The notes under the pieces: generated by a model
Databases searched by the model: none
Told to the model about the DNA's origin: nothing
Seen by the model: only the letters and a program-made list of their open reading frames with translations
Program-made: the position numbers and the translations under genes
IMG/VR virus record: IMGVR_UViG_3300034073_000538
Span: 1-35,545 of that record
DNA from: a virus
Length of the DNA: 35,545 nucleotides
Strand: one strand, 5' to 3'
In this document: one piece after another, positions 1 through 35,545 of the stretch
Layout of the letters: the number at the start of each line of letters is the position of its first letter
Numbering within the stretch: position 1 is the stretch's first letter

Positions 1-255
1 TGTCGGCTATCCAACACAGGGTTATGGTCGGTTGCTTTCAAGAACCCCTTGGGAGCCTTTAGACCGCTGGCCTGAGATCGATGAGCATACCGCAGAAGTT
101 TGGCTTAAAGAGGACATGACTTCGGCGGTAAAGGCTGCTCTTAGGCTTTGTCCGGGTGCAGAAACGCCTGAGCAATACGCCGCGCTTGCAGACTTCGCTT
201 TTAACTGCGGGGCTGGCAACCTTCAGGCGAGTACGCTAAGAAGGAAAGTTAATCG
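1..255. repeat. Left copy of 255-bp terminal direct repeat
   Basis: These bases are repeated at 35291-35545. The two copies differ only at 127-128 (GG here, AA in the right copy), which changes one Val codon to Ile and one Ala codon silently. The repeat interrupts the lysozyme gene, whose two halves join exactly in frame. It is therefore most likely an assembly overlap of a circular or circularly permuted genome rather than two real genes. Confidence 0.9.
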
Positions 256-370
256 AGGTGATTTTGTTGGGGCTGAACGTGAGTTCGGTAAGTGGGTCTT
301 TGCCAGGGGCATAAAATTGCGTGGTCTTGTTTTACGCAGACAGGCCGAGGCTGAGATGTTTATGAGGTGA
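1..370 (+). CDS. Phage lysozyme (GH24 endolysin), 3' part; 5' part at window end
   Basis: The first complete codon is at base 2, and the reading frame continues from the start codon at 35214 across the terminal overlap. The joined protein is 148 residues, a normal length for a T4/P22-type lysozyme. In the joined numbering the GH24 catalytic triad spacing is kept: E16, D25 and T31, the last two within HDPVGYPT, followed by GYG. It should hydrolyse peptidoglycan glycan strands during lysis. There is no signal peptide, so release probably depends on the holin-like proteins encoded just upstream (34398-35221). Neighbouring gene 388-576 is convergent. Family assignment is firm; the need for a holin is inference. 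Confidence 0.9.
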   Translation, partial: VGYPTQGYGRLLSRTPWEPLDRWPEIDEHTAEVWLKEDMTSAVKAALRLCPGAETPEQYAALADFAFNCGAGNLQASTLRRKVNRGDFVGAEREFGKWVFARGIKLRGLVLRRQAEAEMFMR

Positions 371-387
371 AATGACCTACCTGCAAT

Positions 388-576
388 TTAGGCTTGTTTA
401 AAAGCAGGAATCGGAACGCACATATAACGATAAGCGGAAACATTCGGGTCGGCTTCTAACAACTGACTGACTTTCTCGTTGCGCTCCTCGCAAACGGCCT
501 TTGTTGTCAGCTCGTTGTCGTGAATGAAATTGCACTTACCGTTAGCAAGGCACATAAAGGTAATGGCGAGGAACAT
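388..576 (-). CDS. Small cysteine-containing hypothetical protein with N-terminal hydrophobic segment
   Basis: This 62-residue protein begins MFLAITFMCLANGKC, a short hydrophobic stretch with cysteines, followed by a polar body containing a further CEER cysteine and an YMCVP cysteine near the end. Such small phage proteins are common beside replication and lysis genes and have no assigned function. It is the last gene of the leftward operon, 9 bases after the phosphoesterase stop. The hydrophobic start could be a membrane anchor or export signal and the cysteines could form disulfides, which is inference. Confidence 0.6.
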   Translation of the reverse strand: MFLAITFMCLANGKCNFIHDNELTTKAVCEERNEKVSQLLEADPNVSAYRYMCVPIPAFKQA

Positions 577-585
577 GGCGACCTC

Positions 586-1536
586 CTAGATGATTTGTTC
601 ACCTCTAAAGTATGCCTTGCCCTGGATGACCTCGCATAGCTCTGGGGGCAATAATTGACCGTCTTTATAGGTAAGAACCGCGAACCCAGAACACCAGTTC
701 ACCGGGTTGCACTCGACATATCCAAACTGAGGTCCGTAAGGCTCTGCAAGCGTCCCGGTATCCACGCCCCAACGCCTCCCGTCATAGTCCGAAAAAGGGG
801 TAATTTTTAGCTGGTGAAGGTGGCCTGTCACGATGGTGCGGCCCGAGGTCAAAGTATTGTTATGCGTCGCGTGATAGCCACCTTTGAACCGATGCTTAAT
901 AACCGTCGATTCGTTAATTTCGATCATCCAGCACATATTCCAGCCTGGGAAGTAGTCGAATATATCTATTCCCGAGACTTCTAAGGCTTCGGGTGCAGAG
1001 GTCGTTATATACCTAAACAACCTAATGTCATGGTTTCCTATCGTCCAGAACTTAATCGCGTTCTTAGATGCGTTCTGAACCTCCCAGAGATGCTCTTTAC
1101 AGGCTTCGATCTCCTGTTTAACAGTTGGGGTCGCATGACGATAAAGAGGGTCGTGGCGGCTCGTTCTGGCCCCATCAAAAACATCGCCATTCATTACTAT
1201 TGTTAGCGGCTTGTGTTTCTTGATGAGCTTAACAAACGCTTGTTGAGCAATCGTAGCCTCCCCAGGCCAGTAGTGCGCGTCCGAGGCAATGAAGACCATT
1301 CCATTTTCGACGGTATGTTGCGCGATTCTCTTGTCGTTCGGAATAAAGGTCGGGAACTTCCTTCCGTCATCACACTTGGTTTCTATTGTCACCCCGAGCT
1401 TTTTTTCTAAGGCTCGTCTACGCTTATAAACGGTGGTTACATCCATCTGATATTTTCGCGCTATCTCAGAGGGTGATCCTGTCGTTTGGAACTCTCGTAA
1501 AAGCTCGTCATCTGTAATCTTATGAGGGGCTGGCAT
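586..1536 (-). CDS. HTH-calcineurin-like metallophosphoesterase
   Basis: This 316-residue protein has two parts. Residues about 6-48 look like a helix-turn-helix (GSPSEIARKYQMDVTTVYKR). Residues 82-245 carry the full metallophosphoesterase signature: D86-x-H88, GD at 117-118, GNHD at 167-170, H222/H225 and GHLH at 238-241. The metal-binding set is complete, so an active two-metal phosphodiesterase or nuclease, SbcD/Mre11-like in fold, is expected. The substrate is not evident. The HTH suggests nucleic-acid binding. The start overlaps the 3' end of the HslV-like gene by 17 bases, so the two are probably translated together. Confidence 0.88.
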   Translation of the reverse strand: MPAPHKITDDELLREFQTTGSPSEIARKYQMDVTTVYKRRRALEKKLGVTIETKCDDGRKFPTFIPNDKRIAQHTVENGMVFIASDAHYWPGEATIAQQAFVKLIKKHKPLTIVMNGDVFDGARTSRHDPLYRHATPTVKQEIEACKEHLWEVQNASKNAIKFWTIGNHDIRLFRYITTSAPEALEVSGIDIFDYFPGWNMCWMIEINESTVIKHRFKGGYHATHNNTLTSGRTIVTGHLHQLKITPFSDYDGRRWGVDTGTLAEPYGPQFGYVECNPVNWCSGFAVLTYKDGQLLPPELCEVIQGKAYFRGEQII

Positions 1537-1954
1537 TTTTTCGTCCTAACTTAAAAGTGTCTATTGGCCCTCGGGATTGAGGGTCGTATTCGCAAGCAAT
1601 AGCAACTGCTTCGGTAGGACTACAACCTAGTCTCATCGCGGCAATGGCGTAGTTAGCCCCAGTCCCTATTGCATAGAAGTCGTTCTTAATCTTCGCGGGT
1701 GTTATCGAGCCTTCGTAAACCCACAACCCGTCTCGTCTTAGTTCTAGGACTGATATATCAGTCTCAAGCTCGCCAATATTCCCGGCCTCTAAGGCTCCTA
1801 AGAACTTTAGACAGGCATCCCAGTCACCAGCCGCACCAAAGACGCTCTGCGAGCCTCTCCTGAGCTTTGTGACTTGATACGAGCATGACTCTAGAGTAAC
1901 CATCGAGTCGGCGGCAATCTCTTTCAAAGAGAAGCTCGCGGCAATAGTGGTCAT
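1520..1954 (-). CDS. HslV/proteasome-like Ntn hydrolase
   Basis: I chose the ATG at 1954 over the upstream one at 1981 because AAAGGA lies 7 bases before it and because this puts Thr directly after Met (MTTIAASF), as HslV requires for an N-terminal threonine nucleophile. The 144-residue protein also keeps the Asp of AADSM, the Lys of KLRR and a glycine-rich FGAAGDWDACLKF segment that matches the HslV pattern around its GFAGG loop. A peptidase-like fold with Thr2 as nucleophile is therefore likely. No HslU-type ATPase is encoded in the window, so it may use a host unfoldase, act alone, or serve another role. It is promoted from the gap after the SSB terminator. Confidence 0.72.
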   Translation of the reverse strand: MTTIAASFSLKEIAADSMVTLESCSYQVTKLRRGSQSVFGAAGDWDACLKFLGALEAGNIGELETDISVLELRRDGLWVYEGSITPAKIKNDFYAIGTGANYAIAAMRLGCSPTEAVAIACEYDPQSRGPIDTFKLGRKNASPS

Positions 1955-1992
1955 TGCGTAGTCCTTTTGTAGAACACGCAATCAACACTAGC

Positions 1993-2014
1993 ATATTGTT
2001 ATTAAAAACAATAT
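1993..2014. promoter_or_regulatory. AT-rich palindrome, candidate operator/promoter for the HslV-like operon
   Basis: ATATTGTT and AACAATAT form a perfect 8-bp inverted repeat separated by 6 bases. It lies between the SSB terminator and the HslV-like start, where a leftward promoter must exist if the terminator works. On the minus strand a TTCACT / 17 bases / GATATT pair is a weak promoter match whose -10 falls in the palindrome. Binding of a repressor is inference. Confidence 0.35.
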
Positions 2015-2036
2015 CTTGTTTAATTCTATTAAAGTG

Positions 2037-2105
2037 AAAAACCCCTCGGTAGGTGTTGAAACAACTGAATCTCGTAGCACAAGAAAAAGCTGAACTACCG
2101 AGGGG
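2037..2105 (-). terminator. Intrinsic terminator after ssb
   Basis: An 11-bp perfect inverted repeat (2042-2052 with 2095-2105, CCCCTCGGTAG arm) follows the SSB stop on the minus strand and is followed by five T residues on that strand (2037-2041). The loop is long at 42 bases, so efficiency may be modest. Confidence 0.65.
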
Positions 2106-2113
2106 CGGGGGAC

Positions 2114-2545
2114 TCAAAAGGGTATTGGATCGTCCTCAATGTCGTCGAATGTCTTAGCAGTACCACCAGAGGCTCTTGCGTAGTCGTCGGCATCTGTTGG
2201 TTCTCCTCTTGAGTCTGATCCTTTGCCAAGCAAAGTCAGTCTACCGCAGACGATTTCCGTTGTGTATCTATCATTGCCCTCTTTGTCTTGCCATTTGCGC
2301 GTTGTAAGGCTTCCCTCAATAAGAACTTGGGTTCCCTTCTTAACATAGTTCTGCGCGACCTCTGCGGCTTTGTTAAAGATCACGACCTTATGCCATTCGG
2401 TGTATTCTTTGCGATCTCCACCTTTTGTAGAGACGCTGGAAGTAGCGACCGATAGGTTGGCAACGGGTAAACCATCGCTTGTACGACGAATCTCCGGGTC
2501 TTGGCCTACTCGACCGAGGATAAATACCTTGTTTAATGAACTCAT
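2114..2545 (-). CDS. ssb: Single-stranded DNA-binding protein
   Basis: This 143-residue protein has the OB-fold landmarks of bacterial SSB: an N-terminal NKVFILGRVGQDPEIR strand pair, WHKVVIFNKAAEVAQNYVKKG in the middle and VLIEGSLTTRKWQDKEG after it. It ends in the acidic tip DDPIPF, which in SSBs recruits host and phage partner proteins. It coats single-stranded DNA in replication and recombination. Its ATG overlaps the stop of the exonuclease gene by four bases, so the exonuclease and SSB are made together, and the annealing protein is encoded at 5612-6208 on the other strand. Confidence 0.96.
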   Translation of the reverse strand: MSSLNKVFILGRVGQDPEIRRTSDGLPVANLSVATSSVSTKGGDRKEYTEWHKVVIFNKAAEVAQNYVKKGTQVLIEGSLTTRKWQDKEGNDRYTTEIVCGRLTLLGKGSDSRGEPTDADDYARASGGTAKTFDDIEDDPIPF

Positions 2546-3171
2546 TTCTGATTCCTTCGCTGGTTGATTTTGATAACTTCTTGATCCACTTCCTGTAAGA
2601 ACTGCTCAACTTCCTTTTCTAGCTCCTCGATCTCCTTCCTATCGGGTTCAAAACGAATGACCACTAACTGCATATCCTCAACAACGCGATCGTCGTAAGA
2701 AACGAAGTCGCACCATTTGCGACCCGTACACGCTAACTGGGCCAACATCTGATCTATGTAATCGGTTGGCATCTTACAGTCCATCGCGTCTAACCAATAG
2801 CCGATATGGACAGGCATCGAGGGAACTTTAATCTCTACCAGACCGTCTTCCCCCACCAGGCCATCGGGCGATACTCCAAAATTCTCGATGCTTGGATGGG
2901 GAACCCAGGCGATCTCATCGACTAACACATCAGCGTGGTTCTCATACATAGCGCGAGCAATAGGCTCCATTTCGGTTCCTCTTTCCATAAAGGCGTTCGA
3001 GTAACCATCTTCCAATGGCCTACCTAAAAGCCTTTCCATGACGAGCTTCATACGGTAGTTGCGGCGAGTAGCAGACTCCCCAGACTTAATCTTGGCGCGA
3101 ATGTTTTTAACTCCACTACCCGAGGCTTTGCCAGCCTTAAGTTCTAACCATTCTTGGCTTCTTTGTTCCAT
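2542..3171 (-). CDS. YqaJ-type viral exonuclease (lambda Exo-like)
   Basis: The 209-residue protein opens with the YqaJ signature RSQEWLELKAGKASGSG. It keeps the PD-(D/E)xK active site: E67/E69 in GTEMEP, D103 in SPDGL and E113-I-K115 in LVEIK. Members digest one strand of double-stranded DNA ends to give 3' overhangs that a single-strand annealing protein pairs. The obvious partners are SSB (overlapping downstream) and the DUF1071 annealing protein at 5612-6208. The length matches the family and the start has a gene directly upstream 4 bases away. Confidence 0.93.
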   Translation of the reverse strand: MEQRSQEWLELKAGKASGSGVKNIRAKIKSGESATRRNYRMKLVMERLLGRPLEDGYSNAFMERGTEMEPIARAMYENHADVLVDEIAWVPHPSIENFGVSPDGLVGEDGLVEIKVPSMPVHIGYWLDAMDCKMPTDYIDQMLAQLACTGRKWCDFVSYDDRVVEDMQLVVIRFEPDRKEIEELEKEVEQFLQEVDQEVIKINQRRNQK

Positions 3172-3175
3172 GTTT

Positions 3176-3433
3176 TTATCCTAAAAAGTTTTTGATTGTG
3201 TCGTTCAGTACCGATAACTCAGTCTTCTTTAATACATTCCAGATCGACCTCCTTCCGTGGATTCCGTTATGGCTACCCTGGTGGCAGTCCTTACAGAGAG
3301 GGATGCAAAGATATTGCTTATGCTGCTCGATATGGTGAGCATCCGAAGGCGGTGGGTTGCCACAGACTCCGCAGGGCATCGACTTGACCGAGGCCAAGTA
3401 AGCCCTTTCTGCCTTCGTGAGCTTGTTATTCAC
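3176..3433 (-). CDS. Small HNH-like zinc protein
   Basis: This 85-residue protein has C21-x-x-C24, H33-H34, C47-x-x-C50-H51 and a following NGIHG. This is the treble-clef pattern of small phage HNH-like proteins of the DUF968/Ref-like kind. These may nick DNA, and P1 Ref acts with RecA. The catalytic His pair is present, so nuclease activity is plausible but not shown. Its ATG overlaps the stop of gene 3430-3750 by four bases, and it lies just before the exonuclease gene, which fits a recombination role. Confidence 0.75.
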   Translation of the reverse strand: MNNKLTKAERAYLASVKSMPCGVCGNPPPSDAHHIEQHKQYLCIPLCKDCHQGSHNGIHGRRSIWNVLKKTELSVLNDTIKNFLG

Positions 3434-3750
3434 CTCGTAGCTCTATCCTGAGCGCGATTAGAAGCCTCTAGCGTCCTGAATATATCTATCCTTGCCTGAG
3501 CAGCTATGAGCTTCCATTTAAGCGTTTCCTCGACCTCTACAGCCTCTTTAAGCCCTTCTATCAGGGCTAGGTACTCAGGATGTCTGTAAGCGTCTCGCTC
3601 CTGGCCTCCGATGGTCGAGTCGGTAGACTGGGACATCAGGATCGACTTCTTACTGCGCCGAAACTCCTCCAAGTACACCCTCTCGGACTTAGCTTTAGCG
3701 AACTTCGCGGAGTGCGCGATGATGAAATCGACAGCCTTGTTAGCGTCCAT
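3430..3750 (-). CDS. Hypothetical helical phage protein
   Basis: I place the start at 3750 because AGGAG lies 5 bases before that ATG and it gives a short overlap with gene 3740-3922; longer upstream starts would overlap that gene much more. The 106-residue product is charged and probably all helical, with ERVYLEEFRRSKKSILM near residue 25 and a C-terminal KLIAAQARIDIFRTLEASNR helix. Proteins like this sit in phage replication-recombination operons without known function. I do not recognise a domain. Confidence 0.7.
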   Translation of the reverse strand: MDANKAVDFIIAHSAKFAKAKSERVYLEEFRRSKKSILMSQSTDSTIGGQERDAYRHPEYLALIEGLKEAVEVEETLKWKLIAAQARIDIFRTLEASNRAQDRATR

Positions 3751-3922
3751 CCCAACTCCTGAACTTAACGAGCTTGATGAAGCGAGCGCGTCCCATATTA
3801 ATTGACTCATAGTTTTTTTTGGTCTCCGAGTAAAGTTTATTGACCTTCTTCTCGGCCTTCGACCTGTTTCCAAGGTTAAAAGGATCAGAAGCAAATAGTG
3901 CGGCTCTTATGTCTGGTTTCAT
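3740..3922 (-). CDS. Small basic hypothetical protein
   Basis: The ATG at 3922 overlaps the stop of gene 3919-4299 as ATGA, which decides the start. The 60-residue product is lysine- and arginine-rich (RSKAEKKVNKLYSETKKNYES) and could bind nucleic acid, though no fold is recognisable. It is co-translated with its neighbours in the leftward replication-recombination operon. Confidence 0.65.
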   Translation of the reverse strand: MKPDIRAALFASDPFNLGNRSKAEKKVNKLYSETKKNYESINMGRARFIKLVKFRSWDGR

Positions 3923-4299
3923 GCGGCCCTCATCACTTTGTGCATTACAGCCTGTTTGAACTGAGGCCAAGACTCGAACTGGTTAGGGAAAATACCCAGT
4001 TCAGCACCTCGGGTCTCGATCCCAGTCGCGGATTCATGCCAGGGCTTTTCGTTGACGACCCCAGGTATGACAACCTCGAACTCATCTTCCCAACGCTCTC
4101 CTCGCAGCCAGGTCGAAGCGTGAGGGATGAACTGCCCATTGCCTCGCATCCATTGTTCGGTTTGACTCGCGGCTTTAACAGCCTTTAGGACCATCGCTAG
4201 GTTTGGCCTAACTCTCTCGGTCTGCTTCCATGCCTTCCTAGCCTCGGCCTTTGCGACCCGGCGTGGATACTCTTTCCAGAATTGCTCGAAGTCATCCAT
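3919..4299 (-). CDS. Replication-associated protein, FWxxYPxR type
   Basis: The 126-residue product begins with the motif FEQFWKEYPRRVAKAEARKA, followed by an FIPHASTWLRGERWEDE block. These motifs are found together at the C-terminal ends of phage replication initiators (replisome organizer or O-like proteins). Here they form a stand-alone protein without an N-terminal DNA-binding domain. It may be a helicase-loader-like or DNA-binding accessory factor; this is inferred from the motif. AGAGAGGA lies upstream of the ATG at a normal distance. It leads the operon that continues to SSB. Confidence 0.7.
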   Translation of the reverse strand: MDDFEQFWKEYPRRVAKAEARKAWKQTERVRPNLAMVLKAVKAASQTEQWMRGNGQFIPHASTWLRGERWEDEFEVVIPGVVNEKPWHESATGIETRGAELGIFPNQFESWPQFKQAVMHKVMRAA

Positions 4300-4399
4300 T
4301 TTTTATTCCTCTCTCTTTAGACATAGGTTCCCCAAGGGTGGAAGCAATCCACCTAATCCCAGATGCTACTTTTATTAACTGACCATGTTTACTAAACAT
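4292..4399 (-). CDS. Possible 35-residue small protein
   Basis: A minus-strand frame from ATG 4399 reads MFSKHGQLIKVASGIRWIAS and ends after GIKNG, overlapping the start of gene 3919-4299 by 8 bases. The frame stays open upstream for a further 20 codons, with a TTG option ten codons before the ATG. The residue mix looks protein-like and the overlap suggests translational coupling. However, no convincing Shine-Dalgarno precedes the ATG and the start codon lies inside a palindrome. It could be a leader peptide or chance. Confidence 0.3.
   Translation of the reverse strand: MFSKHGQLIKVASGIRWIASTLGEPMSKERGIKNG
4385..4399. promoter_or_regulatory. Palindromic candidate operator
   Basis: ATGTTTA-C-TAAACAT is a perfect 7+1+7 palindrome about 85 bases before the replication gene at 4299. 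It has the size and symmetry of a dimeric repressor site. No known binding protein is identified. It coincides with the start of the possible small ORF. Confidence 0.4.
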
Positions 4400-4584
4400 C
4401 CTAGATACCCCAGAAGGAAGCGATTCATTCAAGTAAAGGTTTGTCCCACCTCTGTCCCTTTACTCTACCTCGATACCTCGCTTACAGTTCGAGACCTAAA
4501 CAGAGGGTGTCCCTGGTAGGTGTCTTTATTGCGATTCAGCCGATTCAGGCCATCAACTCATCGTGTCGCGGACGAGCCGGAAAT

Positions 4585-4667
4585 AAAAAAACCCCTTAGT
4601 GAGGACTTGGGCTTTGACGAGCCAGCATCGGGTTCAGGAACGATGGCTACAAGCCCTCACTAAAGGG
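4585..4667 (-). terminator. Intrinsic terminator after the RusA gene
   Basis: On the minus strand the arms at 4655-4667 and 4592-4604 pair at 12 of 13 positions and are followed by seven T residues (A run at 4585-4591 on the plus strand). GGGCTT (4609-4614) can also pair with AAGCCC (4651-4656). It would end transcription from the RusA gene; the loop is long. Confidence 0.6.
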
Positions 4668-4681
4668 TCTTTTCCTGAACC
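4631..4681. repeat. Inverted repeat interlocked with the terminator
   Basis: GGTTCAGGAA (4631-4640) and TTCCTGAACC (4672-4681) are a perfect 10-bp inverted repeat. Its left arm lies inside the terminator loop and its right arm lies outside the terminator stem, so the two hairpins cannot nest. They can be alternatives or form a pseudoknot. Confidence 0.6.
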
Positions 4682-4712
4682 AAATGCCGGAGCGTCACTT
4701 CCGACAAGAGAA

Positions 4713-5039
4713 TTATACCTCAACTTTTGTAATTTTCACCATCCCCGCGATTTCGTCGGCAAAGTCAATAGTCAGCGGCCTAAAAAGCCTGTCATTGACC
4801 ATCCAAGCGTCTGCAACCCCATCTAAGCCCGATTTTATTGCGGCAAGGCAGTTATCGAGATCTCTGGCCTGTCTATTGGGCGGGTAGAACAAGATCATCA
4901 GATGACCCTGCATAGCTGGATGATTCTTAGCTATGGCGTAGCAAGCCAGGCGGTACTGCTTCGCGGCTTTCGCTTTGACCATGCGGTGAACTCTCGCATT
5001 GGGTGCTAGCTCTTTCGGATACCAAGGAAGCGTAAGCAT
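4713..5039 (-). CDS. rusA: RusA-like Holliday junction resolvase
   Basis: The 108-residue protein matches RusA in length and motifs. It has a short N-terminal beta strand with PNARVH, then RDLDN at 59-63 with D60/D62, D73 in SGLDG and D83 in VND, the acidic residues that bind metal in RusA. It should cut four-way junctions made by phage recombination and prepare DNA for packaging. It is the first leftward gene, with AAGGA upstream of the ATG, and it is followed by a terminator, so it may be transcribed separately from the rest of the leftward block. Confidence 0.93.
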   Translation of the reverse strand: MLTLPWYPKELAPNARVHRMVKAKAAKQYRLACYAIAKNHPAMQGHLMILFYPPNRQARDLDNCLAAIKSGLDGVADAWMVNDRLFRPLTIDFADEIAGMVKITKVEV

Positions 5040-5045
5040 AAAAAT

Positions 5046-5063
5046 TCCTTACTTAAGTTAGGA
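5046..5063. promoter_or_regulatory. 18-bp near-palindrome at the divergent control region
   Basis: The site is TCCTTACTTAAGTTAGGA, symmetric except for one pair of positions. It overlaps the Shine-Dalgarno of the leftward RusA gene and lies about 50 bases upstream of the rightward promoter. It is well placed to be a shared operator. Two ATTGTTT copies 11 bases apart (5083-5089, 5094-5100) lie next to it. Function is inferred from position. Confidence 0.4.
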
Positions 5064-5094
5064 CAAAACACAAAAATGTTTTATTGTTTATCTA

Positions 5095-5122
5095 TTGTTT
5101 TCCTAATAGAACCCTATATAAT
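5095..5122 (+). promoter_or_regulatory. Rightward early promoter
   Basis: A perfect TATAAT at 5117-5122 is preceded 16 bases upstream by TTGTTT (5095-5100). The surroundings are very AT-rich, unlike the rest of the genome. It would drive the rightward early genes starting at 5178. Confidence 0.65.
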
Positions 5123-5177
5123 AGAACCTATGAACACAGCAAACGAGACTTTTAATCAACCTTCTAAGGAGCCTATT

Positions 5178-5372
5178 ATGGACTTCGTTCTTACCCAAAC
5201 ACCTAAGTGCCTTAACGGCGAATTTCAATTCCAAGCAGTTTCTGATGCTGCCCTGGAGTTTACAGCCAAGCGGATGGGGCCAGCGGCAATCGGCTTTTCA
5301 CTTGATCGTGAAAACTTTCCCAAGGCTGTTAAATCCATCCTTGGCGAAAACCTTACCATCCAGATGCAGTAA
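5178..5372 (+). CDS. Small hypothetical early protein
   Basis: I start at the ATG at 5178 because AAGGAG lies 6 bases before it; the ATG at 5130 is in frame but lies just 8 bases after the -10 box and has no ribosome site. The 64-residue product begins MDFVLTQTPKCLNGEFQF and contains a basic, mixed C-terminal half. It is the first gene after the early promoter, a usual place for host-takeover or regulatory proteins. No domain is recognised. Confidence 0.7.
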   Translation: MDFVLTQTPKCLNGEFQFQAVSDAALEFTAKRMGPAAIGFSLDRENFPKAVKSILGENLTIQMQ

Positions 5373-5379
5373 CAACAAC

Positions 5380-5393
5380 GGGGCTTCGGCCCC
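5380..5393 (+). terminator. UUCG tetraloop hairpin between early genes
   Basis: GGGGC-TTCG-GCCCC is a perfect 5-bp stem with the extra-stable UUCG loop, placed 8 bases after a stop and followed by ATCTTTA. The T-run is weak, so it may be an attenuator or an mRNA-stabilising hairpin rather than a full terminator. The next gene's AAGGAG follows. Confidence 0.5.
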
Positions 5394-5411
5394 ATCTTTA
5401 AGGAGAGAAAA

Positions 5412-5615
5412 ATGACACAAAACGAATGGGTACTATCACAGTTAAAAAAGGGCAAGAAGCTAACAGCCCTTGATGCTCTACATGGATGCGGCTCTTTCAA
5501 GCTGGCGACTCGGATCAGCGAGCTAAAGGCTAAGGGCCATAACATCCTTAGTGAAACAATCAGCAAGAACGGCAAGCGGTTCGCTCGCTATTCTCTTGTC
5601 AGGAGCAAGGCATGA
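5412..5615 (+). CDS. Small helix-turn-helix protein (HTH_39-like)
   Basis: The 67-residue protein reads as a compact winged-helix unit: QNEWVLSQLKKGKKLTALDA, then FKLATRISELKAKGHNI as recognition helix and a basic wing (KNGKRFARYSL). This is the pattern of the HTH_39 family of small phage and plasmid proteins, which are thought to bind DNA. AAGGAG is upstream. Its stop overlaps the annealing protein start as ATGA, so it may regulate or assist the recombination module. Confidence 0.75.
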   Translation: MTQNEWVLSQLKKGKKLTALDALHGCGSFKLATRISELKAKGHNILSETISKNGKRFARYSLVRSKA

Positions 5616-6208
5616 ACCATTACCAAGACTTCGCAGCGATTGATGTAAGCAGATACACGGAGAAGAAAGGTCGGATGGATTACCTGTCTTGGCCTATTGC
5701 GGTGGACTTCTTGATGAAGAAAGACCCAACAGCAACTTGGCATTTTCACGAACCCCAGTTATTCGGGGAAACCATGATGGTTAGTTGTACGGTTACGGCC
5801 TTCAATAAGGGCGTGGCAATGCACTTACCCGTCATGGATAACACTAACCGGGCGATCAAGAACCCAGACGCTTTCGCGGTAAACAAAGCGATGATGCGAT
5901 GCCTGGTAAAAGCCATCGCCTGTCACGGCCTGGGGATCAAGGTTTATGCCGGGGAAGACCTGCCAGACGAAGTACCCATGACCAACGACTTAGAAAACGA
6001 TCTCAACGCTATCAAAGGAGCTAAGAATGAAGCTGAACTTAAGAAGGTCTACTCGCTTGCAGTCACCACCCACAAGTCTAATCGGGCAAATCTGGAGGCC
6101 ATCGTCAAAGAAAAGGATATTCGCAAAGGAGACCTCGGACGGTCTGGGAATAAGCATCCTGTTACTAGCCCTGTTCTTGGGACTGATGTTCCTGCCGGAG
6201 GTGCTTAG
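5612..6208 (+). CDS. DUF1071 single-strand annealing protein (Sak-type)
   Basis: The 198-residue protein has the DUF1071 landmarks: DYLSW at residues 23-27, a central domain around residues 40-75, and the near-invariant NKAMMRCLVKAIACHGLG at 91-108 followed by YAGEDLP. These proteins coat and anneal single-stranded DNA and replace Red-beta in many phages. The exonuclease and SSB partners are on the other strand (2114-3171), an unusual split. The last 70 residues (ENDLNAIKGAKNEAELKKVY) form a helical tail typical of such proteins, possibly for SSB binding. Confidence 0.9.
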   Translation: MNHYQDFAAIDVSRYTEKKGRMDYLSWPIAVDFLMKKDPTATWHFHEPQLFGETMMVSCTVTAFNKGVAMHLPVMDNTNRAIKNPDAFAVNKAMMRCLVKAIACHGLGIKVYAGEDLPDEVPMTNDLENDLNAIKGAKNEAELKKVYSLAVTTHKSNRANLEAIVKEKDIRKGDLGRSGNKHPVTSPVLGTDVPAGGA

Positions 6209-6409
6209 ATGAAAAACATTGATGTTACTTATCGACACAAGGAAATTATAAAGATGCTTCACGATGGTCTTAAGCTCGAATCGGTTGCAAGGGCGTTAAA
6301 CATCTCACCCAATACTGTGAGGGCGCACAAGCAGACCGCGTACAACCGACTTCATGTTCATAGCCTCGATGAAGCGTTCCTTAAGATCAAAGAAATGGAG
6401 CAGAAATGA
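6209..6409 (+). CDS. Small LuxR-type HTH regulator
   Basis: The 66-residue protein is little more than a LuxR/GerE-like HTH: HKEIIKMLHDGLKLESVARA, then LNISPNTVRAHKQTAYNRL as turn and recognition helix. There is no sensor domain, so it resembles the isolated HTH regulators of phages and could switch between early and late expression. It starts immediately after the annealing gene's stop and overlaps the DUF3310 gene. Confidence 0.8.
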   Translation: MKNIDVTYRHKEIIKMLHDGLKLESVARALNISPNTVRAHKQTAYNRLHVHSLDEAFLKIKEMEQK

Positions 6410-6651
6410 CTGAGGAAAATAAAACACAGGTAGGCGGTCAGCATTACAAGAAGCTCGCAATACAACCCTGGGACTATGTATTAGCGAACAACTTAGGTTA
6501 CATGGAAGGCTCGGTGATTAAGTACATAACGAGGTGGCGCGACAAGCATAAAGACGACCCACTAGAGGACTTGTATAAGTGCAGACACTTCTTAAACAAG
6601 CTCATCGAACACCAAGAAAAACAAATTAAGGAGGGAACAATCGATGTATGA
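6406..6651 (+). CDS. DUF3310 protein (T7 gp1.7-like)
   Basis: The 81-residue protein carries the DUF3310 pattern: GGQHYKKLAIQPWDYV, then GYMEGSVIKYITRWRDKHKD and EDLYKCRHFLNKLIE. T7 gp1.7 of this family is a nucleotide kinase that phosphorylates dGMP and dTMP, but most members are small helical proteins without known activity. It overlaps both neighbours by a few bases in a tightly packed early operon. Confidence 0.85.
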   Translation: MTEENKTQVGGQHYKKLAIQPWDYVLANNLGYMEGSVIKYITRWRDKHKDDPLEDLYKCRHFLNKLIEHQEKQIKEGTIDV

Positions 6652-6814
6652 CTGGTACTTAGACAGGCAGATTGATGACTACTGCGACTCACCCCAAGAC
6701 TTAGACGATAGGGACATACTTATCATCGCTCAGGACTACGACCTAACCAAGCAAGAAGACATTATTAACTTCGCTCATTCTATTGTTGGGCAATGGAAGC
6801 AAAACAATGACTGA
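6644..6814 (+). CDS. Very acidic 56-residue early protein
   Basis: ATG 6644 overlaps the DUF3310 stop by 8 bases and AAGGAGGG precedes it at a workable distance. The product is 56 residues and strongly acidic in its first two thirds (CDSPQDLDDRDILIIAQDYD). The next gene overlaps its stop by 8 bases. The tight overlap on both sides and the strong ribosome site support it as a real gene. The acidity could suggest DNA mimicry, but that is speculation. Confidence 0.7.
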   Translation: MYDWYLDRQIDDYCDSPQDLDDRDILIIAQDYDLTKQEDIINFAHSIVGQWKQNND

Positions 6815-7022
6815 CGAAGAACTCGACTCACTTAAGCCTGGCGACTTTATCTATTCCAAAGTCTCTGGAAGGAAGCGGGAAGTGGTCATGCTTAGAAAGT
6901 CTGGGACGAAGGTAACAGCGATAGAACTATTAGCGGTGTCTCAAACAAGATACGGTTGCTCGACTGCTGGCGTTGAACGGTGGGCCTTAAAAAACAGATA
7001 TGAAAGGAATAAAAATGAATAA
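6807..7022 (+). CDS. Small hypothetical protein with SH3/Tudor-like start
   Basis: The first in-frame ATG is at 6807, since the upstream alternative is a TTG. The 71-residue product starts MTDEELDSLKPGDFIYSKVS and continues with alternating short strands (REVVMLRKSGTKVTAIELL), suggesting a small beta-barrel. Function is unknown. It overlaps the acidic gene upstream and the membrane-anchored gene downstream. Confidence 0.65.
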   Translation: MTDEELDSLKPGDFIYSKVSGRKREVVMLRKSGTKVTAIELLAVSQTRYGCSTAGVERWALKNRYERNKNE

Positions 7023-7245
7023 CGCAATTATTGGATTTGTCATGGGATTACTTACCGTCCTCGCATGGCAACGCTTATATATCGACCCGGTAGTTATAGA
7101 CAAGCAAGCGATTCGAGCCGAGGAACTTATAAACATCTACCAGCGAGGCAGGGCAGACGCTTTGCTAGTCAACGGCAACAAGCCCAGTATGGAGCTAGAG
7201 CAGTCATGTCTATCGCTCTGGGCTAACCGCCAGGAGGTTAAATGA
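7015..7245 (+). CDS. Small membrane-anchored hypothetical protein
   Basis: The ATG at 7015 has AAGGA 7 bases upstream and is preferred to 7000. The 76-residue product has one N-terminal membrane segment (AIIGFVMGLLTVLAWQRLYI) followed by a polar helical domain with a cysteine. It is probably an inner-membrane protein with its body outside or inside the cell; orientation cannot be told. No family is recognised. Confidence 0.65.
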   Translation: MNNAIIGFVMGLLTVLAWQRLYIDPVVIDKQAIRAEELINIYQRGRADALLVNGNKPSMELEQSCLSLWANRQEVK

Positions 7246-7451
7246 ATATTGAAATATTGTCGGAAACTTGCATTGCCGGATCATGCACAGAAGTCGGCAC
7301 AAACAGCGGAGTTTTGCACAAGGAATGGGTTGGGCTGACGATTGATGAGGTTGATAAATTTATGCCTTACTGCCACAGCGATCACGACTTATCAGAATTT
7401 AGAACTTTTGCTTTTGAAATCGAGGCCAAACTAAAGGAGAAGAACAGATGA
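7242..7451 (+). CDS. Small hypothetical protein sharing a C-terminal module with the next gene
   Basis: The 69-residue product ends with KEWVGLTIDEVDKFM and FEIEAKLKEKN. The next gene ends with REWVGLTDKQIDDIM and ARAIEAKLKERN. DNA identity is also high at both ends of this module. The first 25 residues are cysteine-containing (ETCIAGSCTEVG). Function is unknown. It overlaps its neighbours as ATGA on both sides. Confidence 0.65.
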   Translation: MNIEILSETCIAGSCTEVGTNSGVLHKEWVGLTIDEVDKFMPYCHSDHDLSEFRTFAFEIEAKLKEKNR

Positions 7452-7846
7452 GCATCGAGGCAATGAAGCAAGCATTGAAATTTTGCGAGGAAATTGGTGA
7501 TTTACGTGGCCCTTATCCGTTTGTAAACGAAACTAGCATTGTCAGCGATAGCCGGAAAGTATTGACGGCACTACGCCAAGCCATCGCAGAGGCAGAGATG
7601 GTTGAGAAAGGCACGAAGGCTTGGGCCGATACGCCTAATGACTGGGTGGATGAACTGCGGGGTGGGGTAGAGAAACAAGAGTTTGAGTGTCCGAGGTGTG
7701 GGCATTGTTGTCCTGAGCGTGAATGGGTTGGGCTGACGGACAAGCAGATCGACGACATCATGCGTCCGCTTACGCAAAATCAACCCTACTCGTGGAGGTT
7801 ATTTGCTCGGGCCATCGAAGCCAAACTAAAGGAAAGGAACATATGA
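7448..7846 (+). CDS. MSIEAMKQAL-type phage protein with zinc-knuckle-like motif
   Basis: The 132-residue product begins with SIEAMKQALKFCEEIGD, a start seen in many phage hypothetical proteins, followed by a helical region, a CPRCGHCC motif around residue 81 and the EWVGLT...IEAKLKERN module it shares with the gene before. The cysteine cluster could bind zinc. Function is unknown. It lies in the tightly overlapping early string. Confidence 0.7.
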   Translation: MSIEAMKQALKFCEEIGDLRGPYPFVNETSIVSDSRKVLTALRQAIAEAEMVEKGTKAWADTPNDWVDELRGGVEKQEFECPRCGHCCPEREWVGLTDKQIDDIMRPLTQNQPYSWRLFARAIEAKLKERNI

Positions 7847-8022
7847 ACGACCCAACACTAAGCGTTATTCAGATGCAACAAGCGGTAACGAAGATCGAAA
7901 GCGAGATGCGGAAGACAGGGCAAGAGAACCTTGATACTATTCTCTTACTGTCAACAGAGATCAGGCAACATTTAGCAATAGTTCAAGAGTGGGTTATCGA
8001 GAGGAAAGAGAATTGGAGATAG
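7843..8022 (+). CDS. Small helical hypothetical protein
   Basis: I start at 7843, where ATGA overlaps the previous stop and AAAGGAA lies upstream; the frame is open further up, but only inside the previous gene. The 59-residue product is predicted helical throughout (MQQAVTKIESEMRKTGQENL, then a leucine-rich LLLSTEIRQHLAIVQEWVI), compatible with a coiled-coil dimer. Confidence 0.6.
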   Translation: MNDPTLSVIQMQQAVTKIESEMRKTGQENLDTILLLSTEIRQHLAIVQEWVIERKENWR

Positions 8023-8288
8023 ACAAAAAGGAACGCTCTGGGTCGATAGGCAAGGTTCGTTCAGCAATAACGACCGAGCTAACGACGATCCAGAACATTA
8101 CCCAGAAGCATCCAGAGCTATCGCCAGAGCAAGTCTCGATGGCCCTCTGTTATCTCTTAAAGCGTAAGTATGTTGAGCGCGAACAAGTAGACAGGCAGAC
8201 AGGCTTTGGAAGGAAGAAGGTCTGGGCTTATAGGTTACAATCGAAAGTAATTCCTCCTACCCTGGTCACAGGGCTTAGCCCATCCTAG
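8013..8288 (+). CDS. Winged-helix-like small protein
   Basis: No ATG is available. A TTG at 8013 has GAGGA 7 bases upstream; a GTG at 7989 is the alternative, with a poorer ribosome site. The roughly 91-residue product has IGKVRSAITTELTTIQNITQ, then PEQVSMALCYLLKRKYVERE and a basic KKVWAYRL end. This looks like a winged helix where the last strands form the wing. A regulatory role is inferred. The gene ends inside an intrinsic terminator. Confidence 0.6.
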   Translation: MEIDKKERSGSIGKVRSAITTELTTIQNITQKHPELSPEQVSMALCYLLKRKYVEREQVDRQTGFGRKKVWAYRLQSKVIPPTLVTGLSPS

Positions 8289-8303
8289 CGATGGGTTTTT
8301 TTT
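8279..8303 (+). terminator. Intrinsic terminator abutting the next start codon
   Basis: CCCATC-CTAGC-GATGGG is a perfect 6-bp hairpin followed by eight T residues (8296-8303). The loop contains the stop codon of gene 8013-8288 and the T-run ends one base before the ATG of the HNH fusion gene. It would end much of the early transcript here. Confidence 0.85.
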
Positions 8304-8304
8304 G

Positions 8305-9102
8305 ATGCCAGCCAAACCACTACGACCCTGCACTCACCCAGGCTGCGGTGTCCTAACCATTCAAACGCATTGCATTAAGCACGAAGGCCAGTACAAAGAG
8401 GAGCGCAGCGGCTGGTCTAGGCAAGGGTCAGCGACCGAGCGCGGTTATGGTTACACCTGGCAGAAGATCAGGAAGTTGGTAATGCTTCGAGACGGTGGGC
8501 TATGTCAGTCGTGCTTAGCTAACGGAATCGTAAGAAAGGCCACCGAGGTCGATCACATACTGCCTAAGGTCAAGGGCGGTACAGACGAGGATCACAACCT
8601 GCAAGCTATCTGCAAGGCATGTCACCAAGACAAGACAGCGTTCGAGTCGGCCCAGTCCGATAAGCGAGTCAGCTACTACCCTGAGTGGCTACCGAAGCCA
8701 GCAATACCCGTTACTGTGGTCTGTGGGCCACCAGGCGCAGGGAAGACAACTTACTGCGAGCAGAGAGCAGGTAAGGAAGACTTAGTAATGGATGTGGACG
8801 AGATCGCGGCAAGGATCACAGGCAAACCGATCTATCACGCGAGCTTTGAGGAACTAAGCCAGGCCATCCGAGTTCGTAACAAGATGATTGCTGACTTAGC
8901 CAATACGACCTATAAGAAGGCGTGGCTAATCACGGTGGGTAAGTACGAGAGCAAGCGCAACTGGTGGCGAGACAAGCTAAACGCTGAACTGATCGTGCTG
9001 GAGCCTGATAAGCGAACCTGTATAGCGAGAGTGAAGGCAGACGACCGCAGACCCAAGGACAGGCTACAGGCTACAATAGATTACATTCTGAACTGGGAGT
9101 AG
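8305..9102 (+). CDS. HNH endonuclease fused to a P-loop ATPase/kinase-like domain
   Basis: The 265-residue protein joins two domains. The N-terminal part carries CTHPGCG (9-15), RGYGYTWQKIRK (47-58), C67-x-x-C70, D83-H84, N98 and C103-x-x-C106-H107: a full HNH zinc fold as in phage HNH nucleases near the terminase. Residues 134-265 carry a Walker A (GPPGAGKT at 141-148), MDVDEI and a helical end resembling small AAA/kinase proteins. No Shine-Dalgarno is present: a terminator T-run immediately precedes the ATG. HNH proteins at this site often help terminase cut DNA. The P-loop could power or gate the nuclease; that is inference. Confidence 0.88.
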   Translation: MPAKPLRPCTHPGCGVLTIQTHCIKHEGQYKEERSGWSRQGSATERGYGYTWQKIRKLVMLRDGGLCQSCLANGIVRKATEVDHILPKVKGGTDEDHNLQAICKACHQDKTAFESAQSDKRVSYYPEWLPKPAIPVTVVCGPPGAGKTTYCEQRAGKEDLVMDVDEIAARITGKPIYHASFEELSQAIRVRNKMIADLANTTYKKAWLITVGKYESKRNWWRDKLNAELIVLEPDKRTCIARVKADDRRPKDRLQATIDYILNWE

Positions 9103-9104
9103 CA

Positions 9105-9287
9105 ATGAGAGCAGATGAATACAGGGTTATGGAGATGGCAGTCGAGGAAGGCGTTGCTCACGGGTTTGCCAGAGCGTATAAATACAATGACGCTCCCGAT
9201 GAGGAGCAGATGCGAGAGGCGGTTATCAGCGCGGTAATGTCCTCGCTATGCGATTGGTTCAATTTCCCACCAAAAACCGAGGAATAA
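9105..9287 (+). CDS. Small acidic hypothetical protein
   Basis: The start follows GGAG by 6 bases and lies 2 bases after the HNH fusion stop, so it is co-transcribed. The 60-residue product is acidic and helical (EYRVMEMAVEEGVAHGFARA, then DEEQMREAVISAVMSSLCDW). No family is recognised. Confidence 0.65.
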   Translation: MRADEYRVMEMAVEEGVAHGFARAYKYNDAPDEEQMREAVISAVMSSLCDWFNFPPKTEE

Positions 9288-9423
9288 GTGGGAAACTGTC
9301 CCAAAAACAGGCAAAAATGCGCAAGAAACGGGTAGGGCGGGTAAAAAGTCTAAGTTGCTTGCGCATATAACCGCGCGGGACTAGTCTTTTTTTTACACGG
9401 GCAGAATTGTTAAAGGGTAATAG
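9288..9423. other. Non-coding control or packaging-site candidate upstream of the methylase-terminase operon
   Basis: This 136-base gap holds a perfect 9-bp inverted repeat (ATGCGCAAG 9317-9325 with CTTGCGCAT 9358-9366), a CCGCGCGG palindrome (9371-9378), a GACTAGTC palindrome (9379-9386) and an eight-T run (9387-9394) in immediate succession. Packaging sites often lie just upstream of the terminase operon, so a cos or pac site is possible. A terminator is another reading, though the palindromes alone make poor hairpins. AAAGGG before 9424 is the ribosome site of the next gene. Confidence 0.4.
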
Positions 9424-10665
9424 ATGAATCCGGCAGACAAGATTGAACGGCGTTCGATTGAGAAACTAATTCCTTACGCTAGGAACTCAAGGACGCACTC
9501 AGACGCGCAAGTGGCGCAGATCGCGGCCTCGATTAAAGAGTGGGGTTGGACTATGCCGATCTTGGTAGACGAGCAGGGTGGCATCATCGCGGGACACGGG
9601 CGGGTGCTGGCTGCTCGGTCGCTAGGGCATAAGGATGTGCCTGTAGTTATCGCTAGCGGCTGGTCGGACGCTAAGAAACGGGCTTATGTAATAGCTGACA
9701 ATAAACTAGCCTTAAATGCCGGGTGGGACGACGAAATGCTCAAGCTAGAGCTAAAAGACCTACAGGCGATGGACTATGAGATGGATTTAATCGGCTTTTC
9801 GGCTGAGGACTTGGATGCAATGCTAAATGAGGCCGAGACAACCGAGGGGCTTACAGACGAGGACGCAGTTCCAGAAGCACCAGAGGAGCCTAAGACCAAA
9901 TTGGGGGATATCTACCAGCTAGGAAGGCACAGGCTTATGTGCGGGGACTCTACGAGCATAGATGCAGTGGAAAAATTGCTAGATGGACAATTTGCCGATT
10001 TGGTTATTACCGACCCACCTTACGGGGTAAGTTACGCCGATAAAAACAAAAGTCTAAATGCTGTTAATAAAGGTAATCGTATTCAAACAGAAATAAAAAA
10101 CGATCACCTCAAAGGTGATGAATTGTCAGATTTCTTTTTTGAGGCTTTTTCTTCAATGTTTGTTGCGATGAAGTCGGGTTCACCTTTTTATGTATTTGCT
10201 CCGCAGGGCGGTGAACAAATGATGATGATGATGATGATGCAAAAAGCGGGCCTACCTGTAAGGCACGAACTAATATGGGTGAAAAACAATCATGTTTTAG
10301 GGCGAGCAGACTATCACTATAAGCATGAGCCTGTATTGTATGGATGGAAGGACGGTGCTGGTCACCCTTGGTACGGAGATAGAAATAAATTCAGCATTTG
10401 GAATGTTAACAAACCAAATCAATCTAAATTGCATCCAACAATGAAACCAATTGAGGTTATTGAGATACCAATGCTTAACAGTAGTAAAGGTCACGATATT
10501 GTTTTAGACCTCTTTGGTGGCTCTGGCTCAACTATGATCGCGGCAGAAAAACAAGGTCGTTGCGCTAGGCTTATGGAACTAGACCCTAAATATTGCGATG
10601 TAATAGTAAAGCGGTGGGAAGATTTCACAGGTAAGAAAGCCGAATTGTTAACGGAGGCAACATGA
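9424..10665 (+). CDS. ParB/Srx-domain DNA methyltransferase
   Basis: The 413-residue protein begins with a ParB-like domain (residues 7-105, with NSRTH and IIAGHGRVLAARSLG) and continues with a DNA methylase carrying DPPYGVSY near residue 197 and DLFGGSGSTMIAAEKQGR near 361-378, i.e. the beta-class motif order. DPPY favours N6-adenine methylation. This ParB-methylase fusion is common in phages, where it may protect DNA from host restriction. Its middle (about 10030-10520) is clearly more AT-rich than the ends and includes a seven-fold ATG repeat (10219-10239, seven Met), suggesting a swapped target-recognition module. It overlaps the small terminase gene by four bases. Confidence 0.92.
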   Translation: MNPADKIERRSIEKLIPYARNSRTHSDAQVAQIAASIKEWGWTMPILVDEQGGIIAGHGRVLAARSLGHKDVPVVIASGWSDAKKRAYVIADNKLALNAGWDDEMLKLELKDLQAMDYEMDLIGFSAEDLDAMLNEAETTEGLTDEDAVPEAPEEPKTKLGDIYQLGRHRLMCGDSTSIDAVEKLLDGQFADLVITDPPYGVSYADKNKSLNAVNKGNRIQTEIKNDHLKGDELSDFFFEAFSSMFVAMKSGSPFYVFAPQGGEQMMMMMMMQKAGLPVRHELIWVKNNHVLGRADYHYKHEPVLYGWKDGAGHPWYGDRNKFSIWNVNKPNQSKLHPTMKPIEVIEIPMLNSSKGHDIVLDLFGGSGSTMIAAEKQGRCARLMELDPKYCDVIVKRWEDFTGKKAELLTEAT

Positions 10666-11120
10666 GAGGCCGTAAACCAAAACCAGCCGAGTTAAAGATC
10701 GTTCAGGGAACTTTCCGCAAGGATAGGGCTAACCCTCGCCAGCCAGCCGCGCATGGCTACCTTACCGACCCGCCAGAGCATCTCAATGAGGAACAAAAGC
10801 AGATTTGGCGCGATGCTATTGCGGACGCTCCGAAATCCTTGCTCAAAAAGATTGATCGTTCTAACTTTGAGGTCTGGGTTGTGTCTTATGGCACTTATCG
10901 AGAATGTCAGCGTTTACTCGCTAAGACCTCTCAGGTTATCAAGACCACTCACGGAAACTGGATCACGAACCCTATCTTAACGAACATGAACAAGCAAGCC
11001 GCGATTATGTTGAAGGCGGCTAGTGAGATGGGCTTTACTCCGGCCTCGCGCAGTCGCGTAGTCGCGGAGTCAGATGTGGAGGTCGATAACCCTTGGGCGC
11101 GTTTAGCCGATGGATCGTGA
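10662..11120 (+). CDS. terS: Terminase small subunit, P27 family
   Basis: The 152-residue protein opens with the P27-family signature MRGRKPKPAELKIVQGTFRK and has the helical LNEEQKQIWRDAIADAP and NMNKQAAIMLKAASEMGFTP segments. It recognises the packaging site and directs the large subunit. ATGA overlap with the methylase stop and an 11-base overlap with the large subunit start show a translationally coupled operon. Confidence 0.93.
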   Translation: MRGRKPKPAELKIVQGTFRKDRANPRQPAAHGYLTDPPEHLNEEQKQIWRDAIADAPKSLLKKIDRSNFEVWVVSYGTYRECQRLLAKTSQVIKTTHGNWITNPILTNMNKQAAIMLKAASEMGFTPASRSRVVAESDVEVDNPWARLADGS

Positions 11121-12819
11121 CTATTGTGCTATCGGGCTTAAATACGCAAAAGAGGTAAGTAGCGGCAAAGTCTTAGCCTCGAAGTTCGTTCGGGCGGCAT
11201 GTCAGCGACAGATAGACGACTTAAAGCGGTGGAAGGCTAAAGGCGGTCTTTATCGCTTCGATAAGGCTAGGGCCGAGCGAGTTTGCCAGTTTGTCGAACT
11301 CTTACCGCATATCAAAGGCCCGTTAGCAGGGCAACTAATAATCCTAGAGCCTTGGCAATGCTTTATCTTGACGACGATCTTTGGATGGGTAGACCAGCGC
11401 GGCAATCGTCGATTCCGGCGGGTTTATATCGAAGTTCCTCGCGGCAACGGCAAAAGCGCGATTAGTTCGGCGGTCGGCCTTTATATGCTCGCGGCAGATG
11501 GCGAGGGTGGGGCAGAAGTCTATTCTTTCGCAACGACAAGAGACCAGGCGAAGATCGTCTTTGGAGACGCTCAGAACATGGCAAGGCGCACTCCTGGCCT
11601 AAAGCAACACTTCGGGGTCGAGATCGGGGCGCATAGCGTCTACTGCCTGAAGACCGCGAGCAAGTTCGAGGCTCTTAGCGCAGAAGGCTCAACGCTTGAC
11701 GGTCTTAATACTCACTTTGCTTGTATTGACGAGCTTCACGCTCACAAGACCCGAGCAGTCTACGATGTAGTCGAGACTTCTATTGGAAAACGCTCGCAAT
11801 CGCTTTTATGGGTTATCACTACTGCTGGCTCGAATCGGGCGGGTATCTGCTACGAGGTGCGCGGATTCTTGGTTAAGGTCTTAAACGGCTCTGCTAAAGA
11901 CGAAACTCAGTTCGGGATCATCTGGGGGTTAGATAACACCGAGGATGACGACGACGATTGGACCAGCGAAAAGTCTTTAATCAAGGCAAACCCTAATTAC
12001 GGCGTTTCTGTCATGCCGGACATTATCGCGGCTCTCCAGGCTAAGGCTATGACCATGCCGAGCGCAGCGAACAACTTCAAGACCAAGCACCTTAACGAGT
12101 GGGTCAACGCGGATAGCTCCTGGCTCGATATGCGGTCGTGGGATGCTTGCGCGGAACCCGATCAAGAATTAGTGCAGTTCGAGGGTGAGAGAGCATGGAT
12201 TAGTCTGGACTTGGCCTCAAAAATAGACATTGCGGCGAAAATATACATTTTTAAGCGGCAAATTGAAGATAAGACGCATTTTTATGTCTTTGGGAGCTAC
12301 TACCTACCTCGGGAAACAGTAGACCGAGGGGAGAACTCGCAGTACCAAGGATGGGAGCAATTGGGTCTAATGTCGGTCACGGATGGTGCAGTTATTGATT
12401 TTGACCTGATCGAAGAAGACCTTCTGCAAGATTGTTCGCGATTTGAGGTGGTTGAAATACCCTTTGACCCATTCCAAGCAACGCAATTAAGCACTAGAAT
12501 GATGAGTCAGGGCGTTCCTATGGTCGAAATGCGTCCGACCGTGTTAAATTTCAGCGAACCGATGAAGAATCTGGAGGCACTTATCTTGCAAAAACGGATT
12601 CACCATAACGGCGATCCCGTCTTAGGCTGGATGATGAGCAACGTGGTCTGTCATCGGGATGCGAAGGATAATATCTATCCGCGAAAAGAAAGGCCCGAGA
12701 ATAAAATCGACGGCGCAGTAGCAACGATTATGGCTCTCGGTCGAGCGATGGCAGAGACATTTGAAGATTCAGGCGATTTAGACGGGTTTCTAAATACGCC
12801 ATTGAGATTAAAGGGCTAA
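11110..12819 (+). CDS. terL: Terminase large subunit
   Basis: The 569-residue protein has the HK97/P27-type TerL layout. The adenine-binding and Walker A region is VPRGNGKS at 109-116, Walker B is CIDEL at 205-209, and an ITTAG coupling motif follows near 235. The C-terminal nuclease domain starts with WISLDLASKIDIAA near 358 and includes acidic residues further on (VEIPFDPFQA). It powers DNA translocation into the prohead and cuts the concatemer. Length is normal for this group. Confidence 0.96.
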   Translation: MDRDYCAIGLKYAKEVSSGKVLASKFVRAACQRQIDDLKRWKAKGGLYRFDKARAERVCQFVELLPHIKGPLAGQLIILEPWQCFILTTIFGWVDQRGNRRFRRVYIEVPRGNGKSAISSAVGLYMLAADGEGGAEVYSFATTRDQAKIVFGDAQNMARRTPGLKQHFGVEIGAHSVYCLKTASKFEALSAEGSTLDGLNTHFACIDELHAHKTRAVYDVVETSIGKRSQSLLWVITTAGSNRAGICYEVRGFLVKVLNGSAKDETQFGIIWGLDNTEDDDDDWTSEKSLIKANPNYGVSVMPDIIAALQAKAMTMPSAANNFKTKHLNEWVNADSSWLDMRSWDACAEPDQELVQFEGERAWISLDLASKIDIAAKIYIFKRQIEDKTHFYVFGSYYLPRETVDRGENSQYQGWEQLGLMSVTDGAVIDFDLIEEDLLQDCSRFEVVEIPFDPFQATQLSTRMMSQGVPMVEMRPTVLNFSEPMKNLEALILQKRIHHNGDPVLGWMMSNVVCHRDAKDNIYPRKERPENKIDGAVATIMALGRAMAETFEDSGDLDGFLNTPLRLKG

Positions 12820-12820
12820 C

Positions 12821-14287
12821 ATGGCGACCCTCTTTCAGAGTTTAAGACGCTGGTTCGGGAATGTTGGGTCAACAGGCCAGCAAGACGGAATCCAGTTCGG
12901 CGAACCCTTTACTAAGGTCTATGACCGAACACAGGACTACGGAATCGACGGTGCGCTACAGGTTAGCGCGGTCTGGGCCTCGGTTGAACTCCTCACAGAC
13001 AACATTGCAAGCCTTCCATTATTCGTCTACCGAAAAGCGACGGGGCCAGAAGGCCACAAGACTTTAGCCCGGGACACGCAGCTATACGACCTCTTACATA
13101 CCTCACCCAATCGTCGTCATACCTCGGTCGAATACTGGCAATACATGACGCTGAACTACCTTGTGCGCGGCAACGCTTATGCGCGGCTGGTCAGGAATGA
13201 CGCAGGGGAAGTGATCGAAATGTGGCCTTTATCCTCGGATCAGGTCGAGGTCGAGGTTCTTAAAGACCGTTCGGTGATCTATAAGTACTCTTACGAGGGC
13301 CAGATCGCGGTTTACAACGAGAACTCAATCCTGCATTGGAAAGACAAAGGCAATGGGACGATTGGCATGTCTCGCCTCGACTATATGCGGTCGTCGGTGG
13401 GTTTAGCGATTGACGCGCAGAACCATTCAAGGAATACATTCAGGAAGTCGGGTAAAAGACCTGGGGTCTTTATGATCGACAAGCTCCTAACTGCCGAGCA
13501 GAGGAACGCAATCAGGGCTAATTACTCTGGCCTAGTCGAAGGATCAGAAGATGATCTTCTAGTGTTAGAGGCCGGGGCGAAGTTCGAGGCGTTGAGTCTT
13601 TCTCCTGTAGACCTGCAAATGATGGAAACCCGCCGATTCTCGGTTGAGGACATCGCTCGCTGGTTCGGGATTCCCTCGGTAATGATTAACGACACGGCGA
13701 AGACGACGACCTGGGGAACGGGTATCGACCAGATCATCCAAGGTTTTTATAAGTTCCGTCTTAGACCAATGCTTGAGAGTCTTGAGCAATGTATTGAGCG
13801 CAGAGTCTTAACGCCTCGACAGCGGGAACTCTTTTCGGTTGAGTTTAGCCTTGAGGCGATTCTTAGGGGCAGCTACCTAGAACGCTTAGAAGCTGGCTCC
13901 AAGGCGGTACAAAATGGGCTTATGACTAGAAACGAGTGGCGGCAACTTGAGAACATGCCACCCGTAGAAGGCGCAGACATTCTTACAGTCCAGGTTAACT
14001 TAGCTCCCATTGACCAACTCGGACAAGCTCCAGTTGAGACGAGGGCCGATCAGTTATCCGATTTGATGGTTAAGAGTAACGAGCAGATGCAAACGGCAAT
14101 TAGAACCTTAATGGAAAAAGAGGAACGGCCTATCAATGTTGCGATCAACCCCACAATCGATGTTCAAACTCCTGAAGTCAAAATTGACCTCGAAATTCAG
14201 AATGACAAGACCACGACAAAAAAGAACATCAAGCTCATTCGAGACGAGCGCGGGAATGTCACCAGCGCGGAAAGCGTAGAGGAGTAA
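12821..14287 (+). CDS. Portal protein, HK97 family
   Basis: The 488-residue protein shows the phage portal (HK97 type) pattern: RRWFGN at the start, VWASVELLTDNIASLPLFVY near residue 50, WQYMTLNYLVRGNAYA near 107 and RFSVEDIARWFGIPSVMIND near 270. The last 80 residues carry a lysine- and glutamate-rich tail (NEQMQTAIRTLMEKEERPIN). It forms the dodecameric DNA channel at the head vertex. The gene directly follows terL, as in related phages. Confidence 0.95.
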   Translation: MATLFQSLRRWFGNVGSTGQQDGIQFGEPFTKVYDRTQDYGIDGALQVSAVWASVELLTDNIASLPLFVYRKATGPEGHKTLARDTQLYDLLHTSPNRRHTSVEYWQYMTLNYLVRGNAYARLVRNDAGEVIEMWPLSSDQVEVEVLKDRSVIYKYSYEGQIAVYNENSILHWKDKGNGTIGMSRLDYMRSSVGLAIDAQNHSRNTFRKSGKRPGVFMIDKLLTAEQRNAIRANYSGLVEGSEDDLLVLEAGAKFEALSLSPVDLQMMETRRFSVEDIARWFGIPSVMINDTAKTTTWGTGIDQIIQGFYKFRLRPMLESLEQCIERRVLTPRQRELFSVEFSLEAILRGSYLERLEAGSKAVQNGLMTRNEWRQLENMPPVEGADILTVQVNLAPIDQLGQAPVETRADQLSDLMVKSNEQMQTAIRTLMEKEERPINVAINPTIDVQTPEVKIDLEIQNDKTTTKKNIKLIRDERGNVTSAESVEE

Positions 14288-14290
14288 GAC

Positions 14291-14707
14291 ATGGCGATCA
14301 CCACAGCGATTTGCAACTCTTATAAACAAGAAATTCTTGAAGGCGTTCATACCTCGACCGACACTTATAAGATCGCGTTTTTTACCGACTCCGCGACTCT
14401 AGGAGCCTCCACGACAGCCTACTCGTCTACTAATGAAGTGGCTAACGGCGGCGGCTACACGACTGGCGGCAATACTCTTACGGGCTTTGCTAGCGGCATC
14501 GCAAGCAATAAGGCATACATAACCTTTGCAGACCCAGAGTGGACGAGCGCGACCATAACAGCGAGAGGTTGCCTTATCTATAATTCAACCAGGTCTAACA
14601 AGGCAGTCGCGGCCTTTGACTTCGGCTCGAACATTTCAAGCACTAACGGCACTTTTACCATCGACCTGCCAGCGGCGGGGGCTTCGGCGTTAATTAGGAT
14701 CGCCTAA
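14291..14707 (+). CDS. Putative structural protein, Ser/Thr/Gly-rich
   Basis: The 138-residue protein begins MAITTAICNSYKQEILEGVH and has beta-rich Thr/Ser/Gly stretches (NEVANGGGYTTGGNTLTGFA). Proteins of this kind occur between portal and protease genes in siphoviruses and are thought to be virion or head-decoration proteins, but I cannot place it firmly. Its stop overlaps the next start by one base. Confidence 0.65.
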   Translation: MAITTAICNSYKQEILEGVHTSTDTYKIAFFTDSATLGASTTAYSSTNEVANGGGYTTGGNTLTGFASGIASNKAYITFADPEWTSATITARGCLIYNSTRSNKAVAAFDFGSNISSTNGTFTIDLPAAGASALIRIA

Positions 14708-15336
14708 TGACCAACGCAACCGCTACTCCCCTAGCGGAAGAAATACAGTCATCGGAAGACTGGAACGCATGGTTTTTTGATCGTCAAGACGGATACCTTC
14801 AGGTTGCAGAAGAATGGTACGCATGGAACTTTGAACGCGCACCAATACAGACAGAGATACAGGCCGAGCAGGGAACGATTGTTCTCTCAGCGAATACACT
14901 TTATTCCATAACTGGGATAGAGGTCGAGTCCGAGATCGGAACGGTCAACGCTCAGATTGATGAAACCGAAATAGTCACAGGCCAAGAGCTAACCTCGGAG
15001 ATCGAGGAAGTAACTGCCCAGGCCAGCGCATCTATAGCACTAAGTGGCATAGAAGCGATTAGCGAATTAGGAACCGTAACCGCGACCGCAACAGGCGAAA
15101 TGGTCATGGTTCCAGGTCGTATAAGTTACAAAAAACCAAGAAAAAATGGGACTGTAACGATTATTGGCGTTGACTTGCCCTCAGAGCTTGGCGAAATACT
15201 AGCCAGCGGAACTATAATAATCAATAATGTTGTGAAGATTCATAGTATAGAAGCGCGGCTCCAGGCCAAAGCAGTCCAAGCCGAGGGCGTTTTGAATTTA
15301 ACCGATGATGAGATCATTTTGCTGATGGCGGCTTAG
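14707..15336 (+). CDS. Putative structural protein with degenerate beta repeats
   Basis: The 209-residue product starts with two tryptophan-rich copies (DWNAWFFDRQ and EWYAWNFERA). It continues with about five degenerate repeats of some 25-35 residues built around G-I/V-E-x-x-SE-I/L-G-x-V-x-A (GIEVESEIGTVNAQI, GIEAISELGTVTATAT, GVDLPSELGEILASGT). Such repeats suggest a beta-helix or stacked beta-hairpin. It is probably a head-surface or decoration protein because of its place between portal and protease genes; that is inference. Confidence 0.65.
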   Translation: MTNATATPLAEEIQSSEDWNAWFFDRQDGYLQVAEEWYAWNFERAPIQTEIQAEQGTIVLSANTLYSITGIEVESEIGTVNAQIDETEIVTGQELTSEIEEVTAQASASIALSGIEAISELGTVTATATGEMVMVPGRISYKKPRKNGTVTIIGVDLPSELGEILASGTIIINNVVKIHSIEARLQAKAVQAEGVLNLTDDEIILLMAA

Positions 15337-15339
15337 ACG

Positions 15340-16617
15340 ATGCCTGTACCTACAAGAGAGATGGCGGCAGAAGCCAAGCGAGGCTTAGAATGGCGTGACG
15401 AATACGGTCGAGGCGGTACAGAGGTCGGTGTTGCCAGGGCAAGAGACATCAGTAATAGGAAGAATTTGAGCGAGCAGACCATAGGGCGAATGTTTTCCTA
15501 CTTTGCTCGACACGAAGTAGATAAGCAGGGCAAGGGCTTTAGTCCTGGCGAAGAAGGTTATCCGTCTGCTGGTCGCATAGCCTGGGCTTTATGGTCAGGC
15601 GATCCTGGGAAAACTTGGGCAGAAAAGGAATATGCAATGATTCAAGAAAATAGAGCCGCACCAGACGCATTAAAAGTAGGCGACTTTGTAAGCTGGAATA
15701 GCTCTGGCGGTCGGGCGCGTGGGCGGATTACAAGGATTGAGCGCGATGGTCGTCTCAATATTCCAGACTCATCCTTTTCGGTAACAGGAACCGAGGATGA
15801 TCCAGCGGCCCTAATCCGACTTTACCGGGACGGAGAGCCTACAGACACCATTGTTGGACACAAGTTTTCAACGCTTACGCGCATTGATAATATGAATGAG
15901 CGAAACAGAAAGGATGGGCAAATGTTTACGCGGCGTGATATTTCATTTGAGGATGCCGAGATTAAACTCTCAAAGTCTGGGAAGTCCATGTTTAGTGGAT
16001 ACGCCTCTGTTTTCGGTGGCGTTGATAGCTACGACGATACGATTATGAAGGGTGCTTACGAAGACCTGATTGACATGGTTAACAAGGGATCGGCTCGGAT
16101 GCCGAAGATGTTTTGTAATCATCGCTCCTATGAGATTCCAGTCGGCAAGTGGACAAAGATGTACGAAGACGACAAAGGTTTGTACATGGAAGGCGAGTTT
16201 ACTAAGGGCAATCCACAAGCCGAAGTCATTAAAGCGGGTATGGAGCATGGGACGATTGATGGCCTGTCCATTGGCTTTAAGGTTGGCGATTACGAGATAG
16301 TTGAAATGCAGGGTCAAAAACTGAGAATCATTAAGAGTGTCGCAGAGCTTCCCGAGGTTTCTATTGTTACTTTCCCTGCCGATGATGCGGCAAGGGTTGA
16401 CCTTTCTAGCGTTAAAGCTACACTAGAGCAGATCAACGATATACGAGATTTTGAAGCCTTCTTGCGTGATGCGGGGGGGTTCTCAAAAGCCTTGGCTATG
16501 GCAACGGCAAGTCGAGCCAAGCGTTTGTTTACTCAGAGTGAGTCTGAGTCCGTAGAAATGCCAGAAGAATTGAGGCGAGAAATACTTCGCAACTACCTAT
16601 CCACTCAGACTCTTTGA
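15340..16617 (+). CDS. Prohead protease fused to an N-terminal domain and a Tudor-like domain
   Basis: The 425-residue protein has three parts. Residues 1-100 form a basic domain with RARDISNRKNLSEQTIGRMF and SYFARHEVDKQGKGFSPGEE, a module seen in some phages beside the protease. Residues about 104-165 resemble the Hva1 Tudor-like domain (KVGDFVSWNSSGGRARGRIT). Residues about 200-360 are an HK97 (S78) prohead protease with the His of FCNHRSYEIPVGKW and the Ser of IDGLSIGF. It cleaves capsid and scaffold parts during head maturation. The classical protease is about half this size. Confidence 0.88.
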   Translation: MPVPTREMAAEAKRGLEWRDEYGRGGTEVGVARARDISNRKNLSEQTIGRMFSYFARHEVDKQGKGFSPGEEGYPSAGRIAWALWSGDPGKTWAEKEYAMIQENRAAPDALKVGDFVSWNSSGGRARGRITRIERDGRLNIPDSSFSVTGTEDDPAALIRLYRDGEPTDTIVGHKFSTLTRIDNMNERNRKDGQMFTRRDISFEDAEIKLSKSGKSMFSGYASVFGGVDSYDDTIMKGAYEDLIDMVNKGSARMPKMFCNHRSYEIPVGKWTKMYEDDKGLYMEGEFTKGNPQAEVIKAGMEHGTIDGLSIGFKVGDYEIVEMQGQKLRIIKSVAELPEVSIVTFPADDAARVDLSSVKATLEQINDIRDFEAFLRDAGGFSKALAMATASRAKRLFTQSESESVEMPEELRREILRNYLSTQTL

Positions 16618-16628
16618 AAGGAAATATC

Positions 16629-17825
16629 ATGTCTGATTTTTCAGAAATCAAAGCCCTTGTCGAAACACAAGGCAAACTGCTTGACTCCACAAGGGAAATG
16701 AAATCCTGGATGGAAAAGGCCAACGGCGAGCTTGAGTCCTCGAAGAAAATCGAGAACGAGACGAAAGCCGCGATTGAGGCTCTTATGACCAAGAACGCTG
16801 ACCTGACCGACAAGTGCGTAGCTCTTGAGCGCAAAGTCTCCGCTGGTGCTGAAGAAGGCCGTGGCGAGAAAGTCGAAACCGCTGGCGAACTGCTTGTTAA
16901 ATCCGAGGCTTTCAAGGAAATGCAAGCTGGTCGTTCTAAGTACGCTCGTATTGAGCTTAAGGCAGCTATTGTTAACGCGACTGGTCAAAACCAGCCTCTC
17001 GTTGCCGATATGCGCGTCCCTGGGTTTATTGCTAATCCTAACCGCGTCCTTACTATCCGTGATGTTCTCCCCGTAGGCCGTACAGGTTCTAACCTGGTCC
17101 AGTTTACCCGTGAGAATGTGTTCACTAACAACGCTGGCCCTCAGTACGACGGAACCAGCCCTGCCTCGTTCGAGAATATTACGAAGCCTGAGTCTGGCAT
17201 TACCTTCACGCTGGCTAACGCCGCTGTGGTGACTCTTGCTCACTTTATTCCCGTGTCGCGCCAGGTGCTTGATGATGCTCCCCAGTTGGAGAGCTATGTC
17301 AATTCCCGTCTCAGCTACGGTCTGAAGCTCGAAGAAGAAGATCAGTTGCTTAACGGCAACGGCACTTCTGGCAACATCTCGGGTCTTTTGGCTTCCGGCA
17401 ACTTCACGGCCTACAATCGTGCGGCAACTGGTGACACAAGCATCGACACTATTCGTAAAGCTATCACTCAGGCAGAGCTTTCCGAGTATCAGGCCGATGT
17501 TGTGGTTATCAACCCTGCTGATTGGGAGTCCATCGAGTTGACCAAAGGCACAGATGGTCAGTATGTGGTCAGCAATCCTATGAACGCAATGATGGCGCAA
17601 CTCTGGGGCAAGCGTATTGTTCCTACTAACTCCATCGCGGCTGGAACCTTCCTTGTCGGTGCTTTCCAGATGGGCGCACAGATTTGGGATCGTATGGATG
17701 CGGCAGTTCAGATTTCTTTTGAAGATGGCGACAACTTCAAGAAGAATATGGCTACTCTCCTCTGCGAGGAGCGTCTTGCTCTGACTGTTTACCGTCCCTC
17801 GGCCTTTATCTCCGGCTCGTTCTAA
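16629..17825 (+). CDS. Major capsid protein, HK97 fold
   Basis: I start at the ATG at 16629, which has AAAGGA upstream; the earlier TTG at 16614 lacks one. The 398-residue protein has a charged, coiled-coil N-terminal delta/scaffold region (residues 1-100), then the HK97 major-capsid body from about 105 on, with LVADMRVPGF, FIPVSRQVLDDAPQLESYVN, LYNGNGT-like LLNGNGTSGNISGLL and VVINPADWESIE. The protease just upstream probably removes the N-terminal region. Length is typical. Confidence 0.96.
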   Translation: MSDFSEIKALVETQGKLLDSTREMKSWMEKANGELESSKKIENETKAAIEALMTKNADLTDKCVALERKVSAGAEEGRGEKVETAGELLVKSEAFKEMQAGRSKYARIELKAAIVNATGQNQPLVADMRVPGFIANPNRVLTIRDVLPVGRTGSNLVQFTRENVFTNNAGPQYDGTSPASFENITKPESGITFTLANAAVVTLAHFIPVSRQVLDDAPQLESYVNSRLSYGLKLEEEDQLLNGNGTSGNISGLLASGNFTAYNRAATGDTSIDTIRKAITQAELSEYQADVVVINPADWESIELTKGTDGQYVVSNPMNAMMAQLWGKRIVPTNSIAAGTFLVGAFQMGAQIWDRMDAAVQISFEDGDNFKKNMATLLCEERLALTVYRPSAFISGSF

Positions 17826-17828
17826 GCA

Positions 17829-18011
17829 ATGCCCTCACCAGTTCCTGGTGAGACTCAACGCTTCTTTATCGCTCGATGTATGAGCGATAGGGAGGCGGTT
17901 GAGGACTTCCCAGAGCCTGACCAACGACTGGCTTTTTGTTTCTCCAAATGGGAAGAATCTAAAGATGGCGAATCAGGATGTATTCTTTCAAGGCCCGAAC
18001 GGAGCCTATAA
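17829..18011 (+). CDS. Small phage protein of the RCMSD type
   Basis: The 60-residue product starts MPSPVPGETQRFFIARCMSD and continues FPEPDQRLAFCFSKWEE, a pattern found in small phage proteins and at the ends of some head-protease genes. It is conserved-looking with two cysteines in a C-x(19-23)-C arrangement. No good ribosome site is seen, so it may be coupled to the capsid gene 3 bases upstream. Its 3' end overlaps gene 17965-18522 by 47 bases. Function is unknown. Confidence 0.55.
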   Translation: MPSPVPGETQRFFIARCMSDREAVEDFPEPDQRLAFCFSKWEESKDGESGCILSRPERSL

Positions 18012-18522
18012 AAAGTTCCAGCATCTAGGCAATGGCTTCCATGCTGAGGTGCAATGCGTACTTGATCCAGATGAGATCGCCTTCTACGCGGGGCGCGAGT
18101 TTCGGACTTTCTACGACTATTCAATCCTTCAAAACGAGTCGCTTAATGTCAAGGTCGCCTCAACTAAAGACATCGTTCTTTATGAGTTTGGGACGGATGT
18201 CACCGATGGCAAAATAAAGGTTGAATTGGTTACAGGCGGCACAGAGGGCGGGAGCTACGCAACATCCTTTCCTATTATTAAATGTAATACAATGTCGGTA
18301 ACGCCTGTTGTAACTAGCGGTCTAACGATAACCGCGAACGGCACTCATACGGGCGGTACGGTCGTTGATCTACTGTATGCAGACACAGGTAAGGCCGGAG
18401 CAGTAACGGCCTCTGAGGACTATCCGCAGGGCTTCCCGGCGGGTACTTATTACATTAGGTTGACGAATCAGGACAACCAGACGACGACAGGCGTATTTCG
18501 CGCTAGATGGGAAGAAAGATAA
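17965..18522 (+). CDS. Hypothetical virion-associated protein
   Basis: The ATG at 17965 gives MANQDVFFQGPNGAYKKFQH; I prefer it because an upstream start would lie wholly inside the previous gene. The 185-residue product is beta-rich, with a conserved-looking C-terminal domain (YPQGFPAGTYYIRLTNQDNQ, then VFRARWEER). By position after the capsid gene it may be a head-decoration or fibre-like protein. No firm family call is possible. Confidence 0.65.
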   Translation: MANQDVFFQGPNGAYKKFQHLGNGFHAEVQCVLDPDEIAFYAGREFRTFYDYSILQNESLNVKVASTKDIVLYEFGTDVTDGKIKVELVTGGTEGGSYATSFPIIKCNTMSVTPVVTSGLTITANGTHTGGTVVDLLYADTGKAGAVTASEDYPQGFPAGTYYIRLTNQDNQTTTGVFRARWEER

Positions 18523-18812
18523 TGGAACTGATCGAGGTAATCTGCAATGCTCATTTTGAGGACACTAGAATCGGGGCAGTATCTAGAAAGCAGGTGGTTA
18601 GGGTTCCTGTCCATGTGGCAAAAGAGCTAGCGTCTTTGAATTTAGTAACGATTAAAAACCCTCTGCCAGCGGTTTCTCCACTCAAACCACAGATCGAAGC
18701 GGCAGCCGATGGTGGGGCGGAACCGCCTATGTCGTTGCCGGAGGCCCTAGTTTCAATCTCCGAGATGCCGAAACCATCGCGCAGAGGCAGAAGGACACGG
18801 GTCGAAGAATAG
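18522..18812 (+). CDS. Hypothetical protein, basic C-terminal tail
   Basis: TAATG links this 96-residue gene to the previous one. It starts MELIEVICNAHFEDTRIGAV and ends with a low-complexity, proline/arginine-rich tail (PKPSRRGRRTRVEE). The 3' half is read in a second frame too: the conserved MptE-like protein begins inside it in the -1 frame. It may be the first half of a frameshift fusion or simply overlap the next gene. Function is unknown. Confidence 0.6.
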   Translation: MELIEVICNAHFEDTRIGAVSRKQVVRVPVHVAKELASLNLVTIKNPLPAVSPLKPQIEAAADGGAEPPMSLPEALVSISEMPKPSRRGRRTRVEE

Positions 18813-19306
18813 TTGCAGTTAAGGATACCTACCGATTACTGCCGACCGCCGATGTCATTTATGGTTGCGACGAACATTGGTGGCCCTATCACCTTGAAAA
18901 GATCAAAGCCTTAACGGGTGCGGAGCTTTGGACACAATGCCCAAGAGCAGAAGAAAAGTACAAACTGAACCGCATACCTGGGGAAAGCAAGCCAGGACTC
19001 GGGCGGTCAATCATTCACTTTGGAAACAATTCCGGCTATCAGGCCGTGAACCTAGCTTTTCTCTTTGGGGTGACCGAGATAATACTTGTTGGCTTCGATA
19101 TGAAGATCACCGACAAAGTTCATTTCTTCGGCGATCATCCGTACCACAACAAATATCAAGGCCCGAATAATAATACAATGAAGCGGTGGGTCTTCAACTT
19201 CGAGCAATTAGCTAAAGACCTAGCTTCAGAGGGCGTTGTAGTGTTGAACGCTACACGCGATTCCGCATTGACCTGTTTTCCTAAAGTAGATTTGGAGGCC
19301 GTATGA
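18713..19306 (+). CDS. MptE/DUF115-like protein; start codon unresolved
   Basis: In this frame the bases encode TAYVVAGGPSFNLRDAET, VAVKDTYRLLP, DVIYGCDEHWW, then HFGNNSGYQAVNLAFLFGV, ILVGFDM and FFGDHPYHN, the motif order of the MptE/DUF115 family found in glycan-modification loci. The frame is open from 18656 but has no ATG, GTG or TTG before the GTG at 19046, far inside the conserved domain. An ATG at 18709 would be in frame if the G run at 18714-18717 were one base shorter. A -1 frameshift from gene 18522-18812 is another route. It overlaps the FkbM gene start by four bases. Confidence 0.72.
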   Translation, partial: WGGTAYVVAGGPSFNLRDAETIAQRQKDTGRRIVAVKDTYRLLPTADVIYGCDEHWWPYHLEKIKALTGAELWTQCPRAEEKYKLNRIPGESKPGLGRSIIHFGNNSGYQAVNLAFLFGVTEIILVGFDMKITDKVHFFGDHPYHNKYQGPNNNTMKRWVFNFEQLAKDLASEGVVVLNATRDSALTCFPKVDLEAV

Positions 19307-19962
19307 TCGAGTTTAGAGGCTGGCATTTCCCAGACGATGAGACGCATTACCAAGAAATTATGAATGCTGTTAACCGCATTGTTGACGGTGTTCCGACCTA
19401 TCAGTATTCCAAGTACGAAACCGCGAGAGGGCTTCTTAAAAATAATCGTCGGGCCATTGATGTTGGCGCGAATGTCGGTTTATGGTCGCGGTTCTTAGTC
19501 AAAGACTTCCAGAGCGTTGAGGCTTTCGAGCCTGTTCCTCTCTACGCGAGGTGCTTTGAAAAGAATGTAACTGGGGCAAACCTCTATCAAGTCGCACTAG
19601 GCAAAGAATCCAAGCGTATTTCAATGGCTCGCAAAGATGGTGGGGCTTGTGGCGATACAGCACCAGCGACAGGAGCCGAGGACGAGACGATTGTAGCCTC
19701 TCGGATACAGATGAAATATCTTGATTGGTACGAGTTCACAGATGTAGACCTGCTGAAGATTGACTGCGAGGGCTACGAGCTATTCGTCTTAGAGGGTGCA
19801 ATAGAAACAATCACCCGAAACAAGCCAGTCATTGTGGTCGAACAAAAACCAACTCACGGGCAAGCCTTTGGGGTGGAAGATGACGCAGGGGCTAAGTTCC
19901 TAGAGTCGTTGGGTGCAAAGCTCTATACGATTCTCAACGGCGACTATATCTACCGATGGTAA
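19303..19962 (+). CDS. FkbM family methyltransferase
   Basis: The 219-residue protein carries the FkbM SAM-binding signature: AIDVGANVGLWSRFLV near residue 51, VEAFEPVPLYARCFEKNV, then DLLKIDCEGYELFVLEGA near 148 and PVIVVEQKP. These enzymes methylate hydroxyl groups of sugars or related small groups. ATGA overlap with the MptE-like gene and overlap with the next glycosyltransferase place it in the sugar cassette, so a glycan on the virion or host surface is a likely substrate. Confidence 0.92.
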   Translation: MIEFRGWHFPDDETHYQEIMNAVNRIVDGVPTYQYSKYETARGLLKNNRRAIDVGANVGLWSRFLVKDFQSVEAFEPVPLYARCFEKNVTGANLYQVALGKESKRISMARKDGGACGDTAPATGAEDETIVASRIQMKYLDWYEFTDVDLLKIDCEGYELFVLEGAIETITRNKPVIVVEQKPTHGQAFGVEDDAGAKFLESLGAKLYTILNGDYIYRW

Positions 19963-20627
19963 GACTCTTTGTAGGCTACGACTGGCGCGAGGCTGCTGGT
20001 AGCTTCGTGTTCACTTCGAGCGTATTACGCAGGGCCTCTTGCCCTGTTTCTTTTTCTTACCTCGGTCAAGGCGACCTTCAAACGGGGACTAATGCCTTTA
20101 CAGTCTCACGCTTCACAGTCCCTTATCTCTGTGGATACCAGGGCAAGGCGATCTTTGCAGATGGGGCCGACATGATTTGCGTCGCAGATATAGCCGAGCT
20201 TCTTACTGAGCTAGAGACAATGACGAGCGCAGTCAAGGTTGTAAAACACCAGTACAAAACCAAGCACCCGATTAAATATCGAGAGACAGAGCTAGAAAGC
20301 CCGAATATTGACTACCCAAGAAAGAACTGGGCTTCGCTTATGCTCATCAACTGCGAGCATCAAGCATGGAGAAATGTAAGCCCTCCGACCTTATTAAATC
20401 AAAAGATGATCGACCTCTTAACCTTCAAGTTCATGCTGGACGATGAGATAGAGGAAATATCCGACTCGGGCTGGAATCGGTTAGTTGATGAGGGGCAGGC
20501 TGTCGAGGGTGCAAAGATTCTTCATTGGACTGCCGGAATACCAGCGTTTAAGTATTACGAGAACAGTCCTGGTGCTCAGTTATGGTGGGACGAATGTCGC
20601 AAGATGACTTACCCGTTACCTACCTAA
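19956..20627 (+). CDS. GT-A-type glycosyltransferase-like protein
   Basis: The 223-residue protein begins MVRLFVGYDWREAAGSFVFT and has FADGADMICVADIAELL near residue 67, which corresponds to the Asp-rich metal and sugar-nucleotide site of family-8-like transferases, and ILHWTAGIPAF near 197, the usual HxT/G end motif. It should transfer a sugar from a nucleotide donor. The canonical DxD is altered to DGAD, which needs checking. It overlaps both neighbouring genes. Confidence 0.75.
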   Translation: MVRLFVGYDWREAAGSFVFTSSVLRRASCPVSFSYLGQGDLQTGTNAFTVSRFTVPYLCGYQGKAIFADGADMICVADIAELLTELETMTSAVKVVKHQYKTKHPIKYRETELESPNIDYPRKNWASLMLINCEHQAWRNVSPPTLLNQKMIDLLTFKFMLDDEIEEISDSGWNRLVDEGQAVEGAKILHWTAGIPAFKYYENSPGAQLWWDECRKMTYPLPT

Positions 20628-21361
20628 CGCCATGTGGAACCTGTTACGCCTTCGGCAACGCCTTTGCTCAGGGATGCCGAGGTAGAGCAGTTACAAGTCT
20701 TAAATTACGCTCTGGTGGCTTTGCTGGCTTTGTTACCCCAGACCTCTACCCAGTCCTCAGAGAGGCGCAGAACGCAAAAAGACATTGGTACTACGGCGAT
20801 CACGCCTACTTCGGGCGCAAGAAGTATTACAGGGTCACTAAGAACAATTATCAGCATGACGCATTGGGTGAAGCAACTCCCGAGCGATTTGAAAAACTGC
20901 AAATAAAGATTAAACCTTGGCGCACCACAGGTTCAAAGATTCTCTTATGCGCTCAGACCCAGACCTTTTTTAACCTTCACGGGATGAGTCAACTGCAATG
21001 GATCAACGAGACGACTAATAAACTAAAGCGTTTTACAGACCGTAGGATCAAGGTTCGTGAGAAAATACGATCTTCACAGCCAGGAATGACGGAAAAGAAC
21101 TTCTGGTTAAGCCTTGATGATGATGTTTACGCAGTTGTTGTACACACATCTGCGGCTGGCGTTCAGGCTGCGTTGCATGGAATACCAGTCTTCACAACCG
21201 CAAAATGTGCGGCAAGTAACTTCGGCTCGATGGATTTATCTCTTATTGAGAATCCAGTAAGACCCGATAACCGCGAGCAAATGGCGTGGGTTTTAGCCGA
21301 TAACCAATGGACGCTAGAGGAAATCGGCAGAGGACAAGCATGGGAAAAACTAAGAAATTGA
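20594..21361 (+). CDS. Glycosyltransferase-like protein of the sugar cassette
   Basis: I start at the ATG at 20594; one at 20582 is also in frame, and both overlap the previous gene. The product is about 255 residues. It shows YGDHAYFGRKKYYRVTKNN near the start third, then VVHTSAAGVQAALHGIPVF and a final TLEEIGRGQAWEKL. The THTSA...ALHGIPVF segment resembles the donor-binding half of GT-B-like transferases used for surface polysaccharide. Specific activity cannot be read. Confidence 0.65.
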   Translation: MSQDDLPVTYLTPCGTCYAFGNAFAQGCRGRAVTSLKLRSGGFAGFVTPDLYPVLREAQNAKRHWYYGDHAYFGRKKYYRVTKNNYQHDALGEATPERFEKLQIKIKPWRTTGSKILLCAQTQTFFNLHGMSQLQWINETTNKLKRFTDRRIKVREKIRSSQPGMTEKNFWLSLDDDVYAVVVHTSAAGVQAALHGIPVFTTAKCAASNFGSMDLSLIENPVRPDNREQMAWVLADNQWTLEEIGRGQAWEKLRN

Positions 21362-22071
21362 TTAAGGTCGTCACGACATTCAACGCTAAAGGCTACGAGG
21401 AGTACGGCAAGCGGCTTATGGAGTCCTGGCGGCTTTGGCCTAAAGGCTTAGAGTTCGTCGTCTATCAAGAAGGATTTGATGTAGGCGGCAAAGAACTATT
21501 AGACATTAAGTGGCTCGTAGACTTCAAAGAGAGAAACAAAAACAAGAGATTCCAAGATTTCCGATGGGACGCAGTTCGGTTCGCTCATAAGACTGCGGCA
21601 GTTATTGATGCGGCGAAAGATGCTGATTTTCTAGTCTGGGTTGATGGCGATGTTTACACGCACAAGAGGATAACGGAAGTCGATTTAGCCTCTTGGCTAC
21701 CAGGGCCAGAAGAATACCTTTCTTGGCTCTGGCGGGACAAAATGTACCCAGAATGCGGCTTCTACATTCTTAGGCTAGACCATTCCAAACATAGGCAGAT
21801 CATGGCAGAATGGCAGAGATTATATGAGTCTGACGACATTTACAGACTTCAGGAGTGGCATGATTCTTTCGTTTTTGCTTACCTCATCAAACGATTTGCA
21901 GTAAATTGGAAAAGTCTTAGTGGCGATTACGCATGGCACAGTCACCCATTTATCAACGGCCCTCTCGGTGAGTTTATGGATCATTGCAAAGGGCCAAGGA
22001 AGACTCAAGGCAGGTCGAACCCGTGGGACTTGGCGGTAAAGCGTAGTGAGGATCATTGGAGAAAAGAATGA
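21340..22071 (+). CDS. Glycosyltransferase with DxD motif
   Basis: The ATG at 21340 has AGAGGA upstream; the earlier in-frame start lies deep in the previous gene. The 243-residue protein has a GT-A start (KLIKVVTTFNAKGYEEYGKR), then VWVDGDVYTHKR with D102/D104 as the DxD metal site, and later an EWHDSFVFAYL acceptor-side motif. It ends the sugar cassette, and its stop overlaps the connector gene start as ATGA. Confidence 0.78.
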   Translation: MGKTKKLIKVVTTFNAKGYEEYGKRLMESWRLWPKGLEFVVYQEGFDVGGKELLDIKWLVDFKERNKNKRFQDFRWDAVRFAHKTAAVIDAAKDADFLVWVDGDVYTHKRITEVDLASWLPGPEEYLSWLWRDKMYPECGFYILRLDHSKHRQIMAEWQRLYESDDIYRLQEWHDSFVFAYLIKRFAVNWKSLSGDYAWHSHPFINGPLGEFMDHCKGPRKTQGRSNPWDLAVKRSEDHWRKE

Positions 22072-22688
22072 ACGGCAAACTTAAACTAATTACTGATGGT
22101 CAGGTCGAGCCGATCACACTCGAAGAAGCTAGGCTCCACCTCAGACTTGACACAAGTGGTTCCCCTCCTTCTCATCCTGATGACTCTTTGGTAACCGTAC
22201 TTATCACGGTCGCGAGGCAGTCAGCGGAGGCTTACTTAGGCAGGTCTTTAGTCCAACAGACTTACGAGCTTGCCCTAGATCGCTTCCCAAATCCCGACGA
22301 TGTAACCGAGGCCATCAACCTTCAGGTCTGGCCTGTACGATCTATTACAAGCGTTCAGTACCAAGACGAGGATGACGCAAGCCAGACGGTCGATGCCGCT
22401 GATTATGTCTTTGATACGTTCGCAAAACCTGCCGAGTTAGTCCCTCTAGAGCTTTGGCCTGGTACGAAGAACAAGGCTAACGCTGTCAAAATCACCTTTG
22501 TAGCAGGGCATACGGACAACGACAGCCCGAATAACTATCCCTTACCGCTACCGATCAAACAGGCGATGCTCCTTCAGATCGGGCAACTCTATGAGTTCAG
22601 AGAGGCCGTTTCGACCGAGGAGACTTATGAAATGCCGATGGGATCAACCGCCTTACTCACTCCTTACAGAATAAGCATGGGCCTGTAA
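22068..22688 (+). CDS. Head-tail connector (gp6-like)
   Basis: The start at 22068 has GGAG 6 bases upstream and overlaps the previous stop. The 206-residue protein has the pattern of HK97 gp6 / phage_connect proteins: ITLEEARLHLRLD near the start, DSLVTVLITVARQSAEAYLG, then LPIKQAMLLQIGQLYEFREA near the end. It forms the ring under the portal that joins head to tail. Confidence 0.9.
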   Translation: MNGKLKLITDGQVEPITLEEARLHLRLDTSGSPPSHPDDSLVTVLITVARQSAEAYLGRSLVQQTYELALDRFPNPDDVTEAINLQVWPVRSITSVQYQDEDDASQTVDAADYVFDTFAKPAELVPLELWPGTKNKANAVKITFVAGHTDNDSPNNYPLPLPIKQAMLLQIGQLYEFREAVSTEETYEMPMGSTALLTPYRISMGL

Positions 22689-23047
22689 TGCAGATCGGCA
22701 AACTCGATAAGCGCATAACCTTACAGAACCGATCCTCGACGCTCGATGACTACGGACAACCCGTAAACACTTGGTCGAACCTAGCGACTGTCTGGGCTAA
22801 CATTAAGCCCCTCACAGGCCGCGAAAAGGCGCAGATGCAGATGGTTGACTCTATCCTTACCCATCGCGTGACCATACGCTATCGAGTTGATTTCATGCCA
22901 CCGACAACCGTAGATGCCTATAGGATCGCCTATGAAACCCCAAGCGGAACGCGCATTTTCAACATTACTGCGGCACAAGATGTTGATGAGGCAAGGCAAC
23001 ACATTCAATTCGATTGCCAGGAAGGTAGCCAGACAGGGGCATCATAA
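22688..23047 (+). CDS. Head-tail joining (head closure) protein
   Basis: The 119-residue protein matches the phage head-tail joining family (SPP1 gp16-like): IGKLDKRITLQNRSSTLDDY, WANIKPLTGREKAQM and the C-terminal YETPSGTRIFNI. It closes the head and binds the tail. One-base overlaps on both sides show a coupled head-tail operon. Confidence 0.93.
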   Translation: MQIGKLDKRITLQNRSSTLDDYGQPVNTWSNLATVWANIKPLTGREKAQMQMVDSILTHRVTIRYRVDFMPPTTVDAYRIAYETPSGTRIFNITAAQDVDEARQHIQFDCQEGSQTGAS

Positions 23048-23604
23048 TGGCAGACTTTCAGATCAATGGGCTGAAGGAACTACAGAAAGCTCTCCAAGAA
23101 CTCCCCGTAAGGATTGAGCGTAATGTCATGGCTGGCGCAGTCGCGGCTGGCACTCGGGTGGTCTTAGCGGAGACGAAAGCCAAAGCCCCAGATCAGAAGA
23201 TTAAGACTCGGCTAACCAGCAAACAGAAGAAGGGTCGTCCAGGCGAGATTATTCGCGAAATCTATATTAAGGAAAAAGAGCCTTTCGACACCTTCTATGC
23301 GAAGTTCTTTGAGTTCGGGACTGCCTCCTATTACACGGGCAAGGGTCGAACAGTCGGTGGGCCTTACCAGATACCCAAGAAGCGCGGCTATTTTGTCGTC
23401 AATGGAAAGATTATCAAGGGCGCAATACAGCACCCTGGCGTAAAGCCGCAACCCTTCTTAAGACCTGCTTTGGATTTGAAGGCAGACGAAGCGGTGAGAA
23501 CAATGGCGGCTTATATTAAATTACGACTCCCAATGGAGACAGGCGAGGCCGCGAAGGGTAGAATTAGCAGGAGAATGATTCAAGAGGCTTTAAGTGAATC
23601 CTGA
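23047..23604 (+). CDS. HK97 gp10-like tail-completion protein
   Basis: The 185-residue protein begins with FQINGLKELQKALQELP and carries the HK97-gp10 features AGAVAAGTRVVLAETKAKAP and the KFFEFGTASYY and HPGVKPQPFLRPAL motifs. It helps finish the tail top. It overlaps the DUF3168 gene by 11 bases. Confidence 0.92.
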   Translation: MADFQINGLKELQKALQELPVRIERNVMAGAVAAGTRVVLAETKAKAPDQKIKTRLTSKQKKGRPGEIIREIYIKEKEPFDTFYAKFFEFGTASYYTGKGRTVGGPYQIPKKRGYFVVNGKIIKGAIQHPGVKPQPFLRPALDLKADEAVRTMAAYIKLRLPMETGEAAKGRISRRMIQEALSES

Positions 23605-23989
23605 GCTAATTATCGCGGCAATGCTTAATCAGGCTGGCATTACTGCCTTAGTCGGAAATCGTCGCGCACTCGGGCAACTTCCGCAGAACTCACTATTTCC
23701 CGCGATTGTCTATCAGGTTATAGACGGGCAACCCCAACCTTCATTAAACTACCCTGTAGACGATCTCGCGATGGCGCGAATCCAGATTAACCCTCTCGCG
23801 GTTACTTTAGCCGAGGTTAAGAACATTCACGCCGCTGTAAGAACGGCAATAGATTTTACGCACCATCAAACCTTCGCGGGTAAAACGGTCATGTCCTGTC
23901 GCTTCGACAGTTTAGGGCCGATTGATCGCGACGAGGAAATGGGCATTTGGACGCAAAGCGCAGACTATATGCTCAGATGGTACGAGTGA
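23594..23989 (+). CDS. DUF3168 tail terminator-like protein
   Basis: The GTG start at 23594 overlaps the previous gene. The 131-residue protein has the DUF3168/gp17-like pattern: IIAAMLNQAGITALVGNR, LPQNSLFPAIVYQVIDGQP and AEVKNIHAAVRTAID, with MLRWYE at the end. Related proteins cap the tail tube at the head end. Confidence 0.88.
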   Translation: MNPELIIAAMLNQAGITALVGNRRALGQLPQNSLFPAIVYQVIDGQPQPSLNYPVDDLAMARIQINPLAVTLAEVKNIHAAVRTAIDFTHHQTFAGKTVMSCRFDSLGPIDRDEEMGIWTQSADYMLRWYE

Positions 23990-24053
23990 CGAATACTGGC
24001 TCCGGCCTGTATGACCGCCCGAAAGGGTATTTTTTGAAAGAAAGGAAGCAGAC

Positions 24054-24527
24054 ATGACTGTACGCACCTCTGCCGGAACCACACTACGCATTTCGGCCTC
24101 GGCTCCGGCCACCTTTGATGAGACTGGCTATAACGATCTCTTTACCGCCTCTCCTACTCCTCCTATCGTTGGTGAAATTACCGACCTGGGCGAGTTCGGG
24201 CGTGAGTTCGCTTTAGTTACCCACAACCCTGTCGGCTCGCGTGGAACCCAGAAGTTCAAAGGTTCCTTTAACGAGGGCACGATGACGATGAGCCTTGGTC
24301 TGGACACAGACGATGCTGGTCAAATCATCGCTAAAACAGCAAGCCTTAGCGATCTCGATTTCTCCTTCATGGTCACGACTCAGAACCTGGATCGCTACTT
24401 CTTCCAGGCCAAAGTAATGTCCTTTAAGGTTGGCGTTGGTGGCGTGGATCAAATCACGACCGCTACTGTCACGCTTGAAATCACGACCAACTCCGCTGGC
24501 GTTGGTATCGTTGAGTCCTTGGCCTAG
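24054..24527 (+). CDS. Major tail tube protein
   Basis: The 157-residue protein begins MTVRTSAGTTLRISASAPAT and has the Ala/Thr/Gly-rich beta structure of siphovirus tail tube proteins (EITDLGEFGREFALVTHNPV, then FKVGVGGVDQITTATVTLEI). AAAGGA lies about 10 bases upstream. Its place just before the G/GT chaperone genes and the tape measure fits exactly. Confidence 0.92.
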   Translation: MTVRTSAGTTLRISASAPATFDETGYNDLFTASPTPPIVGEITDLGEFGREFALVTHNPVGSRGTQKFKGSFNEGTMTMSLGLDTDDAGQIIAKTASLSDLDFSFMVTTQNLDRYFFQAKVMSFKVGVGGVDQITTATVTLEITTNSAGVGIVESLA

Positions 24528-24559
24528 TGCCTCGGCGTAAAGGTCAGGCGCAAGCCTTG

Positions 24560-24621
24560 TCTCTTTCTTCGCGGAAAGAGCAGGGTTTGTTGCCTGACAC
24601 CCCTATCCGCGAAGAAGGAGA
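24560..24621 (+). promoter_or_regulatory. 16-bp stem burying the chaperone Shine-Dalgarno
   Basis: Bases 24560-24575 pair with 24606-24621 over 16 bp, 15 Watson-Crick plus one GU, and the AAGGAG at 24615-24620 is entirely inside the stem. The loop is 30 bases. GTCAGGC (24543-24549) is also perfectly complementary to GCCTGAC (24592-24598) in that loop, which could give a pseudoknot. The arrangement would lower or regulate translation of the tail-assembly chaperone. Confidence 0.75.
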
Positions 24622-24625
24622 AACA

Positions 24626-25012
24626 ATGTTTGATATTTCAAAACTTGCCGCAAAAGATACTGCAATTGTTGAACTCGATGGCCCTGATGGTGAGCCACTA
24701 GAGAACGAAAAAGGTGAACGCCTTTCTATTACTGTTTTTGGGCCTGGTTCCAAGCAGTTCCAGAAAGCCCAAGGCGTAAGGAATCGAGCGATTCTTGACC
24801 ATGTTCGTAAGGGCGGTAAGAAGATGAAGGACGATGACCAGCGCGAGCTTGACGCTGAGTTCTTGGCCTCTTGTACTGCCTCTTTCAACAACTTTGTTTA
24901 CAAAGACATGAGCGGCTATGACCAGTTCAAAACGGCTTATTCCGATGCCTCGATAGGTTTTATTGCTGAACAGGTCAATAAAGCTATTGGTGACTGGGGA
25001 AATTTTACTTAG
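24626..25012 (+). CDS. Tail assembly chaperone, gpG-like
   Basis: The ATG at 24626 has AAGGAG upstream. The 128-residue protein begins MFDISKLAAKDTAIVELDGP and ends with WGNFT before TAG. It fits the gpG-like family: short, before the tape measure, with a slippery site at its end. It is thought to hold the tape measure before the tail tube assembles. The frameshifted longer form is given separately. Confidence 0.88.
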   Translation: MFDISKLAAKDTAIVELDGPDGEPLENEKGERLSITVFGPGSKQFQKAQGVRNRAILDHVRKGGKKMKDDDQRELDAEFLASCTASFNNFVYKDMSGYDQFKTAYSDASIGFIAEQVNKAIGDWGNFT

Positions 25013-25449
25013 AAGTCACCGATGATCTAGTCCTCTACGCTCGGCAGACTGGTTGGTTCCACTCAACCCCAGAGAAGACCAAACAGACCCGAGCGCAGAA
25101 GATCGAGGCCAACGGTGGCACTCCCTTAATGCCGGACATTACGGGTGCGGAATACATGGTCGATTATTGGCAGACTTTAGGGCGATGTTCTTCTGGCGGC
25201 ATGGGGCCAGTTCCTTTATCTGCTACTGAACTGCGAGCTTGGCAAGAAGGAACTCTTACGGAAATAGACTCCTGGGAGTTCTCAACTTTAATCGAAATGT
25301 CTCGCGGTTATGTATCTAGCCTTTTAGAAGGCGAAAAGCCTGAAACCCCTCCACCATACGGCGATCCTGTGAGAGAATTTGACCGTGAATCAGTAAGTAA
25401 AAAAGTCACTAATGCGTTCAAGGCCTTCGTGCAAGCAAGGAAAAAATAA
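24626..25449 (+). CDS. gpGT-like frameshift fusion of the tail assembly chaperone
   Basis: A -1 slip at 24997-25006 joins the gpG frame to the downstream frame, which is open from 24994 to 25449 and has no good start of its own. The fusion is about 274 residues. The T part contains YLEVTDDLVLYARQTGWF, DITGAEYMVDYWQTLG and a lysine-rich end. This mirrors lambda G/GT, where a minority of ribosomes slip. The short ORF starting at the ATG at 25129 is part of this frame and is not a separate gene. Confidence 0.88.
24997..25006 (+). promoter_or_regulatory. Tandem -1 slippery heptamers
   Basis: In the gpG reading frame, GGGAAAT (G_GGA_AAT, 24997-25003) and AAATTTT (A_AAT_TTT, 25000-25006) are both canonical X_XXY_YYZ sites and overlap. 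A slip at either gives the same residues (WGNFYLEV). The lambda site is GGGAAAG. The zero-frame stop follows at 25010. Confidence 0.85.
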
Positions 25450-28400
25450 TGGCGGCAGTCGGAACCCTCACGATTGAAATGGCGGCTAATGTAGCTCGAC
25501 TCCAAAAGGACATGGATCGAGCGACTAAGACTGTCGGTGGGGCGATGGATCGCATCCAGAAGTCGGTGCAAGGCGCAACCAGGGCTTTAGGCTTGTTGAC
25601 TGCGGCCTTTGCAACCGTTAAGTCCATTCAAGGGATTATCCAGCAAGCAGACGCGATGACGCAGTTAAACAGTCGCTTGAAACTGGTCACGACCTCGCAA
25701 GAAGAATTTGCAAAGATACAAGGTGCGCTAATCTCAATTAGCCAAAGGACTTATACGAGCATTGGTGCGACCGTCGATTTATACACGGCCCTTGCTAGGT
25801 CGACCAAAGAAGTAGGTGTAAGTCAGAACGAACTATTACGAGTGGTCGAGACTTTCAATAAGTCGATCATCATTTCAGGCGGTAGCGTCCAAGCGGCAGA
25901 AGCGGCGATTACCCAGTTCAATCAGGCGATGGCCTCTGGGGTCTTGAGGGGAGAGGAATTTAACTCGATCTCCGAACAGGCTCCGATGATTATGGAGATT
26001 CTTGCTAACCAGCTAGGGGTTACAAGAGGCGCACTACGGGACATGGCAAAGGAAGGTCTGCTAGTAGCTGATCTCGTCTTGCCAGCCCTTATAGACGGTT
26101 CTAAAGGCGTTGATGAGCAGTATAACAATATGTCAAGGACGGTTGGTCAGGCTACGAACCAATTAACTCAATCGCTTGCCCTTCTTATCAACCAGATCGA
26201 CCAATCGACAGGATTTACCAAGTTTTTAGCGGAATCGATAATCTCGCTAGGATCAACAATTAGAGGATTGTCAACGATTGTTGAAGACAATAAATATGCT
26301 TTGATGGCATGGGCGGGTGTCTTTTTAGCTCCGGCAGTAGTGACTGGCATAACGACTTTAATCGCATCTCTAGCCGCTTTAAGGGTAGCAATCTTAGGTA
26401 TTACTGCGGCTCTTGCCGCTAACCCGATTGGTCTTGCTTTGCTTGCATTAACGGCGGCGGCAGTTCCAGCTATCAATGCAATGAACGAGTATTTTGTCGC
26501 ACAAGATAAAGCCAAACAGAGTCAAGACGGTTTTAACGAGACTGCCGCAGAAACCAATCGATTGCTTCGTCAGAACGAGGAAGCCGCAAAAGCAAACAAT
26601 GAAGCAGTCAAGTCTACTGCTCAAGCAATTGTAGAAAAGGGAAAAGCCGACAAACTTGCCGAGGATGCCGCAAAGAAATTAAAAGCTCAATATGATGATC
26701 TCGTTAGAACACTAAATCAAAACCTTCGAACCTCGACTGCCGCATTACAGGCCGAGCAACAAGGACTCAATAACGCACAAGAGGAATTTTTAGAACTGGT
26801 TTCTAGTCCTGAGTGGCAGAAATACAGCGAAACTCAAAGGATGATTGTCAGCGATCTCTTTAAGCAAAGGATCGAGACAGAGCAACTTATTGACCTTGAG
26901 AAGCAAAGAGCGAAGGCCGCAGAAGATCGTCTTAAGAAAATGCTTGACGACGAAAAAGAGTTTAGGGCAGAGCTTAAGAAAGAAGACGAAAAGCTAGCGG
27001 CTGAGAAACTCAAAAAAGAAGAGGAGTTTTTTGCTCAACAAAGGAAACAAATTCAGCAGATAGAAGATCAGCTAACCGATGCTCTTATGAGTGCCTTTGA
27101 AAGCGGTAAAGGCTTTGGGCAAGCGTTTAAGGACACGCTGATAAATATGTTTCGGACGATGATCCTTAGACCGATTCTTGCACCGATTGTTGGTGGCATA
27201 GCTGGCGGTGCTTCAGGCTCCGCAATGGCTGGAACAGGAACAATGGACTTGATTTCCGGCGCAACCCAGATGTACAGCATTGTGACGACTGGATTTTCTA
27301 AGGTCGGCGCAACGGTTTCAGCGGCTTTACAAAATGCCGGAGACTATTTAGCAACCTCTAGCATTGACGCAGTGGCGGCTGGTGGCGAGTTCTTGCAGAC
27401 CATCGCGCAAGGGGCTGGCCCTATTTCATCAGCTATCGCTGGCGCGGCAACGGGAATGTTTCTTAATAGCCTAATAAGCGGCGGCTATTCGATGGGCAAG
27501 ACAATGGACACCTTCCAAAAGATTGGAATTGTTGTTGCGTCCTTTGTTGGTGGGCCTGTTCTGGGCGCGATAGTTGGCGCAATAAGCGGCGGGTTAAATC
27601 GTTTGTTCGGACGGAAACTATCCGATGTTGGCATAGAGGGAACCTTTGGTGAGTCTGGTTTCGAGGGTGAGTCCTTCAAGTTTTATAAAGGTGGTCTTCT
27701 TAGAAGCAACAAAACCAAGCGGTCGCCGTTAGATGAGGAGCTTGAGTCTTTTCTAGGAGACAGCTTCCTCGCTATTCGCGGCGCAACTGCGGCAATGGCT
27801 GTTGCGCTAGGTCAAAGCGCAGAGTCCATCTTTTCTTTTACTAAAGACATTAAGTTGTCTTTCAAGGGGCTTAACGAGGAGCAGATTCAAGCCCTCTTGA
27901 CCGAGCAATTTGAACTCTTAGGCGATGAGCTTGCTCAACTTGCCTTGGGTACAGAGGAATTCACCAGACGAGGCGAGTCAGCTAGCGAAACCCTTCAAAG
28001 GCTTTATCAAAGCGTTATCAATGTTAACTCTGTCTTCGACACCCTTGGGCTTTCGATGTTCGATTTAACGCTTGTTGGCGCGGATATGGCATCGCAGCTG
28101 GTTGACTTATTTGGCGGTATAGAGGGTTTTGTTAACTCTACGACTGCTTATTACGAAGCCTTTTATACCGAGGCCGAGCGCACAGACATTCTTACAAGGC
28201 AGTTAACCACCTCTTTTGCACAGTTAGGCTTACAACTTCCAGTAAGTCGCATCGCCTTAAGAGAATTAATTGAGGCTCAAGACTTGACTACACAGTCTGG
28301 CAGAGAGCTTTTTGCCTCGTTAATGAATCTGACACCAGCCTTTACTGCTATCTCCAAAAGCACAGAGCAAATAGAAGAAGAAATCAGGCTGTTAATGGAT

Positions 28401-29639
28401 CAGGCCACACAAAGACGATTAGATGCTGACAAAGCTCAACTAGATGCTCAAAAAGCTCAAGCAGACCGCATGGCAGAAATTCAAGCTGAAGAAGCCGAGG
28501 CTCGCGTAAAAGCAGAGCAAAAGGTTCTACAGGATTTAGAGGACGCTTACGACAATGCTCAGGAAACTGTAAGCAACGCGCTAGCAACCATTGAGCGATC
28601 TATTAACGCGCAAAAACAAAGCCTACAGTTATCCGCGCAGCTTGGTGAGGAGCAAATTAGGAACATCGAAAGCGTATTCGATGTTTTGAACAGCGCGATC
28701 CTGGACCTTACAGGCGGTGGCTTTACTGCAATAACAGGCCAGGCGTTTATTCAACAAGCTCTCCTAGCGGCTCAAAACACGGGTTACTTGCCAGACCCTA
28801 ACGAATTATCAAGGGCAATTTCTGCTGCCCGTGGCGGCTTAACCAGCGGTGCTGGCTCGGCATTTGAGGCCCGTCGAGATCAAGCCTTGTTGGTTGCAAG
28901 ATTAACGCAACTGCGCGCATTTGCAGAGGATCAGCTTTCAACAGAAGAACAGACGCTTCGTGGGATTAATCTTCAAATCGCCCAATTAGACGCTCAGTTA
29001 AGTGCGGCGCAAGAGCAGGTCAATGTCCTTCGCGGGATTGATACGGGAATCCGAGACATTCCTACTGCTATTGCCGCACTTCAGGCTTCTATTAGTAATG
29101 AGTTAAAGGTGTTAGCTGACCTACAAACGCAACAGGCAAAGATAATAACTCCTGTTATTCCCCCACCTGCATTTGTTGGCCCACCAAGTTTTCCTGTTCC
29201 AAGCTCGGGTTTTCCTGTCCTAACACCTACTTTAAGACCTGGTTTTGGTGAACAACAAATGGGGCCACCTGCACCCACTTTTGGCCCAAACTCAATTACC
29301 CTCGGTGGCGCAGCCTCAGGAACCCCTGGTGGTGTTGTAACGCTTAATCTTAGCGCGTTCGGGCCGGGTCGAGGCTTTGCCGCTGGTGGCCTTCACTCTG
29401 GCGGTATGAGGATGGTTGGCGAGCGCGGCCCTGAGCTAGAGATGACTGGCCCTGCTAGGTATATGTCAAACGCTAACCTCGCATCTCTTATGGGTAACAA
29501 CAATAATGAGGAGGTCAAACAGTTGCGCGAGGAGAATAAAATACAGCTTCGAGCAATGGTTTCCTTGCAAAATAGGATGACCAAGATTGTTGAGCAATGG
29601 AATAACGATGGATTGCCAAACGAGAGGGTTGAGGCATGA
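25449..29639 (+). CDS. Tape measure protein
   Basis: The 1,396-residue protein has the tape-measure N-terminal domain (FNQAMASGVLRGEEFNSISE near 165, then APMIMEILANQLGVTRGALR), hydrophobic segments near 275-345 and 555-720, long Ala/Gln/Glu-rich coiled coils (residues 380-540 and 970-1050), and the end motif FAAGGLHSGGMRMVGERGPE. At about 0.15 nm per residue the tail would be roughly 200 nm. It sets tail length and may pass through the membrane on DNA entry. Confidence 0.97.
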   Translation: MAAVGTLTIEMAANVARLQKDMDRATKTVGGAMDRIQKSVQGATRALGLLTAAFATVKSIQGIIQQADAMTQLNSRLKLVTTSQEEFAKIQGALISISQRTYTSIGATVDLYTALARSTKEVGVSQNELLRVVETFNKSIIISGGSVQAAEAAITQFNQAMASGVLRGEEFNSISEQAPMIMEILANQLGVTRGALRDMAKEGLLVADLVLPALIDGSKGVDEQYNNMSRTVGQATNQLTQSLALLINQIDQSTGFTKFLAESIISLGSTIRGLSTIVEDNKYALMAWAGVFLAPAVVTGITTLIASLAALRVAILGITAALAANPIGLALLALTAAAVPAINAMNEYFVAQDKAKQSQDGFNETAAETNRLLRQNEEAAKANNEAVKSTAQAIVEKGKADKLAEDAAKKLKAQYDDLVRTLNQNLRTSTAALQAEQQGLNNAQEEFLELVSSPEWQKYSETQRMIVSDLFKQRIETEQLIDLEKQRAKAAEDRLKKMLDDEKEFRAELKKEDEKLAAEKLKKEEEFFAQQRKQIQQIEDQLTDALMSAFESGKGFGQAFKDTLINMFRTMILRPILAPIVGGIAGGASGSAMAGTGTMDLISGATQMYSIVTTGFSKVGATVSAALQNAGDYLATSSIDAVAAGGEFLQTIAQGAGPISSAIAGAATGMFLNSLISGGYSMGKTMDTFQKIGIVVASFVGGPVLGAIVGAISGGLNRLFGRKLSDVGIEGTFGESGFEGESFKFYKGGLLRSNKTKRSPLDEELESFLGDSFLAIRGATAAMAVALGQSAESIFSFTKDIKLSFKGLNEEQIQALLTEQFELLGDELAQLALGTEEFTRRGESASETLQRLYQSVINVNSVFDTLGLSMFDLTLVGADMASQLVDLFGGIEGFVNSTTAYYEAFYTEAERTDILTRQLTTSFAQLGLQLPVSRIALRELIEAQDLTTQSGRELFASLMNLTPAFTAISKSTEQIEEEIRLLMDQATQRRLDADKAQLDAQKAQADRMAEIQAEEAEARVKAEQKVLQDLEDAYDNAQETVSNALATIERSINAQKQSLQLSAQLGEEQIRNIESVFDVLNSAILDLTGGGFTAITGQAFIQQALLAAQNTGYLPDPNELSRAISAARGGLTSGAGSAFEARRDQALLVARLTQLRAFAEDQLSTEEQTLRGINLQIAQLDAQLSAAQEQVNVLRGIDTGIRDIPTAIAALQASISNELKVLADLQTQQAKIITPVIPPPAFVGPPSFPVPSSGFPVLTPTLRPGFGEQQMGPPAPTFGPNSITLGGAASGTPGGVVTLNLSAFGPGRGFAAGGLHSGGMRMVGERGPELEMTGPARYMSNANLASLMGNNNNEEVKQLREENKIQLRAMVSLQNRMTKIVEQWNNDGLPNERVEA

Positions 29640-30577
29640 GTACCGATGCAAACGCTCTAGTTATAGTGCCACCACTAGCTATTACTGACTCTATTCTTAT
29701 CGTTGGGTCTCCACCGGCAACGAATGTTCCTGAGAACGACTATGCGGCGTGGTCTAGTATGACCACATATGCCGAGGGCGACAGGGTTATCCTGACCAGT
29801 ACTCACAGAATCTATGAGAGTTTACAAGGCGCAAATCTTAATAAAAATCCAGTTACCGAAACTACTTTCTGGGTCGAAGTAGGCCCGACGAACCGATGGG
29901 CGGTCTTTGATACCTCAGTAAGTACCCAGACCACGCAATCGACAAACATAACCTACACCCTAGAGCCGGGTATAGCGATCAATTCCTTGGCTATCCTAAA
30001 CCTGACGGACGCTGACGAGATCAATATACAGATCACTTCTCCTTCCTCTGGTAGTCCTGGCATCGTCTATACGGAGACGGTTGACCTTGGCCTAACCAGT
30101 CCTTTTTCCGACTGGTATAACTGGTTTTTTGGTATTAGGTCTCGACCATCACAATATATAGTCACCAACTTGCCAATTTATACTGATGGCATCTTTGAGA
30201 TCGAGATTCTGGGCGGTACTGATCTGGCTGTGGGTGTTATTTTAATAGGCCAGCAACAACGCTTTGGTCGCGGTATTAGACTAGGTGCTAGGGTGGGAAT
30301 ACAGGACTACTCCAGAAAAGAAACCTCAGAGTTCGGAGAAACAATACTTGTTCAAAGAGCCTTTGCTAAAAAGGCCAACTTTGATCTATTTATAGATAAG
30401 GCTGAAGTTGATACACTTCAGATATACCTAAGCGCATTACGAGCGACTCCGGCCCTGTGGATAGGGTCTACAGAATACGAAAGCACCACAGTTTTTGGCT
30501 TTTATAAGAATTTTGATGTTCTTCTCAACTATCCAGAACACGCAGATTGTGAGTTGGAGATTGAAGGGCTTGCGTAA
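29636..30577 (+). CDS. Tail-tip/baseplate protein with CBM-like module
   Basis: The 313-residue protein overlaps the tape measure stop as ATGA. Residues about 35-80 (YAAWSSMTTYAEGDRVILTS, then ESLQGANLNKNPVTETTFW) resemble a small carbohydrate-binding module, and a similar module appears in the next gene. The body is beta-rich with GIRLGARVGIQDYSRKETSE and may be a distal-tail or baseplate protein. The carbohydrate-binding reading is inference from the W-x-Y-x-x-G-D/A-x-V pattern. Confidence 0.7.
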   Translation: MSTDANALVIVPPLAITDSILIVGSPPATNVPENDYAAWSSMTTYAEGDRVILTSTHRIYESLQGANLNKNPVTETTFWVEVGPTNRWAVFDTSVSTQTTQSTNITYTLEPGIAINSLAILNLTDADEINIQITSPSSGSPGIVYTETVDLGLTSPFSDWYNWFFGIRSRPSQYIVTNLPIYTDGIFEIEILGGTDLAVGVILIGQQQRFGRGIRLGARVGIQDYSRKETSEFGETILVQRAFAKKANFDLFIDKAEVDTLQIYLSALRATPALWIGSTEYESTTVFGFYKNFDVLLNYPEHADCELEIEGLA

Positions 30578-30599
30578 CCACTTTTTATGAGGCATTGAC

Positions 30600-32243
30600 A
30601 TGGCAATAACACCCTTACCAGCCGCACCCGAGACTACTGACACACCGCAACAATTTAATACCAAGGCTTTTGCCTGGGTGCAGTCGTTAGACACCTTTGT
30701 CACCGAGGCTAACGCGCAAGCGACGACAGTTAACTCAGACGCTTCCTCGGCCTCTAGCTCGGCCTCTACTGCAACCACAAAAGCGGCAGAAGCAGCAGCA
30801 AGCGCGGCGGCGGCGTCTCAAACCGCGAATGTTACCTTATGGGTAAGCGGTACAACCTACGCAGTAGGTGCCAATGTTTTTAGTCCAGTTACCTTTCAGA
30901 CCTACAGAAGCAAATCGGCTTTCACTAGCACGACTGACCCTAGCGCAGATGACACCAACTGGGAGCAACTGACAGCGGTTACACCTGACGAAGTTTTAAC
31001 ACCAAGTAATGTATCTCCGGCTGATTTGGCAACTGGAATTTTAGACACTCCAACGTTAACAGGCTCTACCTACTTCAGTCTTTATGGGAAAACTCAGAAA
31101 TCGAGCCAATGGCAGATTGATACGAACGCTAACTTTAACTCATCGCCGTTAGTTTATGACTCAGGAGAGGTCTTGGGTGTCGGAGTCACGCAGGTTGTTC
31201 CTTCGGGTAATCTCCAGGTTTCGACAACCTATTACTGGCGCGTTCGTTACCGAGATTCTGATGATGTTTATTCCGAGTATTCGACCCCAACGGAGTTTGC
31301 TACAGCAGCGGCTTTTAATGATTTTATTGCCACACCTACAGCAACTCCGAGCATTGGTGGGGCGTTAGAGGGTGGTTTCCACACGGGTCTTATCTGGAAT
31401 CAGGTAACGCAATCAGCTACCAGCACCACAATCGGAACTGGGTCTAAGACATTTACGGTTACGGATGCGGCCCCCTTGTTCTATTCAGGACAAGCAGTTG
31501 AGGTAAGAAGTCGTGCCAACCCCTCGACCGCGAGGATGAAGGGAACGGTTACAGCGTCTAACGGAACCAGCCTAACTGTCAACGTAACGTCTGTAGACGG
31601 TTCTGGAACGCTAACCGACTGGTCAATCATGGCGAAGTTTCGTGTGATTGTTGCGCCTAAGTCGTCTGGGGAAAGTTCCAGCAAACAGTATAAGAACTCT
31701 AATGACGGAACCATCGCAGCGGCTGGTACGCTCACGGAGGGTCTAAAGGCAACGCTGGCATTAGTCGCAGATGGAAACTCTACCGTCTACCCCGCAGCCC
31801 ACTTCTGTAATGACCTTTCTATCGGTGGATATTCCGACTGGTATCTACCAGCACGAGATGAGCTAGAGTTGATTTGGCGCAACCTTAAACCCGTTACAAA
31901 CAACAACTACACGACAACCGATAGACCTACAGGTGCAACACCTGATTACAAAAACCTTGGTTCTTTAGGCGATGTAGCCAATACGCATGGACTGAACAAT
32001 AACTCAGACCCGCAAGGTGTCGCTTATACAACTACCGTTCCTGGTCAAACCGCTGTTGCAGCGTTCCAGTCTGGTGGCGCAGAAGCGATGACCTTCGGTA
32101 GCAACGTTTATTGGTCGAGTACGGAGTACAGCACCACGTACGCTTGGTACCAGAACTACAATACAAGCAGTCCGGGCTACCAGGACAACGCCAGTAAGAG
32201 CAATAGCTTCTACGTTAGGGCTGTCCGGCGATCAATCATTTAA
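30600..32243 (+). CDS. DGR-diversified tail fibre with DUF1566/C-type-lectin-like end
   Basis: GAGG precedes the ATG. The 547-residue protein has, in order: an N-terminal tail-attachment part; a Ser/Ala-rich coiled coil (about 45-75); a CBM-like module (about 80-120) like that in the previous gene; a fibronectin-like domain with YYWRVRYRDSDD (near 218); and a DUF1566-type domain from about 350, with GGYSDWYLPARDELELIW (near 404) and YWSSTEYS. The last 37 residues are the variable repeat. Codons 514, 517, 524, 527, 529, 531, 532, 534 and 537 have departed from the template. It is the expected receptor-binding protein. Confidence 0.92.
   Translation: MAITPLPAAPETTDTPQQFNTKAFAWVQSLDTFVTEANAQATTVNSDASSASSSASTATTKAAEAAASAAAASQTANVTLWVSGTTYAVGANVFSPVTFQTYRSKSAFTSTTDPSADDTNWEQLTAVTPDEVLTPSNVSPADLATGILDTPTLTGSTYFSLYGKTQKSSQWQIDTNANFNSSPLVYDSGEVLGVGVTQVVPSGNLQVSTTYYWRVRYRDSDDVYSEYSTPTEFATAAAFNDFIATPTATPSIGGALEGGFHTGLIWNQVTQSATSTTIGTGSKTFTVTDAAPLFYSGQAVEVRSRANPSTARMKGTVTASNGTSLTVNVTSVDGSGTLTDWSIMAKFRVIVAPKSSGESSSKQYKNSNDGTIAAAGTLTEGLKATLALVADGNSTVYPAAHFCNDLSIGGYSDWYLPARDELELIWRNLKPVTNNNYTTTDRPTGATPDYKNLGSLGDVANTHGLNNNSDPQGVAYTTTVPGQTAVAAFQSGGAEAMTFGSNVYWSSTEYSTTYAWYQNYNTSSPGYQDNASKSNSFYVRAVRRSII
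32130..32231 (+). repeat. DGR variable repeat (VR)
   Basis: These 102 bases at the 3' end of the tail-fibre gene align without gaps to 32740-32841. They differ at 11 sites (32139, 32148, 32170, 32178, 32184, 32190, 32191, 32194, 32200, 32208, 32209), all A in the template. Bases 32210-32231 are an unmutated 22-bp shared end with a GC-rich GGGCTGTCCGGCG tract, the expected IMH-like homing mark. Confidence 0.95.
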
Positions 32244-32257
32244 TCCTTTAGTCCTTT

Positions 32258-32617
32258 ATGGCCCAAATTAAACACCTTCCTATCTATAAAACTGCTTATG
32301 AACTATTGGAAACAACGGTGAGAGTTACAAAGGATTTCCCAAGGGATTTTAAGTATTCCTTGGGCGATAAGATTCGAGGCGAGGTCATTGATCTTGTTGT
32401 TTTTATTTTCAAAGCTAACGCTACCAAGAAGGAAAGGGCTGAACACGCTGGCAAGATACTCGAAAGAATTGAGGTTATTGACCTTCTAGTCAGACTTACA
32501 AAAGACTTAAGGTTGATAACTGTCAAACAGTTTTCAGAGATAGTATTTTTATCCGATAGCCTTGGTCGTCAAGCACAAGGCTGGATCAAGCACTCAGTAT
32601 CGCTGGCAGAGTCTTAG
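32258..32617 (+). CDS. avd: Avd, accessory variability determinant
   Basis: The 119-residue protein is all-helical and basic, starting with HLPIYKTAYELLETTVRVTK and continuing FPRDFKYSLGDKIRGEVIDL, the S23-ribosomal/four-helix-bundle pattern of Avd. It sits between the variable repeat and the template repeat, as in the BPP-1 DGR. In that system Avd forms a basic ring that binds the reverse transcriptase and the template RNA and is required for cDNA synthesis. Confidence 0.92.
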   Translation: MAQIKHLPIYKTAYELLETTVRVTKDFPRDFKYSLGDKIRGEVIDLVVFIFKANATKKERAEHAGKILERIEVIDLLVRLTKDLRLITVKQFSEIVFLSDSLGRQAQGWIKHSVSLAES

Positions 32618-32857
32618 AGGCTACGGTGTCTAAGAGAGTCCATCTGATCGGGCCGTACCCGTTGGGCAACCAACGAAAGGGCTGTAAGGCCAGTTTCTTA
32701 GCGGAGGATTCTGCTAAGCAATGTGTGAGTGTACGGCATAGCACCACGAACGCTTGGAACCAGAACTACAATACAAGCAATCCGGGCAACCAGAACAACA
32801 ACAATAAGAACAATAGCAACTACGTTAGGGCTGTCCGGCGACCAGAGGCAATATGCA
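32618..32857 (+). ncRNA. DGR template RNA region
   Basis: This stretch between avd and the RT contains the template repeat and structured flanks. Upstream of the repeat are CGTTGG-GCAA-CCAACG (32660-32675, a 6-bp stem with a GNRA-type loop) and CTTAGC...GCTAAG (32697-32718). An open frame runs through the repeat but it is not expected to make a protein. The transcript end points cannot be told. Confidence 0.7.
32740..32841 (+). repeat. DGR template repeat (TR)
   Basis: This invariant template is 102 bases long and rich in AAC/AAT codons when read in the VR frame (about 13 Asn codons). Only A positions differ from the variable repeat: 11 of about 41 adenines and none of about 61 other bases. 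Between its end and the RT start codon there are only 16 bases. Confidence 0.95.
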
Positions 32858-33970
32858 ATGCTTGATTTTCCTGTCTCTGATCTTTTCCAAGCCTACTATG
32901 ACTGTCGAAAGACCAAGCGAAACACTTGGAACGCCAGGATATTTGAGGAGCGTTTGGAAAAAAACCTGATGGATTTGTACTACGACTTAAAAGAGGGGTC
33001 GTACAAAATTGGCAGGTCTATTTGTTTCTTAGTGGAAAAACCCAAAATTAGAGAAATTTGGGCGGCTAACTTTAGAGACAGAATTGTTCATCACCTGCTT
33101 TATGGCAAGATTAGAGACAGGTTTCACAACAGTTTTATTTACGACTCTTACGCATGTATCCCAAGGAAGGGAACACATAGGGCGGTTGACAGGGCCGAGC
33201 AACTATGTCGAAGCCTGACTAGAGACTACGTAGACAATGCTTATTACCTAAAACTTGACATTGCCAACTACTTTGTAAGCATTAGAAAAGACATTCTTTC
33301 GACCCTTATAGCAAAGAAAGTTCCGGAAAAAGACTGGATGGGGCTTGCAGATCAAATACTTAGTCACGACCCAACAGAGAACGTCTACATAAAAAGCGAC
33401 CCAAAACTGCTTGAACTAATCCCGCCTCATAAGAGCCTCTTTGCGGCAAAAGGTCATGGCTTGCCTATTGGGAACTTATCTAGTCAATTCTTCGCAAACA
33501 TTTACCTCAACGAACTCGACCAGTTTGCCAAGCATCGGTTGAAGATAACTCATATGGTTCGCTACGTTGACGACATTGTGATATTTGACAAAGACCCACA
33601 AAAACTCCACTCCTACATTAAGCCTATGGATGACTACATAAGGGAAAACCTCAAGATACACTTTCACCCCAATAAGATTGAAATAAATACTCTCGAAAAC
33701 GGGTTTAAGATGCTTGGCTTTGTTGTAAGGCCAAGAGCCAGGTATATCCGTCAAGAGACTGTTCAAAGGGCCACAAGTAAGCTCTGGTTAATGCTTAGAA
33801 CCAAAGAGCCAAAGCGAAATATTAGGGCCGTGGTCAATAGCTACCTCGGCATTTTTAGGCAGTCTAAGTCGTGGCGGGAGCGCAAAAAATTAGCTATTAT
33901 GCTTAGTCAGTACGGCTGGTGGTTTTCGCCTAAACTTGATAAAGTCATTCTTAGAAGGGGTGTGGCATGA
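32858..33970 (+). CDS. DGR reverse transcriptase
   Basis: I place the start at the ATG at 32858 with AGAGG upstream. The open frame extends to 32729 through the template repeat, but that extension is the template read out of frame. The 370-residue protein has the DGR-RT marks: KPKIREIWAANFRDRIVHHL, LKLDIANYF with D134, the DGR-type GLPIGNLSSQ at 201-210, and YVDD at 236-239 with both catalytic Asp. It copies the template RNA with adenine-directed errors. Its stop overlaps the next tail gene as ATGA, so it is co-transcribed with late genes. Confidence 0.95.
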   Translation: MLDFPVSDLFQAYYDCRKTKRNTWNARIFEERLEKNLMDLYYDLKEGSYKIGRSICFLVEKPKIREIWAANFRDRIVHHLLYGKIRDRFHNSFIYDSYACIPRKGTHRAVDRAEQLCRSLTRDYVDNAYYLKLDIANYFVSIRKDILSTLIAKKVPEKDWMGLADQILSHDPTENVYIKSDPKLLELIPPHKSLFAAKGHGLPIGNLSSQFFANIYLNELDQFAKHRLKITHMVRYVDDIVIFDKDPQKLHSYIKPMDDYIRENLKIHFHPNKIEINTLENGFKMLGFVVRPRARYIRQETVQRATSKLWLMLRTKEPKRNIRAVVNSYLGIFRQSKSWRERKKLAIMLSQYGWWFSPKLDKVILRRGVA

Positions 33971-34395
33971 AAACAATCAAATTTACTTATGTTGATTCAG
34001 TAACCCAGATTTCGGTGGAGAAGGAACCTGCTAAACACGGGCCACAATTTCCGAAGATTAAGGGATTGAACTATCTGTTTGCCCTAGAGCGCAAATACCC
34101 AACGATGGTTCCTGAGTTTATTGGTGAGTGCGATGATGACGCAGAGCTAATTGACGGATTCCTGAAGGTTTTAGACGAGAGTGAGGTTGCTCAAGAGCAA
34201 CAGGCAGAAGCCGACTCCCAGGCGCACAGGGTTAGGGTAGACAGGACATTGCGACTTCAGGCATCAGACTGGACGCAACTTGCGGATGCAACTGTAGACC
34301 AGACTGCATGGGCAACCTACAGACAAGCCCTGAGAGACGTTCCTGCCCAAGAAGGTTTCCCTTGGAATGTTACTTGGCCCGAAATCCCGGAGTAG
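33967..34395 (+). CDS. Tail fibre assembly/chaperone-like protein
   Basis: The 142-residue protein ends with the pattern RTLRLQASDWTQLADATV and WATYRQALRDVPAQEGFPWN, the signature of phage tail assembly chaperone proteins encoded after tail fibre genes. The first half is less typical and acidic. It probably helps fold or attach the diversified fibre, from which it is separated only by the DGR genes. Confidence 0.85.
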   Translation: MKTIKFTYVDSVTQISVEKEPAKHGPQFPKIKGLNYLFALERKYPTMVPEFIGECDDDAELIDGFLKVLDESEVAQEQQAEADSQAHRVRVDRTLRLQASDWTQLADATVDQTAWATYRQALRDVPAQEGFPWNVTWPEIPE

Positions 34396-34397
34396 TC

Positions 34398-34664
34398 ATG
34401 GACTGGCAAACCATTATCAACTTTGCGCTTGGTGGGTTCATCGCCTTAGTCGGATGGTTTGCTAGGGAAATCTGGGACGCAATCAAAGAGCTACGCTCTG
34501 AGATTAAGCAACTAGATCAGAAGATGCATACCGACTTTGTGCGTAGAGACGACTTCAAAGACGCTATGGCAGACCATAAGCGGGACATGGAGCGAGGCTT
34601 TACTGAAGTCAAAGACCTGATCGGAGCCTTGTTTAAGAGGATGGACAACAAGGCAGATAAATAA
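34398..34664 (+). CDS. Small membrane coiled-coil protein, possible holin accessory
   Basis: I start at 34398 (MDWQTIINFALGGFIALVGW). The 88-residue protein has one N-terminal membrane segment and then a charged coiled coil (ELRSEIKQLDQKMHTDFVRR). It is followed by a 3-membrane-segment protein and the lysozyme, so a holin-accessory or antiholin role is likely but inferred. A spanin role is possible but there is no outer-membrane partner seen. Confidence 0.65.
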   Translation: MDWQTIINFALGGFIALVGWFAREIWDAIKELRSEIKQLDQKMHTDFVRRDDFKDAMADHKRDMERGFTEVKDLIGALFKRMDNKADK

Positions 34665-35221
34665 TGTTTACTTTAATGATGAGCTTTTTAACGGGCATCA
34701 TCGGCCCGTTACTCCCATCAATCATTAATCTGGTTCGAGACTGGCAAGATCGAAAGCATGAATTAGCAATGCTTGAGATTCGCATGAAATACGCCGAGGC
34801 CGAACATCTTTGGCGAATGAATGAGATTGAAGCTAAGGCAGACATTGAGGAGGCGAAGGTTTTACATAAGCCCCAAGCCTCGTTTGGAGCGCAACTCCTA
34901 GACTCTGCAAGCAAGTGGGCAGATACAACTTGGGGCAAATGCCTAGTCACTCCAAGTTTTTTCCTTTACACGATTCTTGACTTTGTGAATGGCATGGTGA
35001 GGCCAACAATTGCTTATGCCGCATTTGGTTTCTATATGGTTTACAAGTGGAGCATTTTTGAACTTGCCAAGGCTCAAATGTCTACCGTTCAAGCTATAAC
35101 GGTGGTTTGGACTGAGAACGACTGGGCCGTTCTTCTAATGGTTCTTGGCTTCTTCTTTGGTCAAAGGGCCGCAAAAGCCGTTCTCGGTGGGTCTACCAAT
35201 ACAAGCCGAGCAAATGGATGA
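34664..35221 (+). CDS. 3TM-type holin (GTA holin-like)
   Basis: The 185-residue protein has hydrophobic segments near residues 5-22, 100-128 and 152-170. The segment with FVNGMVRPTIAYAAFGFYMV matches the GTA_holin_3TM family. It should make the membrane lesion that lets the lysozyme reach the cell wall. It overlaps the lysozyme start by 8 bases, the usual lysis-cassette arrangement. Confidence 0.82.
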   Translation: MFTLMMSFLTGIIGPLLPSIINLVRDWQDRKHELAMLEIRMKYAEAEHLWRMNEIEAKADIEEAKVLHKPQASFGAQLLDSASKWADTTWGKCLVTPSFFLYTILDFVNGMVRPTIAYAAFGFYMVYKWSIFELAKAQMSTVQAITVVWTENDWAVLLMVLGFFFGQRAAKAVLGGSTNTSRANG

Positions 35222-35545
35222 AATTCTTGACCTTGCCTTCACGCTTGCAAAACCCTTTGAAGGACTAATCCTAAAGCCTTACCACGATCCTGTCGGCTAT
35301 CCAACACAGGGTTATGGTCGGTTGCTTTCAAGAACCCCTTGGGAGCCTTTAGACCGCTGGCCTGAGATCGATGAGCATACCGCAGAAGTTTGGCTTAAAG
35401 AGGACATGACTTCGGCAATAAAGGCTGCTCTTAGGCTTTGTCCGGGTGCAGAAACGCCTGAGCAATACGCCGCGCTTGCAGACTTCGCTTTTAACTGCGG
35501 GGCTGGCAACCTTCAGGCGAGTACGCTAAGAAGGAAAGTTAATCG
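35214..35545 (+). CDS. Phage lysozyme (GH24), 5' part; continues at window start
   Basis: The ATG at 35214 overlaps the holin stop. The product starts MDEILDLAFTLAKPFEGLIL and includes the GH24 catalytic residues E16, D25 and T31. The frame runs off the window end and continues at base 256 of the left copy. At 35417-35418 the right copy has AA (Ile) where the left copy has GG (Val). It is the same gene as 1-370. Confidence 0.93.
   Translation, partial: MDEILDLAFTLAKPFEGLILKPYHDPVGYPTQGYGRLLSRTPWEPLDRWPEIDEHTAEVWLKEDMTSAIKAALRLCPGAETPEQYAALADFAFNCGAGNLQASTLRRKVN
35291..35545. repeat. Right copy of 255-bp terminal direct repeat
   Basis: This copy is identical to bases 1-255 except AA at 35417-35418. 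It marks the assembly overlap of a circular or circularly permuted genome of about 35,290 bp. Confidence 0.9.

Follow-up and report, generated by a model that had tools for sequence, protein, structure and literature searches.

The window, a viral contig of 35,545 nucleotides analysed at its full length, carries a diversity-generating retroelement (DGR) that is best explained as a whole, with a probability of roughly four in five, as a functional phage DGR in which a structured RT-15-like RNA would lie as a scaffold on the 5' side of the template and the template would be held as a loop. With respect to its genes, a DGR with a DUF1566 target is a known and ordinary kind of element; its RNA arrangement is a variant concealed by gene-order comparison with BPP-1. 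The features on which this reading rests are as follows.

30600–32243, plus strand: target gene, 547 aa, tail-associated, with a C-terminal Lcl_C domain (PF07603, phrog_4245; fold matches 8q4e and 4eps)
32130–32231, plus strand: variable repeat (VR), unlike the template repeat at 11 of 102 positions, each a template A
32210–32231, plus strand: IMH-like unmutated 3' end of VR, identical to 32820–32841 of the template repeat
32258–32617, plus strand: avd, 119 aa (PF22296 bAvd above cutoff; phrog_3206 'Avd protein of DGR', E 6e-27)
32612–32737, plus strand: candidate structured leader RNA, RT-15-like (covariation in 21 leaders; covariance model R1)
32612–32635, plus strand: first predicted leader hairpin (covariation)
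32644–32650, plus strand: leader arm CUGAUCG, predicted to pair with the 3' junction of the template repeat
32652–32657 with 32732–32737, plus strand: predicted closing helix of the leader (covariation)
32660–32675, 32680–32691 and 32697–32718, plus strand: predicted inner hairpins of the leader (covariation)
32740–32841, plus strand: template repeat (TR), from the repeat comparison
32839–32845, plus strand: 3'-junction arm CGACCAG, partner of the arm in the leader; straddles the 3' end of TR
32858–33970, plus strand: DGR reverse transcriptase (RT), 370 aa from the ATG at 32858 (PF00078 RVT_1, phrog_1423)
33967–34395, plus strand: tail-fibre-assembly-like gene, next after the cassette (phrog_8716, 4912 and 4628)

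Direct comparison of the two repeats reproduced the coordinates and counts given by the original prediction: TR and VR form a gapless pair of 102 nt at an offset of 610, and all 11 of their mismatches fall on template adenines. With 41 adenines among the 102 template positions, such confinement is expected by chance with a probability of 1.8e-5. Nine codons are altered, as had been claimed, but the template residues, described there as mostly Asn, are Asn in all nine cases; VR has Y, Y, S, Y, D, A, S, S and F in their place. The unmutated GC-rich end of 22 bases shared by the two repeats was also recovered (G or C at 14 of 22 positions). A second VR was not found in the contig. On the plus strand, the target gene with VR at its 3' end is followed by avd, TR and RT, and the complete DGR that had been predicted, with its TR/VR pair, avd, DGR-type RT and Lcl_C target, is thus present in the predicted order. 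Both motifs expected of the enzyme, YVDD and the DGR-type GLPIGNLSSQ, were found in RT, its active site is intact, the PF00078 and phrog_1423 assignments agree with them, and the closest solved structure is 8ub7_A (E 1e-35). For Avd a sequence search gave no relative among solved structures. An in-frame reading from a GTG at 32729 through TR into RT, as an N-terminal extension of the latter, was taken as chance because the gap between TR and RT varies among relatives. The contig upstream of the cassette encodes head-packaging, tape-measure and tail functions. Mismatches between TR and VR confined to A, an RT, Avd and one-way transfer from TR to VR were all found, and on these sequence features the cassette is assigned to genuine diversity-generating retroelements and is probably a working one.

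The Lcl_C domain (PF07603, formerly DUF1566) covers residues 392–543 of the target (E 9e-10). This protein is a probable tail fibre or receptor-binding protein, a label given because of the position of its gene and the fibre-assembly-like gene downstream, and it would bind a host receptor. DUF1566 domains are established DGR targets, and in those of Bacteroides uniformis Bacuni phages and human microbiome DGRs, for example, VR lies at the 3' end of the domain, as it does here; these belong to other phages, and the target in the window is not qualitatively different from them (PMC4159848, PMC6642488, PMC8143477). A model of the C-terminal domain (residues 336–547), built from 59 window and locus sequences, had a pLDDT of 83 and a pTM of 0.85. 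It matched the folds of 4eps (Z 10.3), the C-terminal domain of Legionella Lcl (Z 9.6) and Bdellovibrio Bd2740 (Z 7.9), and more weakly those of C-type lectins (Z 5 to 6.5) and BPP-1 Mtd (Z about 5). The nine variable residues (model positions 179, 182, 189, 192, 194, 196, 197, 199 and 202) are placed by the model within or between the last strands, in agreement with the claim that diversification affects the final strands of a DUF1566/C-type-lectin-like domain. The modelled fold supports the conclusion that the DGR diversifies the C-terminal domain of a tail-associated phage protein and that this domain has a C-type-lectin fold.

The structure of the leader was derived from an alignment of 21 sequences lying between avd and TR and comprises 33 pairs, 26 of which show compensatory double-sided changes. 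In this alignment 97.5% of the cells are paired, versus 75.1% in shuffled alignments and 28–45% in slid registers, and not one of 500 shuffled alignments reached the observed value on any measure. The structure starts within the last codons of avd, and synonymous divergence there falls to 8/48. An Rfam search of the window gave no match even at E up to 10, and at the Rfam gathering threshold RT-15 was likewise missing from related loci L003, L006, L007 and L038. At the same place between avd and TR, RT-15 (RF03018) was strongly matched in the nearest cultured-phage DGRs, those of Pseudomonas phage Cruim01, Shewanella phage vB_Sb_QDWS, Burkholderia phage Magia and Pseudomonas phage phPA-G. These four have Avd and an RT about 44–46% identical to that of the window, and share with it a short gap between TR and RT, a structured RNA between avd and TR and pairing of a leader arm with the end of TR; their leader is a canonical RT-15 of about 190 nt, while that of the window is shorter. 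Covariance model R1, made for the window clade, matched four RT-15 loci (L127, L128, L129 and L012) with E from 5e-6 to 9e-5 and at most 3 nt from the RT-15 boundaries, and failed to match three others (L130, L010 and L094). These cross-matches, together with the matching position of RT-15 in the sister elements, argue that the leader in the window is RT-15-like and that RT-15 is a leader of DGR templates. Both RNAs have the same position, the same order of helices and a conserved AUC-G segment ahead of the closing helix; in the window one arm is reduced and the leader falls below Rfam detection. Judged by these alignments, it is a shortened and diverged relative of RT-15. An unfiltered scan of BPP-1 with the leader model gave nothing convincing. 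A link between RT-15 and DGRs was not found in the literature searched, which did not include the source paper of RT-15.

The helix joining the leader arm to the 3' junction of TR was first proposed by RNAalifold from the leader, TR and the start of RT, and was then tested without a folding program. Among 16,279 pairings of a six-base window in the leader with one downstream, it ranked first by the sum of paired fraction and covariation. In the window clade 75 of 84 cells are paired when each arm is set against its own partner, which none of 10,000 swaps equalled, and slid registers gave 25–53. In the sister RT-15 clade a homologous arm (..AAUCUG) pairs with the end of TR (CAGAU..), and its variable flank is paired in 106 of 190 cells, a value reached by none of 20,000 swaps, though in these swap tests relatedness of the sequences is not fully corrected for. 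Thus the leader arm and the 3' junction of TR covary in both clades, and their predicted pairing would close the template into a loop.

Because the ends of VR resemble those of TR, pairing of the arm was compared for both repeats. The comparison bears on the alternative that survives best, namely that the main role of the arm is to recognise, as a guide, the 3' end of VR in the target DNA and so to stand in place of the hairpin of BPP-1. The arm is indeed also complementary to VR. In the RT-15 clade VR almost always has CAGATT, a perfect match to AAUCUG, and in the window taken alone, where the helix with TR contains one A-C mismatch, VR pairs equally well. Moreover, the GC-rich hairpin of BPP-1 type (7–10 bp, GRNA loop, 4–34 bp behind VR) is absent in the window, L003 and L006; a hairpin or cruciform behind VR of the window was searched for and rejected as absent. 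Hairpins with a GRNA loop occur behind VR in none of 45 loci of the window type and in 11 of 18 BPP-1-like loci, with loops GATA, GAAA or GAGA. However, the arm covaries with TR (78 of 132 versus 61.9 expected, 0 of 5000 swaps as good) and shows no covariation with VR (64 of 132 versus 58.7 expected, 503 of 5000 swaps as good). Of the 64 cells of the window clade in which TR and VR differ, the arm pairs with the TR base in 52 and with the VR base in 26. With pairing present and covariation absent, a guide to VR was rejected as the main role of the arm and appears improbable.

The description of the cassette as having the BPP-1 order holds for the genes (target, avd, TR, RT) and fails for the noncoding parts, the structured RNA being on the other side of TR. 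The DGR of BPP-1 (mtd-avd-TR-brt, NC_005357) has in common with the window gene order, A-specific mismatches, Avd and RT, and in both the C-type-lectin target is encoded by the 3' end of a gene for a tail protein. In BPP-1, however, TR follows avd without a gap (0 nt) and is separated from brt by a 144-nt spacer, whereas in the window 122 nt precede TR and 16 nt follow it. The BPP-1 spacer recruits RT-Avd, and an adenine within it primes cDNA (PMC12875486). This 3' spacer matches Rfam family Phage_DGR, and BPP-1-like DGRs have RT-14 at the same 3' place; Rfam found neither in the window. Among the loci measured the two arrangements are distinct. Those of the window type have about 120–210 nt before TR and mostly 0–31 nt after it; in a few the 3' gap is about 55, the repeat finder having shortened TR there, and in two it is about 310 nt. 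In BPP-1-like loci the intervals are 3–75 nt before TR and 137–235 nt after it, and Patescibacteria-type DGRs form a third spacing set. A tree built from 69 RT rows unites the BPP-1-like set in one group (support 99/94) and places the window type within a 100/100 clade, alongside cassettes with a rearranged avd-TR unit; the exact place of BPP-1 itself is unsure because it is a long branch.

These comparisons bear on a plain BPP-1-type DGR, in which the scaffold would be a 3' spacer within the first RT codons and the 5' structure would only stop RT or regulate translation of avd and RT. Gene order agrees with it, as does the termination of cDNA synthesis in BPP-1 by a motif that lies at the end of avd (PMC12875486). 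Synonymous divergence at the 5' codons of RT, 0.38 versus about 0.46 gene-wide, would suit a weak 3' spacer there. But the interval between TR and RT is too short for a spacer of BPP-1 type, the two RNA families that BPP-1 and its kin have 3' of TR are missing, and it is with the 3' junction of TR that the leader arm covaries. A spacer hidden in the start of RT was rejected, as its first 50 codons show no marked synonymous constraint. Such an organisation is therefore unlikely, slightly more so than the guide to VR.

Traces of VR rewriting were found among relatives of the window. Locus L003, whose RT shares 94% identity with that of the window, is laid out and spaced in the same way, and 18 of its 20 mismatches between VR and TR are at A. 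Between the window and L003 TR differs at 5 of 102 positions and VR at 23. Of 38 sites with A in both templates, 18 differ between the two VRs, as against 2 of 60 sites with A in neither. The portion of the target gene ahead of VR shows 306 differences, of which 238 affect third codon positions; inside VR only 3 of 23 do. The TRs of three lineages differ in 11 columns, and VR has the base of its own-lineage TR in 18 of the 20 non-A cells that are informative. Such mirroring of lineage-specific template changes indicates that each lineage has rewritten its VR from TR on its own and that transfer continued; activity may also be ongoing in a population. In an indirect way, these lineage comparisons respond to the deep-read check proposed with the original prediction. 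Three contigs of one relative have identical 12-kb stretches, VRs included, but as these are records of the same virus they are uninformative as a natural population comparison. That the element is a decayed, inactive remnant with VR no longer rewritten would agree with these identical VRs but is very improbable, given that RT and avd are intact, that non-A sites of VR are locked to TR though flanking synonymous sites have diverged, that the leader is maintained through compensatory change and that true decay looks different (L032 and L152 are without TR and most of RT).

For a functional DGR with a 5' scaffold and a template loop one can assume the following course of events. The avd-TR transcript would bear the structured RT-15-like scaffold directly 5' of the template, and RT-Avd would bind there. 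Pairing of the leader arm with the 3' junction of TR would hold the A-rich template as a closed loop, bounded by the closing helix at the 5' end of TR and by the leader-TR helix at its 3' end; the former may be the 5' limit of the copied loop and the latter may set the start of cDNA. RT-Avd would copy the loop with misincorporation opposite A, and the cDNA would replace VR at the 3' end of the lectin domain of the tail protein, so that non-A sites of VR stay locked to TR. In retrons, too, a 5' structured RNA is followed by the template, and 5' and 3' segments pair around it. The likeness is one of topology only, since the window has a DGR RT with Avd, A-mutagenesis and homing into VR. Relative to TR the arm has the orientation of a primer, and therefore a nucleotide after it could prime; this is a guess with the odds somewhat against it. 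Equally tentative is the wider proposal that throughout this large DGR lineage the 5' side both organises cDNA synthesis and primes it in a retron-like manner, as a mirror of BPP-1, with the conserved G after the arm giving the 2'-OH.

To our knowledge, the mechanism of DGRs is known almost solely from BPP-1. These elements are numerous, with more than 30,000 in one survey (PMC8144416). The 5' arrangement may have been noticed earlier. If it is true for the whole RT clade, including the cultured Pseudomonas, Shewanella and Burkholderia phages, the 3' spacer and target hairpin of BPP-1 should not be assumed for its members, and a role would be assigned to two Rfam families, RT-15 acting 5' of TR and RT-14 acting 3' of it.

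Among relatives of the window element, the cassette of the diversity-generating retroelement (DGR) seems to have been gained or lost beside the target gene, since neither avd nor the reverse transcriptase (RT) gene was found in the available flanks of three loci (L033, L034 and L035), whose target domains are 52–57% identical to that of the window and belong to its close relatives. Decay of the element was registered in one viral record:

L032:7289-7791, decayed relative of the window DGR (L032 / L152, IMGVR_UViG_3300045970_000191)

Its template repeat (TR) is gone and its RT is reduced to the last 50 residues, while avd and the target gene are still intact. In three further related loci (L008, L011 and L089) RT lies on one strand, and avd together with the structured leader RNA occupies the opposite one; because of this arrangement, avd, leader and TR may be mobile as one unit, separately from RT.

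A single TR serves two variable repeats (VRs) in adjacent target genes of L010, L012 and L013. In five BPP-1-like DGRs (L020, L022, L025, L027 and L109) Rfam RT-14 was detected within the spacer 3' of TR, in the same place where the spacer of BPP-1 carries Phage_DGR.

Two segments of the window itself were also considered:

19303-22071, four additional genes between the head and tail genes
32232-32262, AT-rich stretch 3' of VR, ATTTAATCCTTTAGTCCTTTATGG

The first of the four genes is methyltransferase-like (phrog_8156), and the remaining ones may act on sugars. The AT-rich stretch has almost the same sequence in L003 and L004 and contains a direct repeat; a hairpin was looked for in it, and none forms.

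For the related locus L004 the two repeats were compared:

about 4306-4416, VR of L004
about 4922-5023, TR of L004

There, as well as in L005 and L006, VR exceeds its own TR by 6 nt, the extra length falls within an AAC-rich stretch, and 2 non-A mismatches are left with the best gap placement. The additional 6 nt possibly originated from slippage during copying of (AAC)n, and thus not only the sequence but also the length of VR may vary.
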